From NCBI GenBank assembly GCA_028871815.1, contig JAGWMJ010000002.1, positions 62,001 to 126,000 of the forward strand: 64,000 bases of DNA, read 5' to 3'. This DNA is from Armatimonadota bacterium. GTDB lineage: Bacteria > Armatimonadota > Chthonomonadetes > Chthonomonadales > Chthonomonadaceae. Under the pieces are notes generated by a model. The model was not told the origin of the DNA and made no database searches. It was given only the letters and a program-made list of their open reading frames with translations. A program made the translations under genes and the position numbers. The first letter of the stretch is position 1, and each line of letters begins with the position of its first letter. This document shows, piece after piece, positions 1 through 64,000 of this stretch.

Positions 1-2
1 CC

Positions 3-539
3 GCGCTGGTACAATCTCTCTTGCCGCTTGTTGCGGCGCTGAACGTCGGCGATCCAATGGACCCCGCAACCGATGTGGGCACGCTCATCGATCAGCCGGC
101 CTGTAACCGCGTGGCTGCGCTGGTTGATAGCGCCAGGGCCGCGGGCGCCAGGATGTTGGTCGGCGGTTCGCGGATCGGTTACGGTGCATTTCTTCCGACC
201 GTGTTATCGGAAGTGTCGCGAGAGACGCCGGCAGCCGTCGATGAGGCGTTTGCGCCGTTGGTGATGGTCATGGTCTGCCGCAGCCTCGAGGATGGAATTG
301 CGCTTGCCAACGCCACGCCGTATGGTCTCAACGCCGGAATCTATACCGCTGATGTCCACGAGGCGTTTCGGGCCATTCGTGAACTGAAGTTTGGCAGCGT
401 TATGATCAACGACACGCCGTCGTTCCGTTCCGACCTCATGCCGTATGGTGGGCGCAAACAGAGTGGTCTGGGTCGCGAAGGCGTCCGCTTTGCCATGGAG
501 GAGATGACCGAGATGAAAGTTGTGTGCTTCAACCTATGA
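3..539 (+). CDS. Aldehyde dehydrogenase family protein, C-terminal part (5' end outside window)
   Basis: The reading frame is open from base 3, so the gene starts upstream of the window. The visible 178 residues match the C-terminal half of NAD(P)-dependent aldehyde dehydrogenases: a segment like DAGTLIDQ, the EAFAPLV core, the ANATPYGLNAGIYT segment, and the family-typical end PYGGRKQSGLGREG. The catalytic Cys and most of the Rossmann fold would lie outside the window, so substrate cannot be judged. The stop TGA at 537-539 overlaps the ATG of the next gene at 536 (ATGA), which suggests translational coupling. Confidence 0.88.
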   Translation, partial: ALVQSLLPLVAALNVGDPMDPATDVGTLIDQPACNRVAALVDSARAAGARMLVGGSRIGYGAFLPTVLSEVSRETPAAVDEAFAPLVMVMVCRSLEDGIALANATPYGLNAGIYTADVHEAFRAIRELKFGSVMINDTPSFRSDLMPYGGRKQSGLGREGVRFAMEEMTEMKVVCFNL

Positions 540-1807
540 GAGCCTCCGCCCCCCTCCTTTGGGCCGTTGGTAGCGTGCTTCTATGCACGTCGCAGGTCTG
601 CTCGGCGCAGCAGATTGACGATAACTCCCTCCCGCCGCCGGCATCAACAACGCAGCTGCACCTGGTGGACCCGGCCGGTCTGCGCGAGGCCGGCCGCTCC
701 GGCTGGCATACCGATTTCATCGGCGCCGGACGCGGCGTTTTCGATGTGTCGGCGGGCATGAAGCTGTGGCCCACGCGCTTCTACCTTCGCAATCTGATCT
801 TTGGTGGCGCCATGGATCTGGCGCCAGGCATTCGCGTACGGCTCGGCATGCGTCGCAGCGAGGGCGAGAAGCATCTCTTCCAGGTGGATACGGACGAGGC
901 ATATCTCGAAGCCTTTAATCGCTACAATAGTAATACATTGGAGGGCGGTGTCAGCCTCAAGTTAGGTCGGGTCCGCTACCTCCACTTTCCATATCCCGAC
1001 GCGATATCGGAGTTTGACCAGGTGCCGGGAATCTCCGATCTGTATGGAGGCGCGCCGACCGACTACCGCAACGTGGTGTTGGAGGGTGAGGCGGCGCTTC
1101 ACTCCGGGTTTGGCCTGCACTTTACCGGACTCGCGTACCTGCTCACCAGCCGGCCTCATGCCGATGTGGTGGAGGCATACGGCTTCTACCGCCATGAGTT
1201 CGGCGACGGCTGGAACTTTGAATCCCGCCTTGGCGCCATCGCGGTGCGCCACGAACCGCTCGGTCGCGCCGGACAGCCAGGCGTGGATCTCTACCTGGCT
1301 CGCCAGATCGGCGAATTCAATGTAGGGCTGCTCTACGAACATAAGCGGACGGAGCATGAGTACGCGGGCATTATGGTTCAGTTCCGTCCCGGCTCGATCA
1401 CCCGCCTGCTCGGTAAAGTGAGTTTCGACTACTCGCGCCGCCCGGAGGGCTTTACCGTGCAGGTGCCCATCTACCACGGACGCATCAATGAGAGCCGATT
1501 CACGCCACACGGTTACGTTCTGGTTGGCGAGGTGCGCGCCGTCCGTATCCGCACACTCTGGCAGCAGGGATTTGTGCGGAACGAATACGAGCACCGCGTC
1601 GACTCATGGGGCGATACAGGCAGCCGTGGATTGAAGTGCGTTGTGAAGGAGCGCCCGTGGTATCTGCAAGGCGAGGCGCTGGTGAGCCCCCACCTGGCGC
1701 CGAGCGCCGCGTGGGAGCGCGATCGTCAGGGGCCGGGCCAGTTCGTGCAGCTGGTAACCTACCGCTTTTACAAGCGCCTGAAGAAAGGCGATCCCTCCAA
1801 TGCATGA
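536..1807 (+). CDS. Exported beta-barrel-like protein of unknown function
   Basis: The 423-residue protein opens with a clear signal peptide (MRASAPLLWAVGSVLLCTSQVCSA, split here only by description; cleavage likely after SA near residue 25). The rest alternates polar and aromatic residues (RVRLGMRRSEG, YGFYRHEFGDGWNFESRLG, FTVQVPIYHGRI, FVQLVTYRFY), as outer-membrane beta-barrels do, and ends near a Tyr/Phe-rich strand. I chose the ATG at 536, which overlaps the upstream stop; a GTG at 524 in the same frame would spoil the signal peptide. No family is recognised. Coupling to the aldehyde dehydrogenase suggests one operon. Confidence 0.7.
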   Translation: MRASAPLLWAVGSVLLCTSQVCSAQQIDDNSLPPPASTTQLHLVDPAGLREAGRSGWHTDFIGAGRGVFDVSAGMKLWPTRFYLRNLIFGGAMDLAPGIRVRLGMRRSEGEKHLFQVDTDEAYLEAFNRYNSNTLEGGVSLKLGRVRYLHFPYPDAISEFDQVPGISDLYGGAPTDYRNVVLEGEAALHSGFGLHFTGLAYLLTSRPHADVVEAYGFYRHEFGDGWNFESRLGAIAVRHEPLGRAGQPGVDLYLARQIGEFNVGLLYEHKRTEHEYAGIMVQFRPGSITRLLGKVSFDYSRRPEGFTVQVPIYHGRINESRFTPHGYVLVGEVRAVRIRTLWQQGFVRNEYEHRVDSWGDTGSRGLKCVVKERPWYLQGEALVSPHLAPSAAWERDRQGPGQFVQLVTYRFYKRLKKGDPSNA

Positions 1808-1843
1808 AGCTGCGCGCTTATCTCGGCGCCGCTCCAAGTCGTT

Positions 1844-2470
1844 ATGACAACATCTGCCTCCGCCTTACGCGGGCGTTTCGCACTGGTCGTTGTGTTCGAA
1901 TCGCTGCAGAGCCTGGGGCTCATCGTCTGGCTGGGCGGCCTCGCCATCATCGGCGCGGTTGTAGCCCCGGCGGCGTTCTCCGTGGCCGGCCTCACACCGC
2001 TTCAGGCCGGCTCCGTCGTCGGTGAGTCACTTCGCAGCCTCGGCGGGCTCATCGAAGTGTCCGGCGTGGTGATGGCCGCTTCACAGTTTGTTCTTCGCCG
2101 CAGGTGGATGCAGACGCGCAGCCTCTATATCGCCGACGGTTTTCGCCAACTGCTCACGCTTGCCGCGCTAATGGTGGCGGAGTTCTGCCGCTATTCCCTG
2201 TTTCCAGCACTCGACTTCGCTCGTCGGAAGAACGACATACCGCGCTTCGAGCAGCTGCACCATATCTACTCCAACATGGCCATGGTTCAGGTTGTGCTGC
2301 TGCTGGGAGTTTTGCTGATCGCTGGCTGGCTGAATGCCTCCCGAACGAGCGCATCCCCTCAGAGTGGCGGACCGGCATCTGACGGCGAGGTTGCACCGGC
2401 GGGTCGTGGCGGCGTTACTGCAGCCGCTCCTCCGGCAACTTCCGGTTCCCGAACGCCGAAAAAGCGCTGA
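1844..2470 (+). CDS. DUF4149-type four-helix membrane protein
   Basis: The 208-residue protein has about four hydrophobic helices (near residues 18-48, 65-85, 100-120 and 143-163). The pattern GLIVWLGGLAIIGAVVAPAAF in the first helix pair and a late ...HHIYSNMAMVQVVLLLG helix are typical of the DUF4149/TMEM205-like family, whose function is unknown. A Ser/Pro/Ala-rich, Lys/Arg-ended tail of about 45 residues follows the last helix. It lies 36 bp after the barrel-like gene on the same strand and may be co-transcribed. A strong hairpin at 2494-2527 closes the unit. Confidence 0.72.
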   Translation: MTTSASALRGRFALVVVFESLQSLGLIVWLGGLAIIGAVVAPAAFSVAGLTPLQAGSVVGESLRSLGGLIEVSGVVMAASQFVLRRRWMQTRSLYIADGFRQLLTLAALMVAEFCRYSLFPALDFARRKNDIPRFEQLHHIYSNMAMVQVVLLLGVLLIAGWLNASRTSASPQSGGPASDGEVAPAGRGGVTAAAPPATSGSRTPKKR

Positions 2471-2493
2471 AGGTAACGTCGAACCAGCGGCGC

Positions 2494-2527
2494 AAGAAGC
2501 CCCTCCACGTGTGCGGAGGGGCTTCTT
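2494..2527. terminator. Perfect 13-bp hairpin between convergent genes
   Basis: The arm AAGAAGCCCCTCC (2494-2506) pairs perfectly with GGAGGGGCTTCTT (2515-2527) around an 8-nt loop. It sits 24 bp after the DUF4149 stop and before the end of the convergent Spy-like gene, so it can serve both strands. The TTCTT end of the stem gives a weak T-run only; no separate U-tract follows. Confidence 0.75.
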
Positions 2528-2633
2528 GTTCGCACGCCGCCTTCGTAAGGCGCCGGGGGCGGCGGCATCCTGGTCCGGTGGTGAGCGCCGCTTGCTGCGA
2601 ACAGTTGCCGCGCTCACCACGGTATCACGAACT

Positions 2634-3503
2634 CTACAGAAGCGGTGGCGGTGGCGGCGGTCCGCCCTGATCACCGGGAGGAGGCGGCGGTCCGCCGAAT
2701 CCGCCTGGGCCACCGGGAGGCGGAGGTCCACCAAATCCGCCGGGACCGCCGGGCGGCGGAGGCGGTGGGCCGCCTCCAGGACCACCAGGTCCGCCGAAGC
2801 CGCCGAAGCGACCGCCGCGCGGTGGCCTGAAGTTCTGAACCATGGCCTTCTGATTGTCGTTAAGAACGCCCATGGCAAGCTCATGAGCCTTCTGACGGTT
2901 CTCCTGCATGGTCTGCCGGAATGTGCTGAAGTCCTGGTTCTTTTGGGCGTCCTGCATAGCTGCATGCATCTGCTTGTCGGCAGCCTTGCCGATCGCCCGA
3001 ATCTTCTCGACTTGCGACGGATCCAGGTGCAGTTGCACAAGCAGTGGCGCTGGGATGCCCGTTGCGCGGAACGCGCTCAGGGTGGATAGCAGGCCGGGGA
3101 GCCGGGCGCGCTGGCGATCGTTAAGTACCGCTTCAGCCTGCTTGTCGGCTGCGGCACGGTCGGCCTGCATCTGCTGGAATCGGGCTCTCATCGCCTGCGG
3201 ATCCGGCGGCTGTCCGTTGTTCTGGCCACGGTTCATGAACATCGACCGCATCTTCTGGCGTTGCTGCGTCTGGATGTCTTGAATCTTGGTAACCTGATCC
3301 GCGGTCAGCCTCAGCGCCGATTTCAGAACCGGCATCGGCGTCTGAAGTAGCGATGGCTGGCCCATCATACCAAACATCATTCCCCCTCGCATTCGCGGCG
3401 GGCCGCCTTGCCCCTGCGCAGTTGCGGAGGTCAGCCCGGTGGTTAGCAGCGCCAATCCAGCGCCTGCAATGCTGCATATCCGGGGAACTGAGATCTTCGT
3501 CAT
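2634..3503 (-). CDS. Spy/CpxP-like periplasmic protein with Pro/Gly-rich tail
   Basis: The 289-residue protein begins MTKISVPRICSIAGAGLALL, a signal peptide, with a good ribosome site (GAAGGAGGAG, 3508-3517) just upstream; in-frame extension to 3569 is not needed. Two LTxxQ-like motifs (LTADQVTKIQ, and LDPSQVEKIR) sit in long Gln/Lys/Met-rich helices, as in Spy/CpxP family chaperone-like stress proteins of the periplasm. The last 60 residues are a low-complexity GGPGGFGGPPPPP repeat. It is divergent from a response-regulator/kinase pair, the same layout as cpxP-cpxRA in enterobacteria, so it is probably part of that envelope-stress circuit (inference). Confidence 0.8.
   Translation of the reverse strand: MTKISVPRICSIAGAGLALLTTGLTSATAQGQGGPPRMRGGMMFGMMGQPSLLQTPMPVLKSALRLTADQVTKIQDIQTQQRQKMRSMFMNRGQNNGQPPDPQAMRARFQQMQADRAAADKQAEAVLNDRQRARLPGLLSTLSAFRATGIPAPLLVQLHLDPSQVEKIRAIGKAADKQMHAAMQDAQKNQDFSTFRQTMQENRQKAHELAMGVLNDNQKAMVQNFRPPRGGRFGGFGGPGGPGGGPPPPPPGGPGGFGGPPPPGGPGGFGGPPPPPGDQGGPPPPPPLL
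2640..2815. repeat. In-gene imperfect GC-rich repeats coding GGPGGFGGPPPPP units
   Basis: The 3' end of the Spy-like gene is built of imperfect repeats of the type CCGGGAGGCGGAGG / CCGCCGAATCCGCC. They encode alternating poly-Pro runs (3 to 6 prolines) and GGPGGFGG spacers. Copy number may vary between strains by slippage. Confidence 0.75.
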
Positions 3504-3712
3504 CTTCTCCTCCTTCGACGGGGCAAAGGCTGTAATGCCAGCCGAGCCGGCGTCAATGTCCACATCCACATCTCACACGCTCTATCTTACGCATCACGCA
3601 TGAAAAGAACATGAAATCGATCAGGCCGGGCCGAAAGTGGCATCTTTAACAGCCTGCTGGAACGCAGACTGCCGAAGCGCATGCGGAATCAACGGGTTAA
3701 CGGCTCGCGAGT

Positions 3713-3730
3713 TTCATCCCGGATTCATCC
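3713..3730 (+). promoter_or_regulatory. 11-bp-phased direct repeat, candidate response-regulator box
   Basis: TTCATCC occurs at 3713-3719 and again at 3724-3730, exactly 11 bp apart, 60 bp before the regulator start at 3790. Tandem half-sites one helical turn apart are the usual target of OmpR/PhoB-type regulators. The site lies in the 286-bp divergent region between the Spy-like gene and the regulator, so autoregulation and control of both units is plausible but unproven. Confidence 0.4.
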
Positions 3731-3789
3731 TTGGGGCGTATATTACAGTCCGGAACCGCTTGCCAAGAGGCGAAAACAGCCAGAAATCG

Positions 3790-4482
3790 ATGCCTGCCAA
3801 ACTGCTGATTGTTGAAGATGACCCTGGAATCGCCGCACTGCTCCGCGATGGCCTTGAGCACGCCGGTTACCTGGTGGAAGTTGCGCGCGATGGTCTCGCC
3901 GGCCTGGCCGCCGCACGAACCGGCGGGTTCAGCCTGGTAGTGCTGGACCTGATGCTGCCGCGGATGGACGGTCTGCAGTTGTGCCATGCGATGCGGGACA
4001 CTGGCGACCCGACGCCTGTGTTGATGCTGACCGCGCGCGATGCGATAGACGACCGGGTGCGCGGGCTCGAGACCGGCGCAGACGACTACCTGCCCAAGCC
4101 GTTCGACTTCCAGGAACTGCTGGCGCGGGTACGGGCTCTGCTCCGACGCGACAAGCTGCACCGCGCACGCATCATCCGCGTCGCCGATCTCGAGATTGAC
4201 ACCAGCCGCCATACGGTAACGCGCGCTGGCGTGGAGGTTCGCCTGAGCCACCGCGAGTACGAGTTGCTGGAAGCCCTGGCGGCCAATGAGGGCCGGGTGC
4301 TGACCCGCGAAGCGATTCAGGAGCGAATCTGGATGGACGACGAGTCGCTCTCGAATACCGTTGACGTCTACATCATGATGCTCCGCAAGAAGATCGACAG
4401 TGGCGCCGCCGTTCGGCTTATTCACACCGTACGGGGTTTCGGCTACACACTCCGGCTTCCAGATGCCGACGGCGGAGCGTGA
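3790..4482 (+). CDS. OmpR/PhoB-family response regulator
   Basis: This 230-residue protein has a receiver domain (residues 3-118) with acidic pocket E9/D10/D11, phospho-acceptor D53 in VVLDLMLP, T81 and K103 (LPKPF). A winged-helix DNA-binding domain follows (about 130-225; SHREYELLEALA ... TVRGFGYTLR). The ATG at 3790 gives the normal N-terminus MPAKLLIVEDD; the longer frame from 3637 adds unrelated residues. The stop overlaps the GTG start of the sensor kinase by 4 bp. The partner kinase and the divergent Spy/CpxP-like gene suggest an envelope-stress role. Confidence 0.93.
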   Translation: MPAKLLIVEDDPGIAALLRDGLEHAGYLVEVARDGLAGLAAARTGGFSLVVLDLMLPRMDGLQLCHAMRDTGDPTPVLMLTARDAIDDRVRGLETGADDYLPKPFDFQELLARVRALLRRDKLHRARIIRVADLEIDTSRHTVTRAGVEVRLSHREYELLEALAANEGRVLTREAIQERIWMDDESLSNTVDVYIMMLRKKIDSGAAVRLIHTVRGFGYTLRLPDADGGA

Positions 4483-6062
4483 ACGTGGCCGCATTTTCAA
4501 ACCGGCCCTCCTGGCTGCGGCTGCGTGGCTCATCCATAAGGACGCAGTTGGTGGCATGGAATATGCTGGCGCTTGCCGTGCTCGTTGGAGCGCTTGGCGT
4601 GTTTGTCCACGTGACGGCCACCTCCATCATGGTGCGGTCGGTGGATACCGCGCTGGAGCGCAGCACGCGCGGCTTTGCCTCGCCGCCGCGCCGGTTCCGC
4701 GCGTTCGATGGCCGGCGCCCACCAGAGCCCGGCCAGCCGGCGCCCGGCGCTCCATTTCCAGGGCCGGCCGGCTTGCCGCAGCCGGGCCAGCCGCCACCGA
4801 ACCCGGGTCCACCGCCGCGCGACGCCGGAGGCCCGCCGCCAGGACCGCAGCCGCCGCGCTTCGCCGGTCGCCTCCTTGCCGATAACCCGCTTCGCCCCCG
4901 GCTGTTCAACCTGGACGGCACGCCACTGTTCCGGCGCGACACACGTCCGGTGTGGGATCGACGTGCGTTTACGGCGGCTGCGCGTGGAGCTGTAGTCTTC
5001 TCTACCGTAACATCAGCAGGCCAGACGATACGCGTGATTTCGCGGCCCGTGAGCATCCGTGGCAAAGTAACCGCCGTCGTTGAAGCGGCCTATCCGCTGG
5101 CCGAGGTGCTGCGGGCCGAGCACAGCCTGAACAGCGCGCTTCTTATTCTGATTCCGGTCGGTCTATTGTTTGCTGGGATCGCGGGCGCGCTGCTTACGCG
5201 GCGAGTCCTGACCCGGGTCAGCCTGCTAACGCGATCAGCCGAACGCATCACCATCCAGAATATGGAGGAGCAGTTGCCGGCTAGCGGTAACGACGAGTTT
5301 GCCCAGCTGGCCGGCGCCTTCAACAGTCTGCTTAGCCGGCTGCATACCGCGTACCAGCGGCAGGAGACGCTGCTCAACCAGCAGCGGCAGTTCACGGCAG
5401 ATGCCTCGCATGAGCTGAAGACGCCGCTCACCGTGATTAAGGGTAACACCAGCCTCGCGCTGAGCTCCGAGCTCGATACCGAAGCGACGCGAAACCGGTT
5501 TCGAGAGATCGACCGCGCTGCGGACGCCATGTCGCGTCTCGTCGGAGATTTGTTGGCTTTAGCGCGCGGTGATGCCAGCCAGGCAGCCGCTGGCCAAACC
5601 GAGCTGCTGGTGTCCGAAGTGCTGGAGCGAGCGCAGGAGCGCATTGCGGCTGTTGAGCACGCGCCGATCCGCATCCTGTGCGCCGATCCGGCTCTGACAG
5701 TATGGGGTGATGAAGACGGTTTGATCCGCGTATTCGCCAACTTGCTGGAGAACGCGGTTCGCTACACGCCTGCAAACGGCTCCATTACCGTAGACGCGGC
5801 GGAAGATGCCGGTGGCGTGCGGATACGCGTCATCGATACAGGCTGCGGAATCGCCGAAGAGCATATTCCGCACCTGGGAGAGCGCTTCTACCGTGTGGAC
5901 AGCGCCCGTGCGCGCAGCGATGGCGGCGCCGGTCTCGGCATATCGATCTGTCGGAGTATCGTCGCCGCTCACGGCGGCTCCGTACAGTTCGACAGCGTAT
6001 TGGGCCGGGGAACAACCGTTACGGTGCTGCTGCCAAACCGTGCCGCTCAAACGGCAACCTGA
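4479..6062 (+). CDS. Membrane sensor histidine kinase with Pro-rich periplasmic domain
   Basis: The 527-residue kinase starts at GTG 4479, overlapping the regulator stop. It has TM1 (about 24-46), a periplasmic part of about 170 residues, TM2 (about 219-239), HAMP, a HisKA box with H311 (FTADASHELKTPLTV), and an ATPase domain with N-box NLLENAVRYTP, G1 DTGCGIAEEH and G2 GGAGLGISI. Residues 79-127 of the sensor domain are a proline/glycine run (PGQPAPGAPFPGPAG, PGPPPRDAGGPPPGPQPP). This resembles the tail of the divergent Spy-like protein. It is a classical transmembrane kinase of the CpxA/BaeS-like layout; the stimulus is unknown. Confidence 0.93.
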   Translation: MNVAAFSNRPSWLRLRGSSIRTQLVAWNMLALAVLVGALGVFVHVTATSIMVRSVDTALERSTRGFASPPRRFRAFDGRRPPEPGQPAPGAPFPGPAGLPQPGQPPPNPGPPPRDAGGPPPGPQPPRFAGRLLADNPLRPRLFNLDGTPLFRRDTRPVWDRRAFTAAARGAVVFSTVTSAGQTIRVISRPVSIRGKVTAVVEAAYPLAEVLRAEHSLNSALLILIPVGLLFAGIAGALLTRRVLTRVSLLTRSAERITIQNMEEQLPASGNDEFAQLAGAFNSLLSRLHTAYQRQETLLNQQRQFTADASHELKTPLTVIKGNTSLALSSELDTEATRNRFREIDRAADAMSRLVGDLLALARGDASQAAAGQTELLVSEVLERAQERIAAVEHAPIRILCADPALTVWGDEDGLIRVFANLLENAVRYTPANGSITVDAAEDAGGVRIRVIDTGCGIAEEHIPHLGERFYRVDSARARSDGGAGLGISICRSIVAAHGGSVQFDSVLGRGTTVTVLLPNRAAQTAT

Positions 6063-6090
6063 GCTTATGCGGATCCTCCGCCGGCAGCGC

Positions 6091-7056
6091 TTACGCCGTG
6101 AGTGGCGTTCCGCAGTCGCCGGCCGCCGTCATGGCGGCTGCATCCAGTCGCCGAAGGTATCGGCCTGGCGCTGCCCGGCCCACGGCACGCTCAATCGCGT
6201 GGGCAGCCACGGCCAGGCGCTCCAGGTCAACTCCAGTGCTCACACCCATAGCTTCCAGCAGGCCAACCAGGTCCTCGGTGGCTAAATTGCCGGAAGCTCC
6301 CGGCGCAAAGGGACAACCGCCGTAGCCGCCGGCTGAAGCGTCAAAAGCCGTAGCGCCTAGTTCCAGCGCGGTCAGCACATTCGCCAACGCAAAACCTGAG
6401 GTGTCGTGAAAGTGCCAGGCTATGGCCGTCGCTGGTGCAGCGCGCGCCAACTCGTGGGCGAGCCGAGCCACCTGCGCGGGTGTGGCGTGACCTATAGTAT
6501 CGCCCACCGAAAGCTCATCGGCGCCCATTCCCAACAGTTCCTCGGACATTGCCAGCACAACTTCGGGCGCGACTATCCCCTCGAACGGGCAGACAAAAGC
6601 CGTGGAGATGTAAACCCGCACATGCATCCCGTAACTGGCGGCCTGTGGAATGAGCTCGCGGTATAGCTGTAGCGATTCGGGAATGGTCATGCCGATGTTT
6701 TTGGCGGTGAAGGTTTCGCTGGCGGCCGTAAAAAACGCAATCGCCGCCACACCAGCCTGCGCGGCGCGCGCCAATCCCCTCGCATTTGGCACCAGCGCTG
6801 AGTAACGCACGCCTTCCGCGCGTTGAATGCCGGCAAATACTGCCGCGGCATCGGCCAGCTGCGGCACTCGATCCGGATGCACAAACGCGCTCACCTCAAT
6901 TTCGCGAAGACCGGTTGCGGAAAGCAGATCCACAATCTCGATCTTCTGCATGGTGGAGAGCGTAACCGGCTCGTTCTGAAGGCCGTCCCTCGGGCCGACC
7001 TCTACCACGCGCACCGATGGCGGCAGGCCCTCTAGCTTGGGTGCGGGCAGCGACAT
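6091..7056 (-). CDS. mvaB: Hydroxymethylglutaryl-CoA lyase
   Basis: The 321-residue protein cleaves HMG-CoA to acetoacetate and acetyl-CoA, the last step of leucine breakdown. Motifs seen: VGPRDGLQNE at the N-terminus (substrate/metal-binding Arg-Asp), SVGDTIGHATP, WHFHDTSGFALAN (metal-binding His), and the catalytic Cys loop GGYGGCPFAPGASGN. Its ATG shares one base with the stop of the biotin carrier gene (TGATG), so it is the last gene of the minus-strand leucine operon. It ends 28 bp from the end of the convergent kinase. The closest alternative in the superfamily, an isopropylmalate synthase-like enzyme, is ruled out by length and the Cys loop. Confidence 0.95.
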   Translation of the reverse strand: MSLPAPKLEGLPPSVRVVEVGPRDGLQNEPVTLSTMQKIEIVDLLSATGLREIEVSAFVHPDRVPQLADAAAVFAGIQRAEGVRYSALVPNARGLARAAQAGVAAIAFFTAASETFTAKNIGMTIPESLQLYRELIPQAASYGMHVRVYISTAFVCPFEGIVAPEVVLAMSEELLGMGADELSVGDTIGHATPAQVARLAHELARAAPATAIAWHFHDTSGFALANVLTALELGATAFDASAGGYGGCPFAPGASGNLATEDLVGLLEAMGVSTGVDLERLAVAAHAIERAVGRAAPGRYLRRLDAAAMTAAGDCGTPLTA

Positions 7057-7568
7057 CAGCTTATGCCTCCTTCGGGCTCAACCTCGGCGAGAACGGCGCC
7101 CATCTCGACGCGGTCGCCCTCCTGGACGTGAATGGCGGTTACTTTTCCGGCAAAAGGCGCATTGACCGGCGCGATGATCTTCATTGCTTCAATAATTGCA
7201 ACGGCCTGTCCTCGTGCAAGCACATCGCCGAGGTTTGCCTTGACCTCCGCAACGACGCCAACCATTGGCGCCGTCAGCACCCCGCTTGGCGCGGAGGGCT
7301 CTGTGGCGCCCAATCCGGCCGGCGCGAATCGCCAGACCATCCCGTTCCACTCAAGCTCAATAGAACCACCGGCGCGTCGCGCCGGCATTTCAATCCACCG
7401 CTCGGCGCCATCCTCCTCGATGACGCAAAGCCGAACGCGGCGGTCGGCGAATGAGATCGCGCGCAGGTCCCATGCACGCCCATCCTCCGTCTGCAGCCGC
7501 CAACCGGCGTGAGTCCGCTCCATCGCCAGGTCCAGTGTCACTGTGGCAGAGCGAAATCGGTGCTTCAT
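7056..7568 (-). CDS. Biotin carboxyl carrier (BT-BCCP) half of acyl-CoA carboxylase alpha subunit
   Basis: The 170-residue protein has a C-terminal biotinyl domain (about 98-166) with the attachment motif EAMKI (K130), preceded by about 90 residues with no other domain. In methylcrotonyl-CoA carboxylase alpha subunits that position holds the BT domain that binds the beta subunit. The gene begins 19 bp after the biotin carboxylase stop, behind a GAGAAG-like ribosome site. BC (495) plus this protein (170) add up to one normal alpha subunit, so MCC alpha seems divided in two. A stop lies just upstream in its own frame, so it is not a single frameshift. Confidence 0.88.
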   Translation of the reverse strand: MKHRFRSATVTLDLAMERTHAGWRLQTEDGRAWDLRAISFADRRVRLCVIEEDGAERWIEMPARRAGGSIELEWNGMVWRFAPAGLGATEPSAPSGVLTAPMVGVVAEVKANLGDVLARGQAVAIIEAMKIIAPVNAPFAGKVTAIHVQEGDRVEMGAVLAEVEPEGGIS

Positions 7569-7587
7569 CGCTTCTCATTCCTGGCGA

Positions 7588-9075
7588 TCAATTCCGCCAG
7601 CCCGCGCCTTCCCGCCAGGGATCCGGAGCCTTCGGGCTGGTTGCGGGCGCCCCGCGAACGTCCGCTCCGGAAGCGCTGATAGCGGCCAGCGCCAGCAGAA
7701 CCTCGTCCGGAGGCGCCTGGTCGTGTGAGGCGGTGTCTAGCTCCTCTTCCAGCAGACGCGTATACAGATCGCCCTGCACAAATGTGGGGTGCCTTAGAAT
7801 GCGAAGCAAATCGGGGATGCTGGTGGCAATGCCAAGCACGTCAAAGTGGAGCAGCGCCTGCTCCAGTCGCGCTGCTGCGAGGTCCCGTGTCTCGCCTGAA
7901 CAGATCACCTTGGCCAAAAGTGGGTCGTACCAGGAAGGAACAATGCTCCCTCGCTCCACTCCGGTATCGCAGCGCACGCCCGGGCCGACGGGTGGCGCCC
8001 ACGCCGCAATCTCGCCGGCTGAAGGAAGGTGCGTCTCCGGATCCTCCGCACACACTCGCGCCTCAATAGCGTGGCCGCACCATCGGACTTCGCTCTGCTT
8101 CCACCGCATTGGTTTACCGGCGGCTATCTCCAGCTGCATCCGCACCAGGTCCAGGCCGGTCACCATCTCGGTAACCGGATGCTCCACCTGCAGCCGTGCA
8201 TTCACTTCCAGAAAGTAGAAACGCCCGGTGGCGGGCTCAAATAGAAACTCCACCGTGCCGGCGCCACAATAGGCGGACGCTTTCGCCACCGCAACCGCAG
8301 TCTGGCAGACCTCTTCGCGCTGGTTGGCGGTTAGCGCCGGCGATGGGCTCTCTTCAATCACCTTCTGGTGGCGGCGCTGCAGCGAGCATTCGCGCTCGCC
8401 AAGGTGCAGTACGCCGCCGTGAGTATCGCCAAACACCTGAACCTCGATGTGGCGCGGTCGATCAAGATACAGCTCCAGCAGAACGCGGCTGTCACCCCTG
8501 GCCGCTACCGCTTCGCGTCGCGCTTCGGCCAGTTGATCGAGAAACACTGCCGCACTTCCAGCGATGCGCAGCCCTCGGCCGCCGCCGCCGGAAACTGCCT
8601 TGATGAGGACTGGAAAGCTGATGAGGCGCGCGGCGTCCAGGAGGGCCGCATCGGATTGATCTTCGCCATCGTAGCCCGGTACCACCGGGACGCCGGCCGC
8701 GGCCATCGTACGGCGCGCGGCACTTTTGTTCGTCAGTAGGTCCATACATTCCGGCGAGGGACCGATAAACGCCATTCCCGCTTCGTCGCAGGCCCGCGCG
8801 AACAACGGGCTCTCGCTCAAAAACCCGTAACCGGGATGAACGGCGTCGGCATGGAGAGCGGCGGCGCCGGCCGTCATAGCCTCCACGTTCAGGTAGCTCG
8901 CGGCTGCCGGCGCCGGGCCCACGCAGATCGCGGCCGTGGCATAGCGCACGAAGGGCGCTCCGGCATCGGCCTCGGAGTAGAGCGCCAGCGGCTCAATACC
9001 AGCTTCACGGCACGTCCGCATAATGCGGAGGGCTATCTCACCGCGATTGGCCACAGCCACGCGCCGCAGCTTCAA
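7588..9075 (-). CDS. Biotin carboxylase subunit, methylcrotonyl-CoA carboxylase type
   Basis: The 495-residue protein carries the biotin carboxylase N-domain (VANRGEIALRIMRTCREAG), the ATP-grasp with glycine loop KAVSGGGGRGLRI, the ERECSLQRRHQKVIEE catalytic segment, EVNARLQVEHPVTE, and the C-domain. The end, ...DPWREGAGWRN, corresponds to the point where MCC alpha chains normally continue into the BT domain, but here a TGA stops it. The start overlaps the enoyl-CoA hydratase stop by 4 bp. It carboxylates biotin on the downstream carrier protein, feeding the beta subunit at 9869-11473. Leucine context makes methylcrotonyl-CoA the likely substrate. Confidence 0.93.
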   Translation of the reverse strand: MKLRRVAVANRGEIALRIMRTCREAGIEPLALYSEADAGAPFVRYATAAICVGPAPAAASYLNVEAMTAGAAALHADAVHPGYGFLSESPLFARACDEAGMAFIGPSPECMDLLTNKSAARRTMAAAGVPVVPGYDGEDQSDAALLDAARLISFPVLIKAVSGGGGRGLRIAGSAAVFLDQLAEARREAVAARGDSRVLLELYLDRPRHIEVQVFGDTHGGVLHLGERECSLQRRHQKVIEESPSPALTANQREEVCQTAVAVAKASAYCGAGTVEFLFEPATGRFYFLEVNARLQVEHPVTEMVTGLDLVRMQLEIAAGKPMRWKQSEVRWCGHAIEARVCAEDPETHLPSAGEIAAWAPPVGPGVRCDTGVERGSIVPSWYDPLLAKVICSGETRDLAAARLEQALLHFDVLGIATSIPDLLRILRHPTFVQGDLYTRLLEEELDTASHDQAPPDEVLLALAAISASGADVRGAPATSPKAPDPWREGAGWRN

Positions 9076-9857
9076 CCGGTGAGCCCGTCAAATCGCGGCG
9101 CGCGCTTCTCCAGAAAGGCGGTCAGCCCCTCCTGCCCCTCGGGCGAAACGCGGAGTTCCGCGATGCATTCTGCTGTGTGCTGCGCCACAGCACCGCTCTG
9201 GATGCCCGGTAACTCGCGCAGCAGTTTCTTGGTGGCCGCCACGGCTCTTGGCGCCGCCCGCGCGAATTCTGCCGCCGACTCATAAGCCACGTTGTACAGA
9301 CGGTCTGGCGGCACAACTTCGTCCAACAGTCCCGCCCGAAGTGCCGCCTCTGCCGAAAACTTGCGTCCCGTCACCATCCAGGAGCGCGCTCGCCCGCCGG
9401 TGCGGCGCAGTATGAACGGAGCGATGGTTGCAGGCGCCAGCCCCAAACGCACTTCGCTGAACGCAAACACGCAATCCTCGGCGGCAACCGCATAATCGCA
9501 GGCTGAAATGAGCCCAATAGCGCCACCCATGGCCGCTCCCTGAACCTCCGCCACCGTTACCTTGCGGCACTCATCAATCGCCGCGAAGAGCGCCTGCAGC
9601 CGCAGCGCGTCTGCAAGGTTCTCTTCGCGTGAATATGCCGCCATGCGCCGCATCCAGTCGAGGTCGGCCCCGGCAGAGAATACGCTGCCCATGCCCCGGA
9701 GCACCACGACGCGCACTGCCGTGTCGGCCCCAAAATCGGCAAATGCAGCCATCAGCTCCGCAATCATCGAGTCGTCAAACGCATTTCGCTGCTCGGGGCG
9801 ATTCAGCGTGATGGTGCCAACACCGTTCGATTCAACCGCGCGCTCAATGCTGCTCAT
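9072..9857 (-). CDS. Enoyl-CoA hydratase/isomerase, probable methylglutaconyl-CoA hydratase
   Basis: The 261-residue crotonase-fold protein has the oxyanion-hole segments FSAGADLDWM and GAAMGGAIGLISACD, and the acidic position in FSEVRLGLAPA. The SADLxWM-type motif and the position between the two carboxylase subunit genes fit methylglutaconyl-CoA hydratase (LiuC). I chose ATG 9857 behind AGAGAGAG; a GTG two codons upstream (9863) is an alternative. The stop overlaps the biotin carboxylase start. In the pathway it makes HMG-CoA for the lyase at the end of the operon. Confidence 0.88.
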   Translation of the reverse strand: MSSIERAVESNGVGTITLNRPEQRNAFDDSMIAELMAAFADFGADTAVRVVVLRGMGSVFSAGADLDWMRRMAAYSREENLADALRLQALFAAIDECRKVTVAEVQGAAMGGAIGLISACDYAVAAEDCVFAFSEVRLGLAPATIAPFILRRTGGRARSWMVTGRKFSAEAALRAGLLDEVVPPDRLYNVAYESAAEFARAAPRAVAATKKLLRELPGIQSGAVAQHTAECIAELRVSPEGQEGLTAFLEKRAPRFDGLTG

Positions 9858-9868
9858 AGTCACTCTCT

Positions 9869-11473
9869 CTACATACGGAACACGCCAAAGTCTGTGCTGG
9901 GAATCGGTGCGTTGTACGCTGCGGATATTCCAAGCCCAATGGCCATACGCGTATCAACGGGGTCCAGAATGCCGTCATCCCACAGCCTGGCCGTGCTGTA
10001 CATCGGGCTGCCTTCGTCTTCGTACTGCTCAAGAATTGGCCGGGCGATCGCCTCAGCCTCCGCTTCCGACAGCTCACGACCCTGAGCAGCCATCTGCTCG
10101 CGCTTTATCTGCACCATCACGCCCGCCGCCTGTGCGCCACCCATCACCGATATGCGCGCGCCCGGCCACATCCAAAGCTGGCGCGGCGAATAGGCCCGTC
10201 CGCACATTCCGTAGTTGCCGGCTCCAAACGACCCTCCGATTATCACCGTAAACTTGGGAATATCGGCGCAGGCAACGGCGGTCACCATCTTGGCGCCGTG
10301 GCGGGCAATGCCTTCGTTTTCGTACTTGCGGCCCACCATAAAGCCGGTGATGTTCTGCAGAAAGACCAGCGGAATGCGCCGCTGGCAGCAGAGCTCCACG
10401 AAGTGCGCGCCTTTTTGCGCGCTCTCCGAAAACAGAATGCCGTTGTTGGCCATAATCCCAACGTCAAACCCCAGCCAGCGCGCGAACCCGCAGACCAGTG
10501 TTGTGCCAAACAGCGCCTTAAACTCCGCAAAGCGGCTGCCATCCACCAGGCGGGCGATGACCTCCCGGACCTCAAATGGCGTACGCAAGTCGGTCGGCAC
10601 GATTCCGTAAAGATCCGCTGCCGGATAGAGTGGATCTTCCGCCTCGGCAAAGCCGTTCGGCAGCTGCTTTTGACCGGGTATGGCGGCGACGATCTCGCGC
10701 AGCAGGCGGATGGCCTCTTCGTCATTTTCCGCCAGGTAATCGGCAACGCCGCTCAGGCGAGTATGAACATCTGCGCCGCCCAGCTCTTCCGCCGTCACCT
10801 CTTCGCCGGTGGCCGCCTTGACCAGCGGCGGGCCGGCGAGAAAGATGGTGCCGGTGCCGCGGACGATTATCGCCTGGTCCGCCATCGCCGGTACATACGC
10901 GCCACCTGCCGTGCAGCTGCCCATCACGGCCGCTATCTGGGGTATGCCAGCGGCCGACATCCGCGCCTGATTGTAGAATATTCGCCCGAAGTGATCGCGA
11001 TCTGGGAAAACCTGAGCCTGCAGCGGCAAGAATGCGCCACCCGAATCGACAAGGTAGATGCATGGCAGCCGGTTTTCAGACGCTATCTCCTGCGCGCGCA
11101 GGTGCTTCCTGGCCGTCATCGGGAAGTAGGTGCCACCCTTTACCGTGGCGTCGTTGGCCACAATCATGCAGTCCAGCCCGCACACTGAACCGATACCGGT
11201 TACGATGCCGGCGCCAGGCGCTCCGCCATCATACAGCCCATTCGCCGCAAGCGTGCTGAACTCCAGGAACGGTGAGCCCTCGTCAATCAAGGCTTCGATG
11301 CGCTCCCGCGCCAACATCTTGCCGCGCGCATGATGGCGTTCGCATGCCGCCTTGCCGCCACCGGCGCGAGCAACCTCCATCGCCTGTTTCAGGCTGGAGG
11401 TAAGTGCGCGCTGGCGGGCCGCATTCTCCTGATAATCCGCCAGTGATGTGTCGACACGGGTTGGGAGGATCAT
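9869..11473 (-). CDS. Methylcrotonyl-CoA carboxylase beta (carboxyltransferase) subunit
   Basis: The 534-residue carboxyltransferase has the two crotonase-like halves of acyl-CoA carboxylase beta subunits. Diagnostic stretches are [60 protein letters not shown], and in the C-half [15 protein letters not shown] and [16 protein letters not shown]. The sequence follows the methylcrotonyl type rather than propionyl or acetyl types. ATG 11473 is preferred to the TTG at 11485. It transfers CO2 from biotin on the carrier at 7056-7568 to methylcrotonyl-CoA. Confidence 0.94.
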
Positions 11474-11493
11474 TGTGGCCTGCAACTATGCTG

Positions 11494-12570
11494 TCACACC
11501 GCCGGAATCACCCACAACCGTCCGCGATAGCTGAAACTGAGCGAAGACCCCCTGGGTAGCCAGCGTATGTTGACCGGCCACGTGTAGCGAACCGACCTCG
11601 AGGAAGGATCGCGGTAGGGCACCATGGGCGCGCTGCCGATATGTTTCATGCCCCGTCCCATAGCGTCACTCAGCCAGAGGCCGCAACTCGAACCGTTTTT
11701 CAATACCCAGGCCAACCGAGTCCCTTGTGGCGACAGCGCTGCTTCGGATACGCGGCAGCGTGCCGGCAGGGCTACCGGCAGACCCACGGCCCGTGTCGCC
11801 GCGCCATGCCACTCGGCAAGCAACAGCATAGCGTGGTCCGACGCGGCGGAGCGGCCCGCCGGCGCATCGAGGAGCATCACGTGACCGGAAGCCGAGATGC
11901 CCAGCATCAGGCCGTCCGGCAGGCCGCTTACCGGAATCACCTGCTGAACTCCGGGCAGCTCGACGTCGTGCACGACCAGTCTCGGAACACGCCATACACC
12001 GTTGGTCATCACTTCCGCAGCCTCAACCCACTGACTCGAGTCGCGAGACCACGCTGGGTCCTCCGACGTCTGGTGGTCGCCGCCGCGCGGCCACCGGCCT
12101 TTGAGCTCGCCGGAGAGTGAGTAGAGGTACCAGTGAGTATCCCGACCGGCCCACAAAAGCATGGTGCCATTCGGAGCGATGCTGCTGGTGGCAGGTAGGT
12201 CCAAACGCTCTGGATTGGCGTCGATACCGCCGGTGCCTGATGGCGAGCCGACAACCATGGCACGATGCGCTGCGCTGTTTTGGTACGCTGCCGTAAGCAG
12301 ATTGAGCGGCGCCGTGAGGCCCGTCTTCCGGTCTCGCAAACTGATGTTCCACGTCCGGTCCCGAGTGTGCTCAATCAGCAGCAGCGTATTCTCATCGCGC
12401 CAAAAGTACCGGCTCTGTACGGCGTCGGGCGCTGGGGCAAAGCTGTGGGCGCGCTCAGTGAGTGACGTGTCGGGTCCCGTCTCAACAGCCGCGGCACGGC
12501 GAAGCAAACCCGAACACCCTGCAGCCGCGCAAGTGGTGAAGAAAGCCCTCCGACTAGCCTGGTTCGCCAT
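11494..12570 (-). CDS. Exported beta-propeller-like protein of unknown function
   Basis: The 358-residue protein starts with MANQASRRAFFTTCAAAGCSGLL, a Tat-like twin-arginine leader (SRRAFF) that also has a possible lipobox Cys at residue 19. The body repeats short WD/PD40-like blades: RYFWRDENTLLLIE, SIAPNGTMLLWAG, DPAWSRDSSQWVEAA, EAALSPQGTRLAWVL and IRWLPRGSSLSFSYRGRL. These fit a TolB-like propeller of five to six blades. It sits inside the leucine cluster between the E1 gene and the carboxyltransferase, on the same strand, but has no clear metabolic role there. Confidence 0.6.
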   Translation of the reverse strand: MANQASRRAFFTTCAAAGCSGLLRRAAAVETGPDTSLTERAHSFAPAPDAVQSRYFWRDENTLLLIEHTRDRTWNISLRDRKTGLTAPLNLLTAAYQNSAAHRAMVVGSPSGTGGIDANPERLDLPATSSIAPNGTMLLWAGRDTHWYLYSLSGELKGRWPRGGDHQTSEDPAWSRDSSQWVEAAEVMTNGVWRVPRLVVHDVELPGVQQVIPVSGLPDGLMLGISASGHVMLLDAPAGRSAASDHAMLLLAEWHGAATRAVGLPVALPARCRVSEAALSPQGTRLAWVLKNGSSCGLWLSDAMGRGMKHIGSAPMVPYRDPSSRSVRYTWPVNIRWLPRGSSLSFSYRGRLWVIPAV

Positions 12571-12710
12571 GTTCCCGCCACCGCCGTTCCATACGAGATT
12601 TGCGTGAGCAGTGCGCCTGCCTACCGCCTCCAGAGTATATCACGCAGCGCGTCCCAAGGTGCGGCCAACAGGGGCAGAATCCGGCACCATCGATTCGAGA
12701 TCGTTGTGCG

Positions 12711-15215
12711 TCAGACGCCCAGTCTGCTTCGCCGTAGGACCTCGTCTCCGCCACACGGCCGTACTGGTTTGTAGCCCTTCAACGGCAGCAGATTCTCGTG
12801 TATGGCGTCCAGAATATCCGTAGGGTAGGGGAAAAACGCCTCCTCCAGCTCGTCCGGTGGCGTTATCCAGTTGCGGGCGCCAACCACCACCGGCGGCGCG
12901 TCCAGGTCATCAAATGCCAGTCTGCCGATCGTTGCTGCAAACGTCTGCAGCACGCTTCCGCGCTCGCAGGCATCGGAGGCCAGCAGAATGCGGCCCGTTT
13001 TGCGCACCGATTCCAGCGGCAAGGTGTAGTCAAACGGCGTCAGCGAACGGGCGTCTATCACCTCGCAGGTTACACCAAACTCCTCCTTCAGCCGGTCAGC
13101 CGCTTCCAGTGCGCGGTAGAGCGTGGCGCCTACTGTGAGGATCGTGACGTCGCTGCCGGAGCGCTTGATGTCTGGCTTGCCGATCTCCACGCGATACTCA
13201 TCCCGCGGTACGCCGCCAGGGTGAAAAACCTCCGGCATGTCGTACAGCCGCTGACTCTCAAAGAAGATGACGGGATCACTGCCGGTGAGCGCGCTGGTCA
13301 TCAATCCGCGGGCGTCATACGGCGTCGCGGGAAACACCACCTTGAGGCCGGGAATATGCGTAACCAGCGCAGTCCAATCCTGACTGTGTTGCGCGCCGTA
13401 CTTGCTGCCGACGGAAACGCGCACCACCACCGGCATCTCCAGCGTTCCGCCCGACATCGCTTGCCACTTTGCCAGCTGGTTGAACAGTTCGTCGCCGGCG
13501 CGCCCCATAAAGTCGCAGTACATCAGCTCTACCAGCGCGCGTCCACCCTCCAGCGCGTAGCCCACGGCGGCGCCTACAATTGCGCCCTCGGCAATTGGGC
13601 TGTTGAACAACCGGTGGTACGGTGTGGCTTCGGTCAGGCCGCGATAGACGGCAAAGGCGCCACCCCAATCGCGGTTTTCTTCGCCCCAGAGGGCCAACGT
13701 TGGGTCGGCATACAGCCGCGGCAATATCGCTTCGTAAAGCGCGTCTCGCATGGCAAGGCACTTGCCTCGCGGCAGAGGCGTCCCGTCACCATCCAGTCCG
13801 CTCCGGCTTTTGGCTTCCAACTGCCGGGACCGAGCGTTCGCCGTGATCGGCTCGAGCATATCGGCACTTTCGCCGTTCCATGGGGCCGCAGTCTCCATGC
13901 CGGCCGGCGCGGCGGGTACCGGCCGATGCTGATTGGATGTGATCGTCCGCTCCAGCAGATTGCCGTCCACCATCAGGTTGGCGCGCGGCGAAATCTCCAG
14001 ATCGGCAGCGGAGCGCAGAGCCCGCGCTACAATCTCCTGAACCTGTTGCTCCATTTCACCGCGGGCGGAGGCAGCAAGCACATTTGCCTTCTCCAACTGC
14101 AAGCCAAACTGCTCCAGCGAGTCGACTTTCCGCCAGGCGTCAATCTCGCTCTTTTCGCGGTATGAGGAGGCGTCGGAGGGTGAGTGCCCGCTGTAGCGGT
14201 AGGTTACGGTATCCAGCAGTACCGGCCCGTCGCCGCGCTCCAGCGTTTGGCGCTTGCGCCGAATGGCGTCTACCACGGCCAACGGATTGTAGCCGTCAAC
14301 ACGCTCGGCATGAAGCGACGTGGGCGATAGGCCGGCGCCCAGCCGCGCAAGGATGCCCATGCCGCCCGTTTCGCCGACCGGTTGCCCGCCCATGCCGTAA
14401 AAGTTGTTGACGAAATTGAAGATCAGCGGCAGTCCGCCACGATGAGCGCTATCCCAAAGAGTCTTGAACTGGTCCATCGTCGCGAAGGAGAGCGCCTCCC
14501 ACGTTGGACCGCAGCTGGCTGATGCATCGCCGATATTGCAAATGACGATGCCGGCGCCGCGGTGTATTCGCTTGAAGAGCGCGGCGCCGGTGGCGATATC
14601 GGCCGACCCACCTACGATGGCATTGTTGGGGTAGATGCCGAACGGCGTGAAAAAAGCGTGCATGCTGCCGCCCATTCCGCGATTGAAACCAGCCTCGCGT
14701 CCGAAGATTTCGGCCAGCGCACCGTAGAGCAGAAAGTCGACTGCAAGGTCGTGAACTGTACCGGCGCCAGTCCGCTCCACGGCCCGGAGCGTTTCGCCGT
14801 CCAGGCTCGTCTCCATGATGGTGGTAAGCGTGGTGTCGTCCAGCTTATCAATCGCCGACAGCCCCTTCGCCAGTATCTCGCCGTGGCTGCGATGACTTCC
14901 AAAGATATGGTCATGGCAATCTAGCAACCATGCCTGACCCACAGCGGAGGCCTCCTGCCCGATAGAAAGGTGTGCGGGGCCCTTGTGGTTATATTCGATT
15001 CCGCTCCAGGATCCCTTCAGCTTGATGTCGTTCAGCATCGTCTCAAAGGTGCGGATGATCGTCATGTCGCGCAGCATCCGGACCAGCTCGGCGTCACTGA
15101 AGTTGGCGCGCTCCTGTTTCAACGTACGACCGTACTCGTTTACAGGTATCGGGGCGAACAACACCTCGCCGCGCTTTCGCACCTTGACGGGATCAATCAA
15201 CAGACTCTTCGGCAT
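12711..15215 (-). CDS. Thiamine-diphosphate 2-oxoacid dehydrogenase E1, fused alpha and beta subunits
   Basis: The 834-residue protein joins an E1-alpha half (about 30-400) to an E1-beta half (about 480-820). The alpha half has the [11 protein letters not shown] and GSMHAFF segments and the ThDP motif from GDASASCGP to NFVNN. The beta half has [56 protein letters not shown] and [10 protein letters not shown]. The linker (about 400-480) is Ala/Pro-rich. It would decarboxylate a branched-chain or related 2-oxoacid; the leucine genes downstream favour 2-oxoisocaproate/2-oxoisovalerate. ATG 15215 has the ribosome site AGGAG. No E2 or E3 gene is in the window. Confidence 0.9.
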
Positions 15216-15374
15216 GCCTTGTTCTCCTGAGTGTCAATCCATTTGGCGGCCCGACGCCGCTCCTCTTGACAACAGCATACACGTTTGAACGAAAATAAGC
15301 AATAATAAGTGAAAGAAATCGCAATGTATGGCCGGGCCGATTACCAAACGCACCGATCCAGCTGGTGAGAGCGG
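15216..15374. promoter_or_regulatory. Divergent promoter region with A-rich repeats, candidate DeoR operator
   Basis: This 159-bp region separates the divergent E1 and DeoR genes. It holds an A-rich patch at 15285-15320 with AATAAG at 15294-15299 and 15304-15309 (10 bp apart) and GAAA at 15291, 15311 and 15315. DeoR-family repressors often bind such GAAA/TTTC-rich repeats and regulate their neighbours. A possible minus-strand promoter is TTGCTT-17-TATGCT inside the same patch. All of this is by eye only. Confidence 0.3.
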
Positions 15375-16151
15375 ATGCTGAAACACGAGCGACATAGTCG
15401 AATACTCCGAGCGATGGAACTCGGCCAATCTGCCGAAGTAGCATCGCTCGCCAGGGAGTTTGGCGTATCGGAGCAGACGGTACGGACCGACCTTGCCGAA
15501 CTGGTTAGTCTTGGCAGGGTGGAACGCGTACACGGCGGGGCGCGTCTTCGTGTGCCGACCGCTGGCATCGAGGACGGCTGGCAGCGCCGCATGCAGGCGC
15601 AAACGCGGGCCAAAGCGGCGATTGCGGCGGCATCCGCCAGGCTGCTGCAGCCCGGGCAGCGCGTGCTGCTGGATGCCGGCACCACATGCCTCGCGATCGC
15701 GGCTCAGATGGCGCCACTGACCGAGGTGAAGGTTGTGACCAACTCGCTGGCCGCTCTGGAGCTTCTGTCTCGGGCCGGGCTGGAGGTCACGCTCCTCGCG
15801 GGCGTTTACCATCCGCAGCGGCGCGCGGTGATGGGCAGCCTTACACGCGCCAGCATCGCACAGGTGGGTGTGGACGTTGCCTTCATCGCTCCATCCGGCG
15901 TGGACCTGAAAACCGGTCTGACGGTTGCCGATGACGACGCGGCCGAACTGAAACGCGCGATGATCCATGCGGCCAGGCGCGTTTGTATCGTGGCCGACAG
16001 CACCAAGTTCGGCAAGGCCGGGCACGGCATAATCTGCCCGATCGATACCGGCATGGAGATCATCACGGATGCCGGCGTTGGGGAAGCGGAGCGGCGTGCC
16101 TTCAAGCAGAGAAAAGTGATACTGAATATCGCCGCCGCCGCTCCTCGGTGA
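15375..16151 (+). CDS. DeoR-family transcriptional regulator
   Basis: The 258-residue protein has an N-terminal helix-turn-helix (about 5-58: RHSRILRAMELGQ ... VSEQTVRTDLAELVSLGRVERVHGGA) and a DeoR sensor domain (about 75-235). That domain carries LLDAGTTCLAIAAQM, VVTNSLAALELL, GVDLKTGLTVADDDAAELKRAM and VADSTKFGK, which bind a phosphorylated sugar or related effector in this family. It points away from the leucine/E1 operon and lies 106 bp before pstS on the same strand. Target genes are not evident; autoregulation and control of the E1 operon are the simplest guesses. Confidence 0.92.
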   Translation: MLKHERHSRILRAMELGQSAEVASLAREFGVSEQTVRTDLAELVSLGRVERVHGGARLRVPTAGIEDGWQRRMQAQTRAKAAIAAASARLLQPGQRVLLDAGTTCLAIAAQMAPLTEVKVVTNSLAALELLSRAGLEVTLLAGVYHPQRRAVMGSLTRASIAQVGVDVAFIAPSGVDLKTGLTVADDDAAELKRAMIHAARRVCIVADSTKFGKAGHGIICPIDTGMEIITDAGVGEAERRAFKQRKVILNIAAAAPR

Positions 16152-16157
16152 GGAGTT

Positions 16158-16185
16158 TTAACATGCTGTTAACACTGCCTTAAAG
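16158..16185 (+). promoter_or_regulatory. Pho-box-like triple repeat upstream of pstS
   Basis: TTAACA at 16158-16163, TTAACA at 16169-16174 and TTAAAG at 16180-16185 are spaced exactly 11 bp, with 5-bp gaps. This matches the TT(A/T/C)ACA-N5 arrangement described for PhoP boxes in Bacillus and the general PhoB-type tandem layout. A further TTAACA is at 16206. The set lies 70-100 bp before the pstS start, with the phoB/phoR-like pair downstream in the same cluster. Confidence 0.7.
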
Positions 16186-16256
16186 CACAGCTTTTAGAAT
16201 CGCGGTTAACAAACCGCTGTCTGCGGCACGAAGCCAAGCTCTGCAGCGGTTGAAGA

Positions 16257-17291
16257 ATGGAGACCATGAAGCCACCCTTGCGTATCGCCTTGATCCTCGT
16301 AGGCGCCGTAGTTTGGGCGCTGGCAACCTCGGCAGCATCCGCGCAGACCATAATGGGCGCCGGTTCATCGTTTGCGTACCCGATCTATCAAAAATGGTTT
16401 GATGCCTATCACAAGCTGCATCCGGACGTGAACTTTAACTATCAGCCAAACGGCTCCGGGGCCGGAATAGCGCAGTACCAGTCCGGCGTGGTCGATTTTG
16501 GCGCTACCGATGCACCGCTTACCGATGCGCAGCTGGCCGCGTCCGGCCGGCCGACGGCACAGATCCCCACGGTCTCGGGCTGTATCGCCATGTCGTACAA
16601 TCTGCCCAACGTCCGCTCCGGGCTTCGCCTGTCGGGCTCGGTGATTGCAGAAATCTACCTGGGTGAGATCAAGCAGTGGAACGACAAGCGGATCGCTGCG
16701 CTCAATCCGCTCATTCCGCTTCCAAACCTGCCGATCGTGGTGGCGCATCGTGCCGACAGTTCAGGCACCACCTACGTCTTTACCAACTATCTGGCATCAG
16801 TCAGCCCGGAGTGGAAAGCCAAAGTGGGCGCCGCAAAGTCGGTCAACTGGCCGGTCGGACTAGGCGGCAACCAGAACCCGGGCGTAGCCGGGATCATCAA
16901 GGGATCGCCGGGCGGATTCGGCTACGTGGAACTGGCGTACATCCTGCAAACGCATCTTCCTGCCGCCACGGTTGAAAACGGCTCCGGGAACTTTGTGTTT
17001 CCCTCCGTGAGCAGCACGGCGCTCGCCGTTTCGGCAGCAGCGCCGCAGCTGAAGAAGGATCTGCGGGCGCTTACCGTCAGCGCGCCGGGGATGAATACCT
17101 ATCCTATCGTTGGCCTCACCTATCTGCTGGTACCCACCAACTCGCCGAAACCAGGCGTGACGGCGGCAATGCGCGCGTTCTTGACGTGGGCCATGGCCGA
17201 TGGACAGCAGCTGGCGCCGTCGCTGGCCTACGCGCCCCTACCGCCCAACGTGGCCACTGCTAACCTGAAAACCATCGGAGCCACCAAGTGA
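16257..17291 (+). CDS. pstS: Phosphate ABC transporter, periplasmic phosphate-binding protein
   Basis: The 344-residue protein has a signal peptide ending SAASAQT (about residue 31) and the PstS core: GAGSSFAYPIYQKW, NYQPNGSGAGIAQYQSGVVDFGATDAPL, IAEIYLGEIKQWND, VAHRADSSGTTYVFTNYL and GSPGGFGYVELAY. It binds phosphate outside the inner membrane for the PstCA channel encoded next. ATG 16257 is used; ATG 16266, behind GGAG, is as likely and leaves the signal peptide intact. The stop overlaps the permease GTG (GTGA). A Pho-box-like repeat lies upstream. Confidence 0.96.
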   Translation: METMKPPLRIALILVGAVVWALATSAASAQTIMGAGSSFAYPIYQKWFDAYHKLHPDVNFNYQPNGSGAGIAQYQSGVVDFGATDAPLTDAQLAASGRPTAQIPTVSGCIAMSYNLPNVRSGLRLSGSVIAEIYLGEIKQWNDKRIAALNPLIPLPNLPIVVAHRADSSGTTYVFTNYLASVSPEWKAKVGAAKSVNWPVGLGGNQNPGVAGIIKGSPGGFGYVELAYILQTHLPAATVENGSGNFVFPSVSSTALAVSAAAPQLKKDLRALTVSAPGMNTYPIVGLTYLLVPTNSPKPGVTAAMRAFLTWAMADGQQLAPSLAYAPLPPNVATANLKTIGATK

Positions 17292-19210
17292 CTTCGGTCG
17301 CGCCCACCGGCAGTACACAGCCGCGCTCGTACGCGCGGCTTTTCACAGGCGATGGGCGCCACGACGTCGGTGACCGCATCTACCGGGCGCTCATCGTTTC
17401 GGCCGTGATCTTTTTCGCCGGCCTGGCAGTGGCAGTTGGAGCCACTCTGCTGGCCGCTTCCGTTCCCGCGATCCGGCACTTTGGCTTCGGGTTCCTTACG
17501 ACCCGCGTTTGGGACGTACCCCATACGCGATTTGGCGCCGCACCGTTCCTGTTCGGCAGCTTGGTCACCACTGCCCTGGCCGTTGCGATCGCCACTCCGT
17601 TGGGGGTGCTCGGAGCCGCATTCCTGGCATGCGTGGCGCCCCGCCGGGTCGGCGCCTGGCTGAGCGGTCTGCTTGAACTTTTCGCTGCAGTTCCGAGCGT
17701 CATTCTGGGTCTCTGGGGCCTGCAGACGCTGTGCCCCTGGATGGCGGCCAACCTGTTTCCGCAGCTGCAAAGTCTGGGCGGACGAATACCGTTCTTCCGC
17801 GGACCCGCAGTTCCCACCAACCTGCTGACGGCCAGCCTGATCCTTGCCCTGATGATTATGCCGATCATCGCAGCGCTTTCAGCCGACGTTCTCCGGACGC
17901 TGCCTTCGGAGTGGCGGGAGGGTGCGTTGGCGTTGGGCGCTTCGCGGTGGGAGACCATACGCCGCCTGCTAATTCCCGCTGCGCGCGGTGGACTGGGTGG
18001 GGCGGTTGCCCTCGCTGTAGCGCGCGCCATCGGCGAGACCATGGCGGTACTGATGGTGATTGGCAATACCCCGCAGATAACCGCTTCGATTCTGCAGCCG
18101 GCCAGTACCATTCCTTCGCAGTTAGCCGGGCAGATCAACGAGGTGCTGTCCGACCCCATTCAGCGATCGGCCCTGGCCCTGTTGGCGTTCACGCTTTTTG
18201 CGCTGACGGTTGGCCTGCGGCTGCTGGCGCATGGGCTGCTTCCGCGAAAAGGCTCCTTCGATAGTGGCAGGCGCAGTTCGGCGCCCGTGCAGAGCGACAC
18301 TCCGCTGACGATCGAACAGGTCACCAAACCTGCGGCCGGCACGCCCTTACCGCAAAGGGCGCGGCCAGTCTGGTATCGCAAAACAGCCGATCTGGTGTTT
18401 GCCACCGTGCTGTGGGGCGCCGTTCTGGTTTGCGTCGGCGCCATGCTGGCCGTTCTGATTTCGGTACTCCAGCAGGGTGCGCGCGGCGTAAACCTCACCT
18501 TCTTCACTCACCTGCCGCCACCACCGGGCGATACGGGCGGAGGAATGCAGAACGGGATCCTTGGAACCGTGGAACTGCTCGGCCTGGCCATGGCGCTTTC
18601 GGTGCCCATCGGAGTTCTAGGAGGAATTGGCATTTTTGAAATGCGAGGATCCAGACTTGCAGAGCTGGCGCGCGGCACTGCCGATGTACTGGCAGGAGCG
18701 CCATCGATTGTAATCGGTATGTGCGTATTCGCATTGGTCGTGGTGCCGTTCGCAAGGTTTTCGGCGTGGGCCGGCGCCGCGGCGCTGGCCATCCTGATGG
18801 TACCGCTGATCATTCGTGCCACCGACGAGATGCTGGCGCAATCGCCCGCCGCATGGCGTGAAGGCGCGCTGGCGCTCGGCGCGTCGCCCGGCGTCGCCAT
18901 GAGGTCCATCGTGGTGCCCACCGCCCTTGGCGGCATCGTTACCGGCATCCTGCTTGCCGCCAGCCGGGCGGCCGGCGAAACGGCTCCGCTCTTGCTGACG
19001 GCGTTCGGCAACGAGGTCACTTCGGTCAATCCCGGCCAGCCAATATCCTCAATCACGTTGCTGATCTACCGTTACGCGCTCTCTCCGTTTGACGGATGGG
19101 TATCGCTGGCGTGGACTGGTGCGGTGGTGCTGCTGCTGCTGGTGCTGGCCATGCAGATTACGGCGCGGCTTCTGGCGAGCCGTATCTCGTCGATGCCCCG
19201 GCAGGCATAA
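17288..19210 (+). CDS. Phosphate ABC transporter permease, PstC-PstA fusion
   Basis: The 640-residue protein contains two complete permease modules. The first (about 30-325) has the EAA-loop SEWREGALALGASRWETI and fits PstC; the second (about 365-635) has the EAA-loop AAWREGALALGASPGVAM and fits PstA. Each carries about six membrane helices. A soluble linker rich in Ser/Pro/Lys (about 325-360) joins them. PstC and PstA are normally separate polypeptides. The start is GTG 17288 overlapping the pstS stop. No break or frameshift is seen between the halves, so this is a real fusion. Confidence 0.94.
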   Translation: MTSVAPTGSTQPRSYARLFTGDGRHDVGDRIYRALIVSAVIFFAGLAVAVGATLLAASVPAIRHFGFGFLTTRVWDVPHTRFGAAPFLFGSLVTTALAVAIATPLGVLGAAFLACVAPRRVGAWLSGLLELFAAVPSVILGLWGLQTLCPWMAANLFPQLQSLGGRIPFFRGPAVPTNLLTASLILALMIMPIIAALSADVLRTLPSEWREGALALGASRWETIRRLLIPAARGGLGGAVALAVARAIGETMAVLMVIGNTPQITASILQPASTIPSQLAGQINEVLSDPIQRSALALLAFTLFALTVGLRLLAHGLLPRKGSFDSGRRSSAPVQSDTPLTIEQVTKPAAGTPLPQRARPVWYRKTADLVFATVLWGAVLVCVGAMLAVLISVLQQGARGVNLTFFTHLPPPPGDTGGGMQNGILGTVELLGLAMALSVPIGVLGGIGIFEMRGSRLAELARGTADVLAGAPSIVIGMCVFALVVVPFARFSAWAGAAALAILMVPLIIRATDEMLAQSPAAWREGALALGASPGVAMRSIVVPTALGGIVTGILLAASRAAGETAPLLLTAFGNEVTSVNPGQPISSITLLIYRYALSPFDGWVSLAWTGAVVLLLLVLAMQITARLLASRISSMPRQA

Positions 19211-19229
19211 TGAAAGGAACGGTTGTGAT

Positions 19230-19565
19230 ATGCGTAAAGAAATAGCGGTTGCGATGTTGGCGTTGATGGCGATAGCTGGAGCCGGCTGCTCCGGCGGCAA
19301 GCCGACAGGCTCGGCCGGCGCCTCCACGAGCAGCGTGGTGAGCCAGATCAATACTGCCATCGCCGCCGACCCGGCCGCCAACGGCACGGCGCCGCAGCTG
19401 GCGCTGCAGAATGGCTCGGTGGTTCTAACGGGCGAAGCGCCGTCGATAAGCGCGAAAACTGCGATCGAAAATGACGTGATAAAGACGCAGCTCAAGACCA
19501 CCGGCACGGTAGACTTTCAGGACAACATCACGGTCAAGGATGAGGGGCAATCTGCCCAAAAGTAA
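19230..19565 (+). CDS. BON-domain lipoprotein encoded inside the pst operon
   Basis: The 111-residue protein starts MRKEIAVAMLALMAIAGAGC, a lipoprotein signal with candidate acylated Cys at residue 20 (the -3 residue is Gly, a little unusual). The rest (about 35-108) resembles a single BON domain: VVSQINTAIAADPAA, LALQNGSVVLTGEAPS, then KTAIENDVIKTQLKTTGTVDFQDNITVKDE. BON domains bind envelopes or lipids in OsmY-like proteins. It sits 19 bp after the permease and its stop shares one base with the pstB start (TAATG), so it is translated within the phosphate operon. PhoU, often found there, is absent. Confidence 0.75.
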   Translation: MRKEIAVAMLALMAIAGAGCSGGKPTGSAGASTSSVVSQINTAIAADPAANGTAPQLALQNGSVVLTGEAPSISAKTAIENDVIKTQLKTTGTVDFQDNITVKDEGQSAQK

Positions 19566-20380
19566 TGGTTACAGCACCTGCGAAAACGGCTGTGTTCACT
19601 GCTGAAGCGCGCAGCGAAACGGTAGCGGCGCCCAGCATTGAAACGCGCGATCTCAGCGCGTGGTATGGCAGCCAGTCAGCCCTGCAATCGGTCAGCATGC
19701 TGCTCCGCCCAAACGCCGTCACCGCCCTGATGGGACCCTCGGGATGCGGCAAATCGACATTCCTGCGCTGTCTCAACCGCCTGGCGGATGAAACGCCCGG
19801 CTTCCGGCGCACCGGGGTAGTGACGATCGACGGCGTGGACGTAACATCGCGAAACGTGCGCGTGGAAGAGCTGCGCCGCCGCGTCGGCATGGTCTTCCAG
19901 AGGCCAAATCCGTTTCCAATGTCGATCTTTGCCAACGTGGCTTATGGACCCAGGCTGCATGGCATGGCTCACGGCAAAGGGTTGGAAGCTCTGGTGGAGC
20001 AGGCGCTGCGCCGGGCTGCGCTGTGGGACCAGGTGAAGGACCGCCTGCGGAAATCGGCACTGGAACTCTCAGGAGGGCAGCAGCAGCGACTCTGCATCGC
20101 CCGCGCCATCGCCGTGGAACCCGCAGCGCTGCTTCTAGACGAGCCATCCGCGTCGCTTGACCCCGCCTCTACGGCCGATATTGAGGCGCTAATCGCCTCG
20201 CTAAAGACCAGCTACACGCTGGTGATGGTGACCCACGATATTGCTCAGGCGCGCCGCGTTTCCGACTGGGCCGCGCTGCTCTGGGATGGCGGCCTGGTGG
20301 AGGCCGGACCCTCCAGCGATCTGCTGCACAATCCGATGCAGCCGCGCACACAGCGCTACCTGGATGGGCACCTTGCCTGA
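19565..20380 (+). CDS. pstB: Phosphate ABC transporter ATP-binding protein
   Basis: The 271-residue ABC ATPase has Walker A GPSGCGKST (57-65), Q-loop VFQRPNPFPMSIF typical of PstB, signature LSGGQQQRLC, Walker B ALLLDEPSASLDP and the switch His in VTHDIAQA. RCLNRLAD after Walker A is also a PstB hallmark. The N-terminal 25 residues are an unconserved extension. It powers the fused PstCA permease. The 3' end overlaps the likely start of the phoB-like gene by 17 bp. Confidence 0.96.
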   Translation: MVTAPAKTAVFTAEARSETVAAPSIETRDLSAWYGSQSALQSVSMLLRPNAVTALMGPSGCGKSTFLRCLNRLADETPGFRRTGVVTIDGVDVTSRNVRVEELRRRVGMVFQRPNPFPMSIFANVAYGPRLHGMAHGKGLEALVEQALRRAALWDQVKDRLRKSALELSGGQQQRLCIARAIAVEPAALLLDEPSASLDPASTADIEALIASLKTSYTLVMVTHDIAQARRVSDWAALLWDGGLVEAGPSSDLLHNPMQPRTQRYLDGHLA

Positions 20381-21080
20381 AGAGGCAGCCAGCCCTGTCA
20401 AGGTGCTGGTTGTGGATGACGAAATTCCAATTGTGGAAGCCGTAACCTACAACCTCCGGAAGGAAGGCTATGCCACGCTGCAGGCATTCAACGCCGAGGA
20501 AGCGCTGGCCCTGGCCGGCACCGAAAAGCCGGACCTGATTATTCTGGACGTGATGCTCCCCGCCTCCACAGGTTTTGAGGTATGCAAACGGCTGCGCCAG
20601 GCGTCACGTACGCCTATCATCATGCTGACCGCGCGGGCCGACGAGACTGACCGCGTGGTTGGCCTGGAACTGGGAGCCGATGACTACGTAACCAAGCCGT
20701 TCAGCATGCGCGAGTTGATGGTGCGCGTGCGCAACCTGGTCCAGCGCGCCAAGGCCGCCGTGCCCGATCCGGACGAGACTGTGCGAGCAGGCGACCTGAC
20801 GATTGAGCCCAGCCGGCGCGAGGTGCGCGTGGCGCAGCGCAGCGTGGATCTGACCCCGCGTGAGTTTGACCTGTTGCGCTATCTCGCCGCACACCCGGAG
20901 CGGGTGTTCAACCGGCAGGAGTTGCTGGATGCCGTATGGGGACCGAACGCATACGTGGAGGATAGGACCGTAGATGTGCACATCCGGTGGCTTCGCGAAA
21001 AGATTGAAGAGCAGCCCTCCGCGCCAAGGCGGCTGCTGACAGTGCGCGGTATCGGCTACCGCTTCCGGCCGGTTCGATGA
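20364..21080 (+). CDS. phoB: PhoB-like response regulator
   Basis: The 238-residue OmpR/PhoB-family regulator has the receiver (VKVLVVDDE acidic pair, D62 acceptor in LIILDVMLPA, K111 in VTKPF) and a winged-helix domain (RSVDLTPREFDLLRYLAAHP ... VDVHIRWLREKI ... VRGIGYRF), both close to PhoB/PhoP. ATG 20364, inside the 3' end of pstB, is used; TTG 20373 or GTG at the VKV segment are alternatives, since usual PhoB starts lie closer to the VDDE motif. Its stop overlaps the kinase ATG (ATGA). Expected target: the repeats upstream of pstS. Confidence 0.9.
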   Translation: MGTLPEEAASPVKVLVVDDEIPIVEAVTYNLRKEGYATLQAFNAEEALALAGTEKPDLIILDVMLPASTGFEVCKRLRQASRTPIIMLTARADETDRVVGLELGADDYVTKPFSMRELMVRVRNLVQRAKAAVPDPDETVRAGDLTIEPSRREVRVAQRSVDLTPREFDLLRYLAAHPERVFNRQELLDAVWGPNAYVEDRTVDVHIRWLREKIEEQPSAPRRLLTVRGIGYRFRPVR

Positions 21081-22126
21081 CACGAGCACGAACCAGCGCC
21101 GAACGGCGGATCAGCCCAAGGTCTGTTGCGCGCGATCACGAAGCGCTGCTGGCACACTGCGGCGTCGGTGTGCTGTTCCTGGACAAACGCGGACGCGTGC
21201 GCAGCCTGAACGCGCGCGCCGCCCAATTGCTGGTCATCAATGAAGAGAGCCTGCTGGATCACTCGCTGACCGCCGCTATCGATTCGTCCGAGTTCACCGC
21301 ATTGGTCCGCGCTGCCCGAACCCACGGCGTCACTTCATCGGACGAAGTGACGCTGCGCGATGCGATCCTGCGGGTTCACGTGCATCCGCTGAAAACCGAA
21401 CGGGCGCCCATGCTGGTGGTTCTGCACGATATGACGATGCTGCGGCGTATGGAGACGATTCGACGCGACTTTGTGGCCAACGTATCGCACGAGCTTCGCA
21501 CGCCGCTCGCCTCCATCCGCGCTATGGCGGAGACGCTGCGAGGTGGCGCGCTGGATGATGCCGTAGTCGCCGACCACTTCCTCGACACCATCATCAATGA
21601 ATCGCAGCGCCTGACCCGCATATCCGAAGACTTGCTGATCCTCTCGCGCATCGAGTCGCGCGCGCCTTTCAAGAAGGATTTCAGCCTCAGCAACCTCATC
21701 TGCGAAATCGTGCAGCGGTTCACGCCACAGGCCGAGGCAGCGCACGTGCTTCTCGACGCGCATGTTCCGGACGCCTTGCTGGTTCGAGCCGGCCCGGACG
21801 AGATGGAGCAGGTAGTGATCAATCTGATCGACAACGCCATTAAGTACACTCCGGCTGGCGGACATGTTCGCGTGGTCGCCGAACGCCTGGAAAAGGAAGT
21901 TGTGGCCACGGTTGCCGACAGCGGTATCGGCATTGCCGTTCACGATCAGCCTCGCATCTTTGAACGATTCTATCGCGTGGACAAGGCGCGCTCACGCCAA
22001 TCGGGCGGCACTGGGTTGGGGCTCGCTATCGTGAAGCACATCGTGGAGGCCCACGGTGGGCGCGTCGCTGTCTTCAGCACGCCGGGCAAGGGCTCGACTT
22101 TTACATTTACCGTACCGGTCGATTGA
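21077..22126 (+). CDS. phoR: PhoR-like histidine kinase without membrane segments
   Basis: The 349-residue kinase has an N-terminal PAS-like domain (about 20-120: HCGVGVLFLDKRGRVRSLNARAAQLL), a HisKA box with H138 (FVANVSHELRTPLASI), and an ATPase domain (NLIDNAIKYTP, DSGIGIAVHDQPRIFERFYRVD, GTGLGLAIVKH). No hydrophobic helix long enough to cross a membrane is visible, whereas PhoR of most bacteria has one or two. It overlaps the phoB-like stop by 4 bp. It may sense phosphate flux through contact with PstB or another cytoplasmic partner (inference). A 15-bp hairpin at 22301 ends the operon. Confidence 0.88.
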   Translation: MTRARTSAERRISPRSVARDHEALLAHCGVGVLFLDKRGRVRSLNARAAQLLVINEESLLDHSLTAAIDSSEFTALVRAARTHGVTSSDEVTLRDAILRVHVHPLKTERAPMLVVLHDMTMLRRMETIRRDFVANVSHELRTPLASIRAMAETLRGGALDDAVVADHFLDTIINESQRLTRISEDLLILSRIESRAPFKKDFSLSNLICEIVQRFTPQAEAAHVLLDAHVPDALLVRAGPDEMEQVVINLIDNAIKYTPAGGHVRVVAERLEKEVVATVADSGIGIAVHDQPRIFERFYRVDKARSRQSGGTGLGLAIVKHIVEAHGGRVAVFSTPGKGSTFTFTVPVD

Positions 22127-22300
22127 TAGCCGCCACGCTCCGATCTTGACCACCGACCTTTATGCGGCCGAATACGGCGGCGCGAGTTTGGGATAAGCGC
22201 TCAGCTTGAGATCGGCGAGCAACTTCCCTGGAACCTGGCTGGCGGAAACCGTATTCCGGCCCGGTGCGCACGCGTCGGGCCGCCCACTGAACTACAAGCA

Positions 22301-22335
22301 AAACGGGGCCGACTGCCATGCAGTCGGCCCCGTTT
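22301..22335. terminator. Perfect 15-bp hairpin between convergent units
   Basis: AAACGGGGCCGACTG (22301-22315) and CAGTCGGCCCCGTTT (22321-22335) pair perfectly around the loop CCATG. The stem ends in TTT, with A-run on the other arm, so it can terminate both the pho operon and the prepilin-like gene. The 170 bp before it (22127-22300) hold no gene that I can support. Confidence 0.82.
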
Positions 22336-22374
22336 GCTCGCACTGAAGATGTGCTGCGCCCGCAACGGCGCGGC

Positions 22375-23340
22375 TCAGTCGTTACAGTTCGAGTGTGCTC
22401 CGTTCTGATCGGTGGTCCAGTAGCAGATGTTGCCGATCACCTGGAAGTACGGCAGCGCCTTCACGTGTCCATCCACCCACTGTACGTTGATCATGCCGCC
22501 GTGTCGTGCCGGGCCGTCGAGCAGCGCCTGCTGCGTGCCGGCGCCGGTGGCGTAGGGTCCGGCCTCACCGCCGGTCCAGCTCCAGCGGGCATTGCCGATA
22601 TTCTTCCAGTAGTACCGGTAGAAAGTGCCCTGCTGGTTCAGGAAGTCCAGGTCCAGGCAGTAGCCGGCGGCAACCGAGCCGTCGGCGCAGGTGCTCAGGT
22701 TCAGATGGCCTGATTCGTTGCCGACATCGGGAGCGGCGCCGTAGTAGGAGGCATCCACCAGCAGTGTGGTATCGGTAGGCCGTGGAACCGACGCCTCGGC
22801 GATCGCCTGCGGCGATGCGCCGCCATTGGAGCTGAACGCACCTGCCGGGCTCATCCACGCATCGTTGTGGCCGTAGCTGTTCTGGCCGCCGTAGCCGACG
22901 CCACCGCATCCGACGGCGGTGTTGTTCAGGGAGCCGCCGCACATTGCGTTGTCGGTATTCCACTTCACCCACGGGTTGGGGTTGGAGGCACACTCGAAGA
23001 GCGGATAGCTCTTGATATAGGGCTGAAGCAGGCTGATCCAGAACGTTTTGTTTCTGGCCGCGCCGGAGATGATGCTGTTACCGACCGGATCCTGCAGCAG
23101 CGGATTGCTGTCGGTACCCGAGTTAAACCGGTGCGGATAGAAAACCTCGTCATAATCCTCTACGTACATCTGCGTTGCAAGGCCGATCTGCCGCTCATTG
23201 GAGAGGCAGCTGGCCTGCCGGGCTTTTGCCCTTGCCTGTGCGAATACGGGAAACAGGATGGCCGCCAATATCGCAATGATTGCGATAACAACGAGCAGCT
23301 CAATCAGTGTGAATCCCGTGCGCCGCTGGGAACCTGTCAT
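22375..23340 (-). CDS. DUF1559/H-X9-DG prepilin-like protein
   Basis: The 321-residue protein has a type IV prepilin-type leader, [20 protein letters not shown], with cleavage expected before F and the usual Glu at mature position 5. [20 protein letters not shown] follows, a form common in Armatimonadota and Planctomycetota. The C-terminal part shows [12 protein letters not shown], an exact H-X9-DG motif of the DUF1559 pseudopilin family, and a Gly/Asn/Tyr-rich middle. A good ribosome site (AAGGAG) precedes ATG 23340. Members occur in large paralogous sets; their roles are unknown. Repeated TTAAnn elements lie upstream. Confidence 0.93.
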
Positions 23341-23410
23341 TATCGATCTCCTTCTAGTGCAAGCGTTGGCGGTCCGGTTCGCCGCCGGCCACTATTCTGA
23401 AGTGGCTGGA

Positions 23411-23491
23411 TTAACCCCACGTCAAGGCGAAATTAAACGTTGGTACGCTGCATTAACGCGCCGTGAGGGCGAGGTTAACCGTCGGTTAATG
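23411..23491. promoter_or_regulatory. Phased TTAAnn elements upstream of the prepilin-like gene
   Basis: TTAACC 23411, TTAAAC 23433, TTAACG 23453, TTAACC 23475 and TTAATG 23486 are spaced 22, 20, 22 and 11 bp. The last two also form an inverted repeat, TTAACC-GTC-GGTTAA (23475-23489). The elements lie 70-150 bp before the start at 23340. They could be tandem sites for a PhoB-type regulator or one palindromic operator; both are inference. Confidence 0.35.
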
Positions 23492-23599
23492 GTGGAGGTT
23501 GCCGCCGTGGTGGCGGCTGCCGCGCTTATGGCCGGGCCGGTATGCGGTGCCGCCGGCTTTGCACCAATGGTCGCGCCGCTGAAATACGCGTAAAGTGCA

Positions 23600-24960
23600 G
23601 TTGGCTGAAGTAAAGACCCGAGCGTGGGACAAACTTAGATCCTGGAGCGGGGCGAAGGTTGTTGGGATCTCGCTAACCCATACTTGTACATTAGGGGATA
23701 AATCGGGGGTATGCAGCATATGGGCGTAGCCAGCATGGCTGCATGCTGGTTGGCGGTGGCGGATGATGCAGGCGGGCATCCGTGACCCGCATGTCGTATA
23801 TGTCGCCTCTGTACCATCTTCGTCAGGGCTTGGGCGTTCGTCGCGTACCGCGACAAACCACACGTCTGCGTTATGAATTTAATGCAACATAAGTGACATA
23901 TTTCGGCAGCTGTCCTTGCTGTTTGCTGGTTGCCGGTGGCGGATTTCTGGTGGGCCGTCCAACGGCGACCCGTAGATTGTCGAAGGGATACGGCAAGCCG
24001 CTCACGTGCACGGCCACGTGCGCGACATCTGATGGCGCAATTGCTCACCGGCAGCGGCCTCTGCACCGAACGCCTCGCCCAACAGAGAGGTCGCCTTGGC
24101 CGCGGATGCGGCCAAATAGTTCGTCGAGTTCGGGAACTGCACTATCGCGGCGATGACGTTCGTTGATTCCTAGAACGACCTAACCCACACGCGCGAGGCA
24201 AAGCTAACCAGGGTCTTGGCGGCCACCATCCAACGACTGTCTGGCCTTCCTGTCCGAAGGGCGCAAGCCAAACCCGGCGGCATCATTCACGGCTTGCTCA
24301 AGCAGCACGGCGGCACCATTGGAAAGCCGATCCCGGAAGTGACGCCACGGTCATCACGTGCGGTCTGGCGCCGGCGACTGCCAACACCAAGCATTACCGA
24401 TTTGTACCCGACGCCGGGCTTATCATCCAGCCTGAAAACCCGCGCACCACCTCACCGTAACCAGCTTCCACAAGGCGCTCAAGGCCATGTTACCACCGAG
24501 GGCGAGACCCTCGCCCGAAACGACCTACGAGCGGCCGGCGACGTTTCGCGTGTCGATGCGTCCTCCGCGAGGTGGCTGATCCTTTGGCGCAGTGTTTCCC
24601 AACGATCAAGTATTTCAAACTGGTTTCAATCCGGCTATCTGGTCCACTTCGATACGCGAATTTCGGCAGCAATACAATTGACAAAGCATCTGGGGCGTTC
24701 CATATTCAACGCGGCTTCGGCCCGTTCGCCATCAGTCCTTCTTGGGCCTGCCTTTGACGTTATTGTGAGGCGCGTGATTCGCTGCGTTAACCGCCTCGGC
24801 GGCGCATTCCGGCGAAAGTGCGATCACTCTCCGAAATGCTTCATCCGTACGCTCGAATGGATCAGTGCTGTCGAACTATGCAGCCATACGGACCGGTGCC
24901 TCTATAGCTTCTCACTTCGCGGCTTTATTGTAGGACATCTTCCGTGCGGCGGCGTATACT
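23600..24960. other. Gene-poor stretch with probable gene debris
   Basis: No intact gene with a start, ribosome site and recognisable family is visible in about 1.35 kb. The longest frame (24216-24962, plus strand) has Ser/Arg-rich low-quality sequence. Several short segments read like real protein when frames are switched: plus-strand pieces GLPVRRAQAKPGGIIHGLL, TVITCGLAPATANTKHYRF and VPDAGLIIQPENPRTT follow each other across frame changes between about 24230 and 24460. They were not identified. This fits a decayed insertion at the edge of the restriction-modification island. Confidence 0.4.
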
Positions 24961-24966
24961 GACGTC

Positions 24967-25362
24967 ATGGATACGGACGAGCGCTACAAGCATATGTCCG
25001 CCGTCAGGTCCAAAGGTTCGAAGCCCGAGATCCTGGTGCGAAAACTGACGCACTCGCTTGGTTACAGATATCGCCTTCATGCTAAGAGATTGCCGGGAAA
25101 GCCGGATCTTGTATTCCTCGGAAAGCGAAAGGTCATCTTCGTCCACGGTTGTTTCTGGCACGGGCACGACTGCCGACGCGGAAAGAGGGTAATTCGGACT
25201 AACCAAGCATATTGGGCGCCGAAGCTCGCCAAGAACACTGAACGCGACGCTATTAACGCGGGCACGCTTCAGACAATGGGCTGGGGAGTGCTTGTCATTT
25301 GGGAGTGTGAAACCTTCCAACTAGACATCCTGCGGCGCCGGATCATCGAATTCCTCGGATGA
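24967..25362 (+). CDS. vsr: Very short patch repair endonuclease (Vsr)
   Basis: The 131-residue protein matches the Vsr family throughout: DERYKHMSAVRSKGSKPE, LGYRYRLHAKRLPGKPDLVF with catalytic Asp47, KVIFVHGCFWHGHDC (metal/His cluster; Zn-binding His and Cys), and the C-terminal WGVLVIWECE. Vsr nicks beside T:G mismatches created when 5-methylcytosine deaminates, and is normally encoded next to a C5 methyltransferase, as here. It is on the plus strand and its last 42 bp overlap, tail to tail, the end of the restriction gene. A TATACT hexamer at about 24954 may be its -10 element. Confidence 0.95.
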   Translation: MDTDERYKHMSAVRSKGSKPEILVRKLTHSLGYRYRLHAKRLPGKPDLVFLGKRKVIFVHGCFWHGHDCRRGKRVIRTNQAYWAPKLAKNTERDAINAGTLQTMGWGVLVIWECETFQLDILRRRIIEFLG

Positions 25363-26373
25363 CGCGTCTTCGTCGAGCCCGGTAAACAAATGATCCGACG
25401 GAACCCAGTCTTTCGCCAGACTGTCGGCCTTTTCCAGCCAACGAGGGATACGATCGGCCACCGGTACGCCTTCTTCCCAATACTCTAAGAACAAATCGTC
25501 GGGAAGATCGATTGCCGCTTGGCGCATAGCGCCTTGAATGCGCTCAAGCGACCGCAACAGGTAATTCCCGCCGCGCTCCTTACCAGCCACGCTTCCCGCG
25601 CTGAACAAGTCCCTGGTTTGCGGACAATAAACATTATGGTACTTGAGAATAAAGAAGGGGACACCCTCATACTTATTGCGAACCCGACTACCCGCGACGA
25701 TACCGGGAAACAGCAGAGCCGCTTCTGCCCGGATCTGCAGTTTCCTCTCCGGAGGTAGCCGCATGTAGAGCTCGACCTTGAGTTCAATACCTGGGCCGCC
25801 GTCTTCTTCAAGCCACCATAACGTCTCACCGGGCTTAAGTCGTTTCCTGGAATAGTCACGAACGTGGGCCATCTTTTCGATGGCTCCCAACTTCGAGAAA
25901 TCCTCGTAACTGATGTTCATCTTCGAGAACAAGGGCACGTGCGAGGCTGTGTCGGTCTCCATTTCAAGGACGAATCGCGGGGCATGCGATATGCGTACGT
26001 GAGTGATCGTTTCTTCATACCTTCCCCACTTCACGGCAGGCATCCCGCCAAGTTTCCCGAAGATAACGTATATGTCCTTAACGTCCCTGTCGCGCATCCC
26101 CTCGAAGATGCTGTTTCCAACGCTCAACCAAGAATCATTCGCAACGCTTTTGACTTCGACCCCATATCCGTTTGCTCGAATATCCGGGAACGCATGGGGA
26201 TGAAAAGTCGGACCGATGTCAATCCCCCCGACCGACCTTGCGACTTCCTGAAGCACCTTCAAAACTCGGTCCTGGAAATCCAATGGCTTAAAGTACTTCT
26301 TGCCCGCGCTGACGTCCTTATTCAGCCGTTCAACGGCAAGGTCAAGGACGGTTTCGAAGTCGCCCTGTATCAT
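25321..26373 (-). CDS. Putative type II restriction endonuclease (PD-(D/E)XK)
   Basis: The 350-residue protein has FPDIRANGYGVEVKS, i.e. PD-x8-E-V-K with D64, E73 and K75, the metal-binding core of PD-(D/E)XK nucleases. ATG 26373 overlaps the methyltransferase stop (ATGA) and is chosen over an upstream ATG at 26409. The nuclease core is in the N-terminal quarter; the rest (LRLPPERKLQIRAEAALLFP, VPFFILKYHNVYC) shows no recognised domain. Position directly after a C5 methyltransferase identifies it as its cognate restriction enzyme (inference). Recognition sequence cannot be predicted. Base composition is lower in GC than the housekeeping flanks. Confidence 0.83.
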   Translation of the reverse strand: MIQGDFETVLDLAVERLNKDVSAGKKYFKPLDFQDRVLKVLQEVARSVGGIDIGPTFHPHAFPDIRANGYGVEVKSVANDSWLSVGNSIFEGMRDRDVKDIYVIFGKLGGMPAVKWGRYEETITHVRISHAPRFVLEMETDTASHVPLFSKMNISYEDFSKLGAIEKMAHVRDYSRKRLKPGETLWWLEEDGGPGIELKVELYMRLPPERKLQIRAEAALLFPGIVAGSRVRNKYEGVPFFILKYHNVYCPQTRDLFSAGSVAGKERGGNYLLRSLERIQGAMRQAAIDLPDDLFLEYWEEGVPVADRIPRWLEKADSLAKDWVPSDHLFTGLDEDASSEEFDDPAPQDV

Positions 26374-27461
26374 TTCAAGCAGTCGGCCACGGATCGGGCA
26401 ATATGCCATCCAAGGACAGGCGGGACGGCATTTCCGACCTGCCTTTCCGTCTCGCGCAGTCTTGACTCAAAGATGAATTCGTCGGGAAACGATTGAAACC
26501 GCGCTGCTTCCCTCATCGAAATACGTCGCGGTAAGGAGTAGTGAAACTGAATGTTCCCGTGGCACTCGGCGCGGATGGTATCGGCTGGCCTGTCAGCCTT
26601 GATGCGTCTGTTTCCCTGATCCGGGCTAAGAGCCGCTTTACTCCAGATGTGATTGATTGCCTCAGATTCTTCCATACCTATGAGGTCGCCGATGGCGTCT
26701 TGCGACGTGACCCAGGCCTCTTTGAACATCAGTGGGGCTGGTTTGCTGAACGGACGCACCGCCGGCAGAGTGCCGACGATAAAAACGCGCTCCCTCATCT
26801 GCGGCACGCCATATTCTGCCGCGAGGTAAAGGCCGTACGACACGTTGTAGCCAATATCCTCGAATGCCGAAATGATCGCCTTTAGCGAATCCGCGTTGTA
26901 TTTCAGTAGCAAACCTTTTACGTTCTCGGCGACAAAGACCTGCGGTTTCAACCGGGTGACCGCTTCGACCATCGCCCGGTAGAGACCGCTTCGCACGCCC
27001 GCGACGCCCGCCCTTTTGCCGTTAATTGAAATGTCTTGGCAAGGGAAACCGCCAATTACGACGTCAGCCCGTTCGGGCATTGACGACATGGATTCCCAGA
27101 CGTCGCCGCACACGATATGATCCGCGAGATTTCTGCGGTACGTGTTGCAGGCGTTTGGATTAACATCGTTGGCCCATTTGATTTCAAACGGCAGTGCATC
27201 ATATTCGCGTCCAAGGAATTGAAATCCGCCGGTAAAGCCGAGATCTAGGCCACCGCAACCCGAAAAGAGCGAGACAACGGAATGTAAGCGCGACAGATGG
27301 GCCTGCGCCGATGACAGATCTTCGCGTATGTCCGCAACGTCCGTCATGTAATCAGGCGCGTTGCCTGCGATTCCGCTGGAGCTTGGTTCTATCCGCTGTC
27401 CGACCCCGTAGGCGCTTCTTCTTTCCGCCACGACGCGGCTGTTTAACCCAGTGAAGATCAT
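26370..27461 (-). CDS. DNA (cytosine-5) methyltransferase
   Basis: The 363-residue enzyme shows motif I VVSLFSGCGGLDLGF (from residue 62), motif IV GGFPCQDISINGKRAG with catalytic C141, motif VI AENVKGLLL, motif VIII PQMRERVFIVGT, and motif X ERQVGNAVPPVLGWHIA. The target-recognition region (about 240-320) is short, as in type II mono-specific enzymes. ATG 27461 has the ribosome site AGGAG at good spacing; motif I is unusually far in, giving a 60-residue leader of no known family. An alternative start is at 27347. It overlaps the restriction gene by 4 bp and follows a dead transposase whose frame runs into this ATG. Confidence 0.95.
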   Translation of the reverse strand: MIFTGLNSRVVAERRSAYGVGQRIEPSSSGIAGNAPDYMTDVADIREDLSSAQAHLSRLHSVVSLFSGCGGLDLGFTGGFQFLGREYDALPFEIKWANDVNPNACNTYRRNLADHIVCGDVWESMSSMPERADVVIGGFPCQDISINGKRAGVAGVRSGLYRAMVEAVTRLKPQVFVAENVKGLLLKYNADSLKAIISAFEDIGYNVSYGLYLAAEYGVPQMRERVFIVGTLPAVRPFSKPAPLMFKEAWVTSQDAIGDLIGMEESEAINHIWSKAALSPDQGNRRIKADRPADTIRAECHGNIQFHYSLPRRISMREAARFQSFPDEFIFESRLRETERQVGNAVPPVLGWHIARSVADCLK

Positions 27462-28420
27462 GCTGGTGCTCCTGGCTGATTGAGGTCTGCCTGCGTGCCT
27501 GTCAGTTGCTTATTAGGTGAGTCTTTTACCCGAACTTTCCGGGTAACGGTTCGAAACCGATCGGAATCTTTGCCCTTGCACTGATTGAACCTGAACGTCT
27601 ATTCGTCCAGATAACGGTTATGACGGAATGGCGCGACCGAAACGTACGAGCGGGATAGAGTCAGCTGCAGGAGCGACCAGACGTTTTTCATTCCGTTAGT
27701 GTGAACGCTGCCATCAACGTAGCTGACCGCGTGGTCGATTATGCGGTGCCGGTGGGTCTCACCGAGCCCGTCGTAGGACTTGAGCGCGTTAGTGAAGAAC
27801 CCGCGACCCGGAATGGGGTTGTTCTTGGTGACGGCCCGAAGGTTCTTCTTCGTACGTCGGCAGACGTGCCGACGCTTGCCCTCACGGTTTCGCTCCAGCA
27901 TTCCGAACGCCGCGGCTTTGCCCTTGCCGCCGGTACCGGTGATCTTTGCGTCCCTTACCTGCTTGTGCATATTGCGAGCCTTGCTACCGGTGTAGGTTTC
28001 GTCGGCTTCGGCCCAGTCACCCAGCTTTTCAAGTGATCCATTCTGAACCGCGAGGCGAATCCGATGGAGCATGAACCACCCGGTATCCTGCGTGACGCCC
28101 AGCGCCCGGTGAATCCCATAGGTGCTAATCCCATTCATCGCGTGCACGATCAGCCACACAGCAATGACACGCTTGTCAAGGCTCGGAGGCGAGTCCTCGA
28201 GGATTGAGCCGGACTTTGCGGTGAGTTGCCTCTTGCCGTGTCGCTTCGAACAGTCAGAGCAATTCACGCCCGGAAGGTAGGTAACCGCGGTCGAAGCGCA
28301 CATTGGGCACACAACGCCCTTTGGCCCGCGTCGAGAAACGACGTACTCCAACCAGTCCTCTGGCCCGCGGAGATACTCGACTGCTTCCGTCAACGTTACC
28401 GGTGTTTTACTCATGGACAT
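27458..28420 (-). pseudogene. IS1595/ISXO2-like transposase, inactivated
   Basis: The frame from ATG 28420 has the family zinc ribbon (C38-x2-C41, C54-x2-C57) and the DDE-type domain: EADETYTGSKARNMHK (D140 present), FFTNALKSYDGL where the second catalytic Asp is Asn211, HTNGMKNVWSLLQ where family Glu and Lys are Lys245 and Gln252, and YVSVAPFRHNRYLDE. There a TAG stop (27599-27601) replaces the Gln expected in RYLDEQxFRFN. After it the family tail continues in frame (TFRFNQCKGKDSDRF, NKQLTG) to TGA 27458-27460, which overlaps the methyltransferase ATG. No terminal inverted repeats were found. It is a relic, or less likely a catalytically dead, domesticated protein. Confidence 0.85.
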
Positions 28421-28638
28421 AGTGCAGATCAGTGAGGGTGATTTGTCAAATATGCGTCGGCTCCAATCTGGTCCAACCCGCGATCTTCGTGCAGCGGCGG
28501 TGATGACCGGCGGTTCCGTGAGGCGCGTGTGGCTTAGGTCCGTTAGGCCCCCGTGGCGCAACCTGTGCGAGCGCATTTCCTCGATGCGTCTCATTGTGGT
28601 CAACCAGTCGAACCGTCGGAGACCTCCCAGCGCGGCAG

Positions 28639-29577
28639 CTATGCAGCATATCCTTCGTCAATGTCGTCAGCAAAGCAGTGTAGCGAGTCGAATCGCGCGC
28701 GTACGCAAGCGGCGTAGATTGTAGCGTCCCGTGCGTCTACACTGCCAGCCGCCCGTCCGCGCTGGTTCTCAAGGAACGCTGCAAGCCACGCGACAGGGTG
28801 TTCCAGTTCGTCGTACACCTTCTTGATCGGGCCGTACGCGTCCAGACGTATTCCGCGTCGCAAGAGCGCCGCCTCAAACTCTCGCAGGAAGCGCCGCAGC
28901 TCCGCGATAGCAGCCAAGCCGACGCCCACGCGAGCTGGCGTCACGTCCCGCGTTGCCTTGGCAACGTTTGCCGACTGATACGGTGCGGCGCTGAAGATGG
29001 CTGCGAGGCTTTTGTCCGCGAACTGCGTTCGATGCGCTTTATCGAGTGCCTCCAACTCGCCCAAGAGCGCTTTCAGGATGTCGCCGATGGCCTCCGCTTG
29101 CTGTGCGATCAAGTCCTTCAGATCGACCTCGTCGAGCTTGTCGCTGGCGCGGCCGCCGCTCGACATGAGCACGAAGCCACCGTAGTGAAGAGTGTCCCGG
29201 GAGATGAAGTGAACGGTCGTAGGCTTCGGGCGGTCGCGCTTCGTCGGATGCCCGGTGCTGGCGTTCCGGATATCGCGGATGTTTCTAAGCGCTTTGTTTG
29301 CCCGACCGCCGTCGGTTAGGCCGAGAGCTTCAGCCAAGTGTTTGGCGGCGTCCTGCTGCAGGATTAGGGCCTGGAGCACGCCGTACGTAGCGATATACGA
29401 TGCACCCAGCGAGCTACCGCATTCCTGGGTCGCATAGGCCGCTACTGCTTCCTCGGTGTCCTCGAGCACGTCGAGGAAACTGCATAGCTGGTTCCACTTA
29501 GAGCCCTCAATTAACTGTGCACGCTTGCGCTCGTCGTTTACGATGTCGCGGATTGCGCGTACAAGCTCGGATATCAT
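28639..29577 (-). CDS. HEPN-like protein of unknown function, defence-island neighbour
   Basis: The 312-residue, largely helical protein has a segment typical of HEPN domains: a long helix around YIATYGVLQALILQQDAAKHLAEALGL and then LRNIRDIRNASTGHPTKRD, giving R104-N-x4-H110, an R-x5-H motif with the polar residue after Arg seen in HEPN RNases. Two further helical regions follow (about 150-190 and 225-300). Start ATG 29577 has GGAG at proper spacing. It lies next to the restriction-modification genes and a Cas3-like fragment on the same strand. RNase activity and a role in phage defence or toxicity are inferences. Confidence 0.65.
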   Translation of the reverse strand: MISELVRAIRDIVNDERKRAQLIEGSKWNQLCSFLDVLEDTEEAVAAYATQECGSSLGASYIATYGVLQALILQQDAAKHLAEALGLTDGGRANKALRNIRDIRNASTGHPTKRDRPKPTTVHFISRDTLHYGGFVLMSSGGRASDKLDEVDLKDLIAQQAEAIGDILKALLGELEALDKAHRTQFADKSLAAIFSAAPYQSANVAKATRDVTPARVGVGLAAIAELRRFLREFEAALLRRGIRLDAYGPIKKVYDELEHPVAWLAAFLENQRGRAAGSVDARDATIYAACVRARFDSLHCFADDIDEGYAA

Positions 29578-29776
29578 AGAATGAACTCCACGACGCTAAC
29601 TAATGTCGTTAAAGGCCAATCCGTTGCGAAAATAACATTTGCCTAGACTGCCCACACGGGCATGCGTCTGGCCGCGCGTCGCACATCACAGCGGCAGCGA
29701 ACCGGTCTAATCCCCCCGCGCTACACGTACCATCTTTCAGCCGCTTCCTCATAGCGATGCGAGCCTGGGTGCGCGC

Positions 29777-30058
29777 TCATAGCCTTGCGTGTTGTATCCA
29801 CAGCATTGCCGCTTCCTCCTCCATCGCCGTTCTCGGCGGCCTTTCCTTCACCACCGCCTGTATGCCGCGGCACCGCGCCGCCCGAGCCTGCGTCCGTTTC
29901 CCGAGACTCCCCTGCGACGCGAACGCCTCGGCGAAGTTGCGTGCCGCCTCCATCACGTTGGCGGTATGTTCCCGCATGGTTTGCCAGGCACCGTCCGCGC
30001 CCGCGCTGTGTGCGTAATACACGTTGCCGTCCGCCGGGGTTTTATGCTCGTCTGCCAT
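29777..30058 (-). pseudogene. Fragment resembling the N-terminus of CRISPR Cas3 (HD domain)
   Basis: The 93-residue frame begins with GNVYYAHSAGADGAWQTMREH followed by TANVMEAARNFAEAF. This is the layout of the Cas3 HD nuclease N-terminus (YAHS near the start, W, then EH and a helix). After about residue 50 it turns into Arg/Ala-rich sequence and stops; the HD (HDxGK) motif and helicase are missing, although LGKR occurs. A GGAG lies just before the ATG. No other cas gene or CRISPR repeat is in the window. The call rests on pattern likeness only. Confidence 0.5.
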
Positions 30059-30235
30059 GGCTCCAACCGTCTACTCGCCGCTCGCTTACGAATCCGGAAG
30101 CGATTCTGTACTTTATCGCAGCTTCGCCTTGCGCGATTGCGCCGGTACAGTCCGTTGTACCAAGCGCTATATTACCACCCGCCGCACCGTGCCACAATTA
30201 TCCACCGCTTCCGCCCATACAAACCACATTTCACC

Positions 30236-31111
30236 ATGCTGTCATCGCTTCCAAAATACATGCCGGCGGCCGAGGCGGCCCAACTTGCCGCTCGCATCGC
30301 CCACTATGAGGCCCGCTGGTCGCTTCGCTGCGGACCCGCGTTTCCCGATCTCTCGTACCACTATGTGGCGCCCGCAGTGTTGAGCGACGGCTCGGACGCC
30401 GTACTCAAGCTGCGCGGCCCGGGGCAGCAGTGCACCTGCGAAGTTGCCGCGCTGCAGCGTTTCGATGGCCGCGGCGCGGCAAGGCTGCTCCAAGCGGATG
30501 AAGAGGAGGGTGCGCTGCTGCTCGAACGACTCCAGCCCGGCACATTGCTGGTGGAGCTGGTGGAGCAGGGGCGCGATGAGGAGGCGACCTCGATTGCGGC
30601 AGGCGTCATGCAAAAGCTGTGGCGCCGGCCGCCGCCCGAACACCAGTTTCCTACCGTGGCGCAGTGGGCCGGCGCGCTTTCAAAGCTTCGTCCGCACTAT
30701 GGCGGCACCACCGGTCCGTTTCCCCGCGAGCTGGTGGAGGAGGCCGAAACCACATTTGCCGAGCTGACGGCGAATCCCGAGGAGCAGCTCCTTCTGCACG
30801 GCGATGTGCACCACTTCAACATCCTTGCGGCGGGGCGAGAGCCCTGGCTAGCCATCGATCCTCAGGGTGTCATCGGTGAACGAGGCTTTGAACTCGGCCC
30901 GCTGCTGCAGAATCCACGGCCGCTGCCCGCCAGCCTCCTTGCGCGGCGGCTGGATCAACTCTGCGAAGAGCTGCATCTGGATCGCAGCCGCACACGGGCG
31001 TGGGCAATGGCGCAGAGCGTGTTATCTGCGTGGTGGTGCGTGGAGGATGGCGCCGGCTGCGAAGAGGTCGGCATTCTATGCTGCCGGCGGCTTGCGGAAG
31101 TTCCGGCGTAG
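30236..31111 (+). CDS. Aminoglycoside/hydroxyurea phosphotransferase-like kinase
   Basis: The 291-residue protein fits the APH(6)/hydroxyurea-kinase branch of small-molecule kinases. Seen are an N-lobe with DAVLKLRGPG (ATP Lys) and EVAALQRFDGRGAARLL, the LLLERLQPGTLL hinge, the catalytic loop LLHGDVHHFNIL (Asp, His, Asn), and the metal motif AIDPQGVIGERGFELG. It would phosphorylate a hydroxylated small molecule; the natural substrate is unknown and resistance should not be assumed. ATG 30236 is chosen because upstream in-frame sequence (from 29789) is non-conserved and antisense to the Cas3-like fragment. It ends 8 bp from the convergent pirin gene. Confidence 0.88.
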   Translation: MLSSLPKYMPAAEAAQLAARIAHYEARWSLRCGPAFPDLSYHYVAPAVLSDGSDAVLKLRGPGQQCTCEVAALQRFDGRGAARLLQADEEEGALLLERLQPGTLLVELVEQGRDEEATSIAAGVMQKLWRRPPPEHQFPTVAQWAGALSKLRPHYGGTTGPFPRELVEEAETTFAELTANPEEQLLLHGDVHHFNILAAGREPWLAIDPQGVIGERGFELGPLLQNPRPLPASLLARRLDQLCEELHLDRSRTRAWAMAQSVLSAWWCVEDGAGCEEVGILCCRRLAEVPA

Positions 31112-31119
31112 CCTGAACG

Positions 31120-32034
31120 CTAAACCCGCTCCTCCGTGGTCAGAAACTCACCGCTATCCAGCTGCTCGTACGCCTTGCGCAGCTCCTGCTGGGTGTTCAT
31201 AACGATAGGCCCATACCACGCCACGGGTTCCTGCAGCGGCCGGCCCGAAACCAGCAGGAACCGGATGCCCTCATCGCCGGCCTGAACGGTAACCTCGTCG
31301 CCGCTGTCGAACAGCACCAGGGAGCGGTTGTCGGCCTCCGAAGGTGGTTTCACGTCGGCCCAGCCGATCCCTTCGGTTGGCACCGCGAGGGGACCGGAGC
31401 TGTTGCAGAACTTGCCGGAACCTGCGAACACATAGGCAAACGCGTGGCTGGTGGTCTCGACAGGTAGCGTCTTGCGCATGCCGGGCGGTACCGACACATC
31501 CACGTACACCGGATCGGCCGCGATGCCCGTCACCGGGCCGCGCTTGCCCCAAAAGGATCCACATACCAGCCGCGCCTTTGTGCCGTCGTCATCGGTGATC
31601 TCCGGGATTTCCGCGGACTTCACCTCCTGGTACCGTGGCGCCACCATCTTCTGGGAGGATGGCAGGTTCGCCCACAGCTGGAAACCGTGCATCCGTCCGG
31701 CTTCGTCGCCCTTCGGCATCTCCTGGTGGATAATGCCCCGTCCCGCTGTCATCCACTGGATATCGCCAGGCGAGATCGCGCCGCGGTTGCCCATGCTGTC
31801 TCCGTGCTCCACCGTACCCGCGAGCACGTACGTGATCGTCTCGATTCCGCGGTGCGGATGCCACGGAAAGCCAGCCAGATAGTCGTCGGGGTTGTCGTTG
31901 CGGAAGTCGTCCAGCAGCAGAAACGGATCGAAGTCCGACGTGCCGTGGAACCCGAATGCGCGCCGCAGATGTACGCCCGCTCCCTCTAACGTTGGCTGAG
32001 CTTTCACCAGTCGCTTGACAGATCGTAGAGACAC
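31120..32034 (-). CDS. Pirin family protein
   Basis: The 304-residue bicupin has the pirin signature FPWHPHRGIETITYVLAG with metal-binding His residues, DIQWMTAGRGIIHQEMP (further His/Glu ligands), GFQLWANLP, and a C-terminal cupin ending in LLVSGRPLQEPVAWYGPIVMNT. The start is GTG 32034, 6 nt after AAAGGAG; the longer frame from 32121 lacks a ribosome site. Bacterial pirins act as quercetinase-like dioxygenases or protein regulators; the role here is not clear from the neighbours. Confidence 0.93.
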   Translation of the reverse strand: MSLRSVKRLVKAQPTLEGAGVHLRRAFGFHGTSDFDPFLLLDDFRNDNPDDYLAGFPWHPHRGIETITYVLAGTVEHGDSMGNRGAISPGDIQWMTAGRGIIHQEMPKGDEAGRMHGFQLWANLPSSQKMVAPRYQEVKSAEIPEITDDDGTKARLVCGSFWGKRGPVTGIAADPVYVDVSVPPGMRKTLPVETTSHAFAYVFAGSGKFCNSSGPLAVPTEGIGWADVKPPSEADNRSLVLFDSGDEVTVQAGDEGIRFLLVSGRPLQEPVAWYGPIVMNTQQELRKAYEQLDSGEFLTTEERV

Positions 32035-32134
32035 GCCAGGCTCCTTTCGTTCGATGCGGTCGGTTCGCGCGACGCCCTTCGGAGACGCGATGCCGGTTAT
32101 TGCCGGCACGATGCCACGCACGGCCAGGCGGACG

Positions 32135-32611
32135 TCAGTCGCGCTTCAGCAGATCGCCGTATATACCAGGCACGCTGTCTGGTATCGCCGTGGCGCCAAC
32201 GACCTTGGCGTAGAACTCTGTCGGACCGGCCCCGCCGATAATACCGTAGGCGTAACCCATCTCTCTCAGGCCCCACATACAGGCGATCAGGAGCGCGCGA
32301 CCAATTCCTCGACCTCGCTCACTCGCCTTTACGCCGGTCGGACCGAAAAAGTTGCGGCACGTGGCCTCGTAGGCGCCGAAGCCGACCACCTTGCCGCTTT
32401 CGATCGCCACGATCAAGGAAATTGGCTGCCGCGTGTAACAGGTGGTTACCTCATCCGCCCACCCAAGGCCAAACTCGTCCAGGATGAATTGACGCACGGC
32501 CGTCATCTCGAACGGGTTTGCGCGGCGGAGAAGCACGCCCTGAGCGCGCATCGCGGAGACCTCCGGTTCATAGGGTGGTAGCTTGAGCAGTTGGACCAGC
32601 ATGTCGGGCAT
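32135..32611 (-). CDS. GNAT-family N-acetyltransferase
   Basis: The 158-residue protein has the GNAT core: VAIESGKVVGFGAYEA (beta 4), then the acetyl-CoA loop ERGRGIGRALLIACMWGLREMGYAYGIIGG and the C-terminal AGPTEFYAKVVGATAIPDS. ATG 32611 lies 8 nt behind GGGAG; an ATG two codons upstream is too close to it. Substrate unknown. It is on the same strand as pirin, 100 bp upstream of it, with a small TGCCGG/CCGGCA inverted repeat (32090-32107) in between. Confidence 0.85.
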   Translation of the reverse strand: MPDMLVQLLKLPPYEPEVSAMRAQGVLLRRANPFEMTAVRQFILDEFGLGWADEVTTCYTRQPISLIVAIESGKVVGFGAYEATCRNFFGPTGVKASERGRGIGRALLIACMWGLREMGYAYGIIGGAGPTEFYAKVVGATAIPDSVPGIYGDLLKRD

Positions 32612-32841
32612 TTGCATCGCTCCCGGAAACAGCCGTGTAGCTCTCGTGTTTCGCGCTCGCACGCTGCGTTTCCTGTTTGGCACGGCAGAAGCGGCTGCGC
32701 CGGCTGGCCGGCGTGGCAATGGCCGTCGTCATGCTGGAAGGTGAATTCACTCGTTCCGAAGGAAGACGCGCCACGAAGTCCGAACAGTGTTCTACGGTCG
32801 CCTGTTTGGAATAACCTGGGCGGCCAGCCAGGAGCTCTTCG

Positions 32842-33915
32842 ATGCCCAACCCACTGCTTCGCTACGCGATTATCGGCACCGGCCGCCCGAACGGTACGCC
32901 CGGGGCGACCGGATTCGGTATGGCCCACACCCACCTTCCAGCGTTTCTCTCCACCGGTCGGGTGGAGCTGGTGGCGATTGCCGATATCAATCAGGATCCC
33001 CGCGATCACTTCCTGGAGCTCCACAAAAGCGAAGCTCCAGGCTACGCCGACTACGCCGAGATGCTGGCGCGCGAGCGGCCCGACGTGGTCAGCATCTGCC
33101 TGTGGCCGCACCTGCACGCCGATGCGGTGGTTGCCTGCGCCGCCGCCGGCGTTAAGGCGATCCACTGCGAAAAGCCCATGGCTACCAAATGGGCCGACTG
33201 CAAGCGGATGAAGGCCGCCGCAGATGACGCAGGGGCGTACCTAACCTTTGGTCATCAGCGCCGCCACATCCGTATGTTCCAGCAGGTGCGTAAAGATATT
33301 GTCGGCGGCGCCATCGGCGAGTTAGTGATGATTGAGGCGCAGGTTGGCGATCTGTTCGACTGGGGAACCCACTGGCTGGACATGATGCAGTGGTACAACG
33401 GTGAAGCGGAGCCGGAGTGGGTAATCGGACAGATCGACAGCTGGAAGGGACGGACGATCTTTGGCGCTGACGTGGAAGACCAGGCGCTTGCCCACTATAA
33501 GTGGAAGAACGGCGTTCGCGGGCTGCTTGTGTGTGGCTATGAAGCCGGCATCGGCTGCGCGCACCGCATCTGCGGCGTCGACGGAGTCATCGAGGTCGTC
33601 AACGAGCGGAAGTACCGTTTGATGAACGGCAGTGCCTCCGGCTGGCAGACCCACGAAGTACCGCAGGGCGAACTCGGCGATCATCAGCTGTCAGCGCGCG
33701 ATGTCATCCGCCAACTGGATGAACCGGGTCATAAATCGATCCTCTCCGCCGACAATGTCATCAAGCATACGGAGCTGATTTTCGGCACCTGGTACTCCAG
33801 TAAAGCACGCAAGCGAGTCGATTTCCCGCTCGAAGTGGATGGAAACGCCCTGGAGGAGATGCTGGCCGACCATGAGGTAGGGCCGGACCGTGACCGGAGC
33901 CCCTTGCTGGGCTAG
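32842..33915 (+). CDS. Gfo/Idh/MocA-family oxidoreductase
   Basis: The 357-residue protein has an N-terminal Rossmann part (YAIIGTGRPNG, then VELVAIADIN) with an unusual insertion PNGTPGATGFGMAHTH after the glycine loop. The family motif CEKPMATKWADC holds the conserved EKP Lys, and GDLFDWGTHWLDMMQWY carries the usual active-site His/Asp region. The C-terminal part is the beta-sheet substrate domain. The ribosome site AGGAG is 7 nt before ATG 32842. It likely oxidises or reduces a sugar or inositol derivative with NAD(P). The channel gene follows 23 bp later on the same strand. Confidence 0.92.
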   Translation: MPNPLLRYAIIGTGRPNGTPGATGFGMAHTHLPAFLSTGRVELVAIADINQDPRDHFLELHKSEAPGYADYAEMLARERPDVVSICLWPHLHADAVVACAAAGVKAIHCEKPMATKWADCKRMKAAADDAGAYLTFGHQRRHIRMFQQVRKDIVGGAIGELVMIEAQVGDLFDWGTHWLDMMQWYNGEAEPEWVIGQIDSWKGRTIFGADVEDQALAHYKWKNGVRGLLVCGYEAGIGCAHRICGVDGVIEVVNERKYRLMNGSASGWQTHEVPQGELGDHQLSARDVIRQLDEPGHKSILSADNVIKHTELIFGTWYSSKARKRVDFPLEVDGNALEEMLADHEVGPDRDRSPLLG

Positions 33916-33938
33916 ACACGCCCTGGCGCACCAAAACC

Positions 33939-35063
33939 ATGTTGAACTCACTCTGGCACGGCTTCGTAGCCCTCGTCGGCCTCTGGCTCTGCATCGTGGT
34001 GGCGCGCGACGTTTTCGAATCGATCATCCTGCCACGCACCGTGGCGCGGCCATTCAAGCTCACGTCGGCTTTCTACCGCGTATTCTCCGCCATCACCAGG
34101 TCGATTGCCAGGCGCTGGAAGGCGACGCGCGGACCCCTGTTGGCGGCATTCGGTCCGATCTCCACCATCATACTGCTCGGAATCTGGGCAGTAGGCGTGA
34201 TGACAGGCTTTGCCTTCATGCATTGGGGGATGCGGTCACGATTCTCCAGCGCCCCCGCCAACCTGGCGGAATGCTTTTACGTCAGCGGCACCACGGTCTT
34301 TACGCTCGGCCTCGGCGACGTAGCGCCCGTAAGCCCAGTCGCGCGGGCTATCACCGTGGTTGAAGCTGGCATGGGCCTGGGCCTGCTCGCCATTGTGATC
34401 GGCTACATCCCCGTGATGTATCAGGCATTCTCGCGGCGTGAAGCCGGCATCTCTGCCCTGGATGCCCGCGCGGGTTCGCCGCCAACCGCGTGTGAACTGC
34501 TGCGCCGGTTCATCCGATCAGGAGACCCCAACGCATTCCTTGCACTGCTGCTCGATCTGGAAAAGTGGTGCGCCGACCTTATGGAGAGCCACATCTCCTA
34601 TCCGGTGCTCTGCGCTTATCGTTCGCAGCACGACCGCCAGTCGTGGGTGGCGTCGCTCACAGCGATGCTGGATGCCTGTGCGCTGCTGAAAAGTGGCGTC
34701 GAAAACGATGCCGAGTGGACGCAGCCGCTGAAGTGGCGAGCCCACCTTTTCTTCGCAATGGCGCGCCATTGCGTCATCGATCTTGTGCTGGTCATCGGAA
34801 ACTCGCCCCGCGCTATGGAGGGAGACCGCCTTCCGGCCGACCAACTGGCCGAACTTCGTGGCCGCCTGGCAGAAGCCGGCCTCATATTGGCCTCCGGCGC
34901 CGAGGCCGACGATCGCCTGCTGCAACTGCGCCGCCAATACGAGCCGTATGTCCATGCACTGGCTATCAGCAACGTCATGGAGCTGCCGCCGTTCATGCTG
35001 GCGGATAACGCCGGCGATAACTGGGAAGTCGCCGCATGGGATGCAAAGCACTTTGCGGCCTGA
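33939..35063 (+). CDS. Two-TM potassium-channel-like membrane protein
   Basis: The 374-residue protein has a first membrane helix at the N-terminus (about 5-24), then an ion-channel module: helix near 70-95, pore loop with filter SGTTVFTLGLGDVAP, and a final helix near 125-150 (AITVVEAGMGLGLLAIVIGYIPV). TLGLGD corresponds to the TVGYGD filter of K+ channels with Val to Leu and Tyr to Leu changes, so K+ selectivity is uncertain. A cytoplasmic, helical domain of about 210 residues with no recognised fold follows. It may be co-transcribed with the oxidoreductase 23 bp upstream. Confidence 0.83.
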   Translation: MLNSLWHGFVALVGLWLCIVVARDVFESIILPRTVARPFKLTSAFYRVFSAITRSIARRWKATRGPLLAAFGPISTIILLGIWAVGVMTGFAFMHWGMRSRFSSAPANLAECFYVSGTTVFTLGLGDVAPVSPVARAITVVEAGMGLGLLAIVIGYIPVMYQAFSRREAGISALDARAGSPPTACELLRRFIRSGDPNAFLALLLDLEKWCADLMESHISYPVLCAYRSQHDRQSWVASLTAMLDACALLKSGVENDAEWTQPLKWRAHLFFAMARHCVIDLVLVIGNSPRAMEGDRLPADQLAELRGRLAEAGLILASGAEADDRLLQLRRQYEPYVHALAISNVMELPPFMLADNAGDNWEVAAWDAKHFAA

Positions 35064-35138
35064 CCCTCCCGCTCGGCCCGGGATACGCGGCAGACGTTAC
35101 CGTTCGCACGGCCGCGCGCACCCCATATCCGTTCCCAG

Positions 35139-37505
35139 CTACCGCACGAGCAGCCCGACCCGGTCAACCCACACGGTGCCGCTGACAGGCGCGCCAGCGC
35201 GCAGGATCAGCATCACGTTGAAGAGATCGGGCATCGCCGCAATCTGCTTTGGGTCGGTTACGGTAAAGCGATAGCTCTTCCAGTGCCCCGGTGTGCCCGG
35301 CAGTGGCACGCCACCGAGCGGCATCCAGTAGTTGGCCTGGCTTTGCATCACCACCCACAGGCCGGCGGTCGGGTCCGTGCAGCTGAAACTGGGTGACACC
35401 TTCAGATCGAAAACGACGCCGCGCACGTTCCGCTTTCGGATGGCGGGCGGGATGTTCGTGAACGTCAGTAGATTGCGAACCTTCTCCGTTGGCTGCACAT
35501 TCTGAAGGTCGACACGCGCTACAGTCACATTTGCCCGCGCATCTGCATCGCCGGTGAGCTTCCAATCCGACGTAAACGAGGCGCCGGATACACCCGGCTT
35601 CCAGGTCCAGAGTATCCGCGGTTGAGGAATCGACGGTTTCAACGTTACAACGCCGGTGACGGTCAACGCGCCGGACTCTGCGGTGATCGCTACGCGGCCG
35701 CTGCCGGATGGTAGAAGTACAAATCGGCCGGCCGACTCATCCAGCCGCGCCAGGCTGCGGTCCAGCCTCGCCGGTCCAGTCACGGTCAGCGACGCCGGCG
35801 GGAGCGGATGCGGCCATGGTTTGTTGGTTCCTGCAATGTAGGCCCGTACCCATCCCGTGGCCGGTGTATCGGCGAACGCGGAGGGCTTTATCTCAATTCT
35901 GAGCACCGGGCCCGGGCCTCCCGTACGGCCGAGAGTCAGGCGGTTTGCAGCAGCCTCTGGCGTCACCGCGCGATGGCCCGCCCGCGGGATTCTCACCCAC
36001 ACTACCGAGTATTCCGGAACGATTTCGGTAAACGAGTCGCCCGTAGCCGCGGGCAAAACCAGCGGCCCGGCGTCCCAATTCGCCCGCTGGCTCAGCCGGT
36101 CCCAGAAGTATTGTCGATGCGAAAGGATCGCCTGCTCGCCCGCCGCGCCGGCATTGAAACCGGAGAGGCTTACGCGCACCCGAATTGGCGCGTCGTGCCC
36201 GGTGTTCACCAGCATGAGCCGCACCGAGTTGGCGGTGCGCGTGGCGCAGGTGTACAGGTTTTGCTGCGGGTGGTCCAGAGAGGTTTCCAGCAGCTCGCGG
36301 CCGGCATACCGCCGCCACAGCCACAGCGCCCAGTACTGCGACTTCCGGAACGGATGCGCTCCCGGAACAATAAGCGCCAGACCGCCGCCGGTACCAGGTG
36401 TTTGTGTGAAGGCGTCCCACTGGTTCGCGAAATCGACGCCGGACTCAGCCATCTCCGCAAGGAATTCGCTCGAGAAGAGCGCGCTGAAGAGGCCGTCCGT
36501 ACTGTCGCTCAGCGCCAGGTTCCACTCCGTAATGCAGATCGGAATGTGTGAGGCTCGCTCTGGTTGGTACTTCCGAATCCAGCCGCGGATTCGCGATACG
36601 GCGGGATCCAGTTTCGGTATGTTGGCCAGCAGCTCCGACTCCGGCTGCTCGGGTTGCCCCGGATAGGTGTGGAACGATACGAAGTCCACCCAGGCGCCAT
36701 CCTCCTTCAGCATCTCCCGGGTAAAACCACCGGCATCCGATCCCGATGCGGCGCCACCCACTAAAACCGATGGGTCCTGCGCCTTCATTGCTTTGGCGAA
36801 GGCCAGGTAGCGGTGGGCGTACATCGCCGGGGTCAGTTCGCCGCCACCCTTCAAGAAATGGCCGGCCTCCCACGTGCCCTCCAGTTCGTTGCCAACCTCC
36901 CAGTAGCGCACGTTGTACTTGTGGACCTTGTTCGCCCAGTGCACCCACTGGGCAGCATCTTCGGCGCGCCCGGTTCCGGCGTTCACCGTCACCAGCGGTT
37001 GGCAGCCCGGCAATGAGCGGATAAAGTCATGTTCGGTCTTTACATCAACGTTGCCGTTCCATGTGGCGCTCGGCGCGCTCGTATGCGTATCCAGGAGAAA
37101 CGACGGAGCGTAGCCCGAGTAGTCGATCGTGGGATATCCATCCTTCACGCGCTCCGGATCTACCCGTCCGGCGGCATCCCGGACGCCATTGCCATTCCAG
37201 AAGAGGATGTCGGAGTAAGATCCGCCGGGCATACGAATAATGCGGGAGCCGAGCGCGGCGAGCCAGCGATGGATTTGCGGCGACGCGAACAGCGCGGGCT
37301 CATTCCAGACGGCGATATTCGTGCCGCAAAGCCGGCGCGGATGGAAACGCCGCACCGGTCTGCCGGCATCAATGGAGATAGTGGCAACAATCGGTGGTGG
37401 CGCTTGCCCGACTGGGATGAGCCGTGCGTGGCCGATTGTGGCGGCGCACGGCGCGGCCGTCAGAGCGCATGCCAGGAGCGAACGAATGCTTAGGGAGTGG
37501 TTCAG
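35139..37505 (-). CDS. Secreted clan-A glycoside hydrolase (arabinofuranosidase/GH39-like)
   Basis: The catalytic part resembles GH51/GH39 TIM barrels: MPGGSYSD, RYWEVGNELEG with the acid/base Glu, VDFVSFHTYPG, and ICITEWNLALSD with the nucleophile Glu. A beta domain and a C-terminal carbohydrate-binding-like region (from about 590) follow. The first standard start is GTG 37355, but the frame stays open to 37517 and encodes a good leader (SLLACALTAAPCAA) plus the fold's first strand (VATISIDAGRPVRRF). I therefore place the start at CTG 37503-37505, 7 nt after GAGG; this is inference. It starts 12 bp after the LacI stop, so the two are probably one transcript. Confidence 0.8.
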   Translation of the reverse strand: MNHSLSIRSLLACALTAAPCAATIGHARLIPVGQAPPPIVATISIDAGRPVRRFHPRRLCGTNIAVWNEPALFASPQIHRWLAALGSRIIRMPGGSYSDILFWNGNGVRDAAGRVDPERVKDGYPTIDYSGYAPSFLLDTHTSAPSATWNGNVDVKTEHDFIRSLPGCQPLVTVNAGTGRAEDAAQWVHWANKVHKYNVRYWEVGNELEGTWEAGHFLKGGGELTPAMYAHRYLAFAKAMKAQDPSVLVGGAASGSDAGGFTREMLKEDGAWVDFVSFHTYPGQPEQPESELLANIPKLDPAVSRIRGWIRKYQPERASHIPICITEWNLALSDSTDGLFSALFSSEFLAEMAESGVDFANQWDAFTQTPGTGGGLALIVPGAHPFRKSQYWALWLWRRYAGRELLETSLDHPQQNLYTCATRTANSVRLMLVNTGHDAPIRVRVSLSGFNAGAAGEQAILSHRQYFWDRLSQRANWDAGPLVLPAATGDSFTEIVPEYSVVWVRIPRAGHRAVTPEAAANRLTLGRTGGPGPVLRIEIKPSAFADTPATGWVRAYIAGTNKPWPHPLPPASLTVTGPARLDRSLARLDESAGRFVLLPSGSGRVAITAESGALTVTGVVTLKPSIPQPRILWTWKPGVSGASFTSDWKLTGDADARANVTVARVDLQNVQPTEKVRNLLTFTNIPPAIRKRNVRGVVFDLKVSPSFSCTDPTAGLWVVMQSQANYWMPLGGVPLPGTPGHWKSYRFTVTDPKQIAAMPDLFNVMLILRAGAPVSGTVWVDRVGLLVR

Positions 37506-37512
37506 TCTGCCG

Positions 37513-37516
37513 CCTC
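37513..37516 (-). promoter_or_regulatory. Ribosome site supporting a CTG start of the glycosidase
   Basis: GAGG, read on the minus strand, overlaps the end of the LacI gene and lies 7 nt before the in-frame CTG at 37503-37505. No ATG, GTG or TTG occurs in this frame between the LacI stop and the GTG at 37355. Confidence 0.4.
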
Positions 37517-37517
37517 G

Positions 37518-38552
37518 TCAGGTTGTGGTTCCCAGTACAAGCTCCACGTCAAGCACGGTTTCTTCAGGAACCCGTTTGCCCGCAATCATCTGGATCAGCA
37601 AGTCCATCGCCCGGGTGGCAACGTCCGACCACGGCGCGCGAATTGTGGTGAGCTTGCGCATAAACAGCCCCTCGGTCGGCACGCCGTCGTACCCAATCAC
37701 CGCGATGTCTTCAGGAACGCGTAGGCCCATCGCTTCGCACTCGCGAACCGCCTGATACGCTCGGAGATCCTCCCACGCCACGATCGCAGTTGGGCGCTCG
37801 CCTGCCGGCCCGGAGAGGATCTGCTTCTCCTGCTCTCCCAGGGCGGTTTCATTCGGCTGCTCGCGCCGGCCGTAAACCACATCGAGGCCCAGCCGTTGAG
37901 CCTCGTCACGAAACGCTTCAAACCGGCGCACTACCGACTGCCCGCGATGCGGCGTCTGGCGGTAGAGCACGCGCTTGTGCCCGCGAGATGCAATGTGCTT
38001 AGCCTGCAGCGCCCCGCCTACTTGATCATTCACCACAACGCACGGCAGCGATGGAAGCGCGTCGACGACGGCCACCACGGGCAGCGGCGCGCGCGCCAGG
38101 CGCTCAGCCAGTGCGTCCCCCTCGGGTGCATACAGGATCAGTCCATCCACACGGCCATCCACCAACTGCTGCGCAACGCCTTCCACGGTTGGGTCGTCCC
38201 AGTACCGATAGAGCAGGCAGTCTTTGGTGTAGCACTGGCATGCCACCTGGGTAGCGCCAATGATCTCACCCAAGAACGCGCTGCGTGCATCGCAATATAG
38301 ACCGTAGCCGTTGTAAATGCCAATGATGCCGGTTTCGCGGCGGCGCAGCGATCGCGCAATCGCGTTCGGCTGGTAATCCATCTGCCTGGCGACTGACTCT
38401 ACGCGTTCACGGGTCTTCTTCGAGACGCGCGTTGTGGAGCGTGTGGTGTGAAGCACTGCCGAAACCGTGGAGGCGCTTACACCCACCACGTCGGCGATAT
38501 CCTGCAGCGTGGTGGGAACGTGCGGTCCGGAGCGTTCTTCTTCCTCAGCCAT
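37518..38552 (-). CDS. LacI-family transcriptional regulator
   Basis: The 344-residue protein begins with the LacI helix-turn-helix (about 13-60: TTLQDIADVVGVSASTVSAVLH, hinge MDYQPNAIARSLRRRETGIIG) and a periplasmic-binding-like effector domain (QLVDGRVDGLILYAP, HIASRGHKRVLYR, PTAIVAWEDLRAYQAV, VIGYDGVPT). ATG 38552 has GAGG at good spacing; the frame from 38594 adds 14 unneeded residues. It is upstream of and close to the glycosidase, so it probably controls this sugar cluster and itself. The effector is unknown. Confidence 0.94.
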   Translation of the reverse strand: MAEEEERSGPHVPTTLQDIADVVGVSASTVSAVLHTTRSTTRVSKKTRERVESVARQMDYQPNAIARSLRRRETGIIGIYNGYGLYCDARSAFLGEIIGATQVACQCYTKDCLLYRYWDDPTVEGVAQQLVDGRVDGLILYAPEGDALAERLARAPLPVVAVVDALPSLPCVVVNDQVGGALQAKHIASRGHKRVLYRQTPHRGQSVVRRFEAFRDEAQRLGLDVVYGRREQPNETALGEQEKQILSGPAGERPTAIVAWEDLRAYQAVRECEAMGLRVPEDIAVIGYDGVPTEGLFMRKLTTIRAPWSDVATRAMDLLIQMIAGKRVPEETVLDVELVLGTTT

Positions 38553-38601
38553 CGATACCTCGCGGTGTTGGTTATCGCCGCAGCGCTGCGGCACTTGCGA
38601 A

Positions 38602-38609
38602 CAACGTTG
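38602..38609. promoter_or_regulatory. Candidate LacI-type operator
   Basis: The perfect palindrome CAACGTTG lies 50 bp before the LacI start. LacI-family sites are even palindromes with a central CG, often AACGTT-like. A related half-site, GCAACGT, is at about 38631. Autoregulation is inferred; I did not find the same palindrome in front of the other genes of the cluster. Confidence 0.35.
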
Positions 38610-38810
38610 GAGTTACGGTGTTAGCCTCTTCGCAACGTAGGCAATTGATTTATCGTTGAACCTTACCGCCGATTTCAGCCAACTACCATGAACGGCGGGA
38701 AAGAGCGAAAAGAGATGCTATCGGCGTGGGATGCCCGGCACGCGGCCCTACTGTGGTGGAAGGCTGAGCCTATTGGCCGCCCGCCTGCTGCTGATCCTGG
38801 TTAGACCTTA

Positions 38811-40403
38811 CTACCGCCAGCGGCGCTCCACACCCTCGCTGTCAAGGACTCGAAGGAATTCATCGCGCAACTCCGCCTTCGAGTGTACCGCACCGGTTGG
38901 GCAGTTGTGTGAAATGCAAAAGGCGCACAACTGGCCCGCCGCCTCGCCCACGCACCATTCCACGGGATGGAGGCGCGTGCACCCGTTCGTTATATGCGTC
39001 GAGCCGAGGTTCTTGCATCCCGGCAGGAGGTTCTCTACGCGTACCGGCAACAGCGCGCCGAGCGGAATCTGAAACTGCAGGCTGGCGACGTCCAGGTAGT
39101 TATCTCCGGTGCAGGTTGGATGCAGGTCGATCCGGTAGCTGCCGATGCCGATGGAATCCGGAAAATCCGCCGCGCGAACCTGGTCCGCCGGCAAGCCGGT
39201 TTCGCGCATGCGTGCCTCCAACGCCAGGTGCTGCTCCAGCAGGGTAGCTCGTGCGCGGATGCGCCGGCTCTCACGGATGTAGGGCGCCATCGCCATGCCC
39301 GTCTCAGTGCCCATGACGTCGGGCCGCATCCGCAATCCGGGCCAGCCGGCGCCGCCATCCGGGCGTGGCGCCTCCGTTTGCAGCCAGTAGAGAAGCGACC
39401 AACTGAGAGACTCTGCACCTGCGGTTGCCCGCGACATCGCTGCTGCACGATCCGCGCCAGGGAGGATCGCCGGCGCTTCGAAATAGTCGTTCATGGGCCA
39501 GTTGATCAGGCTCACATCGCGGTTGCCTTGCCCGGGTATCAGATTTCGGGCTGCGGCAATTCGGCGGTAGCGCCATAGCCCAAATCCGCCGCTTGCCTCC
39601 TCGCCCTCCGGATCGAAAACCAGCGTGCGCGGCGTCAGCGTCACCGGATCGGAGCCGGTCAACGAAAGCAGCTTGCCCGGCCAGGCCGGCCGCATCAGGG
39701 GTTCCAAAGTGCCCCAGCGTGCGTAGTCGGCGGGCCGATCGATCGTCCAGTCTTCGCCGGGCCGGTACTCAACCGCGAAGCACATGGTGATCGCCTGCTG
39801 ATTGAGTGGGTCGGCCACGGTCGGTGCATGCGGCTCGCCGGTATCGCTGCGCGCCTCCGCTCCTACCACGTGTTCTACAGCGCCAAGCTCCAGCAGCTCA
39901 CCTGTCTCGGTGGCATCCACAAACCAATCGGCTTCGATTGCCAGTTCCTCGCCGTCAACCTGGAATATCACGGCGGTGACTCTGTCGCCGTCAACGGCCA
40001 CGCGATGCGGTCGGCAGCCCGTCAGCACCGCCAGCGCGCCGCATTCGCGCCACGGCGCCAGCATCTCCGTCAGCGCGCCAAGCGCCGCACGGGGCTCACA
40101 GCAAAGGCGCGAAACCAGGCCCGCGCCGGGGTTCAGAAGCGGGTCGGCGGCAGCAGCCTCGGTCAGCGGACGGTTCGTTCGGTACCACGCGCGCACCCGC
40201 TCCCGAAACGAACGGTAGGCCGCGGTGCATCCGTGGGTTTCAATCCATGGGTGTTCGTCAGGCGGCACGGCCTGATTGGTCAACTGCCCGCCGATCCACG
40301 CGGTTTCCTCCGTCATCACAACGCGCAGCCCGTGGCGCGAGGCCGCTAGCGACGCCGCGCATCCGCCAACGCCACCGCCGACGATCAGTACCTGGCAACG
40401 CAT
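38811..40403 (-). CDS. FAD-dependent oxidoreductase (FAD_oxidored type)
   Basis: The 530-residue protein starts MRCQVLIVGGGVGGCAASLA, the dinucleotide-binding loop, followed by VVMTEETAWIGGQLT, as in the FAD_oxidored family. A second FAD-contact region is VDATETGELLELG, and near the C-terminus there is LLPGCKNLGSTHITNGCTRLHPVEW, also typical. No signal peptide. ATG 40403 is used; the frame from 40637 runs through the end of the transporter gene. Such proteins often accompany DUF6785 transporters and glycosidases in Armatimonadota-like genomes and may oxidise an imported sugar derivative (inference). Confidence 0.88.
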   Translation of the reverse strand: MRCQVLIVGGGVGGCAASLAASRHGLRVVMTEETAWIGGQLTNQAVPPDEHPWIETHGCTAAYRSFRERVRAWYRTNRPLTEAAAADPLLNPGAGLVSRLCCEPRAALGALTEMLAPWRECGALAVLTGCRPHRVAVDGDRVTAVIFQVDGEELAIEADWFVDATETGELLELGAVEHVVGAEARSDTGEPHAPTVADPLNQQAITMCFAVEYRPGEDWTIDRPADYARWGTLEPLMRPAWPGKLLSLTGSDPVTLTPRTLVFDPEGEEASGGFGLWRYRRIAAARNLIPGQGNRDVSLINWPMNDYFEAPAILPGADRAAAMSRATAGAESLSWSLLYWLQTEAPRPDGGAGWPGLRMRPDVMGTETGMAMAPYIRESRRIRARATLLEQHLALEARMRETGLPADQVRAADFPDSIGIGSYRIDLHPTCTGDNYLDVASLQFQIPLGALLPVRVENLLPGCKNLGSTHITNGCTRLHPVEWCVGEAAGQLCAFCISHNCPTGAVHSKAELRDEFLRVLDSEGVERRWR

Positions 40404-40429
40404 CTCTTTTCGCACCACCTCTCGCGATG

Positions 40430-42484
40430 TTACGGCCACGGAAGGGCTGGGGTGGGCCAGTACCGATTGAACAGGCCCGGAATGGCGTAGAACAGCGCCG
40501 CAGAAACTTCGCCGAGAATCATGCCGAGGAATAGTGGGCGCGACGCTCGATAGAAGCGCATGCCACCGTACCGGAGTGCCAAGCTCTTCAACAGCCAGGC
40601 CAGCAGCGCCGGAAACCAGAAGCACATCATCACCCACGTACCGGAGAGCGCATATCCAATCGGGTTGAGCGGGAACCAGTAGAACCTGCTGCGGAGCGAG
40701 TTCATGGCCAGAGTGGCTAAAAACCCGCCGGCGAAGTTAAGCCGCTCGCTCCAGCCCGCCGGCGACTGCTCGTGCAGCATTGCCTGTGCGCTGTACCGGA
40801 ACGACCACACCGGGTTGCCCGCGTACACGTAGTTGTTCATGTTGATGGCGCCAATGTGGTAAGGCACGGCTATCTGAAGTCCGCCCCCGACCACGCAAGC
40901 CACGCCGATCGCCAGCGCAAACGCTCCCAGCAGGCTGCCACGTTTGATCCGGACGCCATCGGTAAGCTTGAGCGAGTCCAGAAAGCCGGCCAGCAGCAGT
41001 CCGCGCTGATCTTTCATGGAGATCGCATCCAGAAAGGCCATTCCGGTAAGGTTGGAGTGTGAAAGGTTGCGTACGTCGCCAAACATCCGATAGACGTCCA
41101 CAGGACGGAACGAGGTTTCGGTCATCAGAATGCCGCCCTCGCTGACACATCGAGCCATTACAAACGCCACCAGACCGAACAGCAGTCCGAGCTCAAACGC
41201 GGCCAGCCATGGAGACATACCGAGCAGCCACAGCCACACCACCGCCCCGATGAAGCAAAGCGCCAGACCGGCGACAGCGGCAGGATACGGCAGAAGCTCG
41301 GTACTGCCCTCACCGGTGCGCATCGAACGTAGCGGTGTGCGACAAGCCTTCCAGACATTCGCCAGGTGTGGGCGCGCAAACCAGACCATGCTCACAGTAA
41401 GCGCTACGTAGCAACCGATGTTCTGGTAGCCCGTGAACTCGGTGCACGCAAACAGTGGCATGATGGCCGGCGAGTAACCCATCGAGGCGGCCAGCACCTC
41501 TTCCACCTTGGTGAGGAGAAAGAAGAACCACATCGAGAACAGCACGTCGGTCGGCAGCATGTAGAAGAATCCCAACGCGGCAAACGAGATGTAGGCGTGG
41601 AAGTTGGTCATTGCGTCGAACGGCGGCTGCGTGAACAGGGCGTTCAGATTGAAGTTGGTGGTGATGTCTGGAATGTTGGGCCATGCCCGATGCAGGCCGT
41701 TAAAGCCGAAGACAAGAGCTGGGAGCGCAAACCCGACCCACATTGCAGGATTCCGCGCCAGAGGACGCCCGGATCCCTCGCCACCGATCAGTTCGAGCGG
41801 AAACTGGGCCAGCGGAAACGTCAGTCGCTCGTTATCCACCCACTGCCGGCGAACCAACGCCGCGATGCACAAAAAGCAGCCGAGCATCATGGCGAGAAAC
41901 ACAGCCCAACAGAGAAGCGGCGTAATCCACACAGTCCAGGGCAGGTGCTCACCAGGTCGAAGTCCGTTGTAGAACGCCTTCACCGCCGGTTGGTCGATGC
42001 CTCCGGATGGATCCCACGGCACGGCCCAGCGCGGTATGTGCTTGAACAGCAGAGGCCGCCACGCGTTCGTGCCGTTGGCGTAGTAGTCAGCCGCGGTCAG
42101 CGTGGGCAAAAACCGCTGGAGCAGCCCGCGCGAGCTTACCATCGCGCCAATCACGCTCATGATGTAGATCGTCGCCAACTCGTGGCGCTGAAGTCCGTCG
42201 CGTCCGCCAAACCGCCTTGCCGCCGCGCGCGCAACGAGCAACATCAAAAGGATGCCGATTGCCACAGGGGGAATCTGCAGCAGGCCGATCTGAATCTGCT
42301 GCACTACCAGCTCCGCAAAGGTCACCATCACGGCCGACAGCGCCACGCAAACCACGCCGATGAGCAGGGCGCGCGGAGTGAGCGCGCTGACGCGCTGATC
42401 GCGTTCGGCATCAACCGCAGGTTCTTGTGCGCGGGCAGGCGCCGCGGGCGAGCTTTCCACGAATGGCATTATATCCGGAAGCAT
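40430..42484 (-). CDS. DUF6785-type multi-pass membrane protein (putative transporter)
   Basis: The 684-residue protein has about 14 hydrophobic helices, starting TPRALLIGVVCVALSAVMVTF after a 35-residue cytoplasmic leader. Segments such as WVDNERLTFPLAQFPLEL, MLPTDVLFSMWFFFLLTKVE and CVSEGGILMTETSFRP recall the DUF6784/DUF6785 family, distantly like oligopeptide (OPT) transporters. Function is unproven; position between a FAD oxidoreductase and glycosidases suggests import of a sugar or glycoside. ATG 42484 is used; ATG 42469 is possible. It diverges from the alpha-galactosidase-like gene with a 102-bp gap. Confidence 0.78.
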   Translation of the reverse strand: MLPDIMPFVESSPAAPARAQEPAVDAERDQRVSALTPRALLIGVVCVALSAVMVTFAELVVQQIQIGLLQIPPVAIGILLMLLVARAAARRFGGRDGLQRHELATIYIMSVIGAMVSSRGLLQRFLPTLTAADYYANGTNAWRPLLFKHIPRWAVPWDPSGGIDQPAVKAFYNGLRPGEHLPWTVWITPLLCWAVFLAMMLGCFLCIAALVRRQWVDNERLTFPLAQFPLELIGGEGSGRPLARNPAMWVGFALPALVFGFNGLHRAWPNIPDITTNFNLNALFTQPPFDAMTNFHAYISFAALGFFYMLPTDVLFSMWFFFLLTKVEEVLAASMGYSPAIMPLFACTEFTGYQNIGCYVALTVSMVWFARPHLANVWKACRTPLRSMRTGEGSTELLPYPAAVAGLALCFIGAVVWLWLLGMSPWLAAFELGLLFGLVAFVMARCVSEGGILMTETSFRPVDVYRMFGDVRNLSHSNLTGMAFLDAISMKDQRGLLLAGFLDSLKLTDGVRIKRGSLLGAFALAIGVACVVGGGLQIAVPYHIGAINMNNYVYAGNPVWSFRYSAQAMLHEQSPAGWSERLNFAGGFLATLAMNSLRSRFYWFPLNPIGYALSGTWVMMCFWFPALLAWLLKSLALRYGGMRFYRASRPLFLGMILGEVSAALFYAIPGLFNRYWPTPALPWP

Positions 42485-42586
42485 TGCCGACGCTGGCGGA
42501 CGACCGAGGCAGGCGCCGGCGGCTTGCTGTTGAATACTATGCGGGAATGCCGGTCAGTTATGTGCCGGCGGTCCGGAGGGGACTCT

Positions 42587-44806
42587 ATGTGGATGCTGGT
42601 CGCGGCGCTCTGTGGGGGAACTGCCATGCAAATACCGGCGAATCGAATCTCAGACCAGGCTAGCAGCCTGCCGGCTCTTTCGGCCGCCGCTGCCAAGCGC
42701 GTTTCCGCCGATTGGTTGGTCTCGCCGCTGCGAAGGCGCGCGGTTGTGGCGTACGATCGCGAGTCCGGCGATGTGGTGATGACGAACGGTCTGATCCGAC
42801 GCGATTGGCGGCTGGCTCCTAACGGCGCCTGCGTGCGGTTTACCAACCTGATGACCGGCGCCGCGATCCTGCGCGGTGTAAGCCCCGAGGCGCGCGTCAC
42901 CATCAACGGAAACCCGTACGATGTGGGCGGCCTTACAGGCCAGCCCGACTATGCCTATCTCAAGCCACAATGGCTGCCGGAGATGAAGTCAGACGCCGCC
43001 GCATTTCAGTGCACCGGCATCACAACGGGGAAGACGGTCGCGAGATTTCCGTGGAAGCCCCGCCGGTACTGCGCCAACACCGTTTGGCCGCCGCCCGGCG
43101 CGGCCATGGTTCTGCACTTCACCGGCGTCGGCGCTGTTGCTGCAATTGATGTAGACGTCCATTATGAGATGTACGACGGCATCCCTCTCATTGCCAAGTG
43201 GATCACCGTCACCAATACCGGCAAAGCAACCGTAAGGCTGGATCGCTTTGAGAACGAACGGCTGGCCGTGGTGGAACACGGTACCGACAAGGGCACGATC
43301 GACGGCCTCACCCATCCGAACCTTTACGCCGAGAGCGATTACGAATTTGGTGGCGGCAACCCGGCTGAGGCCAACCACACCATTCACTGGGAAGCCGATC
43401 CGCGCTACACGACGCAGGTGGATTACTCCTACAAGACGCCGTGCCTGCTGGTATCGGAGCCGCCGCTTGGGCCGGCGGCCGACATTGCGCCCGGCAGCAC
43501 GTTCGAGAGCTATCGTACCTACGAGCTGGTCTTCGATAGCGGCAGCCGGCAGCGAAACGGCCTTGCGTTGTGTCGCATGTACCGTTCGCTGGCGCCGTGG
43601 GCTACCGAGAATCCGCTGCTGATGCACTGCACGCGATCCGATCCGGCGTCCGTCCGAGCGGCTATCGATCAGGCCGCTGCCTGCGGTTTCGAGGTGGTGA
43701 TTCTATCGTTCGGGAGCGGGTTCAATCCCGAAAACATGGACCCGGCCTACATCGCGCAGTTCAGGGACCTGGTTAACTATGCGCATTCGCGCGGCATCGA
43801 TCTGGGCGGATACGACCTGCTCGCCAGCCGCAGTATCGATCCGCAGGATGACGTGATCAATCCCAAAACCCTCAAGCCCGGTGGCGCCATCTTTGGTTCA
43901 TCACCTTGCCTCTGCAGCGCCTGGGGCATCGCATACTTCAAGCATTTGAAGCAGTTTATGGCCGAAACGGGAATGCGCGTTCTGGAGCACGATGGATCGT
44001 ATCCGGGGGATGTCTGTGCATCCACCACGCATCCCGGTCATCGCGGGCTGGACGATTCGCAATGGAACCAGTGGAAGATGATCACCGACTTCTATCACTG
44101 GTGCCGCGCCACGGATATCTACCTGAACGTGCCGGATTGGTACTTCCTCAACGGCTCAAACAAGACCGGGATGGGCTATCGTGAGGACAACTGGTCGCTC
44201 CCACGGGAGAGGCAGATTGTGCTGGGCCGCCAGGAGATATTTGACGGCACCTGGTACAAAACGCCCAGTATGGGATGGATGTTTGTGCCTCTGGTGCAGT
44301 ACCACGGCGGAGGTGAAGCCGCTACACTGGAGCCTCTCAAGGAGCATCTGAACGCCTACGCGGCACACCTCATCCAGAACCTGGGAATGGGCGTTCAGGC
44401 CTGCTATCGAGGCACTCGCCTGTACGACGCACCCGAGACCGAAGCCGTGGTTCGCAAGTGGGTCGATTTCTACGAGGCGCACCGCGCAATTCTCGACTCC
44501 GATGTGATCCATCTTCGCCGTGCGGATGGCGCCACGCCAGACGCCATGATGCATGTGAACCCGAACCAGTCCGAGCGGGCGATGGCGCTTGTCTGGAATC
44601 CCGAAGACACGCCCGTTACTGAGACGCTCACGCTGCCACTCTATTACACCGGGATAACAAACGTTGCTCTGGTAAGCATCAACGGAGCTGCGGCGCATAA
44701 CTTTCGGCTGGACCGAGAGTACAAGATTGATGTGAAGGTTGCCATCCCCGCTCATGGGTTTACCTGGCTGCTGGTACGGGATGGCCGGCCAGCCGTGTCG
44801 CGTTAG
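42587..44806 (+). CDS. Alpha-galactosidase-like secreted glycoside hydrolase
   Basis: The 739-residue protein has a short leader (MWMLVAALCGGTAMQIPA), an N-terminal beta-sandwich (about 40-340), and a TIM-barrel part with IVILSFGSGFNPEN-like strands, LDLGG/GIDLGGYDLL, RVLEHDGSYPGDVC (a likely catalytic Asp) and WKMITDFYHWCRATDIYLNVPDW. A C-terminal beta domain follows (MHVNPNQSERAMALVWNP). This order resembles GH36/GH31-like retaining alpha-galactosidases; the exact family is not certain. GGAGGG precedes ATG 42587. The longer open frame from 41366 is antisense to the transporter and is not used. Confidence 0.75.
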   Translation: MWMLVAALCGGTAMQIPANRISDQASSLPALSAAAAKRVSADWLVSPLRRRAVVAYDRESGDVVMTNGLIRRDWRLAPNGACVRFTNLMTGAAILRGVSPEARVTINGNPYDVGGLTGQPDYAYLKPQWLPEMKSDAAAFQCTGITTGKTVARFPWKPRRYCANTVWPPPGAAMVLHFTGVGAVAAIDVDVHYEMYDGIPLIAKWITVTNTGKATVRLDRFENERLAVVEHGTDKGTIDGLTHPNLYAESDYEFGGGNPAEANHTIHWEADPRYTTQVDYSYKTPCLLVSEPPLGPAADIAPGSTFESYRTYELVFDSGSRQRNGLALCRMYRSLAPWATENPLLMHCTRSDPASVRAAIDQAAACGFEVVILSFGSGFNPENMDPAYIAQFRDLVNYAHSRGIDLGGYDLLASRSIDPQDDVINPKTLKPGGAIFGSSPCLCSAWGIAYFKHLKQFMAETGMRVLEHDGSYPGDVCASTTHPGHRGLDDSQWNQWKMITDFYHWCRATDIYLNVPDWYFLNGSNKTGMGYREDNWSLPRERQIVLGRQEIFDGTWYKTPSMGWMFVPLVQYHGGGEAATLEPLKEHLNAYAAHLIQNLGMGVQACYRGTRLYDAPETEAVVRKWVDFYEAHRAILDSDVIHLRRADGATPDAMMHVNPNQSERAMALVWNPEDTPVTETLTLPLYYTGITNVALVSINGAAAHNFRLDREYKIDVKVAIPAHGFTWLLVRDGRPAVSR

Positions 44807-44885
44807 GCGCGTTACGCTTACAACGCCGCGCGGAGTGCGCTATACTGAGTCGGCGTCGTGCAGCGTTCGGGACGCCGACGGGATT

Positions 44886-45071
44886 ATGAAGATTATGCTT
44901 TTGCGCGCGGCTGGCAGTACGTTCCTGTTTTTGATTGCGTTCTTGCTCTTCTCATCAGCTCTGGTGCGGTGGCATCTTACTCCGCTCCATGTTGCCGTGG
45001 GGGCGTGCCTCTATTTCGTCGGATACGTACTCTGGCAAATCGTGGCAACTTCCACCGGCGCTCCTCGCTAA
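44886..45071 (+). CDS. Small two-helix membrane protein
   Basis: The 61-residue frame encodes two hydrophobic helices (about 9-27, SAGSTFLFLIAFLLFSSALV-like, and 33-53, VAVGACLYFVGYVLWQIVA) with a short Arg/His loop. A TATACT hexamer about 50 bp upstream could be a -10 element; the ribosome site is weak (CGGGAT). Its stop overlaps the end of the convergent GNAT gene by 4 bp. No family recognised. Confidence 0.5.
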   Translation: MKIMLLRAAGSTFLFLIAFLLFSSALVRWHLTPLHVAVGACLYFVGYVLWQIVATSTGAPR

Positions 45072-45673
45072 CCGGGTGGTCTGCCAAGTTCTGCTTCCAG
45101 CCTGGCTTTGAGATCCGGCCACTCGCTCTCTATCACGCTGAAGTACACGGTGTCTCTGGCGCCACCGTCCGGCATCACCATGTGATTGCGCAGCGTGCCT
45201 TCCTCCACGGCGCCCAGGCGCGTCATGGCCAGGCGCGACTGCTCATTGCGCGCGTCGGTCTTCAACTCCACGCGCCGAACACGCCAGACCTCAAACGCAT
45301 GCTGCAGCATCAAGTACTTCGCCTCGCGATTGCGGCCGGTTCGCTGCCGAACCGGAGCCAGCCAGGTGCTGCCGATTTCGACGCGACGGTGGTACACGTC
45401 GATATTCATAAACCGGCTGGAGCCGATTACCTCGCCCGATGAGGCTTCGACGGTGGTGAACGGCACTGAAACCCCCCGCGCCTGCTCGTCCAAAGCGCTC
45501 TGCACGTACTCGCCCATCAGCGCGGGGCTGTTGACGAGCACCGGGTACCACCGGAACACGGAATAGTCCCCCGCTGCCTTCGCCAGATCGGCAGTGTGAC
45601 GGATCTCCATCGGCTCAAGGCGGATCCGACGCCCGCAGAGCGCCACCGGCTCTGGCTCGAACCAACGCTCCAT
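45068..45673 (-). CDS. GNAT-family acetyltransferase (RimJ/RimL-like)
   Basis: The 201-residue protein follows the RimJ/RimL layout: GRRIRLEPMEIRHTADLAKA at the N-terminus, GEVIGSSRFMNIDVYHRRVEIG with TWLAPVRQRTGRNREAKYLML as the acetyl-CoA part, and RRVELKTDARNEQSRLAMTRLGAVEEGTLRNHMV, a strong subfamily hallmark. ATG 45673 follows GGAGGAG. It probably acetylates an N-terminal or small-molecule amine; substrate unknown. Confidence 0.93.
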   Translation of the reverse strand: MERWFEPEPVALCGRRIRLEPMEIRHTADLAKAAGDYSVFRWYPVLVNSPALMGEYVQSALDEQARGVSVPFTTVEASSGEVIGSSRFMNIDVYHRRVEIGSTWLAPVRQRTGRNREAKYLMLQHAFEVWRVRRVELKTDARNEQSRLAMTRLGAVEEGTLRNHMVMPDGGARDTVYFSVIESEWPDLKARLEAELGRPPG

Positions 45674-45790
45674 TGCTCCTCCTTTCGCATTCGAGCCGTG
45701 CCGTATCGGCCAACGCCCGGCGCAGCCACCCAATTCGTGCCACAATAGAGTTCGACAATCGATCTCTCAGTGTTGCAGCTCCTTTCGAAA

Positions 45791-46384
45791 ATGCCCGATA
45801 CAAAACTCAAAAAAGGCGATACCGTACGAATTGCAGACCGGGACCAGACGGCGGAAGACACGCAGTCCGGCCTATTCTACAACCACTATCGCACGCTTGC
45901 AGGCATTGTGGATACGATCTACCCGAGCGGGGAAGTGGTTGTGGAGGTGAATCCCGTCACTCTGGCGGCCGATGTGAAGCAGCGACTGGTCGACATGCAG
46001 GAGACGATGCGGTCCAAATGGCTGGATTCGCTCTCCGAAGAGGCTCGCGGACGGCTGTCTCCGGCAGAGCAGCAGTTTCAACTCAAATACGCTGTTCTTG
46101 TCAACGCGAGCGACGTTCTGCCCGTGGAACCTGGCTTCTTCCCGGCGCCTCCTCCAGAGAGCCCTGCAATAGCCGCCGAGCCGGCGGCGCCGCGGCTGGA
46201 GGCTGCCAGCACGATGCCGGCGATCGCCGCCGAGCAGCCGATGCTTGAACTGGATGCCGAGCAAGAACTGCCGGAGATCGCGGCCGAGACGCCGCCAAAG
46301 CGCCTCACCTCCGCAGATCTGGACGCTATGGAAGAGGCAGAACTGGAGCGCCATCGCAAGGCTCTCCAGGACCCGGATGCCTGA
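45791..46384 (+). CDS. Hypothetical acidic protein coupled to a Xer recombinase
   Basis: The 197-residue protein has an N-terminal beta-rich part with a KOW/SH3-like beginning (KLKKGDTVRIADRDQ, then TLAGIVDTIYPSGEVVVEVN). A helical middle (DMQETMRSKWLDSLSEEARG) and an Ala/Glu/Pro-rich low-complexity tail with repeated PAIAAE/PEIAAE units follow. No family is recognised. ATG 45791 is the best start (TTG 45770 possible; no good ribosome site at either). Its last 8 bp overlap the Xer start, suggesting coupled translation. Confidence 0.6.
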   Translation: MPDTKLKKGDTVRIADRDQTAEDTQSGLFYNHYRTLAGIVDTIYPSGEVVVEVNPVTLAADVKQRLVDMQETMRSKWLDSLSEEARGRLSPAEQQFQLKYAVLVNASDVLPVEPGFFPAPPPESPAIAAEPAAPRLEAASTMPAIAAEQPMLELDAEQELPEIAAETPPKRLTSADLDAMEEAELERHRKALQDPDA

Positions 46385-47336
46385 GTCCGCCGGAGTGTCG
46401 TCGCCGGATGACGCCGCGTTGGCGCCTTCATCCGCAGCAGCGCTGCAGAATTGGCTGCGCTATCTCGCATCCGGTCGCAACCTGGCAACCCGCACCGTTC
46501 GTGCTTATCGCAGCGATATCACTCAGTTTCTTGCCCGCCTGCAGCAGCTTATTCCCGGTCCCGAGCCGCTCCAACGCGTTCAGCGTGAACACGTGCGGGC
46601 TCTCATCTCCGAGTTTGGCGCCGCCGCCTATGCACGCACCACGGTCGGGCGGAAGCTGGCATCGGTGCGCTCCTTCTGTAACTGGTGCCGGCGCGAAGGC
46701 ATAATCAGTCACGACCCGACGCTTGCCATCGCGCCGCTGAGGCAGCTTCCACGGTTGCCAAAGGCCCTGAGGCACGTGGAGATCGAGGCGCTGCTGTGCG
46801 CCCCGGATTGCCAGACGGCTGCCGGCCTGCGAGACCGTGCCCTCCTGGAACTGCTCTACGCGTCGGGAATCCGCGCCGGTGAAGCGCAGCAGCTAGACGT
46901 TGACGACCTCTATCTGGCATCGGGCGAGGTACGTATCCGGCACGGCAAGGGCGATAAAGAGCGCATTGCACTGATGGGTGGTCCGGCAATTCAGGCGATG
47001 AAGCAGTATCTGGCCGATGCGCGACCGCAGCTCCTGCGCGTTGGGGAAGCAACCAGCGCGCTCTTCCTGAACAAGCTCGGCCAGCGTCTCTCGGACCGCG
47101 GAATCCGCAGAACCTTTGACAAATACGCCGCTGCCACGTCCATTCGGCTCAAGATCACGCCTCACTCCCTGAGGCACACCTTTGCAACGCACCTGCTGGA
47201 GAACGGCGCCGATCTTCGCGCCGTCCAGGAACTGCTTGGCCACGCAAATCTGGTGACCACACAGGTCTACACCCACATCAGCGCCCGTCACGCTCAGCAG
47301 GCGTACAAACGGGCACACCCGCTGGCCAAGCCGTAA
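46377..47336 (+). CDS. Tyrosine recombinase, XerC/XerD type
   Basis: The 319-residue recombinase has an N-terminal SAM-like domain (about 20-115) and a catalytic domain with all six residues: R166 (ASGIRAGE), K191 (GKGDKE), H263 and R266 (HSLRHTFATHLL), H289 (LLGHANL) and Y298 (VYTHIS). Length and sequence fit the chromosome-dimer-resolving XerC/XerD group rather than phage integrases. It sits next to gltB and not beside mobile DNA. The start overlaps the upstream hypothetical gene. Confidence 0.92.
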   Translation: MPESAGVSSPDDAALAPSSAAALQNWLRYLASGRNLATRTVRAYRSDITQFLARLQQLIPGPEPLQRVQREHVRALISEFGAAAYARTTVGRKLASVRSFCNWCRREGIISHDPTLAIAPLRQLPRLPKALRHVEIEALLCAPDCQTAAGLRDRALLELLYASGIRAGEAQQLDVDDLYLASGEVRIRHGKGDKERIALMGGPAIQAMKQYLADARPQLLRVGEATSALFLNKLGQRLSDRGIRRTFDKYAAATSIRLKITPHSLRHTFATHLLENGADLRAVQELLGHANLVTTQVYTHISARHAQQAYKRAHPLAKP

Positions 47337-47579
47337 CGGCGGCCCGCAGCATGGCGCCGGCGTTTACGCCGTTGACGCCAACGCCGCAGGCCGGGTATAC
47401 AACACTCCCGTTTCACATCGCCGTGGGCAGGATTCCCAGGCCGGCCGGCAACCAGTTTGTTGTACGCCGCGGCTTGCGCTGCCACCGCGCCGCGCCTCCG
47501 CGTTCCTTGCAACCAGGCGCCTTTCGCCGCCCTGCCAACCTTGCGTCACGTTACGACGCACTTGCTATGCGAGGCAATC

Positions 47580-50500
47580 ATGGCGATAGAACGCTGGAAC
47601 TGGCTGCCCGGGCCTCACGGCCTCTACGATCCCCAATTTGAAGGCGATGCTTGCGGCGTCGGCTTTGTAGCGTCTATTCACGGCCTCCGCTCACACCGCA
47701 TCGTTCAGGACGCGCTGCGCGTACTGGTGAATCTGCAGCACCGCGGCGCCTGCGGCTGCGATCCCGAAACCGGTGATGGCGCCGGCCTCCTGATGCAGAT
47801 ACCGGACAGTTTTTATAGGGGCACGCTGATCCGCCGTGGCACAGTTTTGCCCCCAGCTGGCAGCTACGGCGTAGTGATGCTCTTTCTGCCGGCAGCCAGA
47901 CTTCTGCGTGAGGAGTGCTGTCGCGAGCTCGAAGCCGCACTGCGCCAGGAGGGTCTACAGCTGCTTGCCTGGCGTGACGTGCCGGTCAACCCGGCGGCTA
48001 TCGGCAAGTTGGCGAGCGAAACAATGCCCGCCATCGCTCAGGTCTTTGTTTCGGCGCCGGGAGTAACCGGGGATGGGCTGGAGCGCCGGCTGTACGTCGC
48101 GCGACGCGCCGCGGAGAATCGCCTCGCCCACTCAGTTCCGGATGCCGGCTTCTATGTCTGCAGTTGCTCCTGCCGTACCGTCGTCTACAAGGGCCTGCTG
48201 CGCGCCGACCAGATCGCCGGATTCTACTCCGATCTCACTGAGACGCGCGTGGTGTCGGCGCTGGCTATGGTTCACCAGCGGTTCAGCACCAACACATTTC
48301 CCACCTGGGGTCTGGCCCATCCCTACCGGTACGTCGCGCACAATGGTGAAATCAACACTATCCGTGGGAATCGGAACTGGATGCGTGCGCGGGAAGCGCA
48401 ATTGACCTCAACGCACTTCGGTCCGGATTTGAAGAAGCTCTTTCCACTGGTCTCCGAGGCGGCAAGCGATTCGGCCATGCTGGACCAGGCGTTTGAACTG
48501 CTGGTTATGGGTGGCCGCAGTATGGCGCACGCCGTTATGATGCTGATGCCCGAGGCATGGGGCAACGACGAAGGGATGGATCCGGATCGGCGCGCCTTTT
48601 ACGAATACGCCGCTTGCCAGATGGAGCCCTGGGACGGACCGGCAGCGGTGACATTCACCGACGGTAAAAGCATCGGCGCCGTCCTGGACAGGAACGGTCT
48701 CCGTCCGGCGCGCTACCTGGTGACCGATGACGATGTTGTGGTGCTTTCCTCCGAAACCGGTGTGCTGGAGATAGATCCGCGCCATGTGGTCAAGAAGGGC
48801 CGACTTCAGCCCGGCCGCATCTTCCTGGTGGATACCGAGTCTGGCCGGATCGTGAGCGATGACGAGGTCAAGCGAGGCGTTTGTGCGCAGCACCCATATC
48901 GCGCCTGGTTGGACCTGAACAAAGTGGACGTCTCCAGTCTGCCGATACCCCAGATGCCGGTTGCGCCCGACTCGGATGCGGTAGTTCAGCTGCAGCGGGC
49001 GTTTGGTTACACGCTGGAAGATATGGAGCGGATACTGGCGCCAATGGCCGTGGAAGCGGAGCAGCCACTCGGTTCGATGGGAATCGACACGCCGCTCGCC
49101 GTGCTTTCGGATCGCCCTCAACTACTCTACAACTATTTCAAGCAGCTCTTCGCACAGGTTACCAACCCGCCGATCGATCCAATTCGTGAGGGCCTGGTGA
49201 TGGCGGTGGTGGACTACATTGGCCGCGACGGCAACCTGTTGGATGAAACACCGCGCCACTGCCACCAACTCAAGCTCGATTCACCCATACTCACCACGAT
49301 CGACCTTGAGCGGCTGCGGCAGGGCGCGCCGGAGGATATCCGGTGTGTGACTCTTCCAGGCCTGTTTGATGCAACGTCGGCGCCCGGCGCTCTGGAAGCG
49401 GCCATCGATGATCTCTGCGAACGCGCGAATCGCGCCGTGCTCGATGGCGCAGCATTCATCATCGTCTCTGACCGTGGTGTTGACCAAAGCCATATTCCGA
49501 TACCGGGGCTCCTCACTCTTGCGGCGGTCCATCACCATCTGGTCCGCAAAGGGAATCGCACGCAGGTGGGGCTTATCGTCGAGTCGGGCGAAGCGCGCGA
49601 GGTCATGCACTTCGCCCTGCTGATCGGATATGGCGCCAGCGCCGTCAATCCCTACCTGGCATTCGATACTCTGGCAACACTGCAGGCGGCCGGACTGCTG
49701 CCAGAGGATCTCTCGCAAAGTGAAGCCGGAAGCCGGTACATTCGGGCGGTAGTGAAGGGATTGTTGAAGACCATCGCCCGTATGGGAGTTTCAACGCTGC
49801 AGAGCTACCGCGGCGCCCAGTTATTTGAGGCCATAGGCCTGAGCCGGGAACTGATCGAGCGCTACTTCACCGGGACGCCGTCGCGTGTCGGAGGCATTGG
49901 GCTAAGGGAACTGGAGCATGAAGCCCGGATGCGGCACGCAGCCGCATGGCCCGATACCGGAGCGCCGGTCGGCCTCCAACTCGACATAGGTGGCCTGTAT
50001 CAATGGAGCCGATTCGGCGAGCGTCATGCCTGGAACCCGGAGACGGTTGCGTCGCTCCGACATGCGGCAGCAAGCGGTAGATTTGCCGATTATCAGGAGT
50101 TTTCCAACGCGGCGAATGAAGCTGGCAAAAGTGCCGGCACGCTGCGGAGCTTGCTGCAGTTCCGTCCTGGCAGGCCGGTGCCGTTGAACGAGGTGGAACC
50201 GGAATCCGCAATTATCAGGCGCTTTGCAACGGGCGCCATGTCACTTGGCTCCATCAGTCGTGAAGCACATGAAACGATAGCGGCAGCGATGAACCGACTC
50301 GGCGCCAGGAGTAACACGGGCGAAGGCGGCGAAGACCCCGCACGGTACACCACAGCTCCGGGCGAGGAGAGCCGTCGCAGTGCCATCAAGCAGATTGCCT
50401 CCGCACGTTTCGGCGTGACCACAGAGTATCTGGTCAACGCCAGTGAGCTTCAGATCAAAATGGCGCAGGGCGCGAAGCCCGGAGAAGGTGGCGAGCTGCC

Positions 50501-52106
50501 CGGCGGCAAGGTGGATGAGTACATCGCCGGAATCCGCCACTCCACACCGGGCGTTACGCTTATTTCACCGCCCCCACACCACGATATCTACTCCATCGAG
50601 GATCTGGCGCAGCTGATCTTCGACCTGAAAAACGTCAATCCCACCGCTCGTATTTCGGTTAAGCTCGTGGCTGAGGCCGGCGTCGGTACCGTGGCCGCAG
50701 GGGTGGCCAAGGCCCGTGCCGATGTGGTCCTCATCAGCGGGCACGATGGAGGAACCGGGGCATCGCCGCTCTCCAGCATCCGCCACTGCGGCATTCCATG
50801 GGAGCTTGGCCTCGCGGAAGCGCAGCAGGTGCTCGTAATGAACAATCTGCGTGAGCGCGTTCGCTTACAGGTAGATGGCCAGCTGAAAACCGGGCGTGAC
50901 GTTGCCGTGGCCGCGCTGCTCGGCGCCGAAGAGTTTGGCTTCTCTACTGCGCCACTGGTGTCGCTGGGATGCGTGATGATGCGCGTTTGCCACTTGAACA
51001 CCTGTCCGGTAGGTATCGCCACACAGGACCCGGTTCTCCGTCAGCGCTTCGCCGGCAAGCCGGAACAGGTCATCAACTACTTCGTCTTCGTGGCGCGCGA
51101 ATTGCGCGGCATCATGGCGGAGCTTGGTTTTCGCACCGTCGACGAAATGGTGGGTCGCGCCGATATGCTCGAAATGATCCACCATGATCAACGGAAGCGG
51201 CAACAGCTAGATCTCTCAATGGTGCTCAGCCGGCCCGACGCTCAGCTGGCCACGCCGCGTCGCTGTGTAACGATACAGGACAGCGGTCTGGACGAGGCGC
51301 TCGATCATGAGATACTGCCTTTGGCGCGTGAGGCAATCGCAGCCGGCATGCCCGTCACGGTGGAGCTCCCGGTTTATAACCGCAATCGCGCGGTAGGGGC
51401 AATGCTCTCCGGAGAGATCGCGCGCGCTTGCGGGCAGCGCGGTCTTCCCGACGACACCGTCCGCATTCGGCTCACCGGGTCGGCCGGCCAGAGCCTGGGC
51501 GCCTTCCTGGTGCCGGGTGTCTCCATCACGCTGGAGGGCGATGCAAACGACTACCTGGGCAAGGGTATGAGTGGTGGGCGCATCGTGGCCTTTCCTCCGG
51601 CCGGATCACCGTTTGACGCCGGAGAGAACGTGATCGCCGGCAATACACTGCTCTATGGAGCTACCGGCGGCGAGACCTATCTAAGCGGGGTGGTTGGCGA
51701 GCGCTTCGCGGTGCGCAACAGCGGTGCAAACGCGGTGGTGGAGGGTGCGGGGGATCATGCCTGTGAGTACATGACTGGCGGAACGGTGGTTGTGCTGGGA
51801 AGTACGGGACGCAACTTCGCTGCCGGTATGAGCGGTGGCGTCGCATGGGTATGGGATCCAGCCGGTCGGTTGCGGGCCTGCCTGCACGACGGCGGCGCCA
51901 AGCTGCTGGCGACCTCTACGCCGCATGCTCACGACGCGGCCGAGCTGCATCGCCTGGTGGCGCGCCACCACGAGTTTACCGGCAGCCGACGTGCCGGCGA
52001 CCTGCTGAAGCGCTGGAGCAGCGCGCTGCCTGAGTTTGTGCGGGTTATTTCGCCCGAGTACGAGGAGCTAATTTGTCAGCAGACGGTACGGGCACTGGCC
52101 GGCTGA
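47580..52106 (+). CDS. gltB: Glutamate synthase (NADPH) large subunit
   Basis: The 1508-residue protein makes glutamate from glutamine and 2-oxoglutarate. It has an N-terminal glutaminase domain with nucleophile Cys25 in GDACGVGF (a 24-residue propeptide is expected to be removed) and HQRFSTNTFPTWGLAHP. The central domain, the FMN domain (EFLVNASELQIK-like region, KPGEGGELPGGKV, SGHDGGTGASPLSS) and the 3Fe-4S cluster segment MRVCHLNTCPVGIATQDP follow, and the C-terminal GXGXG domain (GEGAGDHACEYMTGGTVVVLG-like) ends it. ATG 47580 has GAGG upstream; the frame from 47457 is not conserved. gltD follows 25 bp later. Confidence 0.96.
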   Translation: MAIERWNWLPGPHGLYDPQFEGDACGVGFVASIHGLRSHRIVQDALRVLVNLQHRGACGCDPETGDGAGLLMQIPDSFYRGTLIRRGTVLPPAGSYGVVMLFLPAARLLREECCRELEAALRQEGLQLLAWRDVPVNPAAIGKLASETMPAIAQVFVSAPGVTGDGLERRLYVARRAAENRLAHSVPDAGFYVCSCSCRTVVYKGLLRADQIAGFYSDLTETRVVSALAMVHQRFSTNTFPTWGLAHPYRYVAHNGEINTIRGNRNWMRAREAQLTSTHFGPDLKKLFPLVSEAASDSAMLDQAFELLVMGGRSMAHAVMMLMPEAWGNDEGMDPDRRAFYEYAACQMEPWDGPAAVTFTDGKSIGAVLDRNGLRPARYLVTDDDVVVLSSETGVLEIDPRHVVKKGRLQPGRIFLVDTESGRIVSDDEVKRGVCAQHPYRAWLDLNKVDVSSLPIPQMPVAPDSDAVVQLQRAFGYTLEDMERILAPMAVEAEQPLGSMGIDTPLAVLSDRPQLLYNYFKQLFAQVTNPPIDPIREGLVMAVVDYIGRDGNLLDETPRHCHQLKLDSPILTTIDLERLRQGAPEDIRCVTLPGLFDATSAPGALEAAIDDLCERANRAVLDGAAFIIVSDRGVDQSHIPIPGLLTLAAVHHHLVRKGNRTQVGLIVESGEAREVMHFALLIGYGASAVNPYLAFDTLATLQAAGLLPEDLSQSEAGSRYIRAVVKGLLKTIARMGVSTLQSYRGAQLFEAIGLSRELIERYFTGTPSRVGGIGLRELEHEARMRHAAAWPDTGAPVGLQLDIGGLYQWSRFGERHAWNPETVASLRHAAASGRFADYQEFSNAANEAGKSAGTLRSLLQFRPGRPVPLNEVEPESAIIRRFATGAMSLGSISREAHETIAAAMNRLGARSNTGEGGEDPARYTTAPGEESRRSAIKQIASARFGVTTEYLVNASELQIKMAQGAKPGEGGELPGGKVDEYIAGIRHSTPGVTLISPPPHHDIYSIEDLAQLIFDLKNVNPTARISVKLVAEAGVGTVAAGVAKARADVVLISGHDGGTGASPLSSIRHCGIPWELGLAEAQQVLVMNNLRERVRLQVDGQLKTGRDVAVAALLGAEEFGFSTAPLVSLGCVMMRVCHLNTCPVGIATQDPVLRQRFAGKPEQVINYFVFVARELRGIMAELGFRTVDEMVGRADMLEMIHHDQRKRQQLDLSMVLSRPDAQLATPRRCVTIQDSGLDEALDHEILPLAREAIAAGMPVTVELPVYNRNRAVGAMLSGEIARACGQRGLPDDTVRIRLTGSAGQSLGAFLVPGVSITLEGDANDYLGKGMSGGRIVAFPPAGSPFDAGENVIAGNTLLYGATGGETYLSGVVGERFAVRNSGANAVVEGAGDHACEYMTGGTVVVLGSTGRNFAAGMSGGVAWVWDPAGRLRACLHDGGAKLLATSTPHAHDAAELHRLVARHHEFTGSRRAGDLLKRWSSALPEFVRVISPEYEELICQQTVRALAG

Positions 52107-52131
52107 CCGGACTGAACGGCAAACACCCACC

Positions 52132-53613
52132 ATGACCGACCCCAAGGGATTCCTCAAAACCCCACGCGAAACACCCGCGCGCGTGCCGGCAGAACGCCGC
52201 CGACAGAACTGGCTCGAGTTCTACGAGTCGTTTCCCGCCGAGCGGCTGCAGTTGCAGGCGTCACGATGTATGAACTGCGGCATCCCGTTCTGCCACGAGG
52301 GCTGTCCGCTCGGTAACCTGATACCCGGTTGGAACAATCTGTCGTGGCAGGGCCAGTGGCGAACGGCACTGACGGCGCTGCATACTACCAATAACTTTCC
52401 CGAATTCACCGGGAAGCTGTGCCCCGCGCCGTGCGAGTCGGCCTGCGTTCTTGGGATTAGCGACCGGCCCGTAACCATACGCCTAACCGAAGAGTCACTG
52501 GCAAACCGCGGGTGGGCCGAGGGCTGGATCACCCCGCAACATCCGTTACGCGAAACCGGCAGGAGCGTGGCTGTCGTTGGCTCGGGGCCGGCCGGACTTG
52601 CGGCAGCGCAGCAGCTGCGCCGCGTCGGCCACTGTGTAAAGGTGTATGAACGAGACGACCGCCCGGGTGGTCTCCTGCGATATGGCATTCCCGACTTCAA
52701 GATGGAGAAGTGGGTGCTGGACCGGCGTTTAGAGCAGATGCGGCAGGAAGGCGTGGCGTTTGAGATGGGAGTTGAGATTGGCGTGGACTTGCCGGCATCC
52801 GAGCTTCTGGAGCAATTTGATGCGATCGTACTGGCCGGCGGGTGTACGGTTCCACGCGACCTGCCCGTGCCGGGCAGACACCTTGCCGGCGTGCACATGG
52901 CAATGGAGTTCCTGGTGCAGCAAAACCGCCGGTGTGCCGGCACGCCGGCTCCCGGAGCGGCTTACATTTCGGCTGCAGGCAAGCGAGTGGTGATTCTCGG
53001 CGGAGGCGACACCGGCGCCGACTGCCTCGGCACCGTGCATCGCCAGGGCGCAAGCGAGGTCGTGCAGCTGGAGCTGATGCCGCGCCCGCCGGACGAACGC
53101 ACGTCGGCATCGCCATGGCCCGCCCACCCGGCGATCTTTCGCAGTTCGGCGGCACATGAGGAGGGTGGTACACGCGATTGGAGTGTCCGCACAAACGGGT
53201 TCCGGGGGGCCGGCGGCCGCGTGGCTGCGCTGGAAGCTTGCAGATTGCAGTGGGCTGCCGGCGCCAACGGCCGGCTTGAACCAGAGGTGGTTCCCGGCTC
53301 ACAGTTCGCCATCGAATGCGAGCTGGTATTGCTGGCGCTCGGCTTCGTGAGCCCGGAAGCCTCCAGGATGCTTCAGCAGCTGGATATCAAGCTGAGTGAG
53401 CGTGGTTGCGTACAGACGGGCTCAGAGTATATGACCGAAGTACCGGGTGTGTTTGCCTGCGGTGACATGCGGCGTGGTCAGTCGCTGATTGTGTGGGCGA
53501 TCGCCGAGGGCCGCGAAGCGGCGCGGGCAGTCGACATCTGGCTGATGGGCGATTCACACCTGCCGGCAACCCGTGGAAGGATGTGTACGAGCGTGGGACC
53601 CACAGCGACGTAG
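52132..53613 (+). CDS. gltD: Glutamate synthase (NADPH) small subunit
   Basis: The 493-residue protein passes electrons from NADPH to GltB. It has the N-terminal 4Fe-4S cysteines (CMNCGIPFCHEGCPLGN and KLCPAPCESAC), the FAD loop AVVGSGPAGLAAAQQL, RPGGLLRYGIPDFKMEKWV, the NADPH loop VVILGGGDTGADCLG, and the final FAD contact PGVFACGDMRRGQSLIVWAI. Only 25 bp from gltB, so one operon. The C-terminal 25 residues are not conserved. Confidence 0.96.
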   Translation: MTDPKGFLKTPRETPARVPAERRRQNWLEFYESFPAERLQLQASRCMNCGIPFCHEGCPLGNLIPGWNNLSWQGQWRTALTALHTTNNFPEFTGKLCPAPCESACVLGISDRPVTIRLTEESLANRGWAEGWITPQHPLRETGRSVAVVGSGPAGLAAAQQLRRVGHCVKVYERDDRPGGLLRYGIPDFKMEKWVLDRRLEQMRQEGVAFEMGVEIGVDLPASELLEQFDAIVLAGGCTVPRDLPVPGRHLAGVHMAMEFLVQQNRRCAGTPAPGAAYISAAGKRVVILGGGDTGADCLGTVHRQGASEVVQLELMPRPPDERTSASPWPAHPAIFRSSAAHEEGGTRDWSVRTNGFRGAGGRVAALEACRLQWAAGANGRLEPEVVPGSQFAIECELVLLALGFVSPEASRMLQQLDIKLSERGCVQTGSEYMTEVPGVFACGDMRRGQSLIVWAIAEGREAARAVDIWLMGDSHLPATRGRMCTSVGPTAT

Positions 53614-53723
53614 CCACCGTGTGTCACGCCTTACTCCACCGCTCGTATTTCAAACCGGCAGAGCAAGCGCACTGGCGCCCCAGCGGCTTCTCGGTCTATC
53701 TCAACTTCAGGAGAACCGAAGCC

Positions 53724-53936
53724 ATGAAACTGGTTATGGCCCTTGGCGCCGTTGCATTGGCACTTGCGGCCGGTACATCGGCACGTGCGGACGGTCGCGA
53801 CCGTCACCGCGGCCGCGACTATGGCCGCATCGTATTTGAGGATCACGGGCGACACGATCATGATCGGTGGCGAGACCGCGCCGAGCATTGCCACTACCGG
53901 CGTGACCGGGATCGCGACCGCCGCGACCGCAGGTAG
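53724..53936 (+). CDS. Small exported His/Asp/Arg-rich protein
   Basis: The 70-residue protein has a clean signal peptide (MKLVMALGAVALALAAGTSARA) and then about 47 residues that are almost only Arg, Asp, His and Gly (RDRHRGRDYGR, DHGRHDHDRWRDRAEHCHY, RDRDRDRRDRR). A ribosome site AGGAG precedes. A strong hairpin follows 29 bp after the stop. The dense His/Asp/Cys content suggests metal or anion binding; this is inference. It may be read with gltBD or from its own promoter. Confidence 0.65.
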   Translation: MKLVMALGAVALALAAGTSARADGRDRHRGRDYGRIVFEDHGRHDHDRWRDRAEHCHYRRDRDRDRRDRR

Positions 53937-53964
53937 ATACGCTACTCGCCGCTCAGTGGAGTCG

Positions 53965-54001
53965 CAGCGGCCTCATGCTCCCAACGAGCATGAGGCCGCT
54001 G
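53965..54001. terminator. Perfect 16-bp hairpin
   Basis: CAGCGGCCTCATGCTC (53965-53980) pairs with GAGCATGAGGCCGCTG (53986-54001) around loop CCAAC. It follows the small His/Asp/Arg-rich gene and lies before the end of the convergent GH5-like gene (54189). No T-tract follows, as with the other two hairpins in the window. The remaining 187 bp up to 54189 hold nothing I can name. Confidence 0.75.
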
Positions 54002-54188
54002 TGCCGGGTATTCACCCGATAGCTCCAGCATGTGGAAGGCACCCTCGGCGCCCACGGCACAGCTGTGGTGGCTGCCATAGCGGCGTCACCGATACGCCAC
54101 CATACCACGTGGAGGCGACTCCGATGTGGGTCCGATTGAGGCAGCTTGCGTTCCGTACTTGCGCGGGCTGTGGGTCGGAATGGCGAAC

Positions 54189-55433
54189 TCACTTACCGGT
54201 AGCCGCCTGCTCGCCAAGGATCGAGGCGTTGGCACTCGCCAGCGCCTTCGCCAGGATCGGCGTCCGTTGCGGAGAGAGCGAATACTGCGATAGGCTCGGA
54301 TTATCCAGAGCAAACTCCCACGCCCAGATTGCCGCGCATGGCGACGCTTCCGTCGTAAGCCTTGCAAGCATATCCAACATCCAGGCATCGGCCTGTTCCT
54401 TACCGTTCAAGTAGACGGGTTCACCGAACTCGCCGATGTACAGCGGCTCGCCGATGCGTTCGGCCGCATACTCCGCCCAGGGCAGCACCAGCGCCAGTGT
54501 ATCTACTCGCGTCAGCCAGAACGGAGTATCGGCGCCGGGAGGGTAGAGGTGGATGCTGATGATATCCAGGGGCTTTGGATTGAAATACCGCAGCATCTCC
54601 ACATACTCGTCCAACGTATCCTTGGTCCAATCCATGGAGTACTGATGCGGATGCGCGGCCGCCAGGTGCTGCCGCATCACCTGCCGCAAATGCCATGCGG
54701 CAGGGCGCATATCGGAGTTGCCTGAGGTGACGAGGTGATTCTTGTCCAGTCGGTGGATCAGGCGTGCCGTCTGAATGAGAAAATTGACGATCTGGAACGA
54801 ATTCGGAGCTTCACCGGCCGGTCGGTTCTTTACGTCGGATGAGAGATCGGCTTCCAGATTCAGCTCGTTGGCTACCTCCCAGAAGAGGACGCGCCGGTCA
54901 TTGCGATAGCGAGACACGATCGCGGAAACATACTCAATCGCCAGGTTGTTCGCAGGTGTGCCCGGCGTGCACAGATCCACATAGCCTTGCGGTTTGCCGG
55001 CTTGTGTCGCGGCGGCGGCCATAACGGCGCGGGAATCAAATAGCAGCGATGGAGCAAGGCCGATACCCGCCGCATCCGCCGCTGCCAGCATGCGGTCAAA
55101 TGCTGCGAGCCACTGAGCGCGGTGTGTCGTAAAGTCGGCGAACGACGTTGCATCACGCGTTGCCCCAGCGCACCGCACCAGGGTGACCCCGGCTTGCGCG
55201 GCCTCCTTCAGCTGCGCAATCGCGTCGGAATCATGCCCATCCAGGAACATCTGGAACAGGTCCGGCATGTTGACACCGATGTTGCGAAACGGCTTACCGT
55301 CTCGAATCAGTTGTGTGCCTCGGATCGTTACAAATGTATGCCGAATCGGTGGCCGTGGCGGCTGCGGCGCGCATGCCGTTGGCAACCATAAGAGTCCGAT
55401 GCGCAAGGAAAGAAGACAAACAAGCGCGATCAT
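54189..55433 (-). CDS. GH5-like (clan A) secreted glycoside hydrolase
   Basis: The protein, about 414 residues, has an N-terminal hydrophobic leader (ALVCLLSLRIGLLWLPTA, probable lipoprotein or signal anchor; Cys near 21) and a TIM barrel resembling GH5 mannanases and cellulases. Seen are DGKPFRNIGVNMPD, AAQAGVTLVRCAG, VLFWEVANELN with the acid/base Glu (about 190), SIHLYPPGAD, and LYIGEFGEPVYL with the nucleophile Glu (about 335). ATG 55433 is used; a GTG two codons upstream (55439) is possible. The PhyH gene lies just upstream on the same strand. Confidence 0.82.
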   Translation of the reverse strand: MIALVCLLSLRIGLLWLPTACAPQPPRPPIRHTFVTIRGTQLIRDGKPFRNIGVNMPDLFQMFLDGHDSDAIAQLKEAAQAGVTLVRCAGATRDATSFADFTTHRAQWLAAFDRMLAAADAAGIGLAPSLLFDSRAVMAAAATQAGKPQGYVDLCTPGTPANNLAIEYVSAIVSRYRNDRRVLFWEVANELNLEADLSSDVKNRPAGEAPNSFQIVNFLIQTARLIHRLDKNHLVTSGNSDMRPAAWHLRQVMRQHLAAAHPHQYSMDWTKDTLDEYVEMLRYFNPKPLDIISIHLYPPGADTPFWLTRVDTLALVLPWAEYAAERIGEPLYIGEFGEPVYLNGKEQADAWMLDMLARLTTEASPCAAIWAWEFALDNPSLSQYSLSPQRTPILAKALASANASILGEQAATGK

Positions 55434-55448
55434 ATGCACTCTGGCCGG

Positions 55449-56222
55449 CTAGCTGACCGAACCAAGCGCTCCGGCGCCGAATAACTGGGGAAAGCTGCGC
55501 GCGCTGTCGCCACAGGCGCGTGTGGCCGCATCCATGTAGCACACGCTTAATGCCCGGCGTGACTGCGAAATGGTGTTGACTCCGCTTCGGTGGAGCAGCC
55601 AGTTGTGCAGCAGAATCGCTTCGCCTTCACGGGCCTCAAGATATACACTCTTGTCGTCCGGTGCAAGCTCCGCCTCCTGCTGGGCAGTAATGGTATGGCC
55701 GCGCTCCGAGAGGAGCCCGAGTTTGTGGCTGCCGGGTATCACCTGCATGCAGCCGTTGGCGCGCGAGGCATCGTCGAGGGCCGTCCAAACCGTGATGAGC
55801 GGATTCGCGGTGAGCCCCCATTGGCTCCCACCGTCCTGATGATAGGGCAGTACTGTGCCTTTTTGAGCCGGCTTGTTCATAAACATCGCCCGGTAAATGC
55901 TAACTTCGCTGCCATAAACGCGCTGCGTTATCTCGCGAAATTCCGGACGCTGCATGTAGGCTAGAAACACCGGGTCCTTCTCCAACTGCTCAATCTTGCG
56001 GTAATTCAGCGTAGGGCCGGCAAAGCCGCCACCCGATCCCACGTCCTCGTACCGCCCGGTATCGCTGTCCAGTTGAAAGTACATGCCGTCATAACGCATC
56101 TCGCCGAGCATAATGGCATCGATACGGTTCTGGAGGGAGGCTAGCTGGGCAGGTGAGGCGACCGCTCCTAAAAGAAGATATCCCACCTCCTCAAAACTTG
56201 CCCAATCTGCAGCACTCACCAT
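55449..56222 (-). CDS. Phytanoyl-CoA dioxygenase family protein
   Basis: The 257-residue Fe(II)/2-oxoglutarate oxygenase has YHQDGGSQWGL (metal-binding HxD), MFMNKP before it, MQVIPGSHKLGLLSERGH, and the distal His in LLHNWLLHRSGVN, with Arg in SQSRRALSVCY as the oxoglutarate contact. Start ATG 56222 has GGAGGGG upstream. It is 10-15 bp before the GH5-like gene on the same strand. Substrate unknown; family members hydroxylate small molecules including halogenated or amino-acid-like compounds. Confidence 0.92.
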   Translation of the reverse strand: MVSAADWASFEEVGYLLLGAVASPAQLASLQNRIDAIMLGEMRYDGMYFQLDSDTGRYEDVGSGGGFAGPTLNYRKIEQLEKDPVFLAYMQRPEFREITQRVYGSEVSIYRAMFMNKPAQKGTVLPYHQDGGSQWGLTANPLITVWTALDDASRANGCMQVIPGSHKLGLLSERGHTITAQQEAELAPDDKSVYLEAREGEAILLHNWLLHRSGVNTISQSRRALSVCYMDAATRACGDSARSFPQLFGAGALGSVS

Positions 56223-56436
56223 CGCTGTAACCCCTCCGGAGCAATTCCCACACCAATTTACGGTTCGCGATCTGCGGCGCTATTCCTGCCGATGCGCGTG
56301 TGCTGCGCGGGGACGAAACTCCATGGCTGCGGGCGTGCATCCGGGCTGCTTTACCCACCTGTTTGATGCGCTGCCGGCACTTCTATCAGCAGATCGGCGC
56401 TTCACGGGCCGGGTTATGCTGAAAGAGATAGCGCAA

Positions 56437-56895
56437 ATGAGACCAGTTCTATTACTGCCTGCCGTGTTGCTTGCTGCGTCCGTTCTGGGCTGTGGCGGCG
56501 GCGGCTCCACGATCTCGGGAGCGCGAAGCACCAACGGGCCCACGGCCACCTCACCCTCCGGTCAGCCCTCCCTTGGCGGAGTCTCCACCACAGCGCCTAA
56601 AGTTACGCCCGATGCGGTAAGCGCGAGTGGGACGGTAACCAATGCCAACCTGGCAGCCGGCACGCTCACTCTTGGCATGCTGACCGGAGTGCAAGGCTTC
56701 ATTTGGAACGGAGAACCCGTGGTGGTGGTGACCAATGGCTCAACGCGGTTCTCCGCCCAGGATGGTACGCAGTTCCGCGCCGACGCCTTCTTTGGATTCG
56801 CCTCGAACGCCACAGTATCGGTCGCGGGTTTCGCGAACAACAACGGGACCATGACGGCATCCATGGTGGAGTATCTGAGTAACGGGACTCCTTGA
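56437..56895 (+). CDS. Lipoprotein of unknown function
   Basis: The 152-residue protein opens MRPVLLLPAVLLAASVLGCGGGG, a lipoprotein signal with lipobox VLGC. A Ser/Thr/Pro-rich spacer (about 25-60) is followed by a beta-rich domain (about 65-150: VSASGTVTNANLAAGTLTLGM, VVVVTNGSTRFSAQDG, GFASNATVSVAGFANNNGTMTASMVEYL). That pattern resembles an OB-fold DUF5666-like domain. ATG 56437 is used; ATG 56416 is in frame but adds residues before the leader. It diverges from PhyH. Confidence 0.65.
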   Translation: MRPVLLLPAVLLAASVLGCGGGGSTISGARSTNGPTATSPSGQPSLGGVSTTAPKVTPDAVSASGTVTNANLAAGTLTLGMLTGVQGFIWNGEPVVVVTNGSTRFSAQDGTQFRADAFFGFASNATVSVAGFANNNGTMTASMVEYLSNGTP

Positions 56896-56966
56896 CGGCC
56901 GCTGCAGCATTCGAGCGCGCAAGCCTCCGCAGGAATATGACGCCGCGCTGACGTAAACCCGAACGC

Positions 56967-58238
56967 GTGGATATCCCCGCACTTCATGCCGCCTTGAACA
57001 CACTGGTGGGCACGGACGGTACGGCATTGCCCGCACGTTTCGCAACAAGCTTGCCGGATTGGGTAAGTCGCTGCGGACCGGTTTACCTGCCGGCGAGCCT
57101 GGACGTCGTCGCGGCTGCAGTTCGTCTTACCGAAGAGTCCGCCGGCGCCATTATTCCGGTCGGCGGCGCCACGGAGATTGCGCGCGGTAGCGCGCCGGAC
57201 TCGTCGAGGCCGCTGATCCTCCTCGGGTCGGCGCGCCTCAGCGGGATCGTGGACTATCAGCCGGACGACATGACGGTCACTTGCGAGTCCGGTGTTACGC
57301 TGCAGCGCCTTCAGAATCTGCTGGCAGATCACAACCAGTTTCTGCCGGTGGATACGCCCTTAGCAGAGCATGCGACGATCGGCGGATTGGTAGCCGCCAA
57401 TCAAACCGGTTTGTGGCGTGCCGCCTACGGTACCCCGCGTGATCTGGTCATCGGCGTCCGAGCGGTGACCGCCGGCGGCACACTGGTGAAGGGTGGCGGC
57501 CGTGTTGTGAAGAACGTGGCAGGTTACGATGTTTGCAAGCTATTCACAGGCTCTTGGGGATCTGTGGGTTTCATCGTGGAGGTTACGTTCAAGGTACGGC
57601 CACGTCCTGCAGCCACCTGTGCGCTGCGCTGGCGCGCACGCACCGTAGGCGAGGCCGTGCTGGCAGCTCGTGTGGCGTGGCAATCGAAAATGGCTGCTGC
57701 ATTCTGTGTCGCAACCACCGAAGCTGGAGGCGGTCCTTGCGTCATCGTCGGTCTTCGAGAAACCGAAGCTCGAGTTTCGTGGCAGGCGAGTGAGTTCCGC
57801 CGTCTTCTGGCCGGCGATCTCCCCGACGCGGCGGAAACGATCGGCGAGGATGAGGTCGACGCACTCAGAACGCAATTGGCGCGCAGTTATATGCCGGGTG
57901 AGGCGGCCGCGCGCATCACCTGTCTACCCTCCGAAACGCCGACGGTTGCCAGAGCGCTGCAGGAGGTTGGTGTTACGCGGTTGACCGTCGATGCAGCGGT
58001 TGGAACCATAGAGTGTGTGATAGACGCGGTTTCTCCGGCGAACATGGCTGCTGCTGCGGGCTGCACGCCAGCGGGCGGCTCGATCTTGTGGCGCCGATGC
58101 GACACGGCTGTACTAAAAGCGGCGGGCCTCGAACCATGGGCTCTATTGGGAGGTCATATGAGACTCCACCGGTCACTGAAGCAGCAGGTAGATCCCCACT
58201 CCACGTTCTCGCCGGGACGGTTCATCGGCGGCTTGTAG
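56967..58238 (+). CDS. FAD-binding oxidoreductase, GlcE-like (glycolate oxidase type)
   Basis: The 423-residue protein has a PCMH-type FAD domain (about 35-215: IIPVGGATEIARGS, DMTVTCESGVTLQRLQNLL, LPVDTPLAEHATIGGLVAANQTGLWRA, GTPRDLVIGVRAVTAGG). GGRVVKNVAGYDVCKLFTGSWG is characteristic of GlcE, the FAD subunit of glycolate oxidase. The C-terminus (about 230-423) is poorly conserved. The start is GTG 56967 without a clear ribosome site. GlcD and GlcF are not present in the window, so the partners must be elsewhere. Confidence 0.85.
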   Translation: MDIPALHAALNTLVGTDGTALPARFATSLPDWVSRCGPVYLPASLDVVAAAVRLTEESAGAIIPVGGATEIARGSAPDSSRPLILLGSARLSGIVDYQPDDMTVTCESGVTLQRLQNLLADHNQFLPVDTPLAEHATIGGLVAANQTGLWRAAYGTPRDLVIGVRAVTAGGTLVKGGGRVVKNVAGYDVCKLFTGSWGSVGFIVEVTFKVRPRPAATCALRWRARTVGEAVLAARVAWQSKMAAAFCVATTEAGGGPCVIVGLRETEARVSWQASEFRRLLAGDLPDAAETIGEDEVDALRTQLARSYMPGEAAARITCLPSETPTVARALQEVGVTRLTVDAAVGTIECVIDAVSPANMAAAAGCTPAGGSILWRRCDTAVLKAAGLEPWALLGGHMRLHRSLKQQVDPHSTFSPGRFIGGL

Positions 58239-58298
58239 GCTGGCCGATGCGAAGCTCAATCCCGGCTCGCGGCCACCCGCCTCACCCTACTCGGCGGA

Positions 58299-59582
58299 TC
58301 ACGACGGCGTCTGTCTTGTGCTGCGTTGGGCGGCGCGCCCCTCACCGATACTCCAGCCGTAAAGGCCAACCGCGACCGCGCCGGCCACGGCGGCATTGCA
58401 GCCGATTGCAAATGGTGCGCTGCTGTGCTCGGCCAGATAGCCTGCCTCCAGGCCGCCCAACGGCTGCAGGCCTCCGAAGACGAGTGAGTAGACGGCCATA
58501 ACCCGGCCACGAAGGCTGTCCGGCACCATCTCCTGCACCGCAGTATTTGCGCTGATGGCAAATACAATCATTGCGAATCCGCTGAGAATCAGGATCGCCA
58601 CCGCCAGACCGAACACCGTTGTGCGTGAAAGGACCAGGAGAGCCGCGCAGAAAACAATTGCGCCACCGTAGACCAGTTCGCGCCTGGGCACCGAGCTGCC
58701 TATAAGTGTCACCAGAGCGCCGGCAATGGCCGCGCCAACTCCGTTGGCTGCGATCAAATCGCTATAACCGCGTGCTCCCTGATGATAATAGTGGGCCATC
58801 GCGGGATATAGCGTCGACGCCGACCAGGCAAACATGCTGCAGAAACCCACGAGCGCAACCATTCGAAAGACCCGTACCGTGCGCCCGATGTACTTAAAGC
58901 CCTCCCACATCGAGGTCTCATGCTCTTGTGGTGTCATGGATGGCAGCCGCATCATGAACAGCGAGACGATCACTGCTATGAAGGTCAGGGCATTGAGCAG
59001 AAAGCACATCGCGATACCCGTGGTCGCCAGAACCTCTCCGGCGAGTATTGGTCCGAGTACGCGCGCCACATTGAACCGGACGGAGTTGAGCGCGATGGCG
59101 TTGCCAAGCGTCTCCCGATCCACCATGTCGGCAACAAACGCCTGCTGCGCCGGCATGTTGAATGCGTTGACCAGTCCCGAGAGTGCGGCCAGTAGCGCCA
59201 CTTCCCATGCCTGGGCCGGCAGCCAGATGTTGGATGCCAGCACCGCCAGCGCAAACGCCAGTAGCATCATTACGGTCTGGCACCAGACCAGCACAACCCG
59301 GCGTGAATACCGGTCGGCTACATGCCCTCCCGGAACCGCGAACAGCACATACGGGATGGCTCGCGCGCCGGAAATGATGCCAAGCCAGAGCGGAGAGTAG
59401 TGCGTGAGCTGAAAGACCAGCCACTGCTCGGCCACCGTCTGCATCCATGTGCCGGCTACGGAGATAAGCTGGCCATAGAAGTACAGGCGGAAGTTGCGCA
59501 CGCTAAGCGCGTGGAGCGGTCCGCGGGGCGCCGGTGGCGAAGCGCCGGTTGGGCCTGCGCCCTCCGGCGCGTCGATGGGAAT
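58299..59582 (-). CDS. MFS transporter (MFS_3/EntS-like), possible ATT start
   Basis: The protein has about 12 membrane helices: FRLYFYGQLISVAGTWMQTVAEQWLV, DRYSRRVVL, NAFNMPAQQAFVADMVDRETLGNAIAL, and QEMVPDSLRGRVMAVYSLVFGGLQP, all typical of the MFS_3/enterobactin-exporter-like group. The first standard start is GTG 59501 (400 residues) without a ribosome site and only a few residues before helix 1. The frame is open to 59606 without ATG/GTG/TTG, and an excellent AAAGGAG (59589-59595) lies 6 nt before ATT 59580-59582. I propose ATT as the start (427 residues). If wrong, the gene is 58299-59501. Confidence 0.82.
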   Translation of the reverse strand: MPIDAPEGAGPTGASPPAPRGPLHALSVRNFRLYFYGQLISVAGTWMQTVAEQWLVFQLTHYSPLWLGIISGARAIPYVLFAVPGGHVADRYSRRVVLVWCQTVMMLLAFALAVLASNIWLPAQAWEVALLAALSGLVNAFNMPAQQAFVADMVDRETLGNAIALNSVRFNVARVLGPILAGEVLATTGIAMCFLLNALTFIAVIVSLFMMRLPSMTPQEHETSMWEGFKYIGRTVRVFRMVALVGFCSMFAWSASTLYPAMAHYYHQGARGYSDLIAANGVGAAIAGALVTLIGSSVPRRELVYGGAIVFCAALLVLSRTTVFGLAVAILILSGFAMIVFAISANTAVQEMVPDSLRGRVMAVYSLVFGGLQPLGGLEAGYLAEHSSAPFAIGCNAAVAGAVAVGLYGWSIGEGRAAQRSTRQTPS

Positions 59583-59588
59583 GTCCGG

Positions 59589-59595
59589 CTCCTTT
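59589..59595 (-). promoter_or_regulatory. Strong ribosome site before an ATT codon
   Basis: AAAGGAG on the minus strand is followed after 6 nt by ATT, in frame with the MFS transporter, and by no ATG/GTG/TTG at normal spacing. ATT is a known rare start codon (for example in infC). Confidence 0.45.
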
Positions 59596-59707
59596 CCAAC
59601 GTGGTATCAGGCGCGCACCTCCGTGTGGGAGGCACGCCGGTGCAACCGAACGGATCAGTGTTCTCCGTAGACGGGCGCGAAACCTGCTGAATTGGCGGCG
59701 CTGACCC

Positions 59708-61012
59708 TTATTCGTAACGCAGTGCTTCGATGGGATTCAGGGCAGCGGCTTTGCTGGCTGGATAGATCCCGAAGAAGATCCCGACGGCCGCAGATACCAC
59801 CACAGCCACCACCACGGAGGTGGGATTGATCAGCGCCGACCAGCCCATGCTGGCCATGATGAACGCTCCTCCGCAACCGAGAATGATGCCAATCAACCCG
59901 CCAATAAGCGAAATGATCGAGGACTCGATGAGGAACTGCAGCATAATGTCGTGCGGGGTGGCGCCGATGGCCTTGCGGATGCCAATCTCCCGCGTCCGTT
60001 CGGTAACGCTCACCAGCATGATGTTCATGATGCCGATACCGCCGATCAGCAGCGAGATAACGGCGACGGCGCTGAGCATCGATGTCATCGTGCTCGTCAC
60101 GCTCTGCTGTCGCTGAAGCAGCTCCGTCTGGCTGAAGAGGTGAAAGTCGTCGTTCTGCGGGAACGGCGGCCGAAGGTGGTGGCGATTCCTGAGGAGGTTC
60201 GCGATCTCTTCCTGAGCCAGAGGAATCATCTTCGCCGTAGTGGCCCGGACGCTGAGAAAGCTGATGTACTTCTGGTTGCTGATCCGCGTCATCGCGGTGG
60301 TTATGGGAACCAGACAGACGTCGTCCTGATCCTGGCCCCACGTGCCGGCGCCCTTCGGTGTCAGCATTCCAAGCACCTTGTACGCCTGGCTGTTGATCTG
60401 TATCGTTTGCCCTGTCAGATCGGCGCTGGGGTCACCGAGTAACTTATCGGCTACTGTGGCGCCACAGACCACCACGCGAGCCGCGCTGTCCACTTCCTGC
60501 TGGTTGAAAAAGCGTCCGCGCATCACCGACACATTGTTCACCAGTGGGTACTGAACGGTGGCGCCGGTTGCATTCGAAGTGGAATCGTTCGAGCCCAGGC
60601 GGATTTTGATGTCGGCCCGAACCTGAGGCGCAACTGCCGCGATCGACTGTGGAAAGCTCTTGCCGATAAGCTCGGCATCCTGCAGCGTCAGATGCGTGGT
60701 CGCGCCGAGGGAGGGTGAGGACGTGGTCGTCACGGCGGTGCCGCTGCTGCTCACCGTTGTCGTGGTGTTGGTGTTGGTAGGAGACGTGGCTGCATTGATC
60801 TTGACGGTCGACCGCTCGGGCCAGACCATGATCATGTTGGTGCCGAGCGCATCCACAGTCGCCTTGATGCGCGCTGCGGCGCCCTGGCCGATTGCCACCA
60901 CCAGAATAACAACGCCTACGCCGATAATAATGCCCAGCATGGTGAGACCGGTGCGGAGCTTGTTATTGGCAAGCCCGCGCAGCGCCACCCGCAAACTTTC
61001 GCCAACGTTCAT
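59708..61012 (-). CDS. MacB-type ABC transporter permease (FtsX-like)
   Basis: The 434-residue protein has TM1 at LRTGLTMLGIIIGVGVVILVVAI, a large periplasmic domain (about 45-305) with a Thr/Ser-rich loop (TSPTNTNTTTTVSSSGT), and three C-terminal helices with VSVTERTREIGIRKAIGATPHDI, the FtsX/MacB hallmark. It ends IYPASKAAALNPIEALRYE, also typical. It overlaps the ATPase gene by 4 bp. With MacA-like adaptor and ATPase genes upstream it forms an efflux or lipoprotein-like transport complex. Confidence 0.93.
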   Translation of the reverse strand: MNVGESLRVALRGLANNKLRTGLTMLGIIIGVGVVILVVAIGQGAAARIKATVDALGTNMIMVWPERSTVKINAATSPTNTNTTTTVSSSGTAVTTTSSPSLGATTHLTLQDAELIGKSFPQSIAAVAPQVRADIKIRLGSNDSTSNATGATVQYPLVNNVSVMRGRFFNQQEVDSAARVVVCGATVADKLLGDPSADLTGQTIQINSQAYKVLGMLTPKGAGTWGQDQDDVCLVPITTAMTRISNQKYISFLSVRATTAKMIPLAQEEIANLLRNRHHLRPPFPQNDDFHLFSQTELLQRQQSVTSTMTSMLSAVAVISLLIGGIGIMNIMLVSVTERTREIGIRKAIGATPHDIMLQFLIESSIISLIGGLIGIILGCGGAFIMASMGWSALINPTSVVVAVVVSAAVGIFFGIYPASKAAALNPIEALRYE

Positions 61013-61749
61013 GCATGTACCGCCGTTTGTTCACTCGCTATCAGCCGATCGCGTACCGGTTGGTCATCTACGATCTTGCCGTCACGGATCATCACCATCC
61101 TGCGACAGTGCTGACCAATTTCGGGCTCGTGCGTTACCATCACGATCGTAGTGCCGTCGTTGTTGAGCGCCTGGAAGATGGCCATTACTTCGGCGCTCTG
61201 GACGCTGCCCAGATTGCCTGTGGGCTCATCGGCCAGTATCATCACCGGCGCGGGAGCAAGCGCTCGTGCAATCGCAACCCGCTGCTGCTGGCCGCCGGAG
61301 AGCTCGTTCGGCCGGTGGTCCAGACGGTCCGCCAGTCCCACCCGGTCGAGCGCCTCGATGGCGCGCTCGGTCCTATCCTTGCGATGCGCGTAGAGCATCG
61401 GCAGCTCTACGTTCTCCAGGGCTGTGGTACGTGCCAGCAGGTTGTAGCCCTGGAATACGAATCCGATCTTCCGATTTCGGATGACCGCCAGTTCGTAATC
61501 GTCCATCTCAGCCACTTCAATCCCGTCGAGCATATAGCTGCCCACGGTTGGTGCGTCCAGGCAGCCGATGATGTGCATCAGCGTCGACTTGCCGGATCCG
61601 GATGGTCCCATGATGGCTACCATCTCGCCTTCGTGAACATCCAGATCCACCCCGTCGAGGGCGCGTACCTCCTGCTCACCCATAATGTACAGCTTATGGA
61701 TGTTGCGCAGCTGAAGCAGCGCCGGTTTCTCGGTATCGTAAGCCGCCAT
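61009..61749 (-). CDS. MacB/LolD-type ABC transporter ATP-binding protein
   Basis: The 246-residue ATPase has Walker A GPSGSGKST, Q-loop FVFQGYNLLARTTALENVELP, signature LSGGQQQRVAIARAL, Walker B VMILADEPTGNLGS and VTHEPEIG. YIMGEQEVRALDGVDLDVHEGE at the start is typical of MacB/LolD. MacB often fuses this domain to the permease; here they are two genes overlapping by 4 bp. Confidence 0.95.
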   Translation of the reverse strand: MAAYDTEKPALLQLRNIHKLYIMGEQEVRALDGVDLDVHEGEMVAIMGPSGSGKSTLMHIIGCLDAPTVGSYMLDGIEVAEMDDYELAVIRNRKIGFVFQGYNLLARTTALENVELPMLYAHRKDRTERAIEALDRVGLADRLDHRPNELSGGQQQRVAIARALAPAPVMILADEPTGNLGSVQSAEVMAIFQALNNDGTTIVMVTHEPEIGQHCRRMVMIRDGKIVDDQPVRDRLIASEQTAVHA

Positions 61750-61755
61750 GTGGCG

Positions 61756-63537
61756 TCAGCCGCCCTTCTTCTTGGCGGGCGTTTTCTTGGGTGCGGGTCC
61801 GAACGGACTGGCTGGACCGCGCCGGCCGCCTGTCAGACTGCTGGCACCGGAAGCCAGTACGATGGTGTCGCCTTCGTTGACGCCACTGAGAATCTCGGTG
61901 TTCACGCCATCGCTGGCGCCGGTCTTCACATGCACCGTGGTCTGTTCGGGTACGCCGTTCACCATCTTGAGAACGCTGACGCTCGAGCCGCGTGTTCCCA
62001 CTTTGACAGCCTCCGACGGCACAACGACCACGTTCGATTTGCGGCCCGTCATAATGGTCGCCGTGGCTGTCATATCCGGTTTGAGGAGACCCACATAGCC
62101 CGTGATCGCTATAGCGACGTCATACGTGATGACACCCTGCTGGATTGTGGATCCTGATGCAACTTTCGTGACCGTTCCGTGGAACACCATGTTTGGAAAC
62201 GCATCCACCGTTACGTCTGCCCGCTGGCCCAGCCTTACCGAGCCGATATCGGTTTCGTCCACAAATACGTCGATCTGCAGGCGACTGAGGTCTGCAACGA
62301 TGATCAGCGTGGGTGCTGAAAGTCCAGCGGCCAGCGTCTCGCCCTGCTGAGCAGCCAGCTGCAGAACCGTACCGGAAATCGGCGTACGTACGATTGTTTT
62401 GGCCACCTGCGCCTGGTTGTAGCTTACCTGCGCAGCCGCCTGCGCCGCGGCGTCCTGGGCCTGTGCCACATCCTGCATTTTCAGCGTGTCGTTTGCGATG
62501 CCTGCCTGCGCCGACCGCAGTGCCGCAGTATCCTGCACCAACTGCGCCTGTGCCTGGCGTACGGCCATTTGCTTCGACGTTACTGCGTACGTTTCGGCTT
62601 TTGCCGCCGCGAGGGAAGCTCGAGCGGCGCGCACTGCCTGCTGTGCAGAGGTCAGCGCGTCGGCGGCCTGCTGCACGCCTGCATTGACGTTCTGCTTGAC
62701 GATGCGGATGTTCTGCTGTGCGGATGCAACCTGCGACTGGTTCACCGCGTCGGTAGCACGAGCGGCATCCACCACGCTGGCAGCAACGAAGCCTTGTGCT
62801 AGAAGCGCCTGTTGGCGCTTGAGTTGAATGGAGGAGTTGGTGGCGTTCGCCTGCGCCTGCGCCAACTGCTCATTGGCCGTGGCGATTTGCGAACTGGCAT
62901 TGGCGTCGGCCTGCTGTTTGTTCGCCTGCGCCGTCTGCATATCGGCCTCCGCCGAACTCAGGCCCGTCTCGGCCTTGTTGATGTCGGCCGGCGTCTGCTG
63001 CTCCTGCTGACTCAAATCTGCCTGCGACTGCTTCAGGCTGGCTATTGAGTGCATCTCCGTAGCCCTGGCTTGATTGATCGTGGCCGCTGTCTGAACTCTT
63101 TCCATGCTCACGCCCGAGACTTGCTGGGCGTACTTCACCTGGCTATCGCGCAGGTTCGCCTGCGCTGCCGCCAGGTTGGCAACGACGTCGGGTAAATCCA
63201 ATTCCGCAATGATCTGGCCCTTCGTCACATGTTTGCCGATGTCGGTGTAGAGGTGCTTCACGATGCCGGTCAGCTGAGGACCGATTTTGACCTCGTAGCC
63301 GGTCTGGGCTGTTACGCTGCCCGTGGCCGTCACCGTCTCCACCAGGTTGCCTCGAGTGACCTTGGCCGTGATCATATCTGCCAGGGGATTGGCTGCCGGA
63401 TGGGCCTTGTCCCATATAAACCAGCCGATCCCGATAATCACCACCGCGCCGATCGCGGTCGGGATCATACGCGCGCGTTTCCGAGCTCGCCGTCGTCGTA
63501 CTCGCTCGGCCGCAGCCGATGAATCCATTGTTGCCAT
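61756..63537 (-). CDS. MacA/HlyD-type membrane-fusion (periplasmic adaptor) protein
   Basis: The 593-residue protein has a membrane anchor near the N-terminus (IGAVVIIGIGWFIWD) after an Arg-rich start, a lipoyl-like half-motif (VTATGSVTAQTGYEVKIGPQLTG), a very long helical hairpin (about 120-360), and a second half-motif plus beta-barrel (TPISGTVLQLAAQQGETL, DLSRLQIDVFVDETDIG, GQRADVTVDAFPN). The hairpin is Ala/Gln-rich and longer than usual for MacA (about 370-390 residues overall in most). The tail is Gly/Lys-rich (KKTPAKKKGG). It is 6 bp before the ATPase and 129 bp after MarR. Confidence 0.92.
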   Translation of the reverse strand: MATMDSSAAAERVRRRRARKRARMIPTAIGAVVIIGIGWFIWDKAHPAANPLADMITAKVTRGNLVETVTATGSVTAQTGYEVKIGPQLTGIVKHLYTDIGKHVTKGQIIAELDLPDVVANLAAAQANLRDSQVKYAQQVSGVSMERVQTAATINQARATEMHSIASLKQSQADLSQQEQQTPADINKAETGLSSAEADMQTAQANKQQADANASSQIATANEQLAQAQANATNSSIQLKRQQALLAQGFVAASVVDAARATDAVNQSQVASAQQNIRIVKQNVNAGVQQAADALTSAQQAVRAARASLAAAKAETYAVTSKQMAVRQAQAQLVQDTAALRSAQAGIANDTLKMQDVAQAQDAAAQAAAQVSYNQAQVAKTIVRTPISGTVLQLAAQQGETLAAGLSAPTLIIVADLSRLQIDVFVDETDIGSVRLGQRADVTVDAFPNMVFHGTVTKVASGSTIQQGVITYDVAIAITGYVGLLKPDMTATATIMTGRKSNVVVVPSEAVKVGTRGSSVSVLKMVNGVPEQTTVHVKTGASDGVNTEILSGVNEGDTIVLASGASSLTGGRRGPASPFGPAPKKTPAKKKGG

Positions 63538-63666
63538 GCGTTAAGCTCTCCGCTGTCCGATTACCATCCAGGTTGCAAATCGACGGCCGGCACGAACGCA
63601 CCGATACGCACGCGCATCGGTTCACGTATCTATGGACTGTGGAACCGACCTCACGTTACGCGGTCT

Positions 63667-64000
63667 CTACAACGGTTTGGTGTCGCCCGAATCGCCGCCA
63701 TCGACGGGATGCGCTCCGGCTTCGATTCGCATAGCTGCCGCCGTCAGCATTTGCACCGCCGTCAGCAGCGCTGCGCGTTCGCCCGTCTCCAGCGCCAGCC
63801 ACAGTCGTCGCACCGCTTCGCGGCGCATCTCCTGCCGCTCCGCCACCCATTGCTGACCAGCACGCGTCAAGCGCAGCCGCACAACGCGCCGGTCGCGTGG
63901 GTCGCCAAGACGCTCAGCCAGACCGTGGGCTATCAGCCGATCGGCCGCCTGGGTCAGCGCGCTCTGCCGTACGCCCATCCGCTCGCTCAGCCGACCCATC
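63667..64000 (-). CDS. MarR-family regulator, 5' end outside window
   Basis: The visible C-terminal 110 residues carry the MarR winged helix: LSERMGVRQSALTQAADRLI, ERLGDPRDRRVVRLRLTRAG with the conserved DxRDRR wing, then a dimerisation helix. The frame continues beyond base 64000, so start and N-terminal helix are missing. Position directly upstream of the MacA-MacB genes on the same strand suggests it regulates them, as MarR repressors often do for efflux operons. Confidence 0.88.
   Translation of the reverse strand, partial: MGRLSERMGVRQSALTQAADRLIAHGLAERLGDPRDRRVVRLRLTRAGQQWVAERQEMRREAVRRLWLALETGERAALLTAVQMLTAAAMRIEAGAHPVDGGDSGDTKPL

Follow-up and report, generated by a model that had tools for sequence, protein, structure and literature searches.

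A patch of defence genes with an intact restriction-modification and Vsr cassette beside a solo HEPN-like gene in an Armatimonadota genome

Gene content and composition of the patch

The window, a 64,000-nucleotide stretch of an Armatimonadota genome, carries a patch of defence-related genes that reads, from left to right: gene debris; a vsr gene on the forward strand; and then, all on the reverse strand, genes for a type II restriction endonuclease (REase), a C5-cytosine DNA methyltransferase (MTase), an IS1595-family transposase, an HEPN-like protein, and an N-terminal fragment of Cas3. Directly to the right lies an intact gene for an APH(6)/hydroxyurea-type kinase (30260–31111, forward strand; PF04655, 174 bits), which is host-like in composition and patchily present within the family. 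The original prediction gave correct coordinates for the genes that it listed, but it overlooked the transposase (28420–27599), and the MTase, whose called ORF starts at 27461, most likely begins at 27347. Its description of the surroundings as metabolic is supported, in that the neighbouring genes are non-defence genes. No RNA families were found in 20–34 kb.

We compared the composition of each gene with that of 27 flank genes (codon score 0.187, sd 0.042; GC3 0.727, sd 0.029; GC 0.63). Only Vsr, REase and MTase deviate strongly, with codon scores of 0.005, −0.018 and 0.025, respectively, GC of 0.54–0.55 and GC3 of 0.63–0.66. The deviation is weaker in the transposase (codon score 0.084) and weakest in the HEPN-like gene (0.112; GC 0.608), both of which are only mildly off the flank reference. 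Hence, the proposed check of GC and codon usage marks three genes as clearly foreign, and not the whole segment. Similarly, the predicted lowering of GC relative to the flanks is real, but the drop is sharp only over about 24.5–28.0 kb, and the HEPN-like ORF and the Cas3-like HD fragment (GC 0.649) fall inside or close to the flank range.

The debris at the left edge (23350–24960, no strand assigned) lacks coding signal, its best frame scoring about 0.03 as compared with 0.13–0.31 in the neighbouring gene. The codon usage of a 248-amino-acid ORF on the forward strand (24216–24962) is unlike that of the host, and no relative of this ORF was found. Six-frame pieces of the debris gave no match in Pfam or PHROGs and have no paralogue in the genome. 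The claim of debris therefore stands for 23.35–24.96 kb as far as the absence of coding signal is concerned, but not as regards the identity of the gene, for which there is no library match.

The restriction-modification genes, Vsr and the adjoining transposase

The vsr gene (24967–25362, forward strand) is an intact ORF encoding a 131-amino-acid mismatch endonuclease, assigned by profile search to TIGR00632 (141.7 bits over residues 3–115; curated cut-off 97.85 bits) and to PF03852 (99.8 bits). The REase (25321–26409, reverse strand; 362 amino acids) matches PADLOC PDLC03508 (REase_II; E = 3e-80) over residues 13–344, and its PD-x8-EVK motif (P75-D76, E85 and K87) is invariant in an alignment across six relatives. 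The MTase (26370–27347, reverse strand) matches PF00145 (213.6 bits) and TIGR00675 (195.8 bits); the motifs GFPCQD, ENVKGLL and QVGNAVPPVL are conserved in an alignment over six relatives, with the PCQ, ENV and GNxxxP elements of a C5 enzyme all present. Since relatives align only from residue about 37–60 of the called ORF, the start at 27461 is probably over-called, and the true start is probably M39, at 27347. The vsr and REase genes converge, with their 3′ ends overlapping by 42 nt, and the MTase gene, in tandem with the REase gene, overlaps the start of the latter by 40 nt. We conclude that, judged from its ORFs and motifs, the R-M-Vsr core is intact, as the original prediction had claimed for a Vsr, a PD-x8-EVK nuclease and an overlapping C5 methyltransferase, and the coordinates that it gave are right. 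Site avoidance was considered as a clue to the specificity of the system; CTAG and TATA are low in the window and GGCC is at 0.83 of expected, a pattern of 4- and 6-mers that is not diagnostic.

The MTase–REase pair is found adjacent, in tandem or convergent, on two plasmids, Pelobacter pPRO2 and one of K. pneumoniae, as well as in three further phylum genomes, with 27–56% identity for the REase and 50–68% for the MTase. The pair is kept in six loci, and we conclude that it is a stable unit. Vsr adjoins it in two of the loci, on the Klebsiella plasmid and in one other phylum genome, in gene orders that differ from that of the window. The arrangement had been put forward as new, a claim that these two loci weaken.

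Within the phylum the REase is rare, being present in 4 of 291 genomes, that of the window among them, and in none of the 16 other genomes of the family. From their composition and this distribution we regard the R-M-Vsr genes as foreign, and we conclude that the R-M-Vsr cassette was acquired horizontally. The predicted absence from relatives thus holds at the level of genes, although not as an empty site. We compared relatives that carry orthologues of the PhoR-like kinase and of the APH gene, and these have no further gene order in common; the relatives examined share only isolated genes, such as a response-regulator/kinase pair, with no order around the patch. An empty site is not demonstrable, since these relatives do not keep the order of the flanking genes. 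Among the viral contigs searched, none contained a relative of the REase or of the HEPN-like protein. The prediction of an acquired island is consequently upheld by composition and rarity for R-M-Vsr; arrival of all the pieces as one island is unsupported, the HEPN-like gene being near host-like.

Directly upstream of the MTase gene is a decayed transposase gene of the IS1595 family (27467–28420, reverse strand; NF033547, 109.9 bits with a cut-off of 75 bits; PF12762, DDE_Tnp_IS1595). Its ORF (28420–27599) runs for 273 codons to an in-frame TAG at 27599–27601 (YLDE*TFRFNQ), and the frame beyond this stop reads TFRFNQCKGKDSDRF, which matches the continuation in intact transposase relatives. There is no second IS1595 transposase in the genome. 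Neither terminal inverted repeats nor a target-site duplication was found at the expected IS1595 ends, and the element is decayed.

An 18-nt inverted repeat (17 of 18 positions matching; 24177–24194 and 28523–28540) encloses the debris, vsr, REase, MTase and transposase genes, and could mark the ends of a single IS1595-type transposon with R-M-Vsr as its cargo. The repeat has only two occurrences in the 3.68-Mb genome at up to two mismatches, it encloses exactly the set from debris to transposase, and its score was reached by 2 of 500 shuffles for the region upstream of the transposase and by 5 of 300 in a wider comparison. However, the repeat was chosen after the fact and lacks a target-site duplication, and no comparable terminal repeats occur in the related transposase loci examined. 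Moreover, for two related transposase copies in another genome, 90% identical, the shared DNA is confined to the interval from about −65 to +138 around the gene; this predicts element ends near 28485 and 27465 and leaves the repeat about 55 bp outside. With its position beyond the ends expected for IS1595 and no target duplication, we rejected the repeat as marking the transposon ends, and we consider carriage of the cassette on such an element very improbable.

IS1595-like transposases of the phylum (the window copy, L055–L069 and L120–L131) have a common promoter-like box (ATATACTTGACACA ... TATAAT) just upstream and are without recognisable terminal repeats. In several loci (L065, L068, L069 and L128) the transposase is followed by an overlapping ORF of about 60 amino acids with a VPK motif and no Pfam match. 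The two genes possibly form a domesticated unit, although next to the transposase of the window the small ORF has been lost.

The broken transposase and the Cas3 fragment bear out the suggestion that the R-M genes have stayed intact while their neighbours decay. A bleaker reading is that the R-M ORFs are intact but silent and that the segment is being lost, which would fit the left debris, the broken transposase and the cas3 fragment nearby. Three overlapping ORFs that retain all catalytic motifs would nonetheless be unlikely after long neglect, and joint maintenance is to be expected given that an active REase without its MTase would be lethal. We therefore think it unlikely that the patch is dead.

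The HEPN-like protein and the Cas3 fragment

The HEPN-like gene (28639–29577, reverse strand) is an intact, full-length ORF encoding 312 amino acids, analysed by alignment and by structure models with fold comparison. The HEPN motif, R-x4-6-H with a polar residue after the arginine, is present as R104-N-x4-H110, and in nine relatives of 18–41% identity R104, G109, H110 and P111 are invariant and D40-T41 is also kept. In the structure model (mean pLDDT 81), a helical N-terminal domain, into which a three-stranded sheet is inserted, is followed by a bundle of four helices at the C terminus (residues 188–312); the loop bearing H110 is poorly predicted. In fold comparison, the N-terminal model superimposes on MntA-HepT (6m6u) with Z 6.9 and 2.9 Å over 100 of 128 residues, a Z range that helical bundles also reach by chance. 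The same caution applies to the five HEPN entries (6m6u, 8xdj, 8yuf, 8xeh and 4nqf) that, with Z scores of 5.3–6.9, are among the 50 best matches and cover residues from about 20 to 180. Foldseek alone found nothing below E 0.67 for the N-terminal model. The Foldseek/VIA list for the whole model was discarded, being dominated by matches of the C-terminal four-helix bundle to unrelated helical proteins. One relative has a weak HEPN_AbiU2 match over the motif (E 0.04). From the motif and the model, we conclude that the protein likely belongs to the HEPN superfamily. This agrees with the original call of an R-x5-H HEPN-like protein, which the full-length ORF and the invariant R-x5-H further support.

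The subfamily has no match in Pfam, PADLOC, NCBIfam or PHROGs, and to that extent the suggestion that the HEPN member is new holds. HEPN families embedded in R-M operons are well documented (PMC3710099), so an HEPN gene beside R-M is not new in principle. Of the 291 phylum genomes, 4 carry the gene, and that of the window is the only one of them from the family; it is also the only genome that bears both the HEPN gene and the REase gene. Related solo genes occur in Enterovibrio, Psychromonas (two copies), Thalassolituus, Methylophaga (truncated), Marinobacter (on a plasmid), cyanobacteria and the phylum itself, and none was found in phages. The Enterovibrio gene has AbiE and HsdM/HsdS-like genes as neighbours, and the Marinobacter gene has a SIR2 protein. 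These neighbours, together with the PDC-M14A-like protein and DpdA at L051, agree with a role in defence; the remaining loci have ordinary neighbours. No adjacent nucleotidyltransferase (MNT) antitoxin gene was found in the window patch, and the relatives have no constant partner. Small membrane-protein ORFs, considered as a partner, precede the gene in three loci (L009, L010 and L103) and not in the others.

L050, L051 and L052 hold distant relatives from the same phylum. At L051, the HEPN gene overlaps a PDC-M14A-like gene, precedes DpdA and lies beside mobilisation-like genes, a setting that hints at an integrative element carrying defence cargo.

The HEPN-like and R-M genes are adjacent on the same strand, and the documented HEPN–R-M operons offer a precedent for a single functional module in which the HEPN protein, acquired together with R-M, would serve as its back-up effector, causing cell suicide upon failed restriction. 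Against this, a dead transposase gene separates the two, they differ in composition, no HEPN relative examined lies beside an R-M pair of the window type, and no R-M relative has an HEPN neighbour. We consider such a module quite unlikely. Given the near host-like GC of the HEPN gene and the lack of any relative beside this R-M family, its place in one patch with R-M may reflect proximity only.

The protein is most likely an RNase that works independently of metal ions, either in abortive infection or as an effector resembling a toxin. Tentatively, it could also be the first noted member of an undescribed family of solo abortive-infection proteins in marine gammaproteobacteria, cyanobacteria and the phylum, with an HEPN nuclease domain, an inserted beta-sheet and a C-terminal helical, possibly sensing, bundle; the gene would then be a single-gene anti-phage system, although we rate this below even chances.

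At the right edge, a 93-amino-acid ORF (29777–30058, reverse strand) begins with about 45–60 residues of a Cas3 N-terminus (about 30030–29860), the remainder of Cas3 being lost. Over 33–61 residues, the fragment is 42–58% identical to the N-termini of Cas3 ORFs in genomes of the same family; it aligns to the N-termini of Cas3-like ORFs of 720–800 codons in the family and phylum. Past residue 50–60 or so there is no clear Cas3 match. Thus, the predicted Cas3-like HD fragment is real, but it ends before a recognisable HDxGK motif, and the HD nuclease and helicase domains are absent from it. The genome itself has no Cas3 helicase match above cut-off and one below it, inside a 1213-codon frame. 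Since it resembles Cas3 of the same family, the scrap may be the remnant of a native gene. A single contig of another family genome (L115, G050:C542) bears two short Cas3 N-terminal pieces, which suggests that the family has lost type I-C cas3 repeatedly.

A probable composite origin and comparison with known systems

We consider it highly probable that the patch arose by separate events, and comprises an acquired R-M-Vsr cassette, a dead transposase, an intact solo HEPN gene and a reduced type I-C-like cas3. The cassette, a type II R-M system accompanied by a Vsr of its own, arrived horizontally. Its C5 MTase would protect a short recognition sequence, at which the PD-(D/E)xK endonuclease would cut unmodified incoming DNA, and Vsr would nick beside T:G mismatches arising from deamination of the cell's own 5-methylcytosines, so that repair can start. 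The IS1595-type transposase gene, now dead, is located directly upstream of the MTase gene. The intact solo HEPN gene beside the cassette would encode a probable metal-independent RNase, an effector of abortive infection or of toxin-like kind, and a type I-C-like cas3 has shrunk to its first 60 or so codons. We infer the enzyme activities of the R-M, Vsr and HEPN proteins, those of R-M and Vsr from knowledge of their families; the order of events is likewise presumptive, as is any tie in function between the HEPN and R-M genes.

All parts of the patch belong to known kinds, and the HEPN subfamily alone is undescribed in the four libraries searched. In carrying its own mutation repair, the R-M-Vsr cassette is typical of C5-methylating systems, here in a phylum where its REase family is rare. 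We conclude that the cassette is ordinary in kind, and that the HEPN subfamily most deserves testing: given its sparse, patchy spread and the defence genes that adjoin it at some loci, it is a candidate that could be tested cheaply for single-gene phage defence. The patch as a whole exemplifies defence genes accreting and decaying singly, rather than as one island.

The closest counterpart of the cassette is on K. pneumoniae plasmid pINF177.2 (CP110748), where all three genes adjoin and the products are 46% (REase), 58–64% (MTase) and 40% (Vsr) identical to those of the window. There, REase and MTase are convergent and MTase is preceded on its own strand by Vsr, whereas in the window MTase and REase are in overlapping tandem and Vsr converges on REase. 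Pelobacter propionicus plasmid pPRO2 (NC_008608) resembles the window in having MTase and then REase in slightly overlapping tandem (REase 47%, MTase 62–65% identical), but its pair has no adjoining Vsr. The window Vsr belongs, well above the curated cut-off, to the same family as the E. coli enzyme of very-short-patch repair (TIGR00632); however, it is part of an R-M set, whereas E. coli Vsr goes with a solitary Dcm-type methyltransferase. The Cas3 fragment has in common with type I-C Cas3 the YYAHS...W..M.EH segment, 53% identical to that of a Cas3 adjoining Csd1/Cas8c in a genome of the same family, although only its first 45–60 residues or so are left. Finally, the HEPN-like protein differs from HepT of MntA-HepT and from AbiU2-type toxins in being solo without an MNT partner, in its R-x5-H spacing, in the extra three-stranded sheet and second helical bundle (residues 188–312), and in having no curated family match, but it has the same R-x4-6-H motif with a polar residue after the arginine as these HEPN toxins, and an N-terminal helical bundle that may correspond to theirs.
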